From assembly GCA_945873305.1 (NCBI GenBank), contig CAMCCX010000008.1, positions 1 through 50,420 on the forward strand: DNA of 50,420 nt, in the 5' to 3' direction. Below, piece by piece: positions 1 through 50,420 of this stretch. The stretch is from Akkermansia muciniphila (GTDB lineage: Bacteria; Verrucomicrobiota; Verrucomicrobiia; Verrucomicrobiales; Akkermansiaceae). Position 1 is the first letter of the stretch; every line of letters begins with the position of its first letter. A model generated the notes under the pieces. That model made no database searches and was not told the origin of the DNA. It saw only the letters and a program-made list of their open reading frames with translations. Made by a program: the position numbers and the translations under genes.

Positions 1-111
1 GAGGACGGCGACTATCAGAAAAACCGCGAAACCCTGCGCGTCGAAAAACGCAAGGCCAGCCCGGCCGACACGCTCCGCCTCAAGCTCGCCCCGGCGGCGG
101 CGCTTGCGTGA
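1..111 (+). CDS. C-terminal end of a probable glycoside hydrolase (GH97-like), partial
   Basis: An open frame enters from the left edge and stops with TGA at 109-111, leaving 36 residues. The visible tail reads ADTLRLKLAP followed by an Ala-rich end. A last beta-strand of the form 'DTLxIKLAPGGG' is typical of the C-terminal domain of GH97 alpha-glucosidase/alpha-galactosidase proteins, which are common in Verrucomicrobiota and Bacteroidota. Here the Gly-rich end is replaced by Ala. The catalytic domain lies outside the window, so the assignment rests only on this short C-terminal pattern. Other secreted carbohydrate-active enzymes with a beta-sandwich tail remain possible. Confidence 0.4.
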   Translation, partial: EDGDYQKNRETLRVEKRKASPADTLRLKLAPAAALA

Positions 112-305
112 TGCTGGAAAAATCCACTGCCCACTCTGAAAGCCAGAGAAACCAGCGAGTCGGCACCATGGAAACCCGGTGAGGGACGAGTGCCATCCGG
201 TCTTCTCGGCCCGGTGATCCTCAGGACTCTCACGATCCAGCCATTTCCATTAGTGCTCGGCGCTCAACGGAATCACGGCGCAATAGGCACGGATACTTTC
301 ATGCA

Positions 306-571
306 TCAAGGGCCACCCAGCTCCGAGTTCCGCAGGGATCTTTGTTCGTCCAAAAACGCCCCGATCTCCCAGATCGGCGGCGGGAACCGCGCTGGAGCAA
401 ACGAGAATGCCAGCTTCCTCTGCCAAGGAGGACGCCGGAGCTGCCGGGCGCAGGCGGATACCGTCTGATTCAATCGTAATTTCCAGATCGTCACCCGGTT
501 TTACGGCAAAACGATCCCGAATGGCCTTGGGCACGACGATCCGACTCATTCGATGCAAGGGTCATACGCAT
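306..571 (-). pseudogene. SpoVT-AbrB (MazE/VapB-type) antitoxin relic with two frameshifts
   Basis: The clear core is SRIVVPKAIRDRFAVKPGDD followed by LEITIESDGIRLRP, the swapped-hairpin DNA-binding fold of AbrB/VapB antitoxins. The usual first strand (MRMTLASN, from ATG at 571 or 565) is in a different frame from the core, so a frameshift lies near 547. The expected C-terminal end (WEIGAFLDEQRS to SELGG, ending at 306) is again in another frame, with the second shift near 372-385. Downstream on the same strand, where a PIN toxin would be expected, only a short MKV-like start survives and no open frame follows. I read this as a decayed toxin-antitoxin module. A shorter functional protein starting at ATG 549 or at the TTG just upstream of it is the alternative. 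Confidence 0.6.
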
Positions 572-920
572 GGCAATCTTGCTGCATTTCCCACGGCTGA
601 AAAGCTGAGATGAAGAGCGGGAGCGAGGGAGGGGATTTCGCAGCGGTTTTAGGGTTTTTCGGAAGCGGGGCGAGAGCTTCAATGGGCCAAATTGAACGTT
701 TCCGGACCCCGTGACAATCTGGCGGTTCTCATCCTTTTGGAGGATGCCGGGCGAACCCATGAAGTCAGCAGGTCGGCAAGTTGAATTTTTTGAAGGTTTT
801 TCAACTCAGCAAGGCGCAAGAGCTCGAACTGGAGGCGGTGAAGGAGGCGCGGGTTTTTCGATGCGCCCGAAGCTCTTCCCCCTTGCCCGGCTCGCCGCTT
901 CATGCTTGCCTCCCGCCCTC
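572..920. other. Gene-free stretch upstream of argG
   Basis: I see no convincing coding sequence here. The argG frame stays open well upstream of the chosen start, but that extension does not resemble the family. One inverted repeat is visible, with arms AGTTGAA (779-785) and TTCAACT (800-806) around a T-rich loop. It could be a transcript hairpin or part of the argG leader. It only loosely resembles an arginine-repressor box, so I do not name it one. Confidence 0.3.
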
Positions 921-2204
921 ATGAAAATCGTCGTCGCTTACTCCGGTGGTCTTGACACCTCCGTCCTCCTGCTCTGGCTCAAGGCTAAATACAACGCGGA
1001 AATCATCGCCTATTGCGCGGACGTCGGCCAGGGCGACGAACTCGACGGCCTCGAAGCCAAGGCGCTCTCCACCGGTGCCTCCAAGTGCTTCATCGGCGAC
1101 CTCAAGGAAGACTTCGCCGCCAACTACATTTTCCCGATGATCCAGGCCGGCGCGATCTATGAAGGCCGCTACCTGCTCGGCACCTCCATCGCACGGCCCT
1201 GCATCACCAAGGCCATGATGGACGTCGCCCTCGCCGAGGGAGCCGACGCCATCGCCCACGGAGCCACCGGCAAGGGCAACGACCAAGTCCGTTTCGAACT
1301 CTCCGCCGCCGCCCTTGCGCCCAACGTCAAGTGCATTGCCCCGTGGCGCGACGCCGAGTTCCGCAAGGAATTCCCCGGCCGGGCCGAAATGATCGCCTAC
1401 GCCGAGGCCAACAACATCCCGATCAAGGCCTCCATGAAGAAGCCCTATTCCATGGACCGCAACCTCCTCCACATCTCCTTCGAAGCCGGAGCCATGGAAG
1501 ACCCGTGGTATGACGCCACCACCCCGGCGGATACCGACATGTATGTGCTCTCCGTTTCCCCGGAAGACGCGCCCGACCAAGCCGAATACATCGAGATCCT
1601 GTTTGAAAAAGGCAATGCCATCGGCCTCAAACACATCGACCTCTGCGCCCTCCTCGGCGAGTTGGGCGACGTGAAATCCACCGGCCAGCAAGACGGTTAC
1701 TCGCTCTTCACGCCCTACGGCATCATGCGCGTGCTCAATCTGCTCGGCGGTCGCAACGGCATCGGCCGCGTGGACATCGTGGAAAACCGCTTCGTCGGCA
1801 TGAAATCCCGCGGCATCTACGAAACCCCCGGCGGCACCATTCTGCTAGCCGCCCACCGCGATTTGGAAACTCTCGTCGTCGACCGCGAGTCCATGCACAT
1901 CCGCGACAGCCTCATCCCGAAATACGCGCAGCTCGTTTATAACGGTTTCTGGTTCGCCCCCGAGCGCGTCGCTATCCAGGCCCTCGTCACCGAAACACAG
2001 AAAACGGTCACCGGCGAGGTCCGCATGAAGCTCTACAAGGGCAACGTCATGCAAGCCGGTCGCCGCTCGCCGTTCAGCATGTATTCCGAAGCCGTCGCCA
2101 CCATGGAAGGCGGCCAGGAAGAAGCCTACAACCAGGACGACGCCACCGGCTTCATCGCCCTCAACGCTCTCCGCCTCAAAGCCACCGCCCGCCAAGGCCA
2201 ATAA
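921..2204 (+). CDS. argG: Argininosuccinate synthase
   Basis: This enzyme makes argininosuccinate from citrulline, aspartate and ATP, the penultimate step of arginine synthesis, in the cytoplasm. The 427-residue product starts [20 protein letters not shown], where SGGLDTS is the N-type ATP-pyrophosphatase P-loop. The family patterns [24 protein letters not shown] and [10 protein letters not shown] follow in order. Length is normal for the short bacterial form. I chose ATG 921 because the first strand of the fold begins there; an earlier in-frame start would add about 70 residues unlike the family. No strong Shine-Dalgarno sequence precedes it. No other arginine gene is adjacent, and a hairpin follows directly, so it is probably transcribed alone. 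Confidence 0.97.
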
Positions 2205-2205
2205 G

Positions 2206-2232
2206 GAGAAGGGGCTTGCCGGCCCTTTTTTC
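2206..2232 (+). terminator. Possible Rho-independent terminator after argG
   Basis: An AAGGG arm pairs with CCCTT just before a run of six T (from 2226), two bases after the argG stop. The centre of the stem is imperfect, so the call is moderate. Confidence 0.45.
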
Positions 2233-2290
2233 CAACAGGCGTCAATGACGCGCGCGGCCGTTTGTGCTTGCTGGGAGAGGTGATCTCCCG

Positions 2291-3046
2291 ATGGTTCGGC
2301 GGGAGATGCTTTCGGATCCGTCGGTTTATGCTTTGGCGCTGTTGGCGGCTTTGTGCATCGGTTTGTCGAAGGCGGGTTTCAGCGGGATCTCGATGGTGTC
2401 GGTGGTGTTGCTGGCGGATATTTACGGTTCGAAGGCGTCGGTGGGCCTGGCGCTGCCTTTATTAATAGCGGCGGATCTGATGGCTTATCCGGCGTTTTTG
2501 AAACACGGCTCGTGGCGGCCGGTGTGGAAATTGCTGGGGCCGGCCTTGCTCGGGATCGCGGCGGGCTGGTGGCTGTTGGGCGGGATTTCGGAAATCACGG
2601 CGCGGCGGGTGATCGGCGGCTGCGTGCTTTTCATGGTGGCGTTGCAGGTGTTCCGGCGCTGGCAGGCGGCGGGCTTCGACCGCTTGGCGGAGTCGGGCGG
2701 GTTTGGTCTGAGCGCGGGGGTTTTAGGCGGTTTCGCGACGATGCTGGCCAACGCGGCCGGCCCGGTGATCCAGCTTTACCTGATGGCGCGGCGGGTCCCG
2801 AAGATGGAGCTCATCGGCATCGGCGCGCGGTTTTTCCTGCTGATCAATCTGATCAAGGTGCCGCTCAACGCGCGGCTGGCGCTGATCACGCCGGAGAGTT
2901 TGTTGGAAAATCTCAAGCTGCTGCCGGCGGTGGCGGTGGGGATCGTGGGCGGGAAATGGCTGCTGCAGCATGTGCCGCAGGCGGCCTTCGAATGGATGAT
3001 CGTGGTCTTCTCCACGCTCGCCGGGCTGCGGATGATTTTCTGGTGA
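2291..3046 (+). CDS. TSUP-family membrane exporter (TauE/SafE-like)
   Basis: This is an integral membrane protein of the sulfite/organosulfonate exporter (TSUP) family. Some members export sulfite, sulfoacetate or related anions; the substrate here cannot be read from sequence. The protein (about 251 aa) is almost entirely hydrophobic helices. The first contains GLSKAGFSGISMVSV, and the internally repeated partner contains GFATMLANAAGPVIQLYLM; this pair of Gly-rich motifs marks the two TSUP halves. ATG 2291 has a GGGAGAGG sequence about 10 bases upstream; ATG 2306 (MLSDPSVYALAL) is an equally plausible start. Its 3' end runs directly into the fragment of a different gene at 3036, so the region downstream has been rearranged. 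Confidence 0.88.
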   Translation: MVRREMLSDPSVYALALLAALCIGLSKAGFSGISMVSVVLLADIYGSKASVGLALPLLIAADLMAYPAFLKHGSWRPVWKLLGPALLGIAAGWWLLGGISEITARRVIGGCVLFMVALQVFRRWQAAGFDRLAESGGFGLSAGVLGGFATMLANAAGPVIQLYLMARRVPKMELIGIGARFFLLINLIKVPLNARLALITPESLLENLKLLPAVAVGIVGGKWLLQHVPQAAFEWMIVVFSTLAGLRMIFW

Positions 3047-3437
3047 TTTCCGGGCGGATGCCGATGGCGACCGAATGCCTGACGCCTTCGAGTTCGCAAA
3101 TCATCTCAACCCGGACTCCGCCGCGGACGCGCCGGAGGATAACGATGGCGACGGGGCGACGAACGTGCAGGAATACTTTGCGGGCACCCATCCCGGGAAT
3201 TCCGCAAGCGTGTTGCGGGCCGGGATCCGGCGGGTCGGCGCTTCGGTCGAGTTCTCCTTTGAGGCCATCGCGAACAAGGTCTATCAAGTGGAGTTTCGCG
3301 GGGATCTCTCGACCACCACCGACTGGACGGTGCTTGTACCGAATCTCACACGTTCGACCGCGGGGCTGTTACAGATCAGCGATTCCGCCACGGCCAACCT
3401 GACGTGCTGCTTCTATCGCGTTCGCGTCATGCGCTGA
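3036..3437 (+). pseudogene. C-terminal fragment of a secreted calcium-repeat protein, 5' part lost
   Basis: The frame is open from a stop at about 3033 and reads DADGDRMPDAFEFANHLNP, then DNDGDGATNVQEYFAGTHPG, then a beta-rich tail to 3437. Paired D-x-D-G-D segments followed by M-P-D-x-F/W-E and a 'N-x-x-E-Y-x-A-G-T-x-P' segment are the thrombospondin-type-3/dockerin-like calcium repeats found near the C-terminus of many secreted Verrucomicrobiota proteins. In intact genes hundreds of residues and a signal peptide precede this unit. Here only about 130 codons remain, and the 5' end overlaps the end of the TSUP gene. ATG 3075 could start a 120-residue product, but it would begin in the middle of the first repeat. 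I interpret it as a remnant. Confidence 0.7.
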
Positions 3438-3510
3438 TGTTTCCGAGCGAGTTTGGAACGCCTGTAAATAAACCGCGCAATCGGTTCGCGAGTTTGTCAG
3501 GATCGTCGCC

Positions 3511-5391
3511 GTGAAACCATTAGTTGCGAGTGATTGGCCCCGGCTGATCCGGCCGGGGAGCCGGGTCTTCCTCGGCGGCGGGGCTTCGGTGCCGTTCGCC
3601 TTGGTGAGGTCGATGCTGGATATGGCCGGAAATTTCAAGGACGTCGAGCTGGTCCACATCCACGGACTCGGCGAGACGCCGTGGATCGATCCGCAATACG
3701 AGCAGGTGCTGCGGACGAATTCGTTTTATCTAACGCCATCGCTGCGGGAGGCGGTGGAGCGCGGGCAGGCGGACTACACGCCGTGCGCGATGTCCGAGGT
3801 GCCCTCGCTTTTCAAAAACGGACCGCTGCCGCTGGATGTCGCGCTGGTCCAGGTGAGTCCGCCGGACGCGGACGGCTGGTGCTCGCTCGGAGTGAGCGTG
3901 GACGTGGTGAAATCCGCGGTGCAATGCGCGCGCACGGTGATCGCCCAGATCAACCCGAAGATGCCGCGGACTTGCGGCGACACCTTGATTTCTATCAAGA
4001 AGATCGCTTGGTTCATCGGGCATTCCGCGGCTTTGCCGGAGGTGGCGCGGGCGATTCTCGACGAGCGCCACGAGCGGATCGGCCGTTATGCGGCGCAGCT
4101 CATCGAGGACGGCTCGACGATCCAGTCGGGGCTCGGGAACAGCCCGCAAGCGGTCGTCCGGGCCTTGCGCAAACACCGCCATCTCGGGATTCACACGGGC
4201 ATGTTCAACGACGCGCTGATGGAGTTGGTGCGCTGCGGCGCGGTGGATCATTCGATGAAAAGCTACCTGCCGGGCAAGATCATCGCCAGCCACGTGCTGG
4301 GCAGCCGCAAGCTCTATCAATTCGTGGACGGGAACCCGGACGTCGAGCTTCACCCGAGCGACTGGGTGAACGATCCGCACCGGATCGCGCGCAACCAGCG
4401 GATGGTGGCGATCAACGGCGCGCGGGAAATCGATCTGACCGGCCAGGTGGTTAGGGATTCGAGCGGGCACCGGTTTTACGGCGGGATCGGCGCGTTGCAG
4501 GATTTCATCCGGGGCGCGGGCCGGAGCAAACAGGGGCGGCCGATCATCGCGCTGACGTCCACCGCCGACGAGGACGGGCGCTCGCGGATCGTCGCGGGAC
4601 TGGAATCCGGCAGCGGCGTCTGCACCGGGCGGGGGGACGTCCATCACGTGGTGACGGAATACGGCGTTGCGAATTTGCACGGCCGCAGCATCCGGGAGCG
4701 GGTGGCGAGGCTGGTGGAAATCGCCCACCCGGATCACCGGGAGTCGTTGCTCGCCGGTGCCCACGCCCGCGGTTGGCTGCCGAAGTTTTTCACGATGCCG
4801 GGCTCGGGGCGGGGGATGGATGACATTGAAACCGGCTGGGTCCTGTTTCAAACGACGCGGCTGTTTTTGCGCCCGCTGCACCCGAGCGACATGCGGATCT
4901 TGCAGGAGTTTTTCTACTCGCACGACGCGGAGACGGTCCGCCTGCGCTACGGCTACGTCCGCGACCAGATGACGGGTGAGTCCGCCTACAAGCTCGCGGC
5001 GGTGGACCAGTCGAAAGACGTCGCGCTGGGGATCTTCGCCGAGCATCGCGGCCAACACGAGCTGCGGGCGATCGGCCGATATTTTCTCGATGCGGATCGG
5101 AAAAGCGCGGAAGTGGCGTTTGTCGTCCATGAGGGGACCCGGCACCTGGGAATCGCGGGGTATTTGCTCGGAGAGCTGGCGACGGTCGCCAAGCGCCGCG
5201 GGATCAAGGAATTCTGGGCGAGCGTGATGCCGGACAACCGGGCGATGGCGGGACTGTTTCTGGCCGTCGGCGGCGTGGAGTCAAAGGCTGACAGCGAGGG
5301 CGAGCGCGAATTCAGGATTCCCGTCGAGCGGATCCTGAAATCGCGGAAAAAGTTTCTGGAGCGGAAGACGATCCAACGCATCGAACGCTGA
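3511..5391 (+). CDS. Acetyl-CoA hydrolase/CoA-transferase fused to a GNAT acetyltransferase
   Basis: This is a two-domain cytoplasmic protein of 626 aa. Residues 1-440 form an acetyl-CoA hydrolase/4-hydroxybutyrate CoA-transferase-type domain: GSRVFLGGGASVPFALV near the start, then VSPPDADGWCSLGVSVDV, GSTIQSGLGNSP and VVTEYGVANLHGRSIRER, with Glu383 in the TEYG segment matching the position of the CoA-thioester-forming glutamate. From about 448 (TTRLFLRPLHPSDM) to the end is a GNAT domain, with HEGTRHLGIAGYLLGELATVAK as the acetyl-CoA pyrophosphate loop region. Such fusions are known in several bacterial phyla; the acyl acceptor is unknown. The link suggests coupled acyl-CoA turnover and protein or metabolite acetylation. 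GTG 3511 is chosen because the first conserved strand follows at once. It lies alone between unrelated genes. Confidence 0.9.
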   Translation: MKPLVASDWPRLIRPGSRVFLGGGASVPFALVRSMLDMAGNFKDVELVHIHGLGETPWIDPQYEQVLRTNSFYLTPSLREAVERGQADYTPCAMSEVPSLFKNGPLPLDVALVQVSPPDADGWCSLGVSVDVVKSAVQCARTVIAQINPKMPRTCGDTLISIKKIAWFIGHSAALPEVARAILDERHERIGRYAAQLIEDGSTIQSGLGNSPQAVVRALRKHRHLGIHTGMFNDALMELVRCGAVDHSMKSYLPGKIIASHVLGSRKLYQFVDGNPDVELHPSDWVNDPHRIARNQRMVAINGAREIDLTGQVVRDSSGHRFYGGIGALQDFIRGAGRSKQGRPIIALTSTADEDGRSRIVAGLESGSGVCTGRGDVHHVVTEYGVANLHGRSIRERVARLVEIAHPDHRESLLAGAHARGWLPKFFTMPGSGRGMDDIETGWVLFQTTRLFLRPLHPSDMRILQEFFYSHDAETVRLRYGYVRDQMTGESAYKLAAVDQSKDVALGIFAEHRGQHELRAIGRYFLDADRKSAEVAFVVHEGTRHLGIAGYLLGELATVAKRRGIKEFWASVMPDNRAMAGLFLAVGGVESKADSEGEREFRIPVERILKSRKKFLERKTIQRIER

Positions 5392-5432
5392 ATGATGGGG
5401 GATCGCAGGCTTTTCACCCTCATCCGCCGGAT

Positions 5433-5825
5433 CTAAGCCTCCGGCCCCATCACCCGCACCTGCGGCAGGCATCCAAAGTGCCTGTCGCGGGTGAGAAGCA
5501 GGGTGCCGTGTTCCATGCAGGAGGCGGCGATCCAAATGTCATTTTCAGGCAAGGGAGTTCCCTGAAAGCGGAGGAATTTCTTCAGCGCCGCATAGTGCCG
5601 GGCGGTCGAGTCAGTCACAGGATTCACAACGACGGCCGGGTCCGCCAAAAATCTCTCAAGGTCCGTGACATTCACCATCTCCTGGTTCCCACAGGCAAAA
5701 CCATCACAAAGCTCGCCGATCACGGTCGCACTCACATGAACTTCGTCTGCCGTCGAAATCTCAGCCATCCACCGCAGCCCCCGCTTCCAATCGGAGTAGG
5801 CATTGGCGTCGAGGGCGATCTTCAT
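5433..5825 (-). CDS. PIN-domain ribonuclease toxin (VapC/FitB type)
   Basis: The 130-residue protein begins MKIALDANAYSDWKRG, carrying the first PIN acidic residue (D-x-N-x-Y/F-S). A conserved acidic residue follows in VIGELCDGFA, and a third in PLPENDIWIAASCMEHG. TRDRHFGCLPQ supplies the last, so the metal-binding set of a PIN nuclease is complete. VapC-type toxins cut tRNA or rRNA and are blocked by their antitoxin. ATG 5825 overlaps the antitoxin stop (ATGA), the usual coupling for such pairs; GTG 5831 is an alternative start. Unlike the relic at 306-571, nothing here is broken. Confidence 0.9.
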   Translation of the reverse strand: MKIALDANAYSDWKRGLRWMAEISTADEVHVSATVIGELCDGFACGNQEMVNVTDLERFLADPAVVVNPVTDSTARHYAALKKFLRFQGTPLPENDIWIAASCMEHGTLLLTRDRHFGCLPQVRVMGPEA

Positions 5826-6070
5826 TTCCACGTCTCCTCATCAATGTGGGAACACTCTTCCATGGCCACCTCAAACTCCGGGCCAAAACCTTCAGGGCAG
5901 GTCCCGGAAAATCGCTCCAGCCCATTGGTCCTGGGTTTGCCATCCACGCCCAGGCCCTTTTTCAAAGCCGCCGCCAAGACGGCGTTCATCGAGACGCCCT
6001 TTTCGGCAGCAAGGGCTTTCGCCTTCGCGACCCACTCCTCCTCCACTTGCCTGATCGTCACTTGAGTCAT
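5822..6070 (-). CDS. Ribbon-helix-helix antitoxin partner of the PIN toxin
   Basis: The 82-residue product starts MTQVTIRQVEEEWVAKAKAL and continues AAEKGVSMNAVLAAALKKGL, a beta-strand followed by two helices with the small-residue turn of Arc/MetJ (FitA-like) DNA-binding proteins. The C-terminal half (ERFSGTCPEGFGPEFEVAM) is acidic and probably binds the toxin. It is upstream of the toxin and overlaps it by 4 bases. Two copies of a palindrome lie at and upstream of its start codon, so it probably represses its own operon. An in-frame ATG nine codons upstream would put the start inside the operator, so I favour 6070. Confidence 0.85.
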   Translation of the reverse strand: MTQVTIRQVEEEWVAKAKALAAEKGVSMNAVLAAALKKGLGVDGKPRTNGLERFSGTCPEGFGPEFEVAMEECSHIDEETWK

Positions 6071-6106
6071 GCATGCACATTGCTTGTGAATATGCATGCA
6101 GTCAAG
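6061..6106. promoter_or_regulatory. Paired palindromic operator of the toxin-antitoxin operon
   Basis: The octamer TGCATGCA occurs at 6070-6077 and again at 6093-6100. The flanks extend the symmetry: CTTGAGT at 6061-6067 mirrors AGTCAAG at 6100-6106. The two half-sites sit at the antitoxin start and just upstream, about two helical turns apart, as expected for cooperative binding by a ribbon-helix-helix dimer. The function is inferred from position and symmetry. Confidence 0.6.
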
Positions 6107-6121
6107 TCGCTCTTCTTTCTC

Positions 6122-6569
6122 ATGTTTACCGAAGACCAGCTCCTGCCACTTTCCGCGCTCCAGCATTGGCTGTATTGCCCGCGCCAGTGCGCGTTGATCC
6201 ATCTGGAGCAGGCGTGGGCGGAAAACAAATTCACCGCCGAGGGGCAGGTGCTTCACAAGAAGGCGCACGAGGGTGAGGACGAGAGCAAAGCTGGCGTGCG
6301 GATCACGCGGAGCATGGCGGTGCGCTCGTTCGCGCTCGGGATCTCCGGCCAGTGCGACATCGTGGAAATTCACCCTGCGGGTGAAGATTTGAAATTTGAG
6401 ATCTCAAATTTGAGAGGAAGAGCACCTGAAACCGCGCATGAGCTGCCCGAAGGCGATCTCAAATTTCAAATCTCAAATTTCAAATGCACCGCGCGAGCGG
6501 TGCCTGTGGAATACAAGCGCGGCAAGCCGAAGTCGCACCGGGCGGATGAAGTCCAGCTCTGCGCCCAAG
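6122..6569 (+). pseudogene. cas4: 5' part of cas4, truncated by a deletion
   Basis: From ATG 6122 the frame reads MFTEDQLLPLSALQHWLYCP, then RQCALIHLEQAWAENKFTAE and GQVLHKKAHEGEDESKAG, the N-terminal half of standalone Cas4, the exonuclease that trims prespacers with Cas1-Cas2. Later [20 protein letters not shown] contains the RecB-type nuclease motif (E and the YKRGKPK lysines). The first Cas4 cluster cysteine is in YCPRQC. The frame then breaks off at LCAQ, and the next bases are in the Cas2 reading frame. The last ~90 residues, including the remaining cluster cysteines, are gone. A short AT-rich repeat has also expanded inside the gene (6386-6484). The product cannot be functional Cas4. 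Confidence 0.85.
6386..6484. repeat. AAATTTGAGATCT-type microrepeats inside the cas4 relic
   Basis: Two copies of an AT-rich self-complementary unit lie at 6386-6414 and 6455-6484, each built from alternating AAATTTGA and TCAAATTT words. They stay in frame, encoding DLKFEISNL and DLKFQISNF, where intact Cas4 proteins have no such segment. They look like inserted dispersed short repeats. Confidence 0.6.
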
Positions 6570-6725
6570 GTCGATCCTGCGCAGCTCGTGACCTTCAAAG
6601 CTCGCCTGCTCGACATCATCGATCCCGAAACCGACAGTCTCCGCTTCTACCATCTCGGCAGCAACTGGCACCACAAGGTCGAGCACCACGGCGCGAATGA
6701 TGGTTATGATGTGGAAGGAACGCTT
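6570..6725 (+). pseudogene. cas2: 3' part of cas2, fused to the cas4 fragment
   Basis: Immediately after the cas4 break the frame that starts at 6570 reads [20 protein letters not shown], then [20 protein letters not shown] and [12 protein letters not shown]. This is the C-terminal two thirds of Cas2, and the GSNW..KVEH segment is characteristic of type I-C-like Cas2. The N-terminal third, with the metal-binding Asp, is missing, as is all of cas1, which normally lies between cas4 and cas2. The 3' end runs into foreign sequence two or three residues before the expected stop. No start codon serves this frame. It shows that the locus once held a cas4-cas1-cas2 adaptation module. Confidence 0.8.
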
Positions 6726-6970
6726 TGTGACAAAAACGTCACTTGTACCCTTCGGTCAGTACTGGCACAACTTTCGCGGTGCCACGCAAGTCCAGAACAG
6801 TTCTACCCGATGTTTCCCGGCTTCAGGGATTCAAGCTGCTGGAGCGGTTCCGTGAGGTCTTCGCCGGACTCGACGCGCGTCGGACCAAATCCCCGCGCGA
6901 GCTCGACGCCGCCGGCTATTTTCCGATGATTCTCTTCACCCTGCTCACTCGCTGTTTCGGCTTATTTTAA
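6726..6970 (+). mobile_element. Possible transposase N-terminal remnant
   Basis: The sequence changes character after the cas2 fragment, starting with a short inverted repeat (GTGAC 6727-6731, GTCAC 6738-6742). A frame ending at 6970 then reads [20 protein letters not shown] and [19 protein letters not shown]. This resembles the N-terminal helical region of IS4-like transposases of this phylum as I recall them. No catalytic domain is present and the frame ends abruptly, so at most it is a fragment. Another helical protein fragment is possible. Confidence 0.3.
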
Positions 6971-6989
6971 AGGGAAACAGCTGGAAAGC

Positions 6990-7064
6990 TGGTGCACGCT
7001 AGAGGGTTCGAACCTCTGACCCCATCCGTGTGAAGGATGTGCTCTACCACTGAGCTAAGCATGC
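6990..7064 (-). tRNA. tRNA-Val (anticodon CAC)
   Basis: On the minus strand a full cloverleaf reads from GCATGCT at 7064 to AGCGTGC-A-CCA at 6990. The seven acceptor pairs hold with one G-T. The D-arm contains AGCTCAGTGG, the anticodon stem CATCC/GGATG encloses TTCACAC (anticodon CAC), and the T-arm contains GGTTCGAACC. CCA is encoded. Confidence 0.95.
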
Positions 7065-7208
7065 TTTGTCCAGAAACGGCCGCCAACTTGCGGCCGGGCG
7101 GGAGAATTAATGGCCCGGGCGGGGCTTGGCAAGCAATTCAGCGCGCCGGGTGGATTTTAAACTTTGTGGCCGCGTCCGCCCCGTTACTCTCCGCCCACAG
7201 CAAGACCC

Positions 7209-9116
7209 GTGGCCCAGATTCCGAAAGACAGTGTTGAGAAAGTGCTCGAAGCGACGGACATCGTCGATTTGATCGGTTCTTACATCCAGGTGAAAAAGGC
7301 GGGCTCGTCGTTCCGCGCGAACTGCCCGTTTCACAACGAGAAGACGCCGTCGTTTTACATCACGCCTTCCACCCAGCGCTTCCATTGCTTCGGTTGCGGA
7401 GCTGGCGGAGATGCGATTTCCTTTGTCCGCGATCATGAAAATCTGCCATTCGTGGATGCCGTGCGGAAGTTGGCGTCGCGGGCGGGGATCCACATCGTCG
7501 AGGAGGAGTCCGATCCGAATGCCGACCAATCCCGCCGCACGCGCGGGCGCTTGCTGGACATTCATCGCGAGGCGACGGCGTTTTTCCACGAGCAGCTGAT
7601 GAAAAATCCCGCTGCGGCTCACGCCCGGGATTACATGAAATCGCGCGGCTTCGGCAGTGAGATGGCGGCCAGCTGGTCGGTCGGCTGGATGCCCGACCAT
7701 CCGAAGGCGTTTCTCGACTGGGCGCGCTCGCGGAAATTCACCGGCCGCGAACTGGTGGATTCGGGAATCGTCAAACTGAAGGAGGACAACCAGCCGCGGT
7801 CCGGGCTGTTCGTGCGTTTTCAGGACCGGCTGATGTTTCCCATCCGCAACGAGATCGGCGATGTCATCGCGTTCAGCGGCCGTCAGCTTCGCGAAAACAA
7901 GAACAGCGGGAAATACATCAACTCGCCGGAGACCGCGATCTTTAAGAAATCACGCGTATTCTTCGGCCTGGACCGGGCGAAAAAGCCGATCCTGAAGGAA
8001 AAGGCGGCGCTGTTATGCGAGGGGCAGATCGACGCGATTTGCTGTCACGAGCTGGGCATCGAGCACGCCATCGCCACCTGCGGGACGGCTTGCACGCGGG
8101 AGCACGCGAGGCTGCTCAAGCGCTACACCAACAGCGTGCTCGTCTGCTATGACGCGGACAAGGCCGGCTTGGCGGCGACCGAGAAGGCGTATCGCGAACT
8201 CGTTCCCGAAGGTCTATCCGTCCGCGTGGTGGAGATGCCCGCGGGGGACGATCCGGACACTTATCTCAAGGCGCACGGCGAGGAAGCTTTCCGGCAACTG
8301 CTCTCTAACGCGAAGGAGTTTTTCCATTTCAAACTCGAACGGGCGAAGGCCACCGGCCTGTTCGATTCGCCCACGGAGCGGGCGGCGGCGCTGAATGAAT
8401 GCGCCGAGATGTTATCGCTGATCACCGACTTCGCGGTGCAGGACAACCAGCTCAACATCGTGGCCGTGCATCTCCAGACCTCGACGAGCTCGCTGCGCGA
8501 GGCCATCGCCAAGGCCAAGGCGCAGCCGAAGCGGGTGTATGCCGAGAAGACTGCCGGCGACGACGGGACCGCGCCGCCCGCCGAGCCGACGCGGCTGAAC
8601 CGGATCGTCGCGGTGCTCTGCCATCTGGCGCTTTCCTCCGGCCCGGCGCAGCGGTTTCTGGCCGAACAATTCGAAACCCTGCATGAGGCGAACCGCTGGC
8701 TGGCAGGGATTCCGCTATTGGAAACCATTCTCGGCGCCGCTCCGGATCCCACGTCAAATGCGGCGGTAAATACCTTTATCAGCAGTCTATCCGAGTCGGA
8801 TCGGCTCGCCCTGGCTCATGAGACATCGAGTTTGGTGGGGGTCTCGCTCGACGGGATGCAGGCCGCCGAGCAAGCGCTGGCGCTGCTCTCCGGCACGGTG
8901 CTCCAACGCCGAGACGCCGCCGTGAAAGCCGAGCTCAGGCAAGCCGGTCTCTCCGCCGAGCGGATGGTCGAGCTGCTGCACGAGGCCAAGGAAATCAGCG
9001 GGCTCTTGCGCGGCATCGGCCAGCGTTCGGAGTTCGACGACGAGTTGCCCGCATCCACCTTCAAGGAAAAGCTGCCACCTTGGAAAAAGCGGTTTGATCA
9101 GGCGAAAAAGAGCTGA
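7209..9116 (+). CDS. dnaG: DNA primase
   Basis: This protein makes RNA primers at the replication fork and acts with the replicative helicase. In the 635-aa product the N-terminal zinc-ribbon is complete (Cys39-x2-His42 ... Cys60-x2-Cys63). The RNA-polymerase domain includes DRLMFPIRNEIGDVIAFSGR. The TOPRIM domain runs from ALLCEGQIDAI to VLVCYDADKAG, with its catalytic Glu and the D-x-D acidic pair. A C-terminal helical helicase-interaction region ends FKEKLPPWKKRFDQ. GTG 7209 is the start, because MAQIPKDSVEKV is the usual opening and the upstream codons lie in non-conserved sequence. The next gene begins 83 bases downstream in the same direction. Confidence 0.95.
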   Translation: MAQIPKDSVEKVLEATDIVDLIGSYIQVKKAGSSFRANCPFHNEKTPSFYITPSTQRFHCFGCGAGGDAISFVRDHENLPFVDAVRKLASRAGIHIVEEESDPNADQSRRTRGRLLDIHREATAFFHEQLMKNPAAAHARDYMKSRGFGSEMAASWSVGWMPDHPKAFLDWARSRKFTGRELVDSGIVKLKEDNQPRSGLFVRFQDRLMFPIRNEIGDVIAFSGRQLRENKNSGKYINSPETAIFKKSRVFFGLDRAKKPILKEKAALLCEGQIDAICCHELGIEHAIATCGTACTREHARLLKRYTNSVLVCYDADKAGLAATEKAYRELVPEGLSVRVVEMPAGDDPDTYLKAHGEEAFRQLLSNAKEFFHFKLERAKATGLFDSPTERAAALNECAEMLSLITDFAVQDNQLNIVAVHLQTSTSSLREAIAKAKAQPKRVYAEKTAGDDGTAPPAEPTRLNRIVAVLCHLALSSGPAQRFLAEQFETLHEANRWLAGIPLLETILGAAPDPTSNAAVNTFISSLSESDRLALAHETSSLVGVSLDGMQAAEQALALLSGTVLQRRDAAVKAELRQAGLSAERMVELLHEAKEISGLLRGIGQRSEFDDELPASTFKEKLPPWKKRFDQAKKS

Positions 9117-9199
9117 TGGGTGGAAGGTTAGAGCTCCCGCCTGCATTTTCTGGAATCGGCAGTCTTGACATCCGCGCTGGGTTATTTGAAATCATCCGC

Positions 9200-9529
9200 A
9201 TGGCCAAGAAATCAGCACCCATCAAAGACAAGCTTAACAAGACCCAGATCCTCGACCAGATCGCGGAAAGCACGGAACTCAGCCGCAAGCAAGTGGCTGC
9301 CGTTCTCGACAGCCTGACCGACGTCATCGAAGCCCACGTGAAGAAGAACGCCGTTGGCGAATTCGTCCTTCCCGGCTTGATGAAGATCAGCACCGTGCGC
9401 AAGCCGGCGGTCAAGGCTCACAAGGGCATCAATCCTTTCACCAAGGAAGAAGTGATGTTCAAAGCCAAGCCAGCCACCACGGTCGTCAAAGTGCGCCCGC
9501 TCAAGAAGCTCAAGGACATGGCGCTCTGA
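9200..9529 (+). CDS. HU-family DNA-binding protein
   Basis: This small basic protein of 109 aa belongs to the HU/IHF fold, which bends DNA and compacts the nucleoid. It has a Lys-rich leader (MAKKSAPIKDKL), then KTQILDQIAESTELSRKQVA and the helix AVLDSLTDVIEAHVKK, the GEFVLPGLMKISTV strand and a beta-arm with KAHKGINPFTKEEVMFKAKP. Its N-terminal extension and divergent arm (no RNPxTG core but GINPFT) are typical of the HU-like paralogues of Verrucomicrobiota and Chlamydiota. It follows dnaG and is closed by a strong terminator, so it probably forms the end of a transcription unit. Confidence 0.92.
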   Translation: MAKKSAPIKDKLNKTQILDQIAESTELSRKQVAAVLDSLTDVIEAHVKKNAVGEFVLPGLMKISTVRKPAVKAHKGINPFTKEEVMFKAKPATTVVKVRPLKKLKDMAL

Positions 9530-9574
9530 GAGCCGTTCTAACTTGTGGTTCATCCGCATCCAAGTAACATTCAC

Positions 9575-9608
9575 AGCGGTCCCCGGTTTTTCCGCGGGCC
9601 GCTTTTTT
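9575..9608 (+). terminator. Rho-independent terminator after the HU-like gene
   Basis: A 12-bp stem (AGCGGTCCCCGG with CCGCGGGCCGCT, one mismatch and one wobble) closes over TTTTT and is followed by a T-run at 9603-9608. It ends 46-79 bases after the HU stop. Confidence 0.85.
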
Positions 9609-9791
9609 GTGGCCGGACCACGGCCCGCCACTTCGGTTGTTTTTTTTGCGCTCCCTGCCGCCGACCCGGAAAACGATGGGTCAGTTGTGAGAAACCCTGG
9701 AAACCAGAGGTTGAGACGAACGAAGTGAAGGGGTCGATCGGCCCGCTTCCGAATTCTGCGTCTGCGACGCGAGGGTGACTTACGCACTAAA

Positions 9792-9823
9792 AGTGGTGGA
9801 GCGTAGCGGATTCGAACCGCTGA
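9792..9823. other. Attachment site: duplicated 3' end of tRNA-Ala
   Basis: This 32-bp copy of the tRNA-Ala 3' end (T-arm with GATTCGAACC, acceptor strand and CCA on the minus strand) is identical to 16965-16996. The sequences diverge directly after it (AAGG here, CCCC in the tRNA). It marks the distal boundary of the element. Confidence 0.9.
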
Positions 9824-9852
9824 AAGGAAATCTGCCCTTGCTGAATCAATGA

Positions 9853-9930
9853 AAACCCTTGTTTTGAAGGGTTTAGAAACAGTAAAAACTTGCCAGCTTG
9901 GCAAAAGTAGGACACAGTCAATACACAGTC
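9853..9930. promoter_or_regulatory. Cluster of inverted and direct repeats between attachment site and integrase
   Basis: Within 80 bases there is a hairpin AAACCCTT/AAGGGTTT with a 6-base loop (9853-9874), a dyad TTGCCA-GCT-TGGCAA (9890-9904) and the direct repeat ACACAGTC (9912-9919 and 9923-9930). Dense repeats of this kind next to the core site suggest arm-type recombinase or excisionase binding sites and the integrase promoter. The role is inferred from position only. Confidence 0.4.
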
Positions 9931-9961
9931 CTAGCAGAACCAAGCGCAACCCCCTCAAACC

Positions 9962-11227
9962 ATGGCCAGCATTTACAAACGACCAGAAGCTGCAACGTGG
10001 CAGTGTCAATACTACGTCACTGACGTGGAAACGGGCGAAATTCGGAAAATTCGAAAGTCCACCGGGCACACGAATAAAAAGAAAGCGCAGGCATTCGCGG
10101 ACGAATTAGAGCGCAACGGAAAATCCGTCATGGAGGCCGGAACCGATCGAGCGCAACGGGCAAAGGCCCTGCTTGCCGAGGCCGTGGCGGAGATCGAGCG
10201 CGAGACGTTCACAGCACCAACCGCCCGCAAGTATCTCTCCAAGCTCCTAGCGATTGCCACCGGGGAGGAAATGCAGTCTTACACCATCGAGTCATGGACG
10301 GCGGAATGGCTACGCCGCAAGGCCCGCGATTCAAGCGAGGCGACGATGGCGCGATACAACGGGCACACGGAGGTCTTGCTCTCATGGCTTGGCAACGACC
10401 GCCGCAAGAAGCCGCTCGAAAGCCTCACGGCCATGGATGCTCGGAAATGGCGGGAATCGTTGCAGGACGCCGGGCGGGCGGGAAAAACCGTGCTGGCATA
10501 CATCAAGGACGCGGGCGGGGTGTATCGAGCCGCCATCCGTGAGGGACTGGTTTCCTTCAACCCTTTCAACGCTCTGGAAGCCATCGACACCAGCGACAGC
10601 CAGGAACGCAAGCCGTTCACTTCCAAGGAGGTTTCCGAGCTTCTGAAAGCCGCCCCTTGCGATGAATGGCGCGGGCTCATCCTCGTGGCAGCGTTCACCG
10701 GGTTGCGCCTTGGCGATGCGGCCCGCCTCTCGTGGGCATCGGTGGACCTCGAAGCCAAACGGATCACCCTGATTCCATCCAAGACGAAGAAAAAGAAGCG
10801 TGAGGTCAGAATTCCGATTCAGGCCGATTTACTCGCATTTTTCGAAAGCGTCCCGATCCACAGCGACAAGCCAGACGCCCCGGTTTTCGAAAAACTCTCG
10901 AAGGTTGAAATCGGAGCGCGGGCGGGACTCTCGCAGACGTTCAACAAGATCATGAAAGATGCCGGCGTTGACCGTGGCAAGCCGTCCCGCGTGCTCAAGG
11001 AAGGACAGGACAAGGGGAAGGGGCGCATCACATGGGAAAGGGGATTCCACAGCCTCAGGCACACCTTCACGAGCTGGCTTCGCAATGCCGGCGTGAGTGA
11101 GGAAGACCGCATGGCCCTGACCGGCCACAGCACCCGCGAAAGCCATCAGATTTACAGCCATGCCGACGAAAAGGCCGGGCAAGCCGCCATCGCCAAACTT
11201 CCAAGCATCAACCAGAAAAAGCCATGA
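9962..11227 (+). CDS. int: Tyrosine recombinase (integrase) of the element
   Basis: This site-specific recombinase of 421 aa presumably inserts and excises the element at tRNA-Ala. The N-terminus (MASIYKRPEAATWQCQYYVT) is an AP2-like arm-binding domain. A SAM-like core-binding domain covers about 85-200. The catalytic domain carries Arg249 (FTGLRLGDA), the beta-hairpin lysines in PSKTKKKKREVRIP, His363-x2-Arg366 (FHSLRHTF), His389 (TGHSTRES) and the nucleophile Tyr398 (QIYSHAD). All are present, so it should be active. It lies about 140 bases inside the left attachment site and reads into the element. Its stop overlaps the next start (ATGA), so integration and the downstream genes share a transcript. 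Confidence 0.95.
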   Translation: MASIYKRPEAATWQCQYYVTDVETGEIRKIRKSTGHTNKKKAQAFADELERNGKSVMEAGTDRAQRAKALLAEAVAEIERETFTAPTARKYLSKLLAIATGEEMQSYTIESWTAEWLRRKARDSSEATMARYNGHTEVLLSWLGNDRRKKPLESLTAMDARKWRESLQDAGRAGKTVLAYIKDAGGVYRAAIREGLVSFNPFNALEAIDTSDSQERKPFTSKEVSELLKAAPCDEWRGLILVAAFTGLRLGDAARLSWASVDLEAKRITLIPSKTKKKKREVRIPIQADLLAFFESVPIHSDKPDAPVFEKLSKVEIGARAGLSQTFNKIMKDAGVDRGKPSRVLKEGQDKGKGRITWERGFHSLRHTFTSWLRNAGVSEEDRMALTGHSTRESHQIYSHADEKAGQAAIAKLPSINQKKP

Positions 11228-11976
11228 GTAAGCCGCGAAAAAAGCCGACCGAGATTGTCACCGCCGATACCGAATCTTTCGCGGAAATGATCGTCCCGCG
11301 AGATACGCTCTTGGCGATGGTAGGAAGCCTGTCTTCACGGCATGGCCGATTTGATCCGCATGTCATGGCGCGGATGGATCGCGTTGAGCCTTCAAAGATT
11401 CCTCTCAGGATAGCGGACTATGCACAGGGGATCTGGCTCCTATGCCGCGAGATCGGGGCAGAGGAAAAAATAACCACCGGCGATTTGCTGCAGGTTGCCG
11501 TCATGGCGGCATCAATGACGACCGGGCAGGAGGATACCGCCGCCACGGTCCGCAGGGCGATCATGACGCTGAAAGCCTGCGACCAAGTGATTTGTGAACA
11601 GGAACACTTCGGACTTGAGCGGGCGAAAGAGATCGAAGCGGAAGAATTGGGCCGGGACTTTTTCAAGGAGGGGAATCTTAAATTCATGGCTTTCCTTCGG
11701 CCATTTTTTGCAGAGAACAGCAAGACCGCCGACAAGGTGGCTCGGTTTCGGGAATACCTGCATTCAATCAGCGGAAGCAGCGGAGAGGGATGGGTTGAGC
11801 ACACGATGGGCAGATTCCGAAAAGATGGCGTGCCGGAAGGCACAGCGAATGCTTACAAGCGGCATTTCGCCGCGTTTCTCGAAACACGGAAGCGGGCAAA
11901 ACAAAGAGAAAAAGCGTCGAAAGGGGGCCTTGCAAAACAGGCGAAAGCGGATGAAACAAAAAACGTTGACGCCTAA
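11224..11976 (+). CDS. Unknown protein of the integrative element, translationally coupled to the integrase
   Basis: The function of this 250-aa soluble protein is not recognised. It has a basic start (MSKPRKKPTEIVTADTESFA), a helical centre (IADYAQGIWLLCREIGAEEK) and a strongly Lys/Arg-rich end (ETRKRAKQREKASKGG), suggesting a nucleic-acid-binding or regulatory role. There is no signal peptide, membrane segment or catalytic motif that I can name. It overlaps the integrase stop by four bases and is followed three bases later by another start, so it belongs to the same operon. A replication or partition accessory, or a recombination directionality partner, would fit the context, but nothing in the sequence proves either. 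Confidence 0.75.
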   Translation: MSKPRKKPTEIVTADTESFAEMIVPRDTLLAMVGSLSSRHGRFDPHVMARMDRVEPSKIPLRIADYAQGIWLLCREIGAEEKITTGDLLQVAVMAASMTTGQEDTAATVRRAIMTLKACDQVICEQEHFGLERAKEIEAEELGRDFFKEGNLKFMAFLRPFFAENSKTADKVARFREYLHSISGSSGEGWVEHTMGRFRKDGVPEGTANAYKRHFAAFLETRKRAKQREKASKGGLAKQAKADETKNVDA

Positions 11977-11978
11977 AA

Positions 11979-12353
11979 ATGACCCCAAGCAGGGGACTCG
12001 GAAACATTCCTGAGCAAAAAACAGGCCCCAAGCAGAAAACAGCGATCAAGAAGACTCGGATTTCCCGTTCCAAGCAGGTTTCAGGCCGGTCTCAAAAACT
12101 GTTAGCTGCTTGTTACGCTGTGGCCGTGAAAACAATTATATATCCTGAATGGGCGCGTGAAAAACAAATCACCGCGCAATTTGCCCTGAGCCACATGATT
12201 CTTTTCAACCTGAGAAAGGCTGGAAAGATCCGCACTCTTTCGCTTCGCGGCGAAGGGAAGCAGTATGGTGCACGGCTCTACAATATCGCCAGCGTCCGCG
12301 AGTATCTTGCAGCGCAAGAGGCGGCGGAACTTCAACCCGGGGGCGCACGCTAA
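11979..12353 (+). CDS. Small helix-turn-helix protein, possible excisionase/AlpA-like regulator
   Basis: The conserved-looking part is YPEWAREKQITAQFALSHMI, then LFNLRKAGKIRTLSLRG and YNIASVREYLAAQ. This resembles a MerR/excisionase winged helix: a 'turn' helix, the L-R-K-A-G-K-I-R hairpin and a final Y-N-I-x-S-V-x-E-Y-L segment, the wording of DNA-binding accessory proteins in tRNA-targeting islands. From ATG 11979 the product is 124 aa with a Lys-rich leader; GTG 12126 would give a 75-aa protein that starts exactly at the domain. I cannot decide between them. Its place directly after the integrase module supports a role in excision control or regulation. It shares one base with the next start (TAATG). 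Confidence 0.6.
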   Translation: MTPSRGLGNIPEQKTGPKQKTAIKKTRISRSKQVSGRSQKLLAACYAVAVKTIIYPEWAREKQITAQFALSHMILFNLRKAGKIRTLSLRGEGKQYGARLYNIASVREYLAAQEAAELQPGGAR

Positions 12354-12565
12354 TGAGCCCCATCCCCACCGACCTCCACTTCGCTAAGTCCATCTTCACC
12401 GACTCACACGGCCAAGACATGATCGACCTAGACCGGAGCCTAGACGACATGATCGTCATGGACCCTTACGAAGCCCATGCGCCGAGCCGCCGCAGCGACA
12501 AGGAAGTCGCCAGCATGCTTGCCTTGCTCGACAACCTTGAACAAGGAAAGGAAACCACCCGGTGA
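12353..12565 (+). CDS. Small acidic protein of the integrative-element operon
   Basis: This 70-residue acidic protein (MSPIPTDLHFAKSIFTDSHG; later LDRSLDDMIVMDPYEAH and VASMLALLDNLEQGKETT) has no known domain. Its start overlaps the previous stop (TAATG), and its own stop overlaps the GTG of the ATPase gene that follows. This double coupling argues that it is a real gene and may be needed in a fixed ratio to the ATPase, for example as a small partner or loader. That role is inference from spacing. Length, charge and lack of membrane segments are all that the sequence shows. Confidence 0.65.
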   Translation: MSPIPTDLHFAKSIFTDSHGQDMIDLDRSLDDMIVMDPYEAHAPSRRSDKEVASMLALLDNLEQGKETTR

Positions 12566-13716
12566 ACCCTGCACCCAATCAAAAGCCGCTAGGACCGCTT
12601 GAGAGATCACCACTTAACGCGGAAACCGCAGGACGGCAGCTAAGGGAGCGGGCTTATGCCATGCGTTTTGATCCTAGCGAAACACCGCCACCGGACGAAT
12701 CGTGCATGATGATTGGAGACGTGCCAATCGCCGCCCGTGGAAACATCACCGTGATTCAAGGCAAGTCCAAGGTGGGCAAGTCCGCCGTCGTTGCCGCCGT
12801 CCTAGCGGCAGCACAGCGGGGAGACTTTTACCACACCGCAGATGCGCTTTGCATGTCATGGCAGGGAGAAGGCACCGGGGTAATCCTCCATCTAGACACA
12901 GAGCAAAGCCTCGCCGATTGGCACGGGCTTGTTTCCCGCAGCGTCACCCGCTCAGGCTTGCAGGAGGTTAGCGACAGGCTCGTCTCTCTTCCTTTGGTCA
13001 TGTTCGCAAGGTCGGAACGCTTGGCGGTCCTCAGCGAGTCTCTCAGGCATGAACAGGCGGCCCGTGGTGTCATCGACGCTGTAATCATCGACGGTATCGC
13101 AGACCTCTGTAAAAGTCCTAACGATGAAGCGGAGGCCTTGGAACTGGTTTCAAACATCCATGCGCTCAGTCAGGAATTCAATACCCCCATCTTTTGCGTC
13201 CTGCATGAGAACCCAGGAACCGAGCAAGCCAAGACACGGGGGCACCTTGGCAGCGAGTTGAACCGCAAGGCCTTTGCAAACCTCCGCATCGACAAGGACG
13301 CTAAGGGAGTCTCCACCATCTACGGAACCGACATGCGGAAGCGGGACATTCCAAAGGAGCAAGGATTCTGCTTTGCATGGAATGATAAAGCCGGGATGCA
13401 CATCTCCCAAGGACGTGCGGCAGCGTTGACAGCGGTACAGCGGCATGAAAAGGCGACCGCCGAGGCGAGGAGATACTGGAGCCCAATTTTCGAGCATTTG
13501 GCCGGGAATCGGGAAAATGGGCCCTTTCCCGCAATTTGCGCAAATCTAGCAATCCAAGCCGAACAGGAAATCAGAGGGAAAGAAAAGCTCACCAATTTCG
13601 AGACGATGAAAAAGCGACTCCAGAAAGGCGAATCTCTTGGCGTTCTAAGGAAATCGGCACCCGGCAAATGGACTCTCATCCATGCGGGGAAATCAGGAAA
13701 GGAGCAGGAAAAGTGA
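12562..13716 (+). CDS. RecA-fold (RepA/AAA_25-like) ATPase, probable replication helicase of the element
   Basis: The 384-aa protein has a Walker A motif at residues 67-74 (GKSKVGKS), preceded by the strand NITVIQ, and a Walker B strand DAVIIDGIADL. NTPIFCVLHENPG and GHLGSELNRKAFANLRI follow, the layout of hexameric RepA-like helicases and 'AAA_25' mobile-element ATPases. The C-terminal third (HLAGNRENGPFPAICANLAI onward) looks like a small DNA-binding extension. Such enzymes help mobile elements replicate after excision. The start is GTG 12562, overlapping the upstream stop; no other start keeps the whole N-terminus. It is the last gene of the operon, with a GC-rich hairpin 28 bases downstream. 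Confidence 0.85.
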   Translation: MNPAPNQKPLGPLERSPLNAETAGRQLRERAYAMRFDPSETPPPDESCMMIGDVPIAARGNITVIQGKSKVGKSAVVAAVLAAAQRGDFYHTADALCMSWQGEGTGVILHLDTEQSLADWHGLVSRSVTRSGLQEVSDRLVSLPLVMFARSERLAVLSESLRHEQAARGVIDAVIIDGIADLCKSPNDEAEALELVSNIHALSQEFNTPIFCVLHENPGTEQAKTRGHLGSELNRKAFANLRIDKDAKGVSTIYGTDMRKRDIPKEQGFCFAWNDKAGMHISQGRAAALTAVQRHEKATAEARRYWSPIFEHLAGNRENGPFPAICANLAIQAEQEIRGKEKLTNFETMKKRLQKGESLGVLRKSAPGKWTLIHAGKSGKEQEK

Positions 13717-13743
13717 AAGCTTTACCGGAAGGGAATCGGGAAA

Positions 13744-13788
13744 GGGATACGCCCCCCCTTATAAAGAGGGGGGGCTTCCCGCTATCCC
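13744..13788. other. GC-rich hairpin after the ATPase operon
   Basis: GCCCCCCC (13751-13758) pairs perfectly with GGGGGGGC (13768-13775), and outer arms GGGATA (13744-13749) and TATCCC (13783-13788) extend the dyad. No T-run follows, so it is not a canonical terminator. It could protect the mRNA end or be a replication or transfer structure of the element. Confidence 0.5.
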
Positions 13789-13830
13789 GCAGGAGCTATT
13801 CCAACCATCGACGCCATGAGCGAGCCCTTC

Positions 13831-13872
13831 CGCATCGGGCATTCCCTCGCTGGCCTCGGGGACGGCTTCGAG
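13831..13872 (-). pseudogene. Duplicated fragment of the Sel1/protease gene C-terminus
   Basis: These 42 bases are identical to 14738-14779, inside the 3' end of the protease gene, in the same orientation. On the minus strand they read FLEAVPEASEGMPDA, as in the intact protein, and the match is lost on both sides. The rest of the stretch 13789-14171 shows no supportable gene. This is probably the remnant of a second related gene or of a local duplication. Confidence 0.6.
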
Positions 13873-14171
13873 GAACGGACCCGCCATACTGTTCGCCGTC
13901 ACCGATTAGAACAATGCACTCAACTCCCTTCCATTGGTGGCCTAGGGTGCTCTTTCGGGCGGCGGAATACAGCTATGCCATGTAGTGCTACGAAGGCGAA
14001 AAGAAAACCCACACCCAAAATTGAAGCAGGTAAATTTTCTTTATCTAGCGACACAAGGGTGCAAATAAATATCATCCACAGACAAACTAACCTGCCCCAG
14101 GGGAGTGAAATAAATTTTCGTATCATGGAATTAGCTGTTACTGCGATGGTCATTATTTGGTAAATTCAAAC

Positions 14172-14498
14172 CTAATAGCCATAAACGTTGTGGTTGATCG
14201 TTCCGCTATGGTTGAGATTAAGCTGCTGAGGTTGAGATAAGGCTCGGGTGCGTTGATTGTATGCATCAATCTCTTGCTGCTTTTGCAGGCTCTGCAATGC
14301 CTGGTCTTGCCGACTGTAACTCGGCGGGATATAGACGGGGGCATAACTTGGCGTGTATTGTGAGGATATCTGTTGTTGTTGACTGTAATTCTGTTGGTTG
14401 GTTTGCTCTATCGCTTGAATAAATGAATTCGTTTCGTAGGGCGAGCATCCAACCGCGAGTAGTGCGAAAAACAATGGCAAGAATTTCAAGGTTTTCAT
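14172..14498 (-). CDS. Small Gln-rich lipoprotein
   Basis: The 108-aa protein has a signal peptide MKTLKFLPLFFALLAVGC, with a lipobox (L-A-V-G-C) and lipid-acceptor Cys18. The mature part is rich in Gln, Asn, Ser and Tyr (QTNQQNYSQQQQISSQ, then IPPSYSRQDQALQSLQKQQE) and ends LNHSGTINHNVYGY. It has no known domain and looks disordered with a short coiled-coil stretch. It would sit in the envelope of this diderm. It lies inside the tRNA-Ala element, 164 bases downstream of the protease gene and on the same strand, so both may be element cargo. The base composition of the area is lower in GC than the core genes. Confidence 0.72.
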   Translation of the reverse strand: MKTLKFLPLFFALLAVGCSPYETNSFIQAIEQTNQQNYSQQQQISSQYTPSYAPVYIPPSYSRQDQALQSLQKQQEIDAYNQRTRALSQPQQLNLNHSGTINHNVYGY

Positions 14499-14662
14499 AA
14501 ATTTGAAATGATTTGGCAGATTGAAGCGGCCAGCGCAATCGGTCTTACCGCAGTGAAGATGTCATTTGGAGTGGCATAGTCGAGGCATTTTCTTGAACGG
14601 TAATTCTTAAATTCGTGATCGCTGCACCCACCTCTGCAAAGTCCCCGCCATGCTCCGCGCCA

Positions 14663-16126
14663 TCAATAGCCGATGATCAGCACGGTCGCCTTCTTCACGT
14701 CGTCCACCATCGCTTCGAATCTCTGCTCGTGGGTCTTCGCATCGGGCATTCCCTCGCTGGCCTCGGGGACGGCTTCGAGAAAGCCGAGCAGATAGCTGCT
14801 CTTCACCGCGTAGTTCACACTTTGCGCCAATGTGCCGCTGCTTTCCAGCGCGGCCTTTTGACTCAACTGCGCGGAGACGACGCCGACGACATTCCCGCGC
14901 TCATCGACCAAGGCCCCGCCCGAGTTCCCCGGCTGGACAGGCACACTGATCTGGAAATATCTCACATTGTCCTGTATCCCGGCCAGGCTCGAAATGTCGC
15001 CTTTGGAAAGTTTCGGCTCGAAACCTTGCAGTCCGATGTTGGGAAAACCCACCGTCGCCACCGTCGCCCCCAAGCGGGCGCTGCGGCTGCTCACGACGGG
15101 CAGCGCATCGAAAGTCCCGGTCACCTTGAGCAGCGCCAAATCCGAGGCGGCATCCACGCGGACCACCTCGGCATCCAACAAGCCTGCGGCGGTCTGGACG
15201 CGCACTTTGCCGCAGTCCTCCACCACGTGGTGATTGGTCACCAGATAGCCATTGCGCGTGATCAGGAAGCCGGTGCCAGTGGTCTTGGGGGCGTCTCCCG
15301 CTGCCGCAGCTTCCGGGTGGCGTTCGGCTCCTTGATCCGCCTCGCGATTTGCGTGCCTCGCTTCCCATTCCTGCGCCAAACGCTGGCCCTCTGCGCGCTG
15401 AGCGGGGGATAAGCGGCTCTCGGCAATCGAGACATTTGCCTTCCCCCCATGCCCTTGGGCGGCGGCGAGAAGAGCCCATTTGTAACCCTCGATTTCATTT
15501 TTCACCACGCCTTGTCCGTCGGCGTAGCGGAACCCGAGATTGAGTTGAGCGTAGGCATTTCCTTGCTCCGCCGCCTTGCGCCACCACTTCACGGCTTCGG
15601 CTTCATTCTTGGCCATGCCCTGTCCGGTGGCGTAGCAAGAGCCAAGGCAGTATTGTGCTTGAGCAAGCCCCTGCTCGGCAGCCTTGCGATACCACCTAGC
15701 TGCTTCAGCTTCCTCCTTCACAACGCCTTGTCCGTTGTCGTAGCGACTCCCGAGGCTGTATTGAGCGGCAGCAAGCCCCTGCTCAGCTGCCTTGCGATAC
15801 CATTTGACCGCTTCCACCTCGTCCTTGGTCACGCCCGTGCCATTTGCGTAACAGTCGCCAAGGAAGTATTGCGCTTGAGCATATCCCTGCTCAGCTGCCT
15901 TCCGAAAACATCTTACCGCTTCTGTCTCATCCTTCACCACACCGTTGCCATCGCGGTAGCAAATCCCGACGGTGCTTTGCGCTTGAGCATTTCCATGCTC
16001 AGCTTCCTTGCGCCATTTCGCAAATTCATCAGCTGAAACCTCTTGTCCGTGAGCCTGCGGACCACACAGGCAAAACACGGCTGCGATGACGGGGAGCAGA
16101 CAACGGCGGAATAAATTTAGCTGCAT
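14663..16126 (-). CDS. Secreted Sel1-repeat / trypsin-like serine protease
   Basis: The 487-aa envelope protein begins with a signal peptide (MQLNLFRRCLLPVIAAVFCL, cleavage after about AHG). Residues 35-230 hold five Sel1-like repeats of 36 residues (AVRCFRKAAEQGYAQAQYFL, then AVKWYRKAAEQG and so on), which bind protein partners. Residues 280-460 form a DegP/HtrA-type protease domain with a complete triad: His300 (VTNHHVVED), Asp329 (ASDLALLKV) and Ser402 (QPGNSGGAL). No PDZ domain follows; the tail FEAMVDDVKKATVLIIGY is short. The combination suggests a protease whose repeats recruit substrates. It is cargo of the integrative element. A 42-bp piece of its 3' end is duplicated at 13831. Confidence 0.9.
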   Translation of the reverse strand: MQLNLFRRCLLPVIAAVFCLCGPQAHGQEVSADEFAKWRKEAEHGNAQAQSTVGICYRDGNGVVKDETEAVRCFRKAAEQGYAQAQYFLGDCYANGTGVTKDEVEAVKWYRKAAEQGLAAAQYSLGSRYDNGQGVVKEEAEAARWYRKAAEQGLAQAQYCLGSCYATGQGMAKNEAEAVKWWRKAAEQGNAYAQLNLGFRYADGQGVVKNEIEGYKWALLAAAQGHGGKANVSIAESRLSPAQRAEGQRLAQEWEARHANREADQGAERHPEAAAAGDAPKTTGTGFLITRNGYLVTNHHVVEDCGKVRVQTAAGLLDAEVVRVDAASDLALLKVTGTFDALPVVSSRSARLGATVATVGFPNIGLQGFEPKLSKGDISSLAGIQDNVRYFQISVPVQPGNSGGALVDERGNVVGVVSAQLSQKAALESSGTLAQSVNYAVKSSYLLGFLEAVPEASEGMPDAKTHEQRFEAMVDDVKKATVLIIGY

Positions 16127-16964
16127 TATGCCAGGATCTAATGATCCGCCCGTTTGTTTGTAAAATCAAATCGCTTGCGGAACTGGTGGCATTGACGATA
16201 CCCACCGCGCTCACCATCATCCGAGCCTTCCTCGTCTGCCTGATTTTCTCCCTCCCGCTCCGCGCCAACCGCCAGTCCCGACTCGCCCAAAGAGGGATTT
16301 TTTTTCCGACCGGCAACCCATTCCAAGAATCATGAGTAATTTACTAAACATGCTAATAATAAGTAAGTTGCGATCTTTTCAGGGTGGTTGCTGGCAGGCA
16401 AGCGGAACCCGAAACCACGCTTTAGCCGCTGATCTTCGGCTCTCCAGAGCTGTTCCCGCCCTTCGATTTGAATTGTAGACAAACAAAGCAGGCCCCCGTT
16501 GCCGGATTTTTCAAGGGGCTGGGAATGGTTCCCGCTTCAACTGGGCCGCGAGAAGAGCAACCGCCCCCCCGGAGGCGTCGAATGAGCGGCCTTCTTGTGA
16601 CAAATCACCCTCCCAGCTGCCAATCCCACCGCTTGTCCCGCAGGCTCCCGGCCATGCCTCGCTCCCTCCTCGCTGTCCTGTTCTCCGTGCTGCCGCTCCA
16701 TGCGGACCCGACGAGGCTAGCGAGGGAGTCACGGCGCAAGCGATTCGTGGCTGAGATCCGGCCGCTCGTCACCGCTCAAAATTGAGGAGCTCGACAAACA
16801 CCCGGCACCGAGGCGGCAGAGAATCAATTAACGCAACTTTATTGCGATGGTTGGACGCGACTCCGACCAGATTTCCTCTACTGCCGAAAGACCCAAAAAA
16901 TAAACTAGGCCACACTTTAGGACACGTCGGAGACAACGGATTCTCTTAACTCTTTGAAAATAAG
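16127..16964. other. 838 bases at the right end of the element without a confident gene
   Basis: No frame here has family support. The best candidate is a short plus-strand frame from ATG 16654 to 16785 (MPRSLLAVLFSVLPLHADPT, then FVAEIRPLVTAQN), which looks like a signal peptide followed by the 'EIRPL' start of Planctomycetes-type cytochrome proteins; it would be a 5' fragment only. An AT-rich patch lies at 16331-16380. TAGGACAC at 16918-16925 matches 9908-9915 near the other end of the element. Confidence 0.4.
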
Positions 16965-16966
16965 AG

Positions 16967-17042
16967 TGGTGGAGCGTAGCGGATTCGAACCGCTGACCCC
17001 TTGCATGCCATGCAAGTGCTCTACCAACTGAGCTAACGCCCC
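16967..17042 (-). tRNA. tRNA-Ala (anticodon GGC), integration target
   Basis: The minus strand reads from GGGGCGT at 17042 to ACGCTCC-A-CCA at 16967. The seven acceptor pairs hold (one G-T), the D-arm contains AGCTCAGTTGG, the anticodon stem CTTGC/GCAAG encloses ATGGCAT (anticodon GGC), and the T-arm contains GGTTCGAATCC. CCA is encoded. Its 3' half (16967-16996) lies in the 32-bp repeat of the integrated element, so the tRNA was rebuilt intact on insertion. Confidence 0.96.
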
Positions 17043-17140
17043 TTTCGGGTGGGGCGGAGGTTTATTCGCGGACCTCCGGGTGAGCAAGACGATTTTTGGA
17101 AATTTTCGCGATTTCCGGGTTTTGCCGCGCTTGCGATCAT

Positions 17141-17965
17141 TCAGCGCCTGCGGCGGAGGAGGACCAGCAATCCGATCCCGCCGAGGAGGGCCGATCTGGG
17201 CTCGGGGACCACGCCGTTGGTGCCGAGGTTGCCGATGGGGTCAACGGTGAAACGTCCCATCAAGGTCGCCCGGCCTTGGGTTCCCTCGAAAACGTGGAAT
17301 TGTTCCGGGGTGGAGAGCGTGCCGTCGATGGTGTCCTGGTCCACTTTGAATGTCAGTTCGAGGTAGTATTGGTTGCCTGAGGAATCCTTGAAATTGAGCG
17401 GCGCGGCAAGGTTGCTGAGCCTGACGATATCGGCGCTTTCGGCGGGATCATTGGTGTTAGTGGTGTTGACCAACTTGTTTCCGAAGACCGCCGAGATCGG
17501 GTCCAGGCCGAGCGGTTGGGAAAAGCTCAGGGTCATCGCAAGATCCACCCATGACGCGCCGCTGTCGCCTTTGATCGTGCCGTTGCGGTAATAGAGGTAT
17601 CCCAGATTGAAGCTGGTTTCGGCCACCGCGTTGCTGACGGAGAGCGGCTGGAACCAGAGGGCGCTGGGATGGGCGTAGTCGGAGGTGGACGATGGTGTGC
17701 CCCATTGAAAGGCGGCCGCTCCGCTCGGGCCAGTGGAATTCAGTTGGGTCGGGGCGTCTGTGAGATCGAAGCCGGATCGATAGCCGTTGGTCAGGTCGTT
17801 GTCGGTGATCAGGATGCTGTTGTAGCTCTCGGCCGTGCCGTTGAGGAACGAGCCGTCGATCGAAAACCCGAGCGAGCTGGGTAGATTCTGAGCGGCCGCA
17901 TATTGAGACGGAGCGATGGTGCAGAGCATTGCCACAGTGGCAATGAAACCGGGGAGGTGTTTCAT
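17141..17965 (-). CDS. PEP-CTERM-anchored secreted protein (choice-of-anchor-type domain)
   Basis: The 274-aa protein has an N-terminal signal peptide (MKHLPGFIATVAMLCTIAPS, Ala-rich cleavage region) and ends VVPEPRSALLGGIGLLVLLR plus a run of Arg. That is the PEP-CTERM sorting signal: VPEP, a transmembrane helix and a basic tail, processed by exosortase/EpsH. The middle is a beta-rich domain (LPSSLGFSIDGSFLNGTAES; later LDPISAVFGNKLVNTTNT) of the type annotated as choice-of-anchor, found only beside sorting signals. It is probably exported and released or retained in exopolysaccharide. The exosortase itself is not in the window. It is transcribed away from the Nudix gene, with a perfect palindrome in between. 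Confidence 0.88.
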   Translation of the reverse strand: MKHLPGFIATVAMLCTIAPSQYAAAQNLPSSLGFSIDGSFLNGTAESYNSILITDNDLTNGYRSGFDLTDAPTQLNSTGPSGAAAFQWGTPSSTSDYAHPSALWFQPLSVSNAVAETSFNLGYLYYRNGTIKGDSGASWVDLAMTLSFSQPLGLDPISAVFGNKLVNTTNTNDPAESADIVRLSNLAAPLNFKDSSGNQYYLELTFKVDQDTIDGTLSTPEQFHVFEGTQGRATLMGRFTVDPIGNLGTNGVVPEPRSALLGGIGLLVLLRRRR

Positions 17966-18046
17966 AAAATGGGGGATGGGGATTGTCCTAAGGCGGGGTG
18001 ACCTGCTGACAGATGGAGAATGTCACAAAATCGGCCATTAGGAATC

Positions 18047-18058
18047 ACGTGATCACGT
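18047..18058. promoter_or_regulatory. Perfect palindrome between divergent PEP-CTERM and Nudix genes
   Basis: ACGTGATCACGT is a perfect 12-base dyad and can also be read as two TCACGT words. It sits 82 bases from the PEP-CTERM start and 86 from the Nudix start, so a dimeric regulator could control both. Binding is inferred. Confidence 0.4.
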
Positions 18059-18143
18059 AACCTCAACATGTCCGTATGATTTAGCGTTCCAATCTTCTCG
18101 ATGAGGGCTTGGCGAAGCGCGGCGGATAATTATTCTCCCGCGC

Positions 18144-18770
18144 ATGTCGAAGTATTCTGGAGAGGAAGTGTTGGTGGTGCCGCGCGCGTTGTTGGATGAA
18201 ATCGGGGCGTTTGAGGGAATCCAAACGACGGGGCTGGATGCCGCGGTCGGGCGTTTGCTTGATCCTGCGAACCACTTTTTCATGGACCGGGCGGAGGCGG
18301 AAAACGACCCGAGCCACAAGCAGTTGATCCCCTATTGCATCTTTCGTTGTGGCGACCGCATCCTTCACTACACCCGCGGCAAATCTGGCGGCGAAAGCCG
18401 GCTTTACGCGAAGATTTCCGTCGGCGTGGGCGGTCATGTGAACCCGGTCGATACCGGAGGCGGCCGCACGGGATCAGACGCCTATCATGCGGCGGTGACT
18501 CGTGAAATCGAGGAGGAGCTCGATCTCCCCGAGGAGCATGAGCACCGGATCATCGCCTTGCTCAATGATGAGTCCAATCCGGTGGGTCAGGTCCACTTGG
18601 GCATCGTTCACGTGGTGAATCTGAAATCCGACGCGGTGACTTCGCGGGAGGACGCGCTCACGGATCTGGGCTTCACGCCGCTTGCCGATCTTAACAGCGC
18701 TCTGTTCGACCGTCTGGAAACGTGGTCCCAATTCTGCATCCGGCATCTGTCGGAAGCCGGGGCCGAGTAG
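18144..18770 (+). CDS. Nudix-family hydrolase
   Basis: The 208-aa cytoplasmic protein is predicted to cleave a nucleoside-diphosphate-linked or similar phosphoanhydride; the substrate is unknown. The Nudix box spans 106-128: Gly106, then Asp112 in place of the usual first Glu, AYHAAVTREIEEELDL with Arg120-Glu121 and the metal-binding Glu124-Glu125, and Asp127 where Gly is usual. The core strand KISVGVGGHVNP precedes it. An N-terminal part of about 60 residues (VLVVPRALLDEIGAFEG) is shared by phosphoesterase-type Nudix proteins. ATG 18144 gives the complete N-terminus. The slightly altered box keeps the catalytic REx2EE residues, so activity is still likely. The glgA gene follows after 122 bases. 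Confidence 0.88.
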   Translation: MSKYSGEEVLVVPRALLDEIGAFEGIQTTGLDAAVGRLLDPANHFFMDRAEAENDPSHKQLIPYCIFRCGDRILHYTRGKSGGESRLYAKISVGVGGHVNPVDTGGGRTGSDAYHAAVTREIEEELDLPEEHEHRIIALLNDESNPVGQVHLGIVHVVNLKSDAVTSREDALTDLGFTPLADLNSALFDRLETWSQFCIRHLSEAGAE

Positions 18771-18892
18771 CGCTTCCACGCGGCCGAAACGCGAAAATAA
18801 ATCGGGAATTCGGAAAGATTGGGTTGGCGGTCTTTTGGAAATCCCGGCATCATCGCTGCGGATAGAGTCATAGCCCTGAATTTCCCTCCCCG

Positions 18893-20473
18893 ATGCCAGC
18901 CAAGACCAAGCCCGCCAAGCCAAGAATCCTCATTGTCACGCCGGAGATCACCTATTTGCCCTCGGGTATGGGGAACATGGCGCAGCGGATGTCGGCGAAG
19001 GCGGGCGGCTTGGCGGATGTCTCCGCATCGCTTGTTTCCGCGCTTTTTGAGCTGGGTGCGGACGTCCACGTGGCGATGCCGAACTACCGGCGGATGTTCC
19101 ATGGCGACATTTTCAGTCTGCACGAGAAGGAGCTTCGGAAATACCACGAAGTCCTGCCAGAGGCGCACATCCACCTGGCGGAGGACCGGATTTTTTACTA
19201 TCGCGACGAGGTTTACAGCAATCATTCCGACGAATCGATGCGGATCGCGTTGGTGTTCCAGCGCGAGCTGATCAACCACATCGTGCCGCGCGTGATGCCG
19301 GATTTGATTCACTGCAACGACTGGATGACCGCCCTGATTCCGGCGATGGCCCGGCGCCGCGGCATCAAGTGCTTGTTCACCGTGCACAACATCCACACCC
19401 GCCAAGTGTCGCTGGCGCGCGTCGAGGAGGCGGGGATCGATGCGGCCGAGTTCTGGATGAATTTGTATTTCACCGGTCCGCCGGCCAACTATGACCACGC
19501 CCGCTCACATGTGCCGGTGGATCTTCTGACGTCCGGGATTTTCGCCGCCCACTACATCAACACGGTGAGCCCGCGCTTCCTCTGGGAAATCGTCGAGGGC
19601 TGGCACTCGGTGGTGCCTGACTCCGTGCGCGCCGAGCTGCGCGCCAAGTATGCGGCCGGATGTTCCGCCGGGATTCTCAACGCGCCGGACGTTTCCTACA
19701 ATCCACTAACGGATGACGCGCTGGCCCGGAATTTCGGCGTCGCGGATTTCGCCGAAGGCAAGGCGGCTAACAAACTCGCCCTCCAGCGTGAACTCCAGCT
19801 CAAGCAGGACGTCAACGCGCCGATCTTCTTCTGGCCGTCCCGCCTCGACCCGGTCCAAAAAGGACCCCAGCTGCTCACGGAAATCCTCCACAGCCTGATC
19901 TCGGATTACTGGGATCAGGACTTGCAGGTGGTCATCGTCGCGAATGGTCCGCACCAGCACTGGATCGACAAGATCGTCTCGGCGTTCGATCTGCGCGAGC
20001 GGGTGGCGATCGTCGATTTCGAAGAGCGGCTTTCCCGTCTCGCCTACGCCGCCTCGGATTTCATGCTGATGCCTTCGTTGTTCGAGCCATGCGGGCTGCC
20101 GCAGATGACGTCGCCGCTTTATGGATCGCTGCCGGTGGTGCATTCGACCGGCGGGCTTTACGACACGGTTCACCCGCTGGATGTCGAGGGCTCGACGGGC
20201 AACGGTTTCCGTTTCGACCACTACAATGCGGGAGCGTTCCGCTGGGCGATCGACCAAGCCATGGAATTTTACGCGCGGCCGCAAGAAATCCGCGACCGGG
20301 AAATTCGCCGCGTGATGATCGAGAGCGAGCAGGAATTCAGCCACAAGGAGGTGGCCCGCCGCTACATCAACATTTACGAGGAGATGCTCGCGCGGCCATT
20401 AGTCGAGAAGGAGTCCGGCGAGTTCATCAAGTCGATCGCCGAGAGCTTGGTCGAAAATCCGGTGAAAGCCTGA
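18893..20473 (+). CDS. glgA: Glycogen (starch) synthase, GT5
   Basis: This enzyme transfers glucose from ADP-glucose (or UDP-glucose) to the non-reducing end of alpha-1,4-glucan. The 526-aa product has the GT5 N-terminal strand PRILIVTPEITYLPS and the substrate loop SAKAGGLADVSASLVSAL, equivalent to the K-T-G-G-L loop. DLIHCNDWMTALIP and FTVHNIHTRQ follow, and in the C-terminal Rossmann domain WPSRLDPVQKGPQLLTE and LMPSLFEPCGLPQMTSPLYG, with the two glutamates and Cys/Gly loop of the retaining site. STGGLYDTVHP completes the donor site. ATG 18893 gives a Lys-rich nine-residue leader before the first strand. No other glycogen gene is adjacent. Confidence 0.94.
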   Translation: MPAKTKPAKPRILIVTPEITYLPSGMGNMAQRMSAKAGGLADVSASLVSALFELGADVHVAMPNYRRMFHGDIFSLHEKELRKYHEVLPEAHIHLAEDRIFYYRDEVYSNHSDESMRIALVFQRELINHIVPRVMPDLIHCNDWMTALIPAMARRRGIKCLFTVHNIHTRQVSLARVEEAGIDAAEFWMNLYFTGPPANYDHARSHVPVDLLTSGIFAAHYINTVSPRFLWEIVEGWHSVVPDSVRAELRAKYAAGCSAGILNAPDVSYNPLTDDALARNFGVADFAEGKAANKLALQRELQLKQDVNAPIFFWPSRLDPVQKGPQLLTEILHSLISDYWDQDLQVVIVANGPHQHWIDKIVSAFDLRERVAIVDFEERLSRLAYAASDFMLMPSLFEPCGLPQMTSPLYGSLPVVHSTGGLYDTVHPLDVEGSTGNGFRFDHYNAGAFRWAIDQAMEFYARPQEIRDREIRRVMIESEQEFSHKEVARRYINIYEEMLARPLVEKESGEFIKSIAESLVENPVKA

Positions 20474-20487
20474 TCCGGCGGCGCGGC

Positions 20488-21444
20488 CTACTGACGCGCC
20501 ACGTTGCTCTGCCACAGAGACGACTGCGGCACGTCGTTCGGCCGGCAAATGACGATGCCGGCGTGCTTGGAGGCGCCGTTGACGTAATCGGTGATCGGCC
20601 GGTCGATCACCGTCATCCGCCCCTTTTCAGTGTCGGAAGTCGCATGGGCGAAATAAGCCCGGTCCCGCAGCCTGATGATCAGCCCGACGTGCGAAGTGTA
20701 GCCGCCGGGACCATGTGTGGTGATGGCGCAGATATCGCCGTTTTGCAGGTATTTCTCCGCGTTGCGAACTTTGGATTTGGGGACGTGATAGACCGGCAGG
20801 TCCGAGACTTGCGCCTCGATTTTTCCCATCGGCTCGATCAGCGAGGGATTCGAGCGCAGGTAGCGGTAGGCCTTCCACTGCACGGTCATTTCCTTGATCT
20901 CGCGCCGGATTTTCTGGGCGCCGGAAATCCGCGAAGTGATGTTAGTGGCATAGCCGCGGCGCTGGTTGTCGTGGAAAACCTCTTCGAGGTGATGCATCCG
21001 GCTCAGGTAGTCCCCGGTGCAGACCCCGCCGCGGTAGCGCTCGATTTCCACCATGTGCAGCAGGTCCTGCGGCTTGTAGGGCGCGGGCTTGTAGCGGAGC
21101 ATCCGGGCCAGAGCCAGCGAGTTTTCATAATACGTCCAGCAGTCCATGCCCTTGAGATTGGCCACCGGCGACTCGGTCCGGTCATCGACCTCCAGCGTGT
21201 AATTCACATAAGGCGTGCCCACCAGTTCGCGGGCCACGCGGATGGTCCGCTCGCCAAGCGGGAGGTTGCGCCAGTTCTCACGCTCCGCCTTGGCGACGAT
21301 GGCGTGGAATTTCGACTCGCCTTGAAACACCGTCGCGAGCGGCAAGCGCGGACCGGATGGCGGCGGGACCGGCTTCTGCGCGAGCGCTCCTTGATAGGGA
21401 AATGCGGTCAATGCGAGCAGCAGGCCGATCGTTCTCAAATTCAT
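20488..21444 (-). CDS. DUF1460 family, N-acetylmuramoyl-L-alanine amidase-like secreted protein
   Basis: The 318-aa exported protein has a signal peptide (MNLRTIGLLLALTAFPYQGA, cleavage after ALA). The DUF1460 fold resembles NlpC/P60 cysteine peptidases. VARELVGTPYVNYTLEVDD comes first, then GMDCWTYYENSLALARM, where Cys102 fits the nucleophile, and GGYTSHVGLIIRLRDRAYFA, with the catalytic His. A final MTVIDRPITDYVNG strand matches the family. Members are thought to act on cell-wall peptides. It converges with glgA, 14 bases away, and is followed upstream on the same strand by rnhA. Confidence 0.88.
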   Translation of the reverse strand: MNLRTIGLLLALTAFPYQGALAQKPVPPPSGPRLPLATVFQGESKFHAIVAKAERENWRNLPLGERTIRVARELVGTPYVNYTLEVDDRTESPVANLKGMDCWTYYENSLALARMLRYKPAPYKPQDLLHMVEIERYRGGVCTGDYLSRMHHLEEVFHDNQRRGYATNITSRISGAQKIRREIKEMTVQWKAYRYLRSNPSLIEPMGKIEAQVSDLPVYHVPKSKVRNAEKYLQNGDICAITTHGPGGYTSHVGLIIRLRDRAYFAHATSDTEKGRMTVIDRPITDYVNGASKHAGIVICRPNDVPQSSLWQSNVARQ

Positions 21445-21502
21445 GGATCACCCTTAGCCGAATTTCCAAACGGAGCAAAGTGAACATTCGTGGAAATCCA
21501 GA

Positions 21503-21976
21503 TCAACTCCGCGAGGCCTCGAATCCGGCGTCTTCCAGCAGATTCCTGCCCGCCACCGCGAGGTTCGCCAGCTCGTCGCAGCGCTCGTTTTCGGCGTGGC
21601 CGGCATGGCCTTTCACCCAGCGCCAATCGATCTTGTGCGACCCGATCGCCCCCAGCAGCAACAGCCACAAATCCTGGTTTTTCACCGGCTTCTTGTCCGC
21701 CGTCTGCCAGCCGCGCCGCTTCCAGCCGTCGATCCATTTCTTGGAAATCGCATCGATCAGGTATTTCGAATCCGAGTGCAACTCCACCTCGCAAGGCTCG
21801 CTCAGGCTCTCCAGCGCCGCGATCGCCGCCCGCAGTTCCATCCGGTTGTTAGTCGTCAGCCGATACCCGGCGGAAAGCTCCTTGCGGTGCTTCCCGCAAA
21901 CCATCACCGAGCCGTATCCGCCCGGTCCCGGGTTTCCCTTGCAGCCACCATCGGTATGAATAATCACGCGCCTCAT
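21503..21976 (-). CDS. rnhA: Ribonuclease HI
   Basis: This enzyme degrades the RNA strand of RNA-DNA hybrids, for example Okazaki primers and R-loops. The 157-aa protein begins [20 protein letters not shown]. The four catalytic acids are Asp9 (HTDGG), Glu47 (NNRMELRA), Asp69 (HSDSKYLID) and Asp134 (ERCDELAN), and [10 protein letters not shown] carries the conserved His loop. The handle region ([20 protein letters not shown]) is of the E. coli type. I start at ATG 21976; an earlier in-frame start would add 13 residues unlike the family. Confidence 0.96.
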
Positions 21977-22189
21977 GAGCGGCGGAGGGTGCGGCAATTT
22001 CGCGCGGCATGACAAGCCGCTTCATTTTTCCTCAAACTTTTTTCTAAGGAAATCCCGCCATCCGTGTCTTCATCACGTAAAGCATGAGCCCGTCCCCGCC
22101 GAATCATGGAAACCCGAACCGCCTGCGCCCGCTCCACGGCTGAAATCCGGCGTGCTCCGGTCATTTCCATCCGCCCGCCGCACCTACCC

Positions 22190-22696
22190 ATGGAGCCCAA
22201 ACCCACACTCCGCCAGGTCTTCGACGCGGAGGAATCCGTGCTGCTCCGCTACGCCCACGGCCTGCTCGGCCAGCGCGAGACCGCGGAAGACATCGTTCAG
22301 GACGCCTTCCTCAAACTCCACGCCCACTGGGAAGAAGTCACCCATCCGCGGGCCTGGCTCTTCCGCTGCACCCGCAATCTCGCCCTCAGCCACCTCCGCG
22401 ACCACAAGCGCGAAACTCCCATGGACCCCGGCCGCGAGTGGGAAAGCCCGACTCCCGATCCCGAGCAAGCCCTCGGCAAACTCGAAGCCATCGGCACCCT
22501 CCAGCTCCTCGTCGCCGAGCTCCACGAAGACGACCGCGCCCTCATTTCCCTCAAGTACCACGACGGCCTCAAATACGACCAGATCAGCCAGCGCACCGGC
22601 CTCTCGGTTGGCAACGTCGGCTACAAACTCCACCACGCCCTGCGAAATTTAGCTGACTCCCTCCGCCGCCTCGGCGTGGAAAGCCCGGAGGGCTGA
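22190..22696 (+). CDS. ECF-type RNA polymerase sigma factor
   Basis: The 168-aa sigma-70 factor has regions 2 and 4 only. Region 2 is LLRYAHGLLGQRETAEDIVQ followed by DAFLKLHAHWEEVTHPRAWL and FRCTRNLALSHLRDHKRE. Region 4 is LHEDDRALISLKYHDGLKYD then QISQRTGLSVGNVGYKLHHA, a clear helix-turn-helix. I prefer ATG 22190 (MEPKPTLRQVFDAEESV); ATG 22106 would add 28 residues of unconserved sequence. It is followed 57 bases later by a membrane protein with an anti-sigma-like N-terminus, the usual pairing, so the sigma factor is probably held at the membrane until a signal arrives. The regulon may include the giant envelope genes downstream. Confidence 0.92.
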   Translation: MEPKPTLRQVFDAEESVLLRYAHGLLGQRETAEDIVQDAFLKLHAHWEEVTHPRAWLFRCTRNLALSHLRDHKRETPMDPGREWESPTPDPEQALGKLEAIGTLQLLVAELHEDDRALISLKYHDGLKYDQISQRTGLSVGNVGYKLHHALRNLADSLRRLGVESPEG

Positions 22697-22753
22697 TCTC
22701 TACCAGATCAACAATCAAAAATTCTCAATCAACAATCGTCAATCCCTCTTCAA
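22697..22753. repeat. AT-rich ATCAACAATC-type repeats between sigma and anti-sigma-like genes
   Basis: The words TCAACAATC, TCAATCAACAATC and GTCAATCC follow one another with little other sequence, giving a 50-base AT-rich patch in an otherwise GC-rich operon. It resembles a dispersed short repeat rather than a regulatory site. Confidence 0.5.
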
Positions 22754-25700
22754 ATGAACGAAGAACCTCCAACCCCATTCGACACCGTCGGCGACGAATC
22801 CGTCGAGGCGCGCATCGTCGCCTGGGTCCTCGGCGAGACCTCCGCCTTCGAGGCCGCGGAACTCGAACGCCTCTGCGAAGAGCGCCCCGAGCTCCACATT
22901 TTCCACCGCCGCATGCTCGCCCTCCACGGCCTCCTCACCGAAGCCGAAGCCGCCGGGAAAGACGAGTCCTGGAAACTCCCGTCCGAGAAGCGCAAGCTCC
23001 TCGACGACATTCTCGGTGAGGAAAAGACCAGCCGGCTGGAACCAAAGAGAGAACTCCGCATCCGTCACAGCGGGCGGCGGGCGTTCCTCGCGATCGCGGC
23101 CTGCCTGGTTCTAACGATCATCGTCGCGAGACTCATAGGTCCTATAGGTCGTATAAGTCCTATGAAAGGCGTCGCAGCCACTGACGCCGCAGCTCAGCCT
23201 CACGCGACTTCCGAGCTAGCCCTCCAAGAACTCAACAAAGCCGTCCGCGACCAGGAATACAAAGTCGAGGAACGCCGCAAGGTCCTCGCCACCATCGTTA
23301 GGACCAAGGGGGTCATCAACAAGGGACAGGATTCTTTCTACGGCCAGTCCGGCGTGGACGAAGACCAAGGTGGTCGCAGCGCGCTCCAAACTTACAATCA
23401 ACTCGAGCAGGAGAAAATGCAGTTGGAGAGTCAGGTCAAGAGCCTGCTGAAATATGACAGCGACCAATTGATGACCTACGCGTCCGGGCTCGATCTACCT
23501 GATAACACCATCAAAAATCTCCAACCGCAGTATCTCGACGCCAAGCGCCAACTGGAATCCGCCAAGGTCAACGGGTTGGGCGATGACCACCCAACGGTGC
23601 AAGCCGCCGCCGAGCAAGTGCAAGCGACCAAGCGTCAGATGGACGAGGGCGTCGTCAACTTGAGGAGTACCCTGCAGGCTCAGTTAGAAATGACGAACGA
23701 TCGCCTGAAAAAGGTCGAGGCCATGAAAGACGACTCGCGCGAGGAAGCCATCAAGCGCGGCCTCGACGCCCAGGACTACGCCGACGCCAAGCGCGATTTC
23801 GAATCCGACCAACAGCTTCTTCAAGCGCTCAAACTCAAACAGATCGAGCAAACCATCGCCTCCAAGATCTCGGGTGGAAGCTTGGCCATGAGCACTCCCG
23901 CCGCCCCCGTCGCCGAATCAGCGCGGGGCGAGGATGGCACCTACCAAATCGAGGCGTCCAAAAAAGACGCGGGCCTCAAGCAAAGTGCCAGACAGAACCA
24001 ACTCGCAAAACAATCTGCCGAACGGCAGCGGGCTAAAAAGCCCGCGGATCTTCAACAACGCGCCGCCTTGGCGGAACCTGGCAATGCCTCCGACATGGAC
24101 GCGATGCCACCGATCGCAGCCAACGACATGTCCGGTGGTTTGGGAGGTGGCCGTGCCAGTGGTCGCTATGCCCTTGCCGCGGAACCCGCAGCTCTTCCGG
24201 CTCCCGCCGCACAGGAGGGGCAGGTGATGAGCACCGTTCCAACCCTTTCCAGATTCGAATCCAAAGACAAAGAGCCCAACTCGCGATCTGCGGCCAAGCC
24301 AAGGGTTGTGCCTCCTGGAAATCGTGCCGATGCGGACGACTATTACAGGAGTGAAAAGGATCATCACCGAGTGGAGCTGCAGTCGCAGGCCGATTCCGCG
24401 TGGAAACTCCCCGTGCCGCCCGTGGTGGGTGCTCTGGCATTCTCAGACGCCTCGTCTTTGGATCAACTCCCGAAGGAAGAACTCGATATCGCTGACGCGG
24501 AAACAACCGAAGGTTCCGAAATTGGAATCATCAGGGAGCTTCATTTCCCCACGGAATATGAACCGGCTCAACCGCCCGAGGAAGCCAAGTTGCTTGTCGA
24601 TCTAATCACCGAAATCCCCGCCGCCGAAAATCCCTACTCCACCTTCTCCCTCAACATCAGCGACGCCTCGTTCCAACTCGCCAAAGCCGCTCTTGCCAAA
24701 GGCGAACGCCCCGATCCCGCCGGCATCAAGCCCGAGCAATTCTACAACGCCGTGGACTACGGCGATCCCGCACCAGCCTCTAACGAACCCGTCGCCGCCA
24801 CCATCGAGCAATCCGCCCATCCGGTCATTCCCGGCAGAAACATCGTCCGCGTCGCTCTCCGCACCGGCTCGGTCGGCCGCAGTGCCGTGCAACCGCTGCG
24901 CCTCACGCTGCTCGTCGATCAATCCGGCTCGATGGTCCGCGAGGACCGCCGCGCTTCGATGGAACACGCGCTCTCACAACTCGGCGTCCTTCTCACCAAG
25001 GCCGACCTCGTCACCGTCATCGGCTTCTCCCGCACCCCGCACCTTCTGGCAGACGGCATGACCGGCGATCAGGCGGTGAAACTCGCCGAAATCGTCAACC
25101 AAACCGCCAGCGAAGGCGGCACAAACATGGAAGAAGCCATGAAACTCGGCGGACAGTTAGCGGAGCGCCACCAACTCGCCGGAGCCCAGAACCGCATCGT
25201 TCTCTTCACCGACGGCGCGGCCAACCTCGGCGACGCCAACCCCGCCCGCCTCGCCGAACAGGTGAAATCGTTCCGCCAGAAAGGCCTCGCCTTCGACATC
25301 GCCGGCATCGGCGCGGACGGCCTGAACGACCGCCTGCTCAGCGAACTCGCCCGCAACGGGAACGGTCGCTACTACGTCGTCGGCGGCGAGAAAAACGACA
25401 GTTTCGCCCGCCAACTCGCCGGAGCCTTCCGCCCCGCCGCCGAGAACGTCAAAGTCCAGGTGAACTTCAATCCGCAGCGCGTCGGGAAATACAAACTCAT
25501 CGGCTTCGAAAAGGACCGCCTGAAAACCGAGGACTTCCGCAATGACGCGGTGGACGCCGCCGAGCTCGCAGCGGAGGAAGCCGGAGTCGCCATCTACCAA
25601 GTCGAGCCGCTCGCCGACGGCACTGGCGAGATCGGCGAGGTCAGCGTCCGTTTCCGCGACGCCGCCAGCAAGGAAATGGTCGAGCGCAGCTGGACGATTC

Positions 25701-25915
25701 CCCACGACGACAATGCCACGACCTTCGACCGCGCCACGCCTTCCATGCAGCTCGCCGGACTCTCGCTGCTGGTTGCCGAAAAGCTCAAGGGCGGCCCGCT
25801 CGCCGACGCCATCGATTTCAAACAACTCGCCGGCCCGACCTCGCTGGTGAAGCAGTTCTACGGCAACAGCCCGCGCGTCAGCGACATGCTGCGCGTCATC
25901 GACGCACTGAAGTAA
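22754..25915 (+). CDS. Membrane protein: anti-sigma-like N-terminus, Wzc-like coiled coil, von Willebrand A domain
   Basis: In this 1053-aa protein residues 15-75 (ARIVAWVLGETSAFEAAELE and following) form the helical segment seen at the start of many anti-sigma-like proteins of this phylum. A transmembrane helix lies at about 110-128. Residues 150-372 are a long coiled coil, and LPDNTIKNLQPQYLDAKRQL, GLGDDHPTVQAAAEQV and DYADAKRDFESDQQLLQALK closely resemble the periplasmic coiled coil of Wzc/GumC-type polysaccharide co-polymerases. A low-complexity linker follows. From about 615 comes a vWA protein of the YfbK type, with MIDAS D722-x-S-x-S (DQSGSM), later NRIVLFTDGAANLGD, and a C-terminal beta domain. 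This order is unusual. It lies 57 bases after the sigma gene. Confidence 0.85.
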   Translation: MNEEPPTPFDTVGDESVEARIVAWVLGETSAFEAAELERLCEERPELHIFHRRMLALHGLLTEAEAAGKDESWKLPSEKRKLLDDILGEEKTSRLEPKRELRIRHSGRRAFLAIAACLVLTIIVARLIGPIGRISPMKGVAATDAAAQPHATSELALQELNKAVRDQEYKVEERRKVLATIVRTKGVINKGQDSFYGQSGVDEDQGGRSALQTYNQLEQEKMQLESQVKSLLKYDSDQLMTYASGLDLPDNTIKNLQPQYLDAKRQLESAKVNGLGDDHPTVQAAAEQVQATKRQMDEGVVNLRSTLQAQLEMTNDRLKKVEAMKDDSREEAIKRGLDAQDYADAKRDFESDQQLLQALKLKQIEQTIASKISGGSLAMSTPAAPVAESARGEDGTYQIEASKKDAGLKQSARQNQLAKQSAERQRAKKPADLQQRAALAEPGNASDMDAMPPIAANDMSGGLGGGRASGRYALAAEPAALPAPAAQEGQVMSTVPTLSRFESKDKEPNSRSAAKPRVVPPGNRADADDYYRSEKDHHRVELQSQADSAWKLPVPPVVGALAFSDASSLDQLPKEELDIADAETTEGSEIGIIRELHFPTEYEPAQPPEEAKLLVDLITEIPAAENPYSTFSLNISDASFQLAKAALAKGERPDPAGIKPEQFYNAVDYGDPAPASNEPVAATIEQSAHPVIPGRNIVRVALRTGSVGRSAVQPLRLTLLVDQSGSMVREDRRASMEHALSQLGVLLTKADLVTVIGFSRTPHLLADGMTGDQAVKLAEIVNQTASEGGTNMEEAMKLGGQLAERHQLAGAQNRIVLFTDGAANLGDANPARLAEQVKSFRQKGLAFDIAGIGADGLNDRLLSELARNGNGRYYVVGGEKNDSFARQLAGAFRPAAENVKVQVNFNPQRVGKYKLIGFEKDRLKTEDFRNDAVDAAELAAEEAGVAIYQVEPLADGTGEIGEVSVRFRDAASKEMVERSWTIPHDDNATTFDRATPSMQLAGLSLLVAEKLKGGPLADAIDFKQLAGPTSLVKQFYGNSPRVSDMLRVIDALK
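23134..23164. repeat. In-frame ATAGGTCCTAT microrepeat just after the transmembrane helix
   Basis: A 31-base run built from TAGGTCCTAT-like words, with outer inverted ends CATAGG and CCTATG, encodes LIGPIGRISPM directly after the membrane helix. Its AT-rich sequence differs sharply from the flanks, so it looks like a short repeat that spread into the gene without breaking the frame. Confidence 0.55.
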
Positions 25916-25948
25916 GGCAGCCAAAAACCACGATCCAAATACCAAGCC

Positions 25949-26680
25949 ATGAAAGCCACGTTAGCCATGAAGCTGAATGTTAGTCCTGTCCTGTTGCTGG
26001 CCATTTTTCTGCCGATTCTTGCCATCCAAGCCAGTGAGAAAGAGGCAGAAAAAGAGACCGCCGTCGCCGTGGAAGCTCCTCCCGCGGATTGGATGGAGTG
26101 GGCGAAATGGGCTGAGAAGCGCCAACCGGTCACCGACGAGCAGGGCCACGGGCCTGACATTGGAAGTGATGAATGGGCAACCGCTCTCGGCCGGCGGCTG
26201 AAGATCAGCGACGATGCCGGACATGGACCCGACATCGGGTCCATGGAATGGCGGCAAGCCGTGGAGAAAAAGCTGAAGGCGAAGGCGGCCCCCGTGCCGG
26301 AGAAGGAGCGCCAGCTGCTTTCCTCCCATGATACCTTGGCCCGGTTTACGGGCTTGAAGGATCACCAATGCCTTGGTCTAACGGTCCTCTGCCCCGACCG
26401 TTGCGGCGAATCAGGCAAGCTCGCCACCTTCGCCATCGTGAAATACCTCGGCTACGAAAAGCCCGGGGAATACGGCGACCCGAAGCAGGAGCAGTTCCAG
26501 ATCCTTATCGAGGACAACCTGAAAACCCCGAAGGTCTCCGCCGCGATCCATGGCGCTATTTCCGCGCTAACACCCGGCGCCCTGGTGCATTTGCGGTGGG
26601 ACCACGACTACGTCACCCAAGGAGGTTCCAAATTCCCCGAGCGCACGATTCGGGAGCTCTCGATCATGAAAGACGAGTAA
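25949..26680 (+). CDS. Secreted protein of unknown function with a repeated GHGPDIGS motif
   Basis: The 243-aa protein has a signal peptide (MKATLAMKLNVSPVLLLAIF, cleavage near IQA-S) and a Glu/Lys-rich stalk. Two repeat units follow: D-E-Q-GHGPDIGSDEW (GHGPDIGS at 66-73) and D-D-A-GHGPDIGSMEW (91-98), 25 residues apart. The C-terminal half (about 125-243) is a predicted beta domain (LTVLCPDRCGESGKLATFAI; LTPGALVHLRWDHDYVTQGG). I do not recognise the family. It starts 33 bases after the vWA gene and ends 63 before the giant gene, so it belongs to that operon. ATG 25967 is an alternative start. Confidence 0.75.
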   Translation: MKATLAMKLNVSPVLLLAIFLPILAIQASEKEAEKETAVAVEAPPADWMEWAKWAEKRQPVTDEQGHGPDIGSDEWATALGRRLKISDDAGHGPDIGSMEWRQAVEKKLKAKAAPVPEKERQLLSSHDTLARFTGLKDHQCLGLTVLCPDRCGESGKLATFAIVKYLGYEKPGEYGDPKQEQFQILIEDNLKTPKVSAAIHGAISALTPGALVHLRWDHDYVTQGGSKFPERTIRELSIMKDE

Positions 26681-26743
26681 GCGCTCCAATTTACAAACCT
26701 TTTACCCACGCGACCCGGAAGTCGTGATAGAAAGCGAATCCAC

Positions 26744-29700
26744 ATGAAAGTCATCATTTTGATGCTCCTCACGCCCTTCCTCCTCGCCCAGGAACCCGAC
26801 GACCGCGTCATCCTCGTCCCGCTGGCCAAGGCCCCGAAAGAAGCCCCGCTTTTCTTCTCCGCCACCGCCGACGTGAAAGTCCAGGTCGGCATGGAGGAAG
26901 TCACCAGCGAACAACAGGTCGATTTCAAAATCCATCAGGGAAAACCCGAGGCCCTAACGATCTCAATGAACGGCGCGGGCGAGATCGTTTCCGTCGCCGG
27001 CCAAGGCCTGCGCGACTGGTCGGTGCGCGTCGCCGAAGACGGCTCGCGCTTTCTCGACGTGCGCCCCGTGCTCAGCGGCGACAAGCTTCCCACGGAATTG
27101 CGCATCCAGGTGAAGACCCGGCTCAAGATCGAAGCCCGGCCCGTCATCCCACTATTGCCCGGACCCGGTTCCGCCACTGGATTCACGGTGGCCATCTCGC
27201 TGACTCCCGACACCGGAGTCGAATTGTTCGTCGAGAAAGCCGAGGGACTCGTGTCGGTGGATGATTCCAACAGCCGCAAATTCCTCGGCTACGGAGCCGC
27301 AAAACTCGAACTCGCGGCCCTGCTAGCCAATACCGGAGCCCGCGGGATCGAACTCGCCGGCACCGCGATGAACGGCCGCCTCGCCGCCGACGGCAACAGC
27401 ATTTCCTTCAAACTAACCGCCATCGCGAAGGCCGCGGCAAAAGGCTCGGCCGTGCAGCTGGCAGGCGGTGGCGCGGCCCTGTCAGGCGGAGTCTCCGGCG
27501 ACGGCTGGCATGTGATGCTCCGCAAGGACGATCGCATGAAAAGCTACGACCTGGTCGCCGAGCGAGCCGGTGAGTTCCCCGTTGAAATCGATTTCGTCGT
27601 CCCGGTGACCCGCAAGGGCGACTGGCGTTCGCTCGGCTTCTATCTACCTTCCGGCGTCGTGGTGCCGGTAAAGATCGAAGGTCTCGGCGAGGCGGTCGCA
27701 TTCGACCGCGCGCTGGCCGTGGTGCCGCAACGCGACGGCAAGGCGTGGCGAGGATTTCTCCCTGCCAACGGCAGTGCCGCGATGGCATGGCGCGAGGCGG
27801 GCATCGTGGCCGACGGCGCGTTGTTCTTCTCCAGCACGGAATCCACCGACGTCCGGATCGGCAGCGGTCTGCTGCGGCAGTTGACGACCGTGGATCTGCG
27901 GGTTCTGCAAGGCAAACTCGCCAATCTATCACTCTCGCTCGACGGCCCCGGCGAGGTGCTGGCGGTGACGGGCGAGCCGGTGCTCGGCTGGTCGGTGATC
28001 GAGGAAAGCGGCAAGCGTCGTCTCGACGTGAAATTGAGCCGTCCGATCGAGGGCGGCGGGCGGATCGTCATCGAGGCGCAATCCGCGCTCGGCGGATTTC
28101 CAGTTAGGGCGGAAGCCCTGCGGATGATTCCCGGCGGCGCGCTGCGCCACAGTGGCTGGCTGCGGGTGGCGAACGAAGGCGCGGTCCGAATCGAAGTCGC
28201 CGACGCCAAGGGCCTGATCCAACTCGCGCCCGGTCAGTTCCCTGGCGGCGTGGACGAGACTCTGCGGCAGGTTTTTGTCTATCGGTTTCCTTCGGCTGAC
28301 TACATCTATGCCATCCAGGCGGACCAGGTCCTGCCAGAAATCGCCGTGACCGAAGTCACTGTCTATGACCTTTCCGAAACCGACCGCCGGATCTCCGCGG
28401 ATCTGGAACTCGACATCCGCGAGGCTCCGCTGCGCGAGTGGGAGTTGGAAATTCCCGCCGATCACGCTGTCGCATCGGTCGCCGGCGCGGCGGTCGCCGA
28501 CTACGCGGTGGCCAGCGAGGTGAAGGAGGGGAAGCGGCGGCTCAAGATCATTTTCAAGGAAGCGGTGATGAACCGCCAGCTCGTCAGCGTGCGCTTGGAA
28601 AAGAACGAGGCCGCCAAATCCGGAGCGTGGGATCTCCAACCGCTCGGTTTCCCTGGTGTGAAATCGCGGCGCGGCTATGTGGGCGCCGTCGCGGCGGCGG
28701 GGTATCGGTTAGTCGCCGGGAAAACAAGCGGAGTCGCCGAGGTGCCGGTCACGTTTTTCCCGAAGAAGACCGCCGGACTGCAACAAGCGTTCCGTCTGCG
28801 TGAAGGTGCTTGGCAGGTCGGCCTGTCTGTCGAAGCGCTTGGCCAAAGCGTGCAGGCGGACGTCTTCCACCTTTACTCGCTCAAGGCGGGCGCGGCTTAC
28901 GGCAGCGTGTTGATCAACTATTTCGTCGTCGGCGCGCCCGCTACCGAGTGGAAGATTTCCGTGCCTGAGGGAGTTGGTAACATCGACGTGACCGGCCAGA
29001 GCGTCGGTCGCGATTGGCGGCGCGAGGGCAACACGGTGATCGTGCCTCTATCACGTCCGGTTCTCGGCACCGGCACCGTGCTGCTCACCTTCGAGCAGCC
29101 GATGAGCGCCCGTGGCGGCCAGCTAACACCCGGAGAGGTCCGCCCGCTCGAGGTGCAGGCCGAGCGCGGCTATGTGCAGGTGGTCAGTCCGCTCCAGGTG
29201 AAATTCGCCAAGCCCGTTAGCGAGGGGCCTTTGTTAGCGATCGACGCCAGCGAGCTGCCTGCGGAATTCCGCCTGCTCAGCACCGCGCCGACACTCGCCG
29301 CGTGGCAATACACCGCGCGCGATTTCAAGATTGCGATGAAGGTCGAGTGGTTCAATCCGGGCGAAACCGTCGAGCAGGTCGTCGATTTCCTCAAGCTTTC
29401 CAGCCAGGTCTCGCGCGATGGCCAATGGGTGACTGACGCCCGTTTTTTCGTCAAATCACGAGGCCGTAGCGCCTTGCGCGCGACTCTGCCTGAAGGAGCC
29501 GCGTTGTGGGAAGCCAAGGTCAACGGCGAGGCGGTGAACGCCCGCGCCGACGGCGGCGAAACGCTGGTGCCGCTGCCCTCGCAGATCGATCCTAACAAGT
29601 CCGTGGAAATCACCCTGCGCTACGGAGCTCGCGCCGGAAACCCGAGGCATCCGCGCCTCTCCGCACCGCGTTTGGCCGCGCCGGTCGTCATCGGTGAGTG

Positions 29701-32700
29701 GACGGTCACCGGCGATGAAGGACGACAACTCGTGCCCCGCGGCGGCACGGCGGAACTGGTGCGGCCCGCTCTCGCGGAAAGCGGTTGGGAGTGGCTGGCG
29801 CGGCACTCGCGGATGGTGGGCGGGTTCTTCATGTTAGGAATCGCGGCGCTGACTCTCGGCTCGGGAAACGCCACCGGAGTCCGCCGGGTGTTCGCGCTGT
29901 TGATAGGGGTTGCATTCATCGCCACGGCGGCGGGCCTCGGCCTGTGGGCCGCCACGACCAGTCGGGGCAATGCGGCGGTGCTCGAGTATGCCGCGCCGGT
30001 GGTGGCCGCGGGCAGCGAGGTGGCCGTGGAGCTCGGCAATTTCCCTGCATGGCAAGCGCGCACGGGGTGGGGGATGTGGCTGGTCTTCGGCCTCGGCGTG
30101 GCGATCGTCCTGCGTGGCTGGTTGTTCAGCGACCGCTGGTGGAAAGCCTGCGGACTGGCGATGCTGGCGGCCTCGTTTCTATCCATCCGTGGTGGCTCGG
30201 GCTTGTTTTTCGGAGTGGCGGTGCTGGTGGGGCTGGCGTGGTGGCTGCCCCGGATCTTCCAAGCGTTCCGTGACCGCAGGCCACCCGTCGCGGAAGCGGC
30301 GGCGGCGATGCTTTTACTAACCGGCCTTTGTTTCACCGACGCCCGCGCCGCGGAGATCCCGGGCCTGAAGCCCGCGGAATCCATGATTCATGACTGGCAG
30401 ATCCGCGACGGGCGCTTGCTCGGAACGCTGGAGGTGACGCTGCGGGCCGAGGCCGGCGATCGTTTCCGCTTGCTGCACGCCCCGGCGGTGCTGAGTGGTT
30501 TCGATGGAGCCGGAATGCGGGTGACCAAGGCTCTGGTAGAAGGTGAGACCTCCTATCTGATCGTCGCGGAAGCGGCGGGACGCCTCACTGGCAAGGCCGT
30601 GTTCGAAATGCCGCTCCCCGATCCCGGAAAAGGCTGGACGCTCCCCGGCGGTCCCGCCGCGCTGCGGCAGGTGACGTTGCGGTGGGATCAGGGCGGTTGG
30701 GAATTTTTCTCGCCCGGCGCGGCGAAAGTCACCGCACTCGAAGGCCTGAAAACCAACGAAAGCGGCGCGGTCATGGTGCTGGGGCCGGCTGATCCGGTGT
30801 CGATCCAGGCCCGTCCGAAACAGCGCGATGTCGGCACCGAGGAAACCAGGTTTTTCGCCGAGGTTTCCAATCTCTATCTGCCCGGACCCGGCGTGGTCAA
30901 CGGCCGCCACCGCGTCTCGATCCGTCCCGCGCAGGGTCGGGTTTCCGCGCTGGTGATGACGGTGCCCGAGGGTTTTACGGTTAGCGACGCGATCGACGGG
31001 CCGGTCGGTTCGTGGCGATTCGATCCGGTAAAACGCGAGCTGCGCGTGCCGGTCGAGCCCGCGCAGGACCAGGCGTTCGGCTTCACCATCGAGACTCAGC
31101 GCGGTGCCGGGGCCTTGCCGATCAATCTCGATCTCGCGCCGGTCCGGGTGACCGGCTCGGCAGGCGAGGTTGGATTCCTCGCACTGGCCTTCGGCGAGGA
31201 GGCTCAGCCGGAGTCTGTCAACGTCGAGGGACTTTCGCGGGTGAATCCGGGGGATTTCAACGACAAGTTGCTGCCTCGCGACAAGCAGGGGAATCCGCTC
31301 GCGCTGCTCCAGCATGCGTTCCGTTATGGCACGGGTGAGGTGGTGGCGCGCGTGAATGTCGCGGCCGTCGCCCCCGAGCTGCGGGCGGAGTCGTGGCAGC
31401 TCGTTTCGCTGGGCGAGGACCGGTTAGTGGTGTCCGCCGATCTATCAGTCACGATCACGCGCTCCGGCGTCTTCCGTCTGGCGGTCGAGGTGCCGGAGGG
31501 CTTGGAGATCGAGGCCGCCACCGGCGAGGGGTTGAGCCACTGGACGGAAGGCAAGACCGAAGGCAAGCGCGTGGTGACCTTGCACCTGACCGGCAAGACG
31601 ATGGGCAAGCGCGATTTCAACCTCACCCTGACCGGACGCCCGCCCGGCGCGCAGGAGAAATGGCAGGTGCCGCGCTTGTCGCTGCGTGATGCCTCGCGTG
31701 AGACCGGCGTCCTAACCATCGCCCCCGAGCGCGGCTTGCAAGTCCGCGCGGTGGACCGCAAGAACGTCTCCCAGCTCGACCCGCGCGAGCTTGCCGATGC
31801 GCCGAAGGAATCCTCCCGCGCCGCCGCCCGGCCCGGTGCGTTGGCGTATCGTTTGTTGCAGAGCGATTGGTCGCTCGGGCTCGCGATCAGCCGCCTCGAT
31901 CCCTGGGTGACGGCGCAGGTCTTCCATGAAGCGACTTTGCGCGAGGGGCAGATGCTCACCCGCGTGATGATCGGTTATAAAATCGAGAACTCCGCGCTCA
32001 AGTCGCTGCGGGTGCGCATCCCCGGACTCGATGCCACCGCCGCCGCCACCGTCCGTGGCGGTGGTCCGGCTGTCGCTGAGGTGGTTCGCGTTGAAGGCGA
32101 GCGGGATGTTTGGGATATCAACTTCCAGCGCGGCGTGGCCGGGGAAACCCGTGTCGAGCTGGAATACCAGCGCGCCAGCAAGGACGACGGCGGCGAGGTG
32201 ATCGAACCGGTGGTGCTGGAGCAAGTCCGGCAGTTAGTCTATTTCGCAGCGGTCCGTGCGGGCGGCCGGATGGAACTGGAATCCGGCGTCCTGCCCCGCG
32301 GCTGGCAGCGCGCGGATTGGGGAGCGGTGCAGTCCACGCTTGGGCAAGCCGCCGGTAATGTCGCCCCGCTGATGGCTTTCCGGGTGGCGGATCCGGAAGG
32401 TCCGCTGCCGGTGATTTTGAAACGCCACCAGCTCGCCGACTTGCAAAAACTCCGCGTGGCCGACGGGACCCTAACGACGTTGATCTCGCCCCGCGGCGAC
32501 GCGCTCACCGCCGTGGATTTGAAGATGCAGGTCGTCGGCAAAGGCACGCTGCGCCTGAAACTGCCGAAGGACTCCGCGCTCTTCAACGTGCTGGTCAACG
32601 ACGAGGGGGCCACGCTGGTCCGTGAGGGCGACGAGTGGTTGTTCTACGTTTTCCCGGCGCCCGAAGTCGGCCGCCCGGCCACCGTGCGCTTCGTGTATTC

Positions 32701-33517
32701 GGCCGGAACGGCCAAGGGCAGGCGGCTCGAAGGCCCGATACTCGACGTTCCGATGGAGAATCTCACCTGGCGCGTGCTCGTGCCGGAGGGCTGGCGAATG
32801 GCGGACCACGGCGGCGACTTCGACCTGAGACAACAGGCCGCGATGGGCAAGTTCGGGCTGGAGGACTATCAGTCGTTCGTCCAGAGCAAGAAGCAGAGCG
32901 ATTCGAAAAGCGCCGTCGCCTTGCTTGACCAGGCGAACTCCTGGCTCGCCGCGGGGGATCAGGAGAAAGCCAGCAACGCCTTCAGCAACGCCGTCCGCAG
33001 CAACCAGCTCGACGCGGCGTCCGGCGAGGACGCCCGCGTCCAGCTCCGCCAGCTCAAGACCCAGCAGGCCGTGTTAGGACTCAACACCCGCCGCCAGAAG
33101 CTCGCGATCGACAACCGCGGCGCGGCTCAACAAGCGGACAACGCCCAGCTCGACCGCGCCGCCGAGGCCAACCCCGTTCTGCGCGGCGGCTACAACTACG
33201 ATCCCAAACAGTTCGACCGTTTCCTCGAAGGAAACACCTCCGACGAGAACGCCGCGCTCAAGGAAATCGCCAACCGCATCGTCACCCAACAGCTCGCCGC
33301 CGAGCCCGCGCCGGTCGCGCTCGACGTGACGCTGCCGGAGCGCGGCACGGTGCTGACGTTCGGCCGCAGCGTGCAGGTGGACGGCCAGCGGCCGATGTCC
33401 ATCACGCTCGACTTGAAGCGCAGTGGCGGCGGGTTTGCCTGGATTGCGATCCTGGTCTGCTTGCTGCTAGGCGGGATGGTGGGCGTGAACCGGCCGGCCA
33501 GGAGATCTCCCGACTGA
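26744..33517 (+). CDS. Giant (2257 aa) envelope protein with two related halves and a central membrane bundle
   Basis: This protein is not assigned to a known family. It has a signal peptide (MKVIILMLLTPFLLA-QEPDD). Residues 20-1010 are beta-rich and Trp/Gly-spaced. About six hydrophobic segments follow between 1024 and 1175. A second signal-peptide-like segment (AAAMLLLTGLCFTDARA-AE, about 1187-1206) leads into a second beta-rich half (1207-2040). Next come a helical, Gln-rich region (2045-2160), a short beta segment, and a last membrane helix (FAWIAILVCLLLGGMVGVNR). The halves are related: AWQVGLSVEALGQSVQADVF (about 689) matches SDWSLGLAISRLDPWVTAQV (about 1708), and LPEGAALWEAKVNGEAV (about 915) matches LPKDSALFNVLVNDEGA (about 1940). 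The stop codon lies in a palindromic repeat. Confidence 0.8.
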   Translation: MKVIILMLLTPFLLAQEPDDRVILVPLAKAPKEAPLFFSATADVKVQVGMEEVTSEQQVDFKIHQGKPEALTISMNGAGEIVSVAGQGLRDWSVRVAEDGSRFLDVRPVLSGDKLPTELRIQVKTRLKIEARPVIPLLPGPGSATGFTVAISLTPDTGVELFVEKAEGLVSVDDSNSRKFLGYGAAKLELAALLANTGARGIELAGTAMNGRLAADGNSISFKLTAIAKAAAKGSAVQLAGGGAALSGGVSGDGWHVMLRKDDRMKSYDLVAERAGEFPVEIDFVVPVTRKGDWRSLGFYLPSGVVVPVKIEGLGEAVAFDRALAVVPQRDGKAWRGFLPANGSAAMAWREAGIVADGALFFSSTESTDVRIGSGLLRQLTTVDLRVLQGKLANLSLSLDGPGEVLAVTGEPVLGWSVIEESGKRRLDVKLSRPIEGGGRIVIEAQSALGGFPVRAEALRMIPGGALRHSGWLRVANEGAVRIEVADAKGLIQLAPGQFPGGVDETLRQVFVYRFPSADYIYAIQADQVLPEIAVTEVTVYDLSETDRRISADLELDIREAPLREWELEIPADHAVASVAGAAVADYAVASEVKEGKRRLKIIFKEAVMNRQLVSVRLEKNEAAKSGAWDLQPLGFPGVKSRRGYVGAVAAAGYRLVAGKTSGVAEVPVTFFPKKTAGLQQAFRLREGAWQVGLSVEALGQSVQADVFHLYSLKAGAAYGSVLINYFVVGAPATEWKISVPEGVGNIDVTGQSVGRDWRREGNTVIVPLSRPVLGTGTVLLTFEQPMSARGGQLTPGEVRPLEVQAERGYVQVVSPLQVKFAKPVSEGPLLAIDASELPAEFRLLSTAPTLAAWQYTARDFKIAMKVEWFNPGETVEQVVDFLKLSSQVSRDGQWVTDARFFVKSRGRSALRATLPEGAALWEAKVNGEAVNARADGGETLVPLPSQIDPNKSVEITLRYGARAGNPRHPRLSAPRLAAPVVIGEWTVTGDEGRQLVPRGGTAELVRPALAESGWEWLARHSRMVGGFFMLGIAALTLGSGNATGVRRVFALLIGVAFIATAAGLGLWAATTSRGNAAVLEYAAPVVAAGSEVAVELGNFPAWQARTGWGMWLVFGLGVAIVLRGWLFSDRWWKACGLAMLAASFLSIRGGSGLFFGVAVLVGLAWWLPRIFQAFRDRRPPVAEAAAAMLLLTGLCFTDARAAEIPGLKPAESMIHDWQIRDGRLLGTLEVTLRAEAGDRFRLLHAPAVLSGFDGAGMRVTKALVEGETSYLIVAEAAGRLTGKAVFEMPLPDPGKGWTLPGGPAALRQVTLRWDQGGWEFFSPGAAKVTALEGLKTNESGAVMVLGPADPVSIQARPKQRDVGTEETRFFAEVSNLYLPGPGVVNGRHRVSIRPAQGRVSALVMTVPEGFTVSDAIDGPVGSWRFDPVKRELRVPVEPAQDQAFGFTIETQRGAGALPINLDLAPVRVTGSAGEVGFLALAFGEEAQPESVNVEGLSRVNPGDFNDKLLPRDKQGNPLALLQHAFRYGTGEVVARVNVAAVAPELRAESWQLVSLGEDRLVVSADLSVTITRSGVFRLAVEVPEGLEIEAATGEGLSHWTEGKTEGKRVVTLHLTGKTMGKRDFNLTLTGRPPGAQEKWQVPRLSLRDASRETGVLTIAPERGLQVRAVDRKNVSQLDPRELADAPKESSRAAARPGALAYRLLQSDWSLGLAISRLDPWVTAQVFHEATLREGQMLTRVMIGYKIENSALKSLRVRIPGLDATAAATVRGGGPAVAEVVRVEGERDVWDINFQRGVAGETRVELEYQRASKDDGGEVIEPVVLEQVRQLVYFAAVRAGGRMELESGVLPRGWQRADWGAVQSTLGQAAGNVAPLMAFRVADPEGPLPVILKRHQLADLQKLRVADGTLTTLISPRGDALTAVDLKMQVVGKGTLRLKLPKDSALFNVLVNDEGATLVREGDEWLFYVFPAPEVGRPATVRFVYSAGTAKGRRLEGPILDVPMENLTWRVLVPEGWRMADHGGDFDLRQQAAMGKFGLEDYQSFVQSKKQSDSKSAVALLDQANSWLAAGDQEKASNAFSNAVRSNQLDAASGEDARVQLRQLKTQQAVLGLNTRRQKLAIDNRGAAQQADNAQLDRAAEANPVLRGGYNYDPKQFDRFLEGNTSDENAALKEIANRIVTQQLAAEPAPVALDVTLPERGTVLTFGRSVQVDGQRPMSITLDLKRSGGGFAWIAILVCLLLGGMVGVNRPARRSPD

Positions 33518-33528
33518 GACAGTCGGGA
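33508..33528. repeat. Palindromic repeat TCCCGACTG-AGA-CAGTCGGGA over the giant gene's stop codon
   Basis: A perfect 9-bp stem with a three-base loop spans the stop (TGA 33515-33517) and the 26-base gap before the convergent glnD end. The same hairpin core appears twice at 49617-49672 and in variant form at 42116. It may act as a bidirectional terminator although no long T-run follows. Confidence 0.7.
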
Positions 33529-33543
33529 CACATTGGCGTTTGC

Positions 33544-36300
33544 TCAGGCCGGCGTCTCGGGGCGGGCGACGAGGGCGGAGAACTCCTCTTCTAGCTGTTT
33601 GAGGAGTTCCTGGTCCTGGATCTTTTCGCCCTCCGCCGTGGTGATGTAGAGGGTGTCCATCGCCACGCCCTTCTCGGTGCAGATCCGCGCGTGGGCGGTG
33701 TTCAAGCCGTGTTGGTTGATGGTGTGGAAGAGGTCGTGCAGCAGCCCGATGCGGTCGAGACCTTGGATTTCAACGGTGGTGCAGGTGGAGTGCAGGTCGT
33801 TGCTGACGAAGGCGCGCACCGGGACGGTGATGCCGTTGTCCGAGCGGGGCTTGAGGAAATTCACCTTGCGGCGGAGGAACTTCTCGGGGTCGTAACAATC
33901 CGCCGCGAGGATGGCTTCGAAGGTGTCGAGGAAGCGCTTGCGGGTGGACGCGGCGGAGACGGGTTCGAAGTTGGTGGTGCAGACGCGGAAGATGTTGACG
34001 ACGATCTTGTCGGTGCGGGTGAAGAGGTCGGCGGATAGAATGTTGATTTGCTCCGAGGCGAGGGCGCAGCAGATTTTCTCTAGCAGCAACGGCTTGTCGC
34101 GGGTGGCGAGCACGAGCTCGGTGTAGCCCTTGTCGGTATGGTCGATCCACTTGATGCACGAGGCGAAGGGATCGGACGTTTCGGCTTCCCGCTGGAGGAA
34201 ATGGCGGACGGTGCGGACCTGGGTGACGATGTGGGCGGCCTGGCGGAAATGGAAGGCGGAGTCCGGCATCCGCTCGAAGTGGCGGTGGACGTCCGGGTGA
34301 TAGTCCTCGCGCATGATGCCAAGGACCTCGTCGCGGAGGGCGAGGCGGTCGGCGTCGAGCTTCTGCGAGTATTTTTCGCGGCCGCCTTCGAGGAAGATGC
34401 GGGTGGCGGTGTGGAGCTGGAGCATCAGGCTTTCCTTCCAGCCGGTCCATCCTTCGGGCGAGGTGGCGTTGGAGTCGGCGAAGGTGAATAGGAACAGCGC
34501 GTCGAGATTGGACGGGGTTTTGACCACGTTGGCGAACTCGGCGATGACCTCCGGGTCGTCGAGATTGCGGGTGGTGGCGGTGCGCCAGAAACTCAGATGG
34601 TTGTCCACCAGGAACATGATCAGCGAGCGGCGCGCTCCTTTAATCTGCAGGCGGTTGCACAGCCGCGCGGCGAGCATGGCGGAACCGTCGATGTGTTCGC
34701 GGACGTTCTCGGCGCGGCCGGTGTCGTGCAGGATGACGGCCAGATAGAGCGCGTAGGAGTCCTGGATTTCCAGAAACAGGCGGCGATAGATTTCCCGCCG
34801 CGGGTTGGTCTCGGCGATGAGTTGGTCGAGTTGCTCGACGCAGCGCAGCGTGTGCTCGTCCGCGGTGTAGCGGTGGAAGAACTCGTGCTGGACGAGGCAG
34901 TCGAGCGCGCCGAACTCTGGCAGATAGCGGCCGAGGAAGCCGATGCGGTGCATCTGCCGGAGGGCGCGCGCGGCGTCGCCCTTGCGTTCGAGGATGGCCT
35001 GGAAGACCTCGCGGTTGGCTTTGGAATAGCGGAACGGGCGGTCGATGTCCTCCCAATGGCTGGCGATGAGGCGGCGGATCTGCGGGCTGAGTTTCAGGTT
35101 GCGGACCTGGCAGTGTTGGAAGAGCCGCATCAGGCGGTTGGGATCGTCTTTGAAAATATCCTGGCTGGCCGGATAGATCCGTCCTTCGCGGGCGATGAAG
35201 CCGTCGAACTCCTCGCGGCTTTTTTTCCGGAATGTCAGGAACGAGCGGATGCCGGACTCGGCGCGGGATTCCTCCTCGATCTGGAAGGCCTCCATCAGCG
35301 AGGTGGCGTGTTGATAGATGTGGCGCGTGTGGCGGTAGTAGTCGCGCATGAACGCCTCCGTGCTGCGCAGGATGTTGCGCTGCGGGTAGTTGAACGCGGT
35401 GGCGACGACTCCTTGCAGCTGGAGCGTGAGCTGGTCGGTGGCCTTGCCGGAGTGATAGTGGAGCTCGTTGCGGACGCGGTGGAGGAAATCGTAGGCTTCC
35501 TCGATTTCCTTGAAGGCGGAGGTGGTCAGGAGTTTTTTCTCCACGAGATCCGAGAGTTTCGCGCTGCCGGTTTTGACGCGGGCGACCCACTCGATGTTAT
35601 GATAGTCGCGCATCCCGCCGCAGCTTTCCTTGACGTTAGGTTCCTGGAGGAAAACGGTGCGCGAGTATTTTTCGTGGCGGCTGCGGAGGTCTTTCCGGCG
35701 GAGGTCAAAGAAAGCGGCTTGGCCCTTGCTCACGCATTCCTTGGCGAAGCGGGTTTGGAATTGGCCGAACAGCGCCGCGTCGCCGGCGATCAGGCGGGCG
35801 TCCATGAGCGAGGTTTTGTTTTCCTGGTCCGCTCTGGCTTGTTCGATGCATTCCGGGATCGAGCGGCAGGCCTGGCCCACTTTGAAGCCGACATCCCATA
35901 GCAGATAGAGGACGTTCTGGACGAGCTCCTGGAGCTGCGGCGGCAGTTTGGTGGATGCGCGCGGCAGGAGGAAAAGGATGTCGATGTCTGAGCGCGGGTT
36001 GAGCATGCCGCGGCCGTAGCCGCCGGTGGCGACGAGGGCGATGGGCAGCATTTTCCCTTTGCCGGCGCGCAGCGAGGCTTCGAGGATGGAGCCGAGGACG
36101 ATGTCCAACAGCACGGCGCGGGCGCGGGCGATCTCCAGTCCGCCGGCTCCCGCGCGGTGATGGAGCTGGATGCGGTGCTCCTCGATTTTCAGGAATTTCT
36201 GATACAGCGCGATCCGCTCGGCGGGCGAGAGCTGGCCTTCCAAGGCCGGTTTGAGCGCGTCCTTGGCGTGTTCCTTGAGGGTCTTGAGGTGATTAAGCAT
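33544..36300 (-). CDS. glnD: [Protein-PII] uridylyltransferase / uridylyl-removing enzyme
   Basis: This is the glutamine sensor that adds UMP to PII protein when nitrogen is short and removes it when glutamine is plentiful. The 918-aa protein has the nucleotidyltransferase motif GGYGRGMLNPRSDIDILF (Asp105 and Asp107 bind metal), a GlnD helical domain, an HD phosphohydrolase domain with LYLAVILHDTGRAENV, and two C-terminal ACT domains (ELVLATRDKPLLLEKICCAL and TTVEIQGLDRIGLLHDLFHT) that bind glutamine. Length is normal. It starts 37 bases after psd on the same strand, so the two may be cotranscribed; no PII gene is in the window. Confidence 0.94.
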   Translation of the reverse strand: MLNHLKTLKEHAKDALKPALEGQLSPAERIALYQKFLKIEEHRIQLHHRAGAGGLEIARARAVLLDIVLGSILEASLRAGKGKMLPIALVATGGYGRGMLNPRSDIDILFLLPRASTKLPPQLQELVQNVLYLLWDVGFKVGQACRSIPECIEQARADQENKTSLMDARLIAGDAALFGQFQTRFAKECVSKGQAAFFDLRRKDLRSRHEKYSRTVFLQEPNVKESCGGMRDYHNIEWVARVKTGSAKLSDLVEKKLLTTSAFKEIEEAYDFLHRVRNELHYHSGKATDQLTLQLQGVVATAFNYPQRNILRSTEAFMRDYYRHTRHIYQHATSLMEAFQIEEESRAESGIRSFLTFRKKSREEFDGFIAREGRIYPASQDIFKDDPNRLMRLFQHCQVRNLKLSPQIRRLIASHWEDIDRPFRYSKANREVFQAILERKGDAARALRQMHRIGFLGRYLPEFGALDCLVQHEFFHRYTADEHTLRCVEQLDQLIAETNPRREIYRRLFLEIQDSYALYLAVILHDTGRAENVREHIDGSAMLAARLCNRLQIKGARRSLIMFLVDNHLSFWRTATTRNLDDPEVIAEFANVVKTPSNLDALFLFTFADSNATSPEGWTGWKESLMLQLHTATRIFLEGGREKYSQKLDADRLALRDEVLGIMREDYHPDVHRHFERMPDSAFHFRQAAHIVTQVRTVRHFLQREAETSDPFASCIKWIDHTDKGYTELVLATRDKPLLLEKICCALASEQINILSADLFTRTDKIVVNIFRVCTTNFEPVSAASTRKRFLDTFEAILAADCYDPEKFLRRKVNFLKPRSDNGITVPVRAFVSNDLHSTCTTVEIQGLDRIGLLHDLFHTINQHGLNTAHARICTEKGVAMDTLYITTAEGEKIQDQELLKQLEEEFSALVARPETPA

Positions 36301-36337
36301 CTGCGATGGTGAGAAGGTGTTCGCTTATCCGGGAAGG

Positions 36338-37252
36338 TCAAGCGGTGTGGCCCATCCGGCTGCCGATCCGCGCGTAGAGTTCGATTTGCCGGCGTGAATT
36401 TTCGCGTAGATCGCTTTCCAGTTCGATGGCTCCCGGCTCGAAGAGCGTGAGGGTGGAGGACCCGCCGAAGGCGAAATAGCCCTTCTCCGCGCCCTTCGCC
36501 ACGGGCTCGCCGGGCGTGAATGTCTGGCGGATGGTGCCCACGCAGGTCGCGCCGATTTCCAGGCAAAGCACCGTGCCGAAGCGCTCGGTTTTCAACTCGG
36601 TGATCGTCCGTTTGTTCGTCCACAAGTAGGCGAGGCGCTGGCGCAGGGCGATGGGCGACACGGAAAACAACGGCCCCTCGATCAAGCGCGTTTCCCCCGG
36701 AATGCCCGCCGCGGGGAAATGGAAACGATGGTAATCCACCGGGCAAAGCCGTGAGAGGACCAGCGCGCCGTCCGCGTAGCGCGCCGCGAGCTGGCGATCG
36801 CCTAGCAGCGCGGGCAGGTCGAATTTCTGGCCTTTGATGAACACCCCCTCAATGGCCGAGGCCCGCTCGAAACCGAGATGCCGCCCGTCTGCGGGGAACA
36901 CGACGCTGTCGTCGTCCGGGTCGATCGGCCGCGCCGCGGGTTTGAGTTTCCGGTAGAAAAACTCGTTGAAGCTGCGGTAGGAATCCGCCGCGTCCGCGAA
37001 ATCCGCCGGATCGAGACCGTATTGCGCGATGAATGGCGCCACTCGCGCCGCGGACTCCGGCGTGCTCATCCGGCGGCCATACCACTTCGAGAAAAACGGA
37101 CGTTTCACGAACGCGTTGAGCGAGATCGCGCCGAGCGGGTGGCCGTAAGTCCAGCGCAGGAATCCCTCGCCGTAAACTTGTTCGGTTTCGAGGGTCTGCG
37201 TGTGACGGTTGAAATAGCGGATCGGTTCCACGGCGGGCTTGTAGCCGCACAT
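36338..37252 (-). CDS. psd: Phosphatidylserine decarboxylase proenzyme
   Basis: This enzyme makes phosphatidylethanolamine in the inner membrane. The 304-aa proenzyme includes SFNEFFYRKLKPAARPID, VVFPADGRHLGF, CPVDYHRFHFPAAGIPGETR (the conserved D-Y-H-R-F/H-x-P pattern) and the self-cleavage site GYFAFGGSSTLTLFEPG at about 262-270. There cleavage between Gly264 and Ser265 would give the pyruvoyl alpha-subunit. The GGSS version with the extended N-terminus resembles chlamydial and verrucomicrobial enzymes. I start at ATG 37252 (MCGYKPAVEPIRYFNRHTQT); the open frame extends upstream but overlaps the divergent gene at 37340 and loses similarity. Confidence 0.93.
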   Translation of the reverse strand: MCGYKPAVEPIRYFNRHTQTLETEQVYGEGFLRWTYGHPLGAISLNAFVKRPFFSKWYGRRMSTPESAARVAPFIAQYGLDPADFADAADSYRSFNEFFYRKLKPAARPIDPDDDSVVFPADGRHLGFERASAIEGVFIKGQKFDLPALLGDRQLAARYADGALVLSRLCPVDYHRFHFPAAGIPGETRLIEGPLFSVSPIALRQRLAYLWTNKRTITELKTERFGTVLCLEIGATCVGTIRQTFTPGEPVAKGAEKGYFAFGGSSTLTLFEPGAIELESDLRENSRRQIELYARIGSRMGHTA

Positions 37253-37339
37253 TTCCGCGACGGCAAGGACAGCCCGCCCGGATCCCAATCGGATCTTGCC
37301 GGGACGCGCTCCAGCCCGTAGCGATATCGCCGAGTTCCG

Positions 37340-38368
37340 ATGAAATCCTTCCGAGCACTTCTCATGACCACCACTTTTCTGACGGGCGCATGCTTCGGCG
37401 GGCAGCCCGATCCCTATGATGACGCGATGGCCGGGCACCGGCTGGGTGCGAAAGAAGCCGAAGCGTTGGAAGCGGCCGTGGCCAAGCAGCCCGACGATCT
37501 ATCCGCCCGCACGAAACTGTTGGGTTACTATTTCGGGACCCGGCCGAGATCGGACGAGGCGAGGCAGAAGCAGCGCGGTCATGTTTTATGGATCATCAAG
37601 AACCGTCCGGAAGCCGTCATCCTCGGCCTGCCTTATGCCGGGATCGATGCCATCTTGGATCCCGCGGGCCATCAGGAGGCGAAGAAGCTCTGGCTGGAGC
37701 AGATCCACGCTCATCCCCAAAGCGCCACGATGCTCGGCAGCGCGGCGAAATTTGTTGTTTTCTCGGACAAGACCCTTGCGGAGGAACTGTTAAAAAAGGC
37801 CGCCAACCTTGAGCCGGGCGATCCGCAATGGCCGGACCAACTCGGGCAGTTATACTCGCTGCAATCCGGAGTGGACTCCGCCGCCAAGGCGCTGGCCGAG
37901 TTCGAAAAAGCCCAAGCTGCGGAACACGAGGACATCTTCAAGTTCTACCGGCTGGACAAGCTGGCGAAGGCCGCGCTCAAAGCCGGGGAAGTCGAGAAGG
38001 CTGCCGGTTATGCCAATGAATCGTTGAAAGCCGCCGCGCGTTTTCCAAAGGATTGGAACCATGGAAACGCCATCCATCACGGCAACAACGTGCTGGGCCG
38101 GATCGCCTTGAAACAAGGAGACCTCAAGCTGGCCGCGGACTATCTGTTGAAAGCCGGCGCGACTCCGGGTTCGCCGCAACTCGGCTCATTCGGCCCCAAC
38201 ATGAGTCTCGCCAAGGAACTGTTGGAAAAAGACCAGCGGGAGCCGGTGCTCCAGTATTTCGAACTCTGCCGGAAGTTTTGGAAAATGGGCGGCGAGCGCC
38301 TGGACCAGTGGACGAAGGACGTGAAGGCGGGCCAGGCTCCGGACTTCGGCGGGAATCTGGCTTATTGA
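37340..38368 (+). CDS. TPR-like lipoprotein
   Basis: The 342-aa envelope protein starts with a lipoprotein signal (MKSFRALLMTTTFLTGAC; lipobox L-T-G-A-C, Cys18). The mature part is a helical solenoid of tetratricopeptide-like units, for example ALEAAVAKQPDDLSARTKLL, LLKKAANLEPGDPQWPDQLG and GRIALKQGDLKLAADYLLKA. There is no catalytic motif, so it is probably a scaffold in the periplasm. It is transcribed divergently from psd (87 bases between starts) and convergently with the GH78-like gene. Confidence 0.82.
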   Translation: MKSFRALLMTTTFLTGACFGGQPDPYDDAMAGHRLGAKEAEALEAAVAKQPDDLSARTKLLGYYFGTRPRSDEARQKQRGHVLWIIKNRPEAVILGLPYAGIDAILDPAGHQEAKKLWLEQIHAHPQSATMLGSAAKFVVFSDKTLAEELLKKAANLEPGDPQWPDQLGQLYSLQSGVDSAAKALAEFEKAQAAEHEDIFKFYRLDKLAKAALKAGEVEKAAGYANESLKAAARFPKDWNHGNAIHHGNNVLGRIALKQGDLKLAADYLLKAGATPGSPQLGSFGPNMSLAKELLEKDQREPVLQYFELCRKFWKMGGERLDQWTKDVKAGQAPDFGGNLAY

Positions 38369-38452
38369 CCCGGCAATCTAAGCTCCAACCCGGGCGGCGT
38401 GGTGAGCCGTCCACGCTGACTCCCGCGTCCGCGAGGACGGCTTGGCTGGTGC

Positions 38453-40210
38453 TCATTTCACTTCGAAAACGGTCTTGCCGGAAATCTCCCTGTCGAGCCG
38501 CCAGCGGGCACCGACTCGATGTGCCGCCACCGGCGCGGTTCCTTGGAACACGCCGCGTGAGCCCGCTTTGGCCGGCAATTCGACTTGCGCGGAAACTCCA
38601 TCAGGCAGGTTGATGGAGATTTCGAAGGTGGAATTGTTTTTCCAACTCACCCAAAGCGGGCCGCGCGGGGTGGGGATTTTTCCGTCGGCGGATTCCAGCC
38701 GGCCCGGGTGGGGACGGATCACGGCGCGCTGCCAGCCCGCGGCGAGGGGTTGTGCTCCCAAGACGTGGCGCGGCAGGATGTTAGCCGGGGCCGCGCCCCA
38801 GGCGTGATTCCAATCCTGGTTGGGTTTGAATTTCCGATCCCACGCCTCCCAGGTGATCGTGGTGCCGCTGTCCAGCATGTGCTTCCAACTGCGATTGCCC
38901 GGAGCGGTGATGAGGGCCAGCGCCTGGGGGCCCGCTTCATTTTGGAAAAGCCCGTCCAACAGGTATTGCGCGGCATAGACCGAGCAGGCCATGCCGCGTT
39001 TGGCGACCCAGTCGGCGACGCCCGCGCGATGGGCGTCGGGGATGAGGCCGAAGGCGAGGGGGAAGAGGCTGGCGTGTTGCGAAGCGTGATCGGTGCCCTC
39101 GCCGTCGCGGTAAATTCCTTGTGCGGGGTTGAAAAGTTTTTCCTGGAACGCGGCGCGGGCGGTCGCTTCCCGGGCGGTGAAGTCCGCGCGATCCGCGTCG
39201 TTTCCGAGTGCGGCGGCGAGTTCCGCCATGAGCTTGAGCGAGCGGATGTGGAAGGCGTTGACCACGGTGTTGACGGGCGTGAAGACGTAGCCATCGCGTT
39301 CCGCTTGCGGCCAATCCACGATGTCATCGCGCTTGATTTGAGATGGGTTGCTGACGAGCAATCCGTCTCCGCGGGCGCGCCCGAGAAGGAGTTTGGATTT
39401 CAGCGCCTGGTAACGCGGCGCGAGCCAGGCGGTGTCACCGGTTTGCATCCAGTCGGCATGTGCCATGAAAATCATGTGAAACGCCCATTCCGTCGGCCAA
39501 GTCGGCCGTTTCATCAGAAAATCATAGGTGTCGCGCGCCATCTGCACGTCGTTGTCGGTGGCGTAATGGCTGAGTTGATTCAGATAGGCGTCCGCTTCGT
39601 AGGGAATGCGCTCGCGGTCGCCGTCCACATAGACGCCGGCGAAGGTGGTGGCCTTGATCGAGTAGCGGCAGAGTTCCCAGATGCGGTTGAGCGTTTCGTC
39701 GGACGATCTGAAGGAGGCGGCGTCATCATTCCAAGTGCTGGAAAAAGCCGCCCGCCGGGACACTTGCTGCGGGAGGAGTTCGCCGGGCCAGCCTTCGATT
39801 TCCACCCAGCGGAATGGAGTGACGACGCCCCACTCCGGTGGTGTTAGGACGGCGGCGGGTTGCAGGGTGTTGCGCTTGTCGGCGGGCGGGGCGGCGATGA
39901 GGGTGCGTGTGCCGGCCAGCTTCAGCTTGGCCGCGGAGTAGCGGACGCTGCCGGGTGGTTTGCGGTCGATGCGGCCGTCGGCGAATGCTTCTCCGAAATG
40001 CACGGTGATGTCAGCGGTGGCATCCGCAGGTGGCGTGATGTGGAGATTTCCAAAGGCGACCTTGCCGAAATCTATCAATATGACGCCGCTCGCTGGTTGC
40101 GTGATCCGCACGGGAGTTTCCTCGACGAGATGGACTGGCGCGGCGTGGACCGCGCAGAGGGTGAACAGCGCGCTGACCAGGATGGGGCCGCAGGGGATAA
40201 ATTTCATCAT
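38453..40210 (-). CDS. Secreted alpha-L-rhamnosidase-like glycoside hydrolase (GH78 type)
   Basis: The 585-aa exported enzyme has a signal peptide (MMKFIPCGPILVSALFTLCA, cleavage near VHA). An N-terminal beta-sandwich (residues 30-170) leads to an (alpha/alpha)6 barrel starting FRSSDETLNRIWELCRYSIK. The barrel holds the active-site-type segment VYVDGDRERIPYEADAYLNQ, comparable to the D-x-P-x-R-x-E-R region of GH78. SGTTITWEAWDRKFKPNQDW and HAWGAAPANILPRHVLGAQP follow, as in rhamnosidases, then a C-terminal beta domain. It would remove terminal rhamnose from plant or algal polysaccharides. Related families such as GH106 or unclassified barrels are less likely. It stands alone. Confidence 0.85.
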   Translation of the reverse strand: MMKFIPCGPILVSALFTLCAVHAAPVHLVEETPVRITQPASGVILIDFGKVAFGNLHITPPADATADITVHFGEAFADGRIDRKPPGSVRYSAAKLKLAGTRTLIAAPPADKRNTLQPAAVLTPPEWGVVTPFRWVEIEGWPGELLPQQVSRRAAFSSTWNDDAASFRSSDETLNRIWELCRYSIKATTFAGVYVDGDRERIPYEADAYLNQLSHYATDNDVQMARDTYDFLMKRPTWPTEWAFHMIFMAHADWMQTGDTAWLAPRYQALKSKLLLGRARGDGLLVSNPSQIKRDDIVDWPQAERDGYVFTPVNTVVNAFHIRSLKLMAELAAALGNDADRADFTAREATARAAFQEKLFNPAQGIYRDGEGTDHASQHASLFPLAFGLIPDAHRAGVADWVAKRGMACSVYAAQYLLDGLFQNEAGPQALALITAPGNRSWKHMLDSGTTITWEAWDRKFKPNQDWNHAWGAAPANILPRHVLGAQPLAAGWQRAVIRPHPGRLESADGKIPTPRGPLWVSWKNNSTFEISINLPDGVSAQVELPAKAGSRGVFQGTAPVAAHRVGARWRLDREISGKTVFEVK

Positions 40211-40362
40211 GATTCGGGCGTCAGCTAGGCCGGGAAATTCAGGGAATCGCGCGTCGTTGGGAAGAACAATCCAATCCCCGCGAGCCGGGGGATTTTTGGG
40301 TCGTTGAGCCTGCGAGCGTTTTCTCCTTTGCGATCGGGCGATAAATCCGGAGGCTGGCGGTG

Positions 40363-42102
40363 ATGGTTTTTTACGGGATGTTTCTAGCGAGCGGGGTGGC
40401 GAATATCTCGCCGTTGTTCGCGTTGTTGACCTTGGTGCTGGCGTTGGCGGTCCTGATTTCCCTGGTGCTGGTGAAGTTCAAACAAAGCCTGCTGGTGGGT
40501 TATTTGCTGAGCGGCGTGCTGATCGGGAACTTCGGCCTGCTGTGGGCGACCGGCTTGGACAAGAACGATCCGGTGATCACCAATTTCGCGGAAATCGGGG
40601 TGGTGTTGCTGATGTTCACGCTGGGCATCGAGTTCTCGCTCAGCGAGCTCAAGCACTTGTGGCGGACGGCGCTGATCGGCGGCGGCTTGCAGGTGGGCAT
40701 CACGGCGGGAATCGTCGGCTTGCTGGCGCGGGCGTGGGGATTTCCGGTGGCAGACAGCATCGTGCTGGGGATGGCGGTGGCGCTGAGCTCGACGGCAGTG
40801 GCGATGATGTCGTTCCAGGATCTCGGGCAGGCTAACAACCCGGGGGCGCGGGCGAGCTTGGGGATCGCGCTGTTCCAGGACATTCTGGTGATCGTGTTTT
40901 TCCTGGTGATGCCGGCGCTCTACGGCAAGGGCGAGGGCTCGGTGACCGGGCAGATCGGCGAGGCGCTGATGAAGGGCGGTTTGTTTCTGGCAGGCGCGTG
41001 GCTGCTGGGCCGCTACGGGCTGACGCCGCTGCTCAACGCGGTGGCGCGCACCCGCAGCCGCGAGTTGTTCACGCTCACGGTCATCGGGCTTTGCGCGGGG
41101 GTGGCCTTCGCCGGGGGCGCGCTGAACCTGTCGCTCGCGCTCGGGGCCTTCGCGGCGGGCTTGGTGGTGAGCGAGTCGATTTATAGCCACCGGATTCTAT
41201 CGGACATCCTGCCGTTCAAGGATTTGTTCCTCGCGGTTTTCTTCATTTCGGTGGGCTTGCTCATCGACGTCTCGGTGATCCTGTCGGATTGGCACCGGGT
41301 GCTGCTAGGCAGTCTGATCATTTTGGTGCTGAAGGGCGGGATCGTCTTTTCGGTGTTGAAATGGATCAAGCTGCCGGGGCGCGCGTCGCTGCTCGCGGCG
41401 GGCAGTCTGGCGAGCACCGGGGAGTTTTCGCTGGTCCTCATCGGCAAGGCCGGCGGCTACCGGCCGCTGGACCCGCTCGTCGAGCAAATGCTGCTCGTCT
41501 GCACCGCGGTGACGATGGCGGCGGTCCCGTCGTTGATGCGCGGTTCGCGTCCGCTCGGGAAATGGCTTGAATTGAAGGGCGTTTTCGGTGCACACAAGGC
41601 GGCACCCGAGTCGATGACGCCGGCCAAGACCATCAAGGGGATTTCCGACCATGCCATCATCTGCGGCTACGGCCCGGTGGGGAAATCCCTCAACGCCGCG
41701 CTGAAACGCTGCGGCGTCAAGACGCTGGTCATGGAGCTGAATTCCGACACCGTCCGCGCTTTGAAAAAGGACGGCCAGCCAGTGCTTTTCGCGGATGCGA
41801 CCCACGCCGAGGCGCTCGATCTGGCGGGCATCGAGCGGGCGCGTTTGGTGGCCTTTACTTTTCCTTCGGTGAACGCCACCTGCATCGCCGTCCCGCTCGT
41901 TCGCGAGAGAAACAGCGGTATCTGCATTTTCGGCCGCGCAAAATACCACGCCGAAGTCACGCGTCTGCGGGAGTTGGGAGTGCAGGTCATCCACGACGAG
42001 CACGAGAGCGCCGTGGCGATGGTGCGCGCGGCGATTTCCTCCTACGATCGCGTGGACATCGATCCGGAACAGATCGTCGGCGACACGATGGAGGAGGCGT
42101 GA
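40363..42102 (+). CDS. Kef-type monovalent cation:proton antiporter with RCK (TrkA-N) domain
   Basis: The CPA2-family membrane protein (580 residues) has about 12 helices in residues 1-390, including GVVLLMFTLGIEFSLSELKH, ALSSTAVAMMSFQDLGQANN and GIALFQDILVIVFFLVMPAL with the transport Asp. From about 425 a cytoplasmic Rossmann domain (HAIICGYGPVGKSLNAALKR) carries the GYGPVGKS dinucleotide loop, typical of KefB/KefC and YbaL relatives. It probably moves K+ or Na+ against protons under ligand control. ATG 40363 has a GGAGG sequence nine bases upstream. No KefF/KefG partner is adjacent, so glutathione control cannot be assumed. Palindromic repeats follow its stop within six bases. Confidence 0.92.
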   Translation: MVFYGMFLASGVANISPLFALLTLVLALAVLISLVLVKFKQSLLVGYLLSGVLIGNFGLLWATGLDKNDPVITNFAEIGVVLLMFTLGIEFSLSELKHLWRTALIGGGLQVGITAGIVGLLARAWGFPVADSIVLGMAVALSSTAVAMMSFQDLGQANNPGARASLGIALFQDILVIVFFLVMPALYGKGEGSVTGQIGEALMKGGLFLAGAWLLGRYGLTPLLNAVARTRSRELFTLTVIGLCAGVAFAGGALNLSLALGAFAAGLVVSESIYSHRILSDILPFKDLFLAVFFISVGLLIDVSVILSDWHRVLLGSLIILVLKGGIVFSVLKWIKLPGRASLLAAGSLASTGEFSLVLIGKAGGYRPLDPLVEQMLLVCTAVTMAAVPSLMRGSRPLGKWLELKGVFGAHKAAPESMTPAKTIKGISDHAIICGYGPVGKSLNAALKRCGVKTLVMELNSDTVRALKKDGQPVLFADATHAEALDLAGIERARLVAFTFPSVNATCIAVPLVRERNSGICIFGRAKYHAEVTRLRELGVQVIHDEHESAVAMVRAAISSYDRVDIDPEQIVGDTMEEA

Positions 42103-42107
42103 CCGGG

Positions 42108-42255
42108 AAAGTGTCCCGGCTGTCCCAGCCGGGGTCAATAAGGGGAGTGGACATCTTGTCCACTTGCCGATGCACAGAGAAAGTGGCGGCGGGGATCTCA
42201 TCTCTTTCTCCTCCCATCGTCCGGGCGGACAAGATGTCCGTCCCCCTTATGCCAC
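42108..42255. repeat. Nested inverted repeats after the antiporter gene
   Basis: Three dyads: a GTGTCCCGGCTG...AGCCGGGG variant of the 33508/49610 hairpin (42116-42134), GTGGACA-TCT-TGTCCAC (42147-42163) and CGGACA-AGA-TGTCCG (42226-42240). The last two carry ATAAGGGG-type flanks in opposite orientation, so the whole region can fold as one long hairpin. Confidence 0.65.
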
Positions 42256-42333
42256 TGCTCACCGCGGCGAAAACATCGCCCGAGCGCGGTTTTTTCTCGG
42301 TAACGGGCGGGGGCTTCGACTAAGAACCCGCGC

Positions 42334-43341
42334 GTGGCACTGCTCTTGGCGATCGAATCTTCCTGCGATGAAACCGCCGTGGCCATCGTCCGCGGCGAGG
42401 CCGGCGAGCGGACGGAAGTGCTCGCTTCGGAAATCAACTCGCAGATCGCGCTTCACCGCGAACACGGCGGCGTGGTGCCCGAACTCGCCTCGCGCAACCA
42501 CTCGCTGCACCTGCGCGGGTTGGTGGAAATGGCGCTGCGAGACGCCGGCGTGCGGATGGACGAGATCGACGCGTTCGCGGCCACCACGGGGCCGGGGCTG
42601 GCGTCGTCGTTGTTGATCGGCAGCACGGCCGCCAAGGGGATGGCGTGCGCGATGAAGCGTCCGTTTCTCGGGATCAACCATCTCGAAGGCCATCTGCTTT
42701 CGCCGTTTCTGGCGGAAACTTCGGTCCCGCCGCATGTGGCGTTGATCGTGTCCGGCGGTCACACGCTGCTGCTCGATGTCGAGGGCGCGGGCCGCTACCG
42801 CAAACTCGGCGGCACCCGCGACGACGCGGCGGGCGAGGCCTACGACAAGGTGGGTAAAATGTTAGGTTTGCCGTATCCCGGCGGACCCGAGATTGAGAAA
42901 ATCGCCCGCGGCGGTGATCCGCGGGCCTATGATTTCCCGCGCTCGATGCTCCACGAGCCGCATCTGGATTTCTCGTTCTCCGGCCTGAAAACCGCGGTGC
43001 TTTACACGCTCCAGAAGCAAACCGGCGAGCTGCCGGTGGCCGATCTCGCAGCCTCGTTCCAGCAGGCGGTCATCGACATCCTGGTCCGTAAAACCCTGCG
43101 CGCCGCGGAGCTCACCGGCCGCCGCCGCATCGCCCTGTCCGGCGGCGTCAGCCTCAACCAAGCCTTGCGCGCGGCTTTCCAGCAGGCTTCCGCCCGCACC
43201 GGACTGGAGATTTCCGTGGCCACTCCGGTCCTCTGCACCGACAACGCCGCGATGATCGCCTTCGCCGCCTTGCTGCGCCATCTCGCCGGCGAGAGCTCGC
43301 CGCTCGACGGCGACATTCACCCGAATTTGCCGCTGGTCTAA
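42334..43341 (+). CDS. tsaD: tRNA N6-adenosine threonylcarbamoyltransferase
   Basis: This enzyme transfers the threonylcarbamoyl group to A37 of ANN-decoding tRNAs, with TsaB and TsaE as usual partners. The 335-aa ASKHA-fold protein starts with LLLAIESSCDETAVAIV. NHLEGHLLSP supplies the metal ligands His116 and His120, and IVSGGHTLLL and GGVSLNQALRAA complete the nucleotide site. GTG 42334 is the only start that keeps the first strand. The HAD gene follows after 31 bases and the OmpA-like gene 49 bases later, all in the same direction, so the three are probably cotranscribed. tsaB and tsaE are not in the window. Confidence 0.96.
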   Translation: MALLLAIESSCDETAVAIVRGEAGERTEVLASEINSQIALHREHGGVVPELASRNHSLHLRGLVEMALRDAGVRMDEIDAFAATTGPGLASSLLIGSTAAKGMACAMKRPFLGINHLEGHLLSPFLAETSVPPHVALIVSGGHTLLLDVEGAGRYRKLGGTRDDAAGEAYDKVGKMLGLPYPGGPEIEKIARGGDPRAYDFPRSMLHEPHLDFSFSGLKTAVLYTLQKQTGELPVADLAASFQQAVIDILVRKTLRAAELTGRRRIALSGGVSLNQALRAAFQQASARTGLEISVATPVLCTDNAAMIAFAALLRHLAGESSPLDGDIHPNLPLV

Positions 43342-43372
43342 GCCTGCTGCGCGTGATTCTTAAAGTTCACCG

Positions 43373-44008
43373 ATGACCTACAAAACTCTGGTTTTTGACT
43401 TCGACGGCACCATCGCCGACACCCTCGGCGAGACGCGGCGGATCTTCAACCTCATCGCCCCCGAGTATGGCATCCGCGAGGTCGCCGCGCACGAGCTCGA
43501 CGGGCTGCGCCATCTGTCGCTCAAGGAATTGCTCGATCACCTCGACATCCCGAAGCGCCGGGTGCCCGCCTTGATTTCGCGCGGCACCGGCATGATGCGC
43601 GGAAACATCACCCAACTGAAAGTCATCGACGGCATGGAGAAAGTGCTGTTCGAGATGCGCCGTCACGTCCGCAGCTTCGGGATTCTAACGTCCAACACCA
43701 CCGCCAACGTCGATCTGTTCCTGCGGACCCACGGCCTGCGCGAGCAGTTCGATTTCATTTCCTCCACCTCCAAGCTCACCGGCAAGTCCAAGCACCTCAA
43801 AGCCATCTGCAAGACCTTCTCGCTGCGGCCGGGGGAAATGCTCTACATCGGCGACGAGCTGCGCGACGTGAAGGCCTCGCAGAAAGCCGGGGTGCCCGTC
43901 GCCGCGGTGACTTGGGGCTTCAATTCCCGCGAATCGCTCGCCGCCTCGCAGCCGGATTACCTTTTCGACCAGCCCGTCGATTTCCTGCGCCTGCTGACGG
44001 GGGCCTGA
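43373..44008 (+). CDS. HAD-superfamily phosphatase (phosphoglycolate phosphatase-like)
   Basis: The 211-aa soluble hydrolase has all four HAD motifs: TLVFDFDGTIADT with the nucleophile Asp9 and acid/base Asp11, GILTSNT (motif II), the motif III lysine in KLTGKSKHLKAI, and MLYIGDELRDVKASQKAG with the motif IV acids. A helical cap sits between motifs I and II (HELDGLRHLSLKELLDHL), as in Gph-like enzymes. Such proteins dephosphorylate 2-phosphoglycolate or pyrophosphate; the substrate cannot be fixed from sequence. It follows tsaD closely. Confidence 0.9.
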   Translation: MTYKTLVFDFDGTIADTLGETRRIFNLIAPEYGIREVAAHELDGLRHLSLKELLDHLDIPKRRVPALISRGTGMMRGNITQLKVIDGMEKVLFEMRRHVRSFGILTSNTTANVDLFLRTHGLREQFDFISSTSKLTGKSKHLKAICKTFSLRPGEMLYIGDELRDVKASQKAGVPVAAVTWGFNSRESLAASQPDYLFDQPVDFLRLLTGA

Positions 44009-44057
44009 CCAAAGCGGCGGGTTGACAGCGGCGCGGCGGGGTGGGCAACCTCCCGCC

Positions 44058-45212
44058 ATGCCGGATGAGCAATCGCCAAACCAAGAGCAGGAACCTGTCG
44101 AAACCGAAGCCCGGAATCCCGGCGCAAAGCCCAGCCTGCCGCCCGCGGTCGCGCTGGCGTTCGTGATCATTGCGTTGTTGGGAGTGCTGATCGTGATGGT
44201 TCTGAAAAACGGTTCGTGGCGTTCCAATGCCGGCACTGCGGATGTTTCGGCGTTGCAGGCGGAAGCCAACGCGCTCCGCAGCGAATACAATCGCGAGCGC
44301 ATCGCGATGGGCCTGCGCCCGGTCGAAGGGGATTCCGAGCCGATCGAGGAAGTGGCCGGCCGGGTGAAAAAAGATGCCGACACGCTCGTCGCGCTGGCCA
44401 CCAGCTATCAGCGGATGCTCGCGGAAAAGGACAGCGAGCTCACCGCGCGCAACGCGGAAATCCTCCGCCTTGAGAGACTCCGCCAGAGCCTGTCGGCGGA
44501 AATCACCCGCGTTCAGGGCGAGCTCCAGCGCGCCTTGGTCAACGGTTCGGACATCGATTTGCTCCGCCGCGATCTGGCGGACATGAAAGCCCAGCGCGAC
44601 GCGCTGGCCACCGAGCTCAACGAAGCGCGGCAGAAGGTTTCCGGGGTTTCCGCGGAAGATTACGCGGACCTCAAGCGCCAGCTCGAGGAATCGCAGCGTG
44701 CCAAGGCATTCTTCGAAGCCCGCGTCCAGGAGCTTGAAAGCGACCTTTCGAAAGCCAGGTTGTTCGCGAGTTCCGAAAACGAACTGCTTCCCGCCGCGGT
44801 GGAGTTGTTCCGCAACCTCCGCAAATTGGAAAACCAGCCCGACTCGGAAATTTCCTCCGCCTACAGCAGCCTCGCCGTGGCGCTGGGCGCCAATGTGCTC
44901 AAAACCCTCAATTTCGCCACCGGCTCCAGCGCGCTGGTCGCCACGGATGACGAGGCGGTCCGCAATCTCGTCGCGGAAATCCCCGATGGCGATCTCCTGC
45001 TCGCCATCGGCTACGCCTCGGAAACCGGCAATGTGGACAACAATCGCACGCTTTCATCCGACCGGGCGACGGCGGCGGCGCAGTTGATTTCCTCGGTCAA
45101 GCGCCCCGGACAACTCACCCAGGCCGTTTATCTCGGCCAGACCGACCGCTTCAGCAGCCGCGTCCCGGAGCGCAACCAACTCGTCGAAATCTGGCACATC
45201 CGGAAGAAATAA
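44058..45212 (+). CDS. Inner-membrane coiled-coil protein with OmpA/MotB-like C-terminal domain
   Basis: The 384-aa protein has a cytoplasmic leader (MPDEQSPNQEQEPVETEARN), one membrane helix (AVALAFVIIALLGVLIVMVL), a coiled coil through about residues 75-240 (SELTARNAEILRLERLRQSL, then RRDLADMKAQRDALATELNE) and a C-terminal domain from about 285. There TLNFATGSSALVATDDEAVR, IGYASETGNVDNNRTLSSDR and AVYLGQTDRFSSRVPERNQL resemble the peptidoglycan-binding OmpA/MotB fold, ending with a V-E-I strand. It could link inner membrane and cell wall. ATG 44058 is chosen because 12 further upstream codons overlap the Gly/Ala-rich spacer. Confidence 0.78.
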   Translation: MPDEQSPNQEQEPVETEARNPGAKPSLPPAVALAFVIIALLGVLIVMVLKNGSWRSNAGTADVSALQAEANALRSEYNRERIAMGLRPVEGDSEPIEEVAGRVKKDADTLVALATSYQRMLAEKDSELTARNAEILRLERLRQSLSAEITRVQGELQRALVNGSDIDLLRRDLADMKAQRDALATELNEARQKVSGVSAEDYADLKRQLEESQRAKAFFEARVQELESDLSKARLFASSENELLPAAVELFRNLRKLENQPDSEISSAYSSLAVALGANVLKTLNFATGSSALVATDDEAVRNLVAEIPDGDLLLAIGYASETGNVDNNRTLSSDRATAAAQLISSVKRPGQLTQAVYLGQTDRFSSRVPERNQLVEIWHIRKK

Positions 45213-45214
45213 GG

Positions 45215-47062
45215 TTACTTCAGCTGCTCCAGATAGGATTTCCGGAGGGAAATCGACTCGGCGTTGAGACCGTGGACGAGCGGTGCGAGTTGCTCGATGG
45301 AGTCGCGCTGGCCGAGCGTTTCGCTCTCGGCTTGCTGGAAGGCTTCCCGCTGGCGGGCGATCTGGATGTCGATCGCGGCCAAGGTCGCTTCGATTTCCGC
45401 AGCGATTTCTGGCGCTAAGCCGCTTGTTTCCAGTTGCTTGGCGAGTTGTTCACGCTCGTTGCGCTTTTGGTTTAAAGCGACTGCTTGAAATGTGATTTTG
45501 TCCGCGGAGTGGGTGAAGTTGAGCTGGGACGCGTCGAGTGTGACGGCGGATTCGTCGGCTTGATGGCGGGTGGCGATGGCCTTGGTATTGATGGCGGCGG
45601 CGGACCAGCGTTTGATGGCGGCCTTGAGCGAGTCGGATTTATCAGGTTCGGCGGATGCTTGTTTGGCAAGATTTTGGAGCCGGATCTCGATGTTTGGCGG
45701 GTTCGCCAGGATTTCACCGACGGCTTTCCCGTCGGCGGTTTCGAAAACGCGGATGCAGCCTTGGGCGTCGGCGACGAAGGCGCGGTTGCCCTCGGCATCC
45801 AAGGCGACGGCGGTAGGTAGGGCGGGGAGGTTTTTCGCCAGTTCGCGGGCGGCGCTGAAGTCAGGCTTCCAAAGCTTTACGTTCAAATCGCGGCCGCAGG
45901 TGACGGATGAGCCGTCGCGGGCGAAGGCGAGGGCGGTGACGCCGCCGGGGTGGGCGTCGTTTTTGCGGACCTCGCTGCCGCCGTTCATTTCCCAATAGCG
46001 GACGGTGCCGTCTTCGGAGGCGGTGGCGAGGACGTCCGAGTCGCTGCGGAAAACCGTGGCGGTGATGGCGGCTTGGTGGCCGCGGAGGGTGTGGAATTCG
46101 CTCGCGGATTCGCTTTCCCAGACCCAGACGCCGCCATTGCGGTCGCCGCTGGCGAGCAGCACGCCGTCGGCGGAGAGGTCGAGCGCGGTGATCCAGTCGG
46201 TGTGTTTTTTGATCGATTTGACGAGCTGGCCGGTTTCCGTGTTCCAGAGTTTGAGCAGCCGCGAAGGCCCGCCGGTGGCGACGATGTCGAAGCCGGGACG
46301 GATGTCGGCGGCGAGCACGGTGTCGAATTCCTTGGCGACGCTGAGCAGGCGCGAGCCGGTGACGATGTCGAAAGTGACGGTTACGCCGGACCTGCCGGGC
46401 GCGCCGCCGCCGACGATCAGGTAGCGCGCGTCCGGGGTGAATGCCAAGGAAACCGGCTCGCCTTCAGGGAACGGAAGAATTCCCACAAGCTCCAAAGATT
46501 CAGTGTGATGGAGGAGAACTTGGTGCTGCCCGGTGACGGCGAGAAGCGGAGCCCACGGCGAGGCGGCAATCGCATGAACGGCGGCGGGCCGGGCGGTGAC
46601 GACGGGTGGTTCGAGCAAAAGGTGCTCGGGCATCGGCGGCGGGCCGGCGGGTTTCGCCGCGGGGTCGGAGCGGAGGGCGGTTTCGAATTTCGGCTTCGAC
46701 GGCTTGCGCGCGGCGGAGGATTTGGTTTCAAGCAATCCGCCCTCGATCCAGAGTTTGAGGGTGCGGATCTGGGCGGCGGAGAGTTTGTCGCCTTCGGGCG
46801 GCATTTTTTTTTCGGAGGTCTGCTCGACGGCGGAAATGAGAGCCGATGCGGCATCGCCGGGTTCGGCGATTTTTCCACCGGAGCCGCCTTTGAGCGTCGA
46901 GGCGAACGACGAAAGATCGAGCCCGCCTTTGGCTTTGTCCGGGTTGTGGCAATTCAGGCAGGCCTGCTGGAAGATCGGAAAAGCGTGGTCGTCGTAGGTG
47001 ATCTTCTCCTCGGCGTGAGCGAGGGCGGGCAGGGAGAAGAGAATGACGAGGCGGCGCGGCAT
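45215..47062 (-). CDS. Secreted cytochrome c (PSCyt1-type) fused to WD40 repeats
   Basis: The 615-aa exported protein has a signal peptide (MPRRLVILFSLPALAHA). Residues 20-110 form a Planctomycetes-type cytochrome c domain with the heme motif CLNCH (Cys35, Cys38, His39) and the MPPEGDKLSAAQIRTLKLWI segment that supplies the second ligand and ends the domain. From about 150 to 430 come WD40 propeller blades (WITALDLSADGVLLASGDRN, GGVWVWESESASEFHTLRGH, ATVFRSDSDVLATASEDGTV). A helical tail follows (LAKQLETSGLAPEIAAEIEA). Such proteins usually pair with DUF1549/DUF1553 or sulfatase genes, but none is adjacent here. It converges with the OmpA-like gene, two bases apart. Confidence 0.88.
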   Translation of the reverse strand: MPRRLVILFSLPALAHAEEKITYDDHAFPIFQQACLNCHNPDKAKGGLDLSSFASTLKGGSGGKIAEPGDAASALISAVEQTSEKKMPPEGDKLSAAQIRTLKLWIEGGLLETKSSAARKPSKPKFETALRSDPAAKPAGPPPMPEHLLLEPPVVTARPAAVHAIAASPWAPLLAVTGQHQVLLHHTESLELVGILPFPEGEPVSLAFTPDARYLIVGGGAPGRSGVTVTFDIVTGSRLLSVAKEFDTVLAADIRPGFDIVATGGPSRLLKLWNTETGQLVKSIKKHTDWITALDLSADGVLLASGDRNGGVWVWESESASEFHTLRGHQAAITATVFRSDSDVLATASEDGTVRYWEMNGGSEVRKNDAHPGGVTALAFARDGSSVTCGRDLNVKLWKPDFSAARELAKNLPALPTAVALDAEGNRAFVADAQGCIRVFETADGKAVGEILANPPNIEIRLQNLAKQASAEPDKSDSLKAAIKRWSAAAINTKAIATRHQADESAVTLDASQLNFTHSADKITFQAVALNQKRNEREQLAKQLETSGLAPEIAAEIEATLAAIDIQIARQREAFQQAESETLGQRDSIEQLAPLVHGLNAESISLRKSYLEQLK

Positions 47063-47150
47063 GCGGGAGTGGAACGAATTCCCGCTACATACGTGTGAGG
47101 ACTTGCCAGGTCTAGCGACGAAATTGCCGGAAATTTCGCCGCCGTCTGGG

Positions 47151-47534
47151 TCAATACCGGATCGCAGTCAGCGGGCGTCCGGTGGTCGCCGGGACCGCGA
47201 GCGCGACCAAATTGCAAAGCCCGGTGACCGAAAGAATGATCCAGCGGGTGGGGTCTTGGTCCAGAGCTTTGGCGAAGTGGTAGTAAGCGTTCTGCTCTGG
47301 CGAATCGAACAAAGCGCCCGGAATCGTCAGCAGCGCGCAGAATAGCAGGGCCGGCACGCAGAGCATGATCATCAGCGAGGCGGTTTTCGCGCTGAGCCGC
47401 GAGGTCAAAAGAAGCCAAGGGCCGCTGATGAAGGTGATATGCAGAAGGCGCTTGATGCCTTTGGCGGTGAAGAGTCCCACGTTCATAGCGTTACTCAAGC
47501 GGCGGGGTGTGGCTGGTTTAAGGGTTAGGGACAT
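47151..47534 (-). CDS. Small membrane protein of unknown function
   Basis: The 127-aa protein has three hydrophobic segments (LLHITFISGPWLLLTS, LMIMLCVPALLFCALLTIPG and WIILSVTGLCNLVALAVPA). A short loop with FDSPEQNAYYHFAKALDQDP lies between the second and third. I recognise no family. It starts 248 bases from the divergent TetR-family gene, with a perfect palindrome 13 bases upstream of its start, so it may be the target of that regulator. The Thr/Pro start (MSLTLKPATPRRLS) is not a signal peptide; ATG 47486 (MNVGLFTAKG) is an alternative start. Confidence 0.6.
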   Translation of the reverse strand: MSLTLKPATPRRLSNAMNVGLFTAKGIKRLLHITFISGPWLLLTSRLSAKTASLMIMLCVPALLFCALLTIPGALFDSPEQNAYYHFAKALDQDPTRWIILSVTGLCNLVALAVPATTGRPLTAIRY

Positions 47535-47546
47535 GCGTTCTCATTA

Positions 47547-47560
47547 TACGCGATCGCGTA
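47547..47560. promoter_or_regulatory. Perfect palindrome TACGCGATCGCGTA upstream of the small membrane protein
   Basis: This 14-base perfect dyad lies 13 bases before the start at 47534, in the divergent region shared with a TetR-type gene. It could be an operator for that regulator. A chance CGATCG-rich palindrome cannot be excluded. Confidence 0.4.
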
Positions 47561-47615
47561 GGGTGACAATAATATTTATCAATCCGTTCAATAAATTTTA
47601 AAATAATTTCCGATT

Positions 47616-47631
47616 CATTGGATTATCAATG
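47616..47631. promoter_or_regulatory. Inverted repeat CATTG-N6-CAATG in the AT-rich divergent region
   Basis: Arms CATTG (47616-47620) and CAATG (47627-47631) flank GATTAT in the AT-rich stretch between the small membrane protein gene and the TetR gene. Size and spacing fit a TetR operator, but no binding evidence is available. Confidence 0.35.
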
Positions 47632-47781
47632 GATCCCGGTGCTCTTTTCTCAATAAAATGTGATTTGGTTAACCTTCCTGAAGGGCGCGCGGGGCACTGG
47701 TGGGTGGGAAGTGCGTGCTTTTCCGGCTCTTTGAATCGTTCGTTTGACATCGCCGTTTCAGTCGCTTGATTCGGCCCACCT

Positions 47782-48477
47782 ATGCGCGCAGTGACCATCC
47801 CTGAAACCGGATCAAAGAGGAAATTATTGGATGCTGCCGAGCAATTGTTCGCCGACAAAGGGTTTGAAGCGGTTTCCGTCAGGGACATCACCCAGCTCGC
47901 GAAGACGAACGTGGCGGCCGTCAATTACCACTTCGGCAGCCGGGACAGTTTGCTGTCGTTGGTCATGATGCGCTACATGCTGCCGGTCACCGAGGAGCGG
48001 ATCGCCCGGCTGGAGGCGATCGAGCGGAAATGGTCGGGTAAGACCGCGCCGCTGGAGGAAATCATCGATGCCTTGGTGCGGCCGCTCGTCGGGCAGGTGA
48101 GGAAATCCGAGCTGTCCGAGCGGCTGTTTTACAAGTTGATCGGGCGGATATTCAGTCAACAGGCGGATGGCTTGCCGGCCCCGGTTGAAGAACAACTGCG
48201 GCAGGTTCTGGAGCGTTTCATGCGGGCGTTCGGCAAGGCGCTGCCGACCGTGGATTCGGAAGATTTGGCCTGGCGGATGCACTTCATGGTGGGCGGGATG
48301 ATTCACCTGCTGACCCATCAGGACATGCTCCACCGTGTCACCCGTGGCGCGTCCGGACTTCCGACCATGGAGGCCACCTTGAGCCGCTTCATCCGGTATT
48401 CCGCGGTCGGGCTGCGCGAGGGGACGGAAGTGGAGGCCGCGGTGAAAAAGGGCCCGCAGGCGACCTTCGATTTTTGA
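47782..48477 (+). CDS. TetR/AcrR-family transcriptional regulator (CecR-like)
   Basis: The 231-aa repressor-type protein has an N-terminal helix-turn-helix, SKRKLLDAAEQLFADKGFEA followed by VSVRDITQLAKTNVAAVNYH and FGSRDSLLSLVMMRY, the classic TetR pattern with the Y-H-F recognition-helix end. The rest (residues 80-215) is a helical ligand-binding domain like that of YbiH/CecR proteins (WRMHFMVGGMIHLLTHQDML). Its ligand is unknown. No efflux gene is downstream, so the likely targets are itself and the divergent membrane protein at 47151-47534. Two dyads are in the shared upstream region. Confidence 0.92.
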   Translation: MRAVTIPETGSKRKLLDAAEQLFADKGFEAVSVRDITQLAKTNVAAVNYHFGSRDSLLSLVMMRYMLPVTEERIARLEAIERKWSGKTAPLEEIIDALVRPLVGQVRKSELSERLFYKLIGRIFSQQADGLPAPVEEQLRQVLERFMRAFGKALPTVDSEDLAWRMHFMVGGMIHLLTHQDMLHRVTRGASGLPTMEATLSRFIRYSAVGLREGTEVEAAVKKGPQATFDF

Positions 48478-48525
48478 CCATTTCGGAGTTTCCAAATTGC
48501 GCGGTCCGCCTAGTTTCCTGCCCCC

Positions 48526-49599
48526 ATGTCCGCCAAGATTCGTTTCACTTCCGCCACCGCCACCGGGCTCGTGCTCGCCAAGGTCGGTCATCCGCAACGG
48601 GATGAGCCGCTTCAAACTTCCAAGGAAGTTTTCAAGATCGATGAAAAGGACCAGGAGCCGCTTGCCGCCATCTTTCTCAAGCCGTTCAAAAATCTCACCG
48701 CCCACCGCTTCAGCCATCATTCGTCGCTCGACCAGCACGAAATGAACGCCTACGCCGCCGCCATTTTCGCCTCGGACGACGGGCTGTTGGAAAAAGGCTG
48801 CGACATCGCCAAGCGCCTCTACGCCAAGTCGAACCACCCGAACATCAAGTCCGGCGACCTTTGTATTTCCCTCGTCAAGGACATCGACATCGACGGCGCG
48901 CTCACCCAGGGCCTCTGCATCCTCAAGTCCGAGAGCGTGGTGCCCTTCCTCAGCATTTCCACCCGCGACGGCGACCTAGAACTCCACACCGAGCAGGGGA
49001 TCAACCCGGAGAAAATCGACAAGGGCTGCCTGATTCTCAACCACCTCGCCAACAAGGGCTACTACGTCCTGACCTTCGACCGCACCGGTTCGGACTCGCG
49101 CTTCTGGGTCCGTGACTTCCTCGGCGTGGTGCCCATCACCGACAGCCCGTTCCTGACTAACAAATACGCGGGAATGGCCGTGGCCTTCATCGAGAAGGAG
49201 AAAAAGGAGAAGCCCGCCGCCGCCGACGACGACACGCCGCCGTGGGACAACTCGAACGCCGCGATCACCTACTTTGAGGAGAAGGAGAATTTCAGTCTCC
49301 AGGAATTCGAGGAGGAAGTGCTCAAGACGCCGGACGCCAAGGCCAGGTTCGCCGAGCACCGCTCGAAAATCGAGGAGGAGCAGGGGCACAAGTTAGACGA
49401 CTCGTTCGAGATTTCCAAGAAGGACGTCAGCAAGGCGAAGAGGAAGATCCGCACCTCGATGAAGCTCGATACCGGGGTGGAAATCCGCCTCAAGCCCGCC
49501 GTCGCCGCCAAGCCGGACGCCGTCCTCGAGCACGGCTTCGACGAGGAACGGAAAATGAAGTTCATCAAGATCTACTTCAACGAGGACCTCGCGGATTGA
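48526..49599 (+). CDS. Nucleoid-associated protein, NdpA/YejK (37-kDa) family
   Basis: The 357-aa protein shows the family layout: an N-terminal domain (FLKPFKNLTAHRFSHHSSLD; AAAIFASDDGLLEKGCDIAK), a central beta region with LHTEQGINPEKIDKGCLILN, FDRTGSDSRFWVRDFLGVVP and a helical C-terminal region with EEKENFSLQEFEEEVLKTPD. A strand ending KMKFIKIYFNEDLAD closes it. Members bind the nucleoid; their detailed role is unclear. Acidic insertions (PAAADDDTPPWDN) are specific to this copy. ATG 48526 is the first start and leads straight into the conserved strand. A double palindromic repeat begins 11 bases after the stop. Confidence 0.8.
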   Translation: MSAKIRFTSATATGLVLAKVGHPQRDEPLQTSKEVFKIDEKDQEPLAAIFLKPFKNLTAHRFSHHSSLDQHEMNAYAAAIFASDDGLLEKGCDIAKRLYAKSNHPNIKSGDLCISLVKDIDIDGALTQGLCILKSESVVPFLSISTRDGDLELHTEQGINPEKIDKGCLILNHLANKGYYVLTFDRTGSDSRFWVRDFLGVVPITDSPFLTNKYAGMAVAFIEKEKKEKPAAADDDTPPWDNSNAAITYFEEKENFSLQEFEEEVLKTPDAKARFAEHRSKIEEEQGHKLDDSFEISKKDVSKAKRKIRTSMKLDTGVEIRLKPAVAAKPDAVLEHGFDEERKMKFIKIYFNEDLAD

Positions 49600-49609
49600 G
49601 CGGGTATGG

Positions 49610-49680
49610 GAAAGTGTCCCGACTGTCTCAGTCGGGAGCGCTGCCCCGGGTATCCGACTGAGACAGTCGGAACACATTCC
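49610..49680. repeat. Two facing copies of the GTGTCCCGACTGTCTCAGTCGGG hairpin repeat
   Basis: CCCGACTG-TCT-CAGTCGGG (49618-49636) and TCCGACTG-AGA-CAGTCGGA (49653-49671) lie head to head. Each is flanked outside by an AA(A/T)GTGT-type arm in inverted orientation. The same hairpin core overlaps the stop at 33515. The block sits directly after the NdpA-like gene. Confidence 0.75.
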
Positions 49681-49723
49681 TCCGGTCCGCGGTCACTCTC
49701 CCGGTTCACTAATTTTGAAACTC

Positions 49724-50299
49724 ATGAAAACACTCCGTTGGTTCGGTTACGCGTTGCTGGTTCTGGTCATCCTCATCGGGTTCGCCTGGGCCTTCGGCGC
49801 GTTGTATTACGACGGGCCGTCCCCGTTGTTCGCGGCGGCGCAGGCGTTGGGGATGCTGGCGGTGTTCGGGTTCGTGCGGCCGTGCCGGCGCAAGCTCGCG
49901 GTCTTCGGGATCTGGTTCGCCGCCGTGCTCGGCTGGTGGCTCACGCTCAAGCCGGCAGCCGACGGCAAGTGGCAATCCGACGTGGCGCAAATCCCGTGGG
50001 CGGAAATAAAGGGCGACGAAGTCACCATTCACAACGTCCGGAACTTTGACTACCGGACAGAAACAGATTTCACCCCGCGCTGGGAGACCCGCACGATGCG
50101 ACTCTCGCAGCTCACCGGCATCGACATGTTCGTCAATTATTGGGGCTCGCCGTGGATGGCGCACCCGATTGTCAGCTTCCGGTTCGCCGACTCGGCACCG
50201 CTTTGTTTCTCGATCGAAACCCGGAAAAAGGAGGGGCAAAGCTATTCCGCGATCGGCGGACTCTATCGCCAATACAGGGGAAATTTTTCTTTCCGTTAA
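49724..50299 (+). CDS. DUF4105 membrane protein, C-terminally truncated
   Basis: The 191-residue frame opens with two or three membrane helices (MKTLRWFGYALLVLVILIGF; FAAAQALGMLAVFGFVRP; KLAVFGIWFAAVLGWWLT). The start of a DUF4105 periplasmic domain follows: VTIHNVRNFDYRTETDFTPR, MRLSQLTGIDMFVNYWGSPW, MAHPIVSFRF and FSIETRKKEGQSYSAIGGLY. In intact relatives, as I recall the family, this last segment continues R-Q-Y-E-L and a further 100-150 residues with the rest of the cysteine-peptidase-like fold. Here the frame ends RQYRGNFSFR at 50299, and the following AT-rich sequence is unrelated. The truncation point is about 50276. It is probably inactive. ATG 49724 is preferred over TTG 49715. Confidence 0.78.
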   Translation: MKTLRWFGYALLVLVILIGFAWAFGALYYDGPSPLFAAAQALGMLAVFGFVRPCRRKLAVFGIWFAAVLGWWLTLKPAADGKWQSDVAQIPWAEIKGDEVTIHNVRNFDYRTETDFTPRWETRTMRLSQLTGIDMFVNYWGSPWMAHPIVSFRFADSAPLCFSIETRKKEGQSYSAIGGLYRQYRGNFSFR

Positions 50300-50420
50300 A
50301 TTGTTAAAATCTCAGCAGGCTGGCTGATGGACATTCGATAGGAGAATCCGATCTCACCTGCAAGCTCCGAATGCACTCCCGCGCTGGGAAGGGCCGGAGG
50401 AGCCGACGAGGAGCGGAGCG

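Follow-up and report, generated by a model that had tools for sequence, protein, structure and literature searches.

Across the Verrucomicrobiota, genes for an ECF sigma factor, a membrane protein with a vWA domain and a giant envelope protein form a conserved three-gene operon, represented here in a stretch of 50,420 nucleotides from Akkermansia muciniphila (hereafter the window). The vWA protein very probably acts as anti-sigma factor to this sigma factor and, to judge from the phylogenies of its middle region, pieces of the pilus secretin PilQ and of Wzc-type kinases have been taken up independently many times within the family. We propose, with a probability of roughly 40%, that this is an autoregulated envelope sigma/anti-sigma operon with homotypic sensing of PilQ or Wzc subunits. 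The features in the window are as follows.

22042–22069, + strand: promoter TTCTAAG-N15-GTGTCT, putative recognition site of the sigma factor (footprint across an alignment of 17 loci)
22106–22696, + strand: ECF sigma factor, 196 aa (PF04542, PF08281; conserved ATGGAA start)
22754–25915, + strand: candidate anti-sigma/vWA membrane protein of YfbK type, 1053 aa (by its domains and the zf-HC2 of orthologues)
22754–23161, + strand: cytoplasmic anti-sigma-like domain and transmembrane segment, aa 1–136 (position matches the zf-HC2-bearing N-termini of distant orthologues)
23228–23869, + strand: coiled-coil module homologous to the periplasmic coil of Wzc-type kinases (72–76% identity to the Wzc coils of nearest relatives)
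24335–24424, + strand: weak, possible remnant of a PilQ (Amuc_1098-type) TPR, aa 528–557 (14.7 bits to the PilQ TPR query)
24620–25612, + strand: vWF_A, vWA with intact MIDAS, and truncated YfbK_C (PF12450, PF00092/PF13519, PF12034)
25949–26680, + strand: GHGPDIGS exported protein (P0003), an optional passenger (only the window, L039, L042 and L047 have it here)
26744–33517, + strand: giant envelope protein, 2257 aa (open reading frame conserved beside the vWA gene)
26789–29878, + strand: N-terminal arm of the giant, tandem beta-sandwich domains (model m7485290d21dc, pLDDT 84.9)
29816–30352, + strand: central membrane block of the giant, its last segment signal-peptide-like with A-x-A (hydrophobic segments in 17 orthologues)
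30356–33511, + strand: C-terminal arm of the giant, helical TPR-like end and final transmembrane segment (model mfc2a220e964d, pLDDT 83)

The four open reading frames lie on the + strand with intergenic gaps of 57, 33 and 63 bases, positions which we verified in the sequence and which agree with the first-pass annotation. That annotation had further supposed that all four genes work together, and this stood for three of them: the sigma, vWA and giant genes are adjacent and in order over many families and stay together when relatives are checked for independent occurrence, whereas the GHGPDIGS gene is sporadic and does not travel with them. Among the relatives compared, mostly Akkermansiaceae, Luteolibacter and Prosthecobacter MAGs, the giant is present in 45 of 97 genomes of the window's family, and 41 of these 45 carry the short-type YfbK_C of the vWA protein, always on the same contig and adjoining the giant. 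The remaining four hold decayed remnants (G076, G049) or incomplete giants (G077, G086), and the vWA gene adjoins every intact, checkable giant of the family (41/41). Some 31 loci with flanks show the three genes in order on one strand, mostly with gaps of less than 150 bases and in several cases with overlaps of 4 to 23 bases, the 4-base overlap being frequent.

The triad also occurs in other families of the same order and, more widely, a profile search with the giant at E ≤ 1e-8 matched 74 of 388 Verrucomicrobiota genomes, where the matched reading frames are mostly 2,050–2,500 aa long and a minority are partial matches to related proteins. In other orders and classes the triad is kept in 24 of 28 usable loci (those not cut by contig ends), and in four far loci the giant has no adjoining sigma or vWA gene. 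Genes flanking the operon are not conserved beyond near relatives: the glgA/AmiA/RNase H flanks are confined to the nearest relatives, and none of the other loci compared has glnD, which rules out chance synteny or shared flanks. The conservation of triad order across the phylum thus argues for an association that is more than chance.

Several loci depart from this arrangement. No sigma or vWA gene adjoins the giant at L171, L172, L176 and L181, with L172 and L181 belonging to a family with small genomes (1.8–2.1 Mb), and the giant was found in none of the 10 genomes of group g3, which are also small (2.3–3.2 Mb). Two tandem anti-sigma vWA genes lie between the sigma factor and the giant at L163:8669-13602, and in G076 (L116 and L233; G076:C8:60151-60511) the operon has decayed to the sigma promoter and two giant fragments. 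The GHGPDIGS gene is an optional passenger and not a conserved operon member: it adjoins the giant in four loci only, in two of which (L042 and L047) just its C-terminal part is present, and its two halves occur at other places in other genomes. We therefore dropped it as a core part of the operon.

The sigma factor is of the standard kind first described, with PF04542 (sigma2) and PF08281 (sigma4) over cut-off, no sigma3, and a length of 168–196 aa. Its start is most likely at 22106 and not at the internal methionine (22190) chosen in the first-pass annotation, because almost all of the 17 loci have an aligned ATGGAA at this point, with a conserved promoter 36 nt upstream. In the upstream alignment of these loci TTCYAAG-N15-GTGTCT is conserved amid otherwise diverged sequence. 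All 29 family loci and six of the seven further loci from this order have a promoter scoring at least 10 of 12, nearly always with the spacer kept at 15 nt, while shuffles mostly score 8–9. The window's 3.06-Mb genome has one exact match to the pattern, at the triad operon. Given this conservation throughout the order and the single occurrence in the genome, it is likely that the sigma factor autoregulates its own operon through this promoter.

A small regulon beyond the operon is possible, and a wider one is unsupported in the window's genome, given the single occurrence there of the exact pattern. A search for the exact pattern in 20 relatives returned 30 matches, 13 of them at the sigma–vWA–giant operon; most of the others lie within 61 nt of an open reading frame start, many with signal-like starts. 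A tighter pattern gave 24 matches in 97 genomes against one for the reversed control, and 10 of the 24 mark the operon or its remnant; some genomes without an intact operon also show matches to the pattern. Exported or membrane proteins encoded right behind the same motif in relatives (L203, L208, L216/L228, L219, L227, L230 and L231, with L216 and L228 being orthologues) may be members of such a regulon. Downstream of the sigma gene, the AT-rich stretch before the vWA gene (22697–22745) has 42–48-base copies, 83–90% identical, elsewhere in the genome, and a search there for a hairpin found nothing strong.

The anti-sigma role of the vWA protein is assigned because distant orthologues begin with a zinc anti-sigma domain: zf-HC2 exceeds the curated Pfam cut-off in seven of 10 such orthologues, and HxxxCxxC is present in 19–20 of 26 N-termini. 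The candidate gene directly follows the sigma gene, an arrangement that is conserved. The N-terminus of the window's own protein has no Pfam match, zf-HC2 included, and no HxxxCxxC, a motif absent also from same-class relatives L158–L161 and L170. Together with the ECF-like promoter, the anti-sigma domain of the distant orthologues lends substance to the initial suggestion that the system is signal-controlled. Behind the single transmembrane segment (aa 106–136) and a middle region, PF12450, VWA and PF12034 follow in order, all over cut-off, in 16 of 16 orthologues, although the window's YfbK_C domain is incomplete, covering only positions 4–64 of 184; it is near complete in several far orthologues. 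The MIDAS residues (DxSGS, T790 and D820) are invariant in the 16 family orthologues, with DxSGS kept in far orthologues as well, and the coil is of the Wzz/Wzc type, so that the vWA protein with a polymer-chain-type coiled coil and a metal site is much as first described. The vWA proteins vary from about 810 to 1730 aa, and this variation lies between the transmembrane segment and the vWA module, where the hypervariable middle is bounded by conserved ends.

This organization resembles that of ECF sigma factors with membrane zinc anti-sigma factors (the zf-HC2 or ZAS class) in its two-domain sigma factor, in the conserved promoter upstream of it, and in a next gene encoding an N-terminal anti-sigma domain, a transmembrane segment and a periplasmic sensor. 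It differs from that class in that the periplasmic part in the window consists of a YfbK-type vWA module and self-derived modules, that a partner gene of about 2,200 aa follows the anti-sigma gene, and that the zinc motif has been lost in the window's lineage. Similarly, PF12450, VWA and PF12034 stand in the same order as in the YfbK family (E. coli yfbK), with the MIDAS intact, but in the window the module is fused to an anti-sigma end and a transmembrane segment, and its family has YfbK_C in truncated form. Canonical YfbK copies exist in relatives, where L125 and L126 are directly preceded by another ECF sigma factor. Similarity to BatA of the Bat aerotolerance system (BatA/BatB/BatD/BatE) is weak and at the level of the VWA domain only.

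The giant begins with a signal-like sequence, as does the GHGPDIGS protein, in agreement with the earlier view that both are exported and match no known family: neither has a Pfam or NCBIfam match, and for the giant a PDB sequence search gave no credible match. Its architecture comprises the signal peptide, a beta-rich arm, the membrane block, a homologous second arm, TPR-like helices and a C-terminal transmembrane segment, with each arm about 1,000 aa long; a profile of the N-terminal arm matches the C-terminal arm at more than 100 bits in several orthologues. The membrane block has four to seven hydrophobic segments, mostly six, in 17 orthologues, in most of which the last segment ends A-x-A-like, as might result from the fusion of two exported proteins, and cleavage at this internal A-x-A is possible. 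By prediction, the inner membrane anchors the giant and both arms lie on the periplasmic side; the surface assembly that had been proposed stays conjectural. A second, separate system is found elsewhere in the order: other families encode giant-related proteins of 1,000–3,300 aa by two or three genes in tandem, with no adjoining sigma or vWA gene (L096–L107, L113, L114, L117, L120, L122–L124).

Models of the arms have good local confidence (pLDDT 83–85) and a low-confidence overall arrangement (pTM about 0.4). Ribophorin I/Ost1, integrin alpha and the alpha-2-macroglobulin family are the fold matches of the N-terminal arm, and the M1 aminopeptidase N-domain also appears among the arm matches. 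The stacked beta-sandwiches of the arms are like those of ribophorin I/Ost1, integrin alpha and the M1 aminopeptidase N-domain, but this is a likeness of fold only, at about 10% identity, low TM-scores and no sequence relation. The resemblance to integrin alpha and ribophorin I would suit another explanation, namely that the giant itself is the sensor, its arms reading the state of the cell wall or outer membrane and pulling on the vWA domain through the metal site in the manner of integrin-type adhesion. The giant and the vWA module are the most constant parts of the system, and the invariance of the MIDAS in the family, with DxSGS retained far beyond it, would fit such a role. Against this, the fold matches have TM-scores of 0.1–0.3, as expected of generic stacked beta-sandwiches, and the giant–vWA contact is putative, so that we consider a sensing giant unlikely.

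The middle of the vWA protein is a mosaic. In Akkermansia the type IV pilus secretin is Amuc_1098 (PMC4960237). Of 16 vWA members, 12 match the Amuc_1098 (PilQ) family, with E values down to 3e-111 but with scores well short of its cut-off: the best vWA protein scores 373 bits against the 750 of the family, mostly through its N-terminal part, and thus falls outside the secretin family. TPR, STN/secretin-N and other pieces of many vWA proteins derive from Amuc_1098-type PilQ but, unlike that secretin, the vWA proteins have no complete secretin domain and no pore. Strong PilQ modules are found in the vWA proteins of relatives; the window's protein lacks one and scores 11.5 bits to the Amuc_1098 family. 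In 17 of 24 genomes the PilQ module is nearest to the PilQ of its own genome, where about 0.7 would be expected by chance. The PilQ tree (52 rows) needs 15 label changes, at least 13 of them forced by supported branches, and rejects a single clade of PilQ modules (p-AU 8e-37), which excludes one ancient capture, the overall pattern in this tree being surer than single placements because of some long branches. Likewise, vWA coils are nearest to the Wzc of their own genome in 12 of 14 family cases, and at least 10 label changes are forced in the coil tree. The donor type of the window's coil, which is 72–76% identical to the periplasmic coil in nearest relatives, is the Wzc-type tyrosine kinase (Wzz, GNVR and AAA_31); unlike such kinases, the window's vWA protein has no kinase domain by its Pfam domains and no tyrosine cluster, and the window's own 95% complete assembly yielded no Wzc donor.

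The vWA genes and the pilQ of their own genomes have 35 DNA pieces in common that are in frame and none that are shifted, with a single antisense piece of 19 nt. Synonymous sites are mostly saturated, which excludes recent gene conversion from pilQ; dN is 0.07–0.45, and dN/dS at most 0.32 where computable. The captures are thus old and kept under purifying selection, since dS is saturated while dN has stayed in this range, and the 35:0 ratio with the low dN/dS disfavours neutral insertion of random sequence. The secretin lip motif VP.LGDIP.LG.LF is present in eight of 76 vWA proteins, one of them from another class, against 0.1 in shuffles, and some vWA orthologues have no recognisable PilQ or Wzc module. 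Apart from the operon, reading frames of about 2,250–2,330 aa on other contigs, which are not the operon's giant, hold PilQ-like pieces at Amuc_1098 positions 209–460 (G061:C13:513232-514122, G090:C12:94058-94765, G009:C3:948686-949390, G064:C8:257116-257733 and G026:C232:119883-120485).

It is conceivable that the operon is an ordinary sigma/anti-sigma pair in which the captured pieces are merely stable periplasmic spacers, the signal entering otherwise through the vWA domain and the giant. The widely varying length of the middle and the orthologues without a recognisable piece would suit this, as would the restriction of conservation to the anti-sigma end, the vWA module and the giant. However, the exclusively in-frame copying and a dN/dS well below 1 imply that the pieces matter by their amino-acid sequence, and mainly two donor families were found, which makes spacers improbable. 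The self-derived modules instead suggest either sensing of the PilQ and Wzc machines or a decoy. The latter, in which the copies bait phages, bacteriocins or predators, an attack on the bait releases the sigma factor and renewed copying maintains the likeness, draws on the recurrent independent uptake, from a genome's own genes, of segments that differ between lineages (short lip peptides included) and on the hypervariable middle between conserved ends, but is very doubtful given saturated synonymous sites and low dN/dS, marks of old, conserved modules and not of fast renewal. An anti-sigma factor with lineage-specific PilQ and Wzc copies as sensors, acquired anew in many lineages and reading the assembly of these machines or an attack on them, is a reading to which we hold tentatively.

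In the homotypic sensing that we propose, the vWA protein would sit in the inner membrane, hold the ECF sigma factor by means of the N-terminal domain on its cytoplasmic side and expose to the periplasm a long tail of the variable middle followed by the metal-binding vWA module. Its putative partner would be the giant, likewise anchored in the inner membrane and reaching into the periplasm with its two long beta-sandwich arms, a contact that we infer from synteny. PilQ or Wzc subunits that are unassembled, mislocalised or overloaded would bind the matching copy in the anti-sigma middle; the contact between vWA protein and giant would change, and the freed sigma factor would direct transcription of the operon, perhaps along with a small number of other envelope genes. 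The PilQ secretin and the Wzc kinase both work as oligomers, and it is for this reason that sensing of like by like is suggested. In enterobacteria, envelope stress is known to arise from mislocalised secretins and to trigger the Psp response, and a sensor of secretin stress is therefore plausible. The computational footing of this proposal is the conserved operon, the anti-sigma domain of distant orthologues, the conserved promoter and the purifying selection on self-derived modules; the binding of the sigma factor, the direction of sensing and PilQ or Wzc as the signal are its presumptive parts. Counting against it, the window's vWA protein has neither a zinc motif nor a strong PilQ module and its assembly no Wzc donor, some orthologues are without a recognisable module of either kind, and the four far loci carry the giant without sigma and vWA genes; nor do the short secretin-lip pieces fit homotypic docking easily.

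Literature searches of open-licence PMC papers found no description of the sigma–vWA–giant system. A phylum-wide sigma/anti-sigma operon with a giant that matches no Pfam or NCBIfam family and no PDB sequence marks a large blank in the envelope biology of the Verrucomicrobiota. A sensor assembled, time and again, from pieces that an anti-sigma factor has taken from the secretin and capsule kinase of its own cell would be novel in its construction, and the mosaic anti-sigma factor would offer a direct, testable link between the pilus and capsule machinery and transcription.
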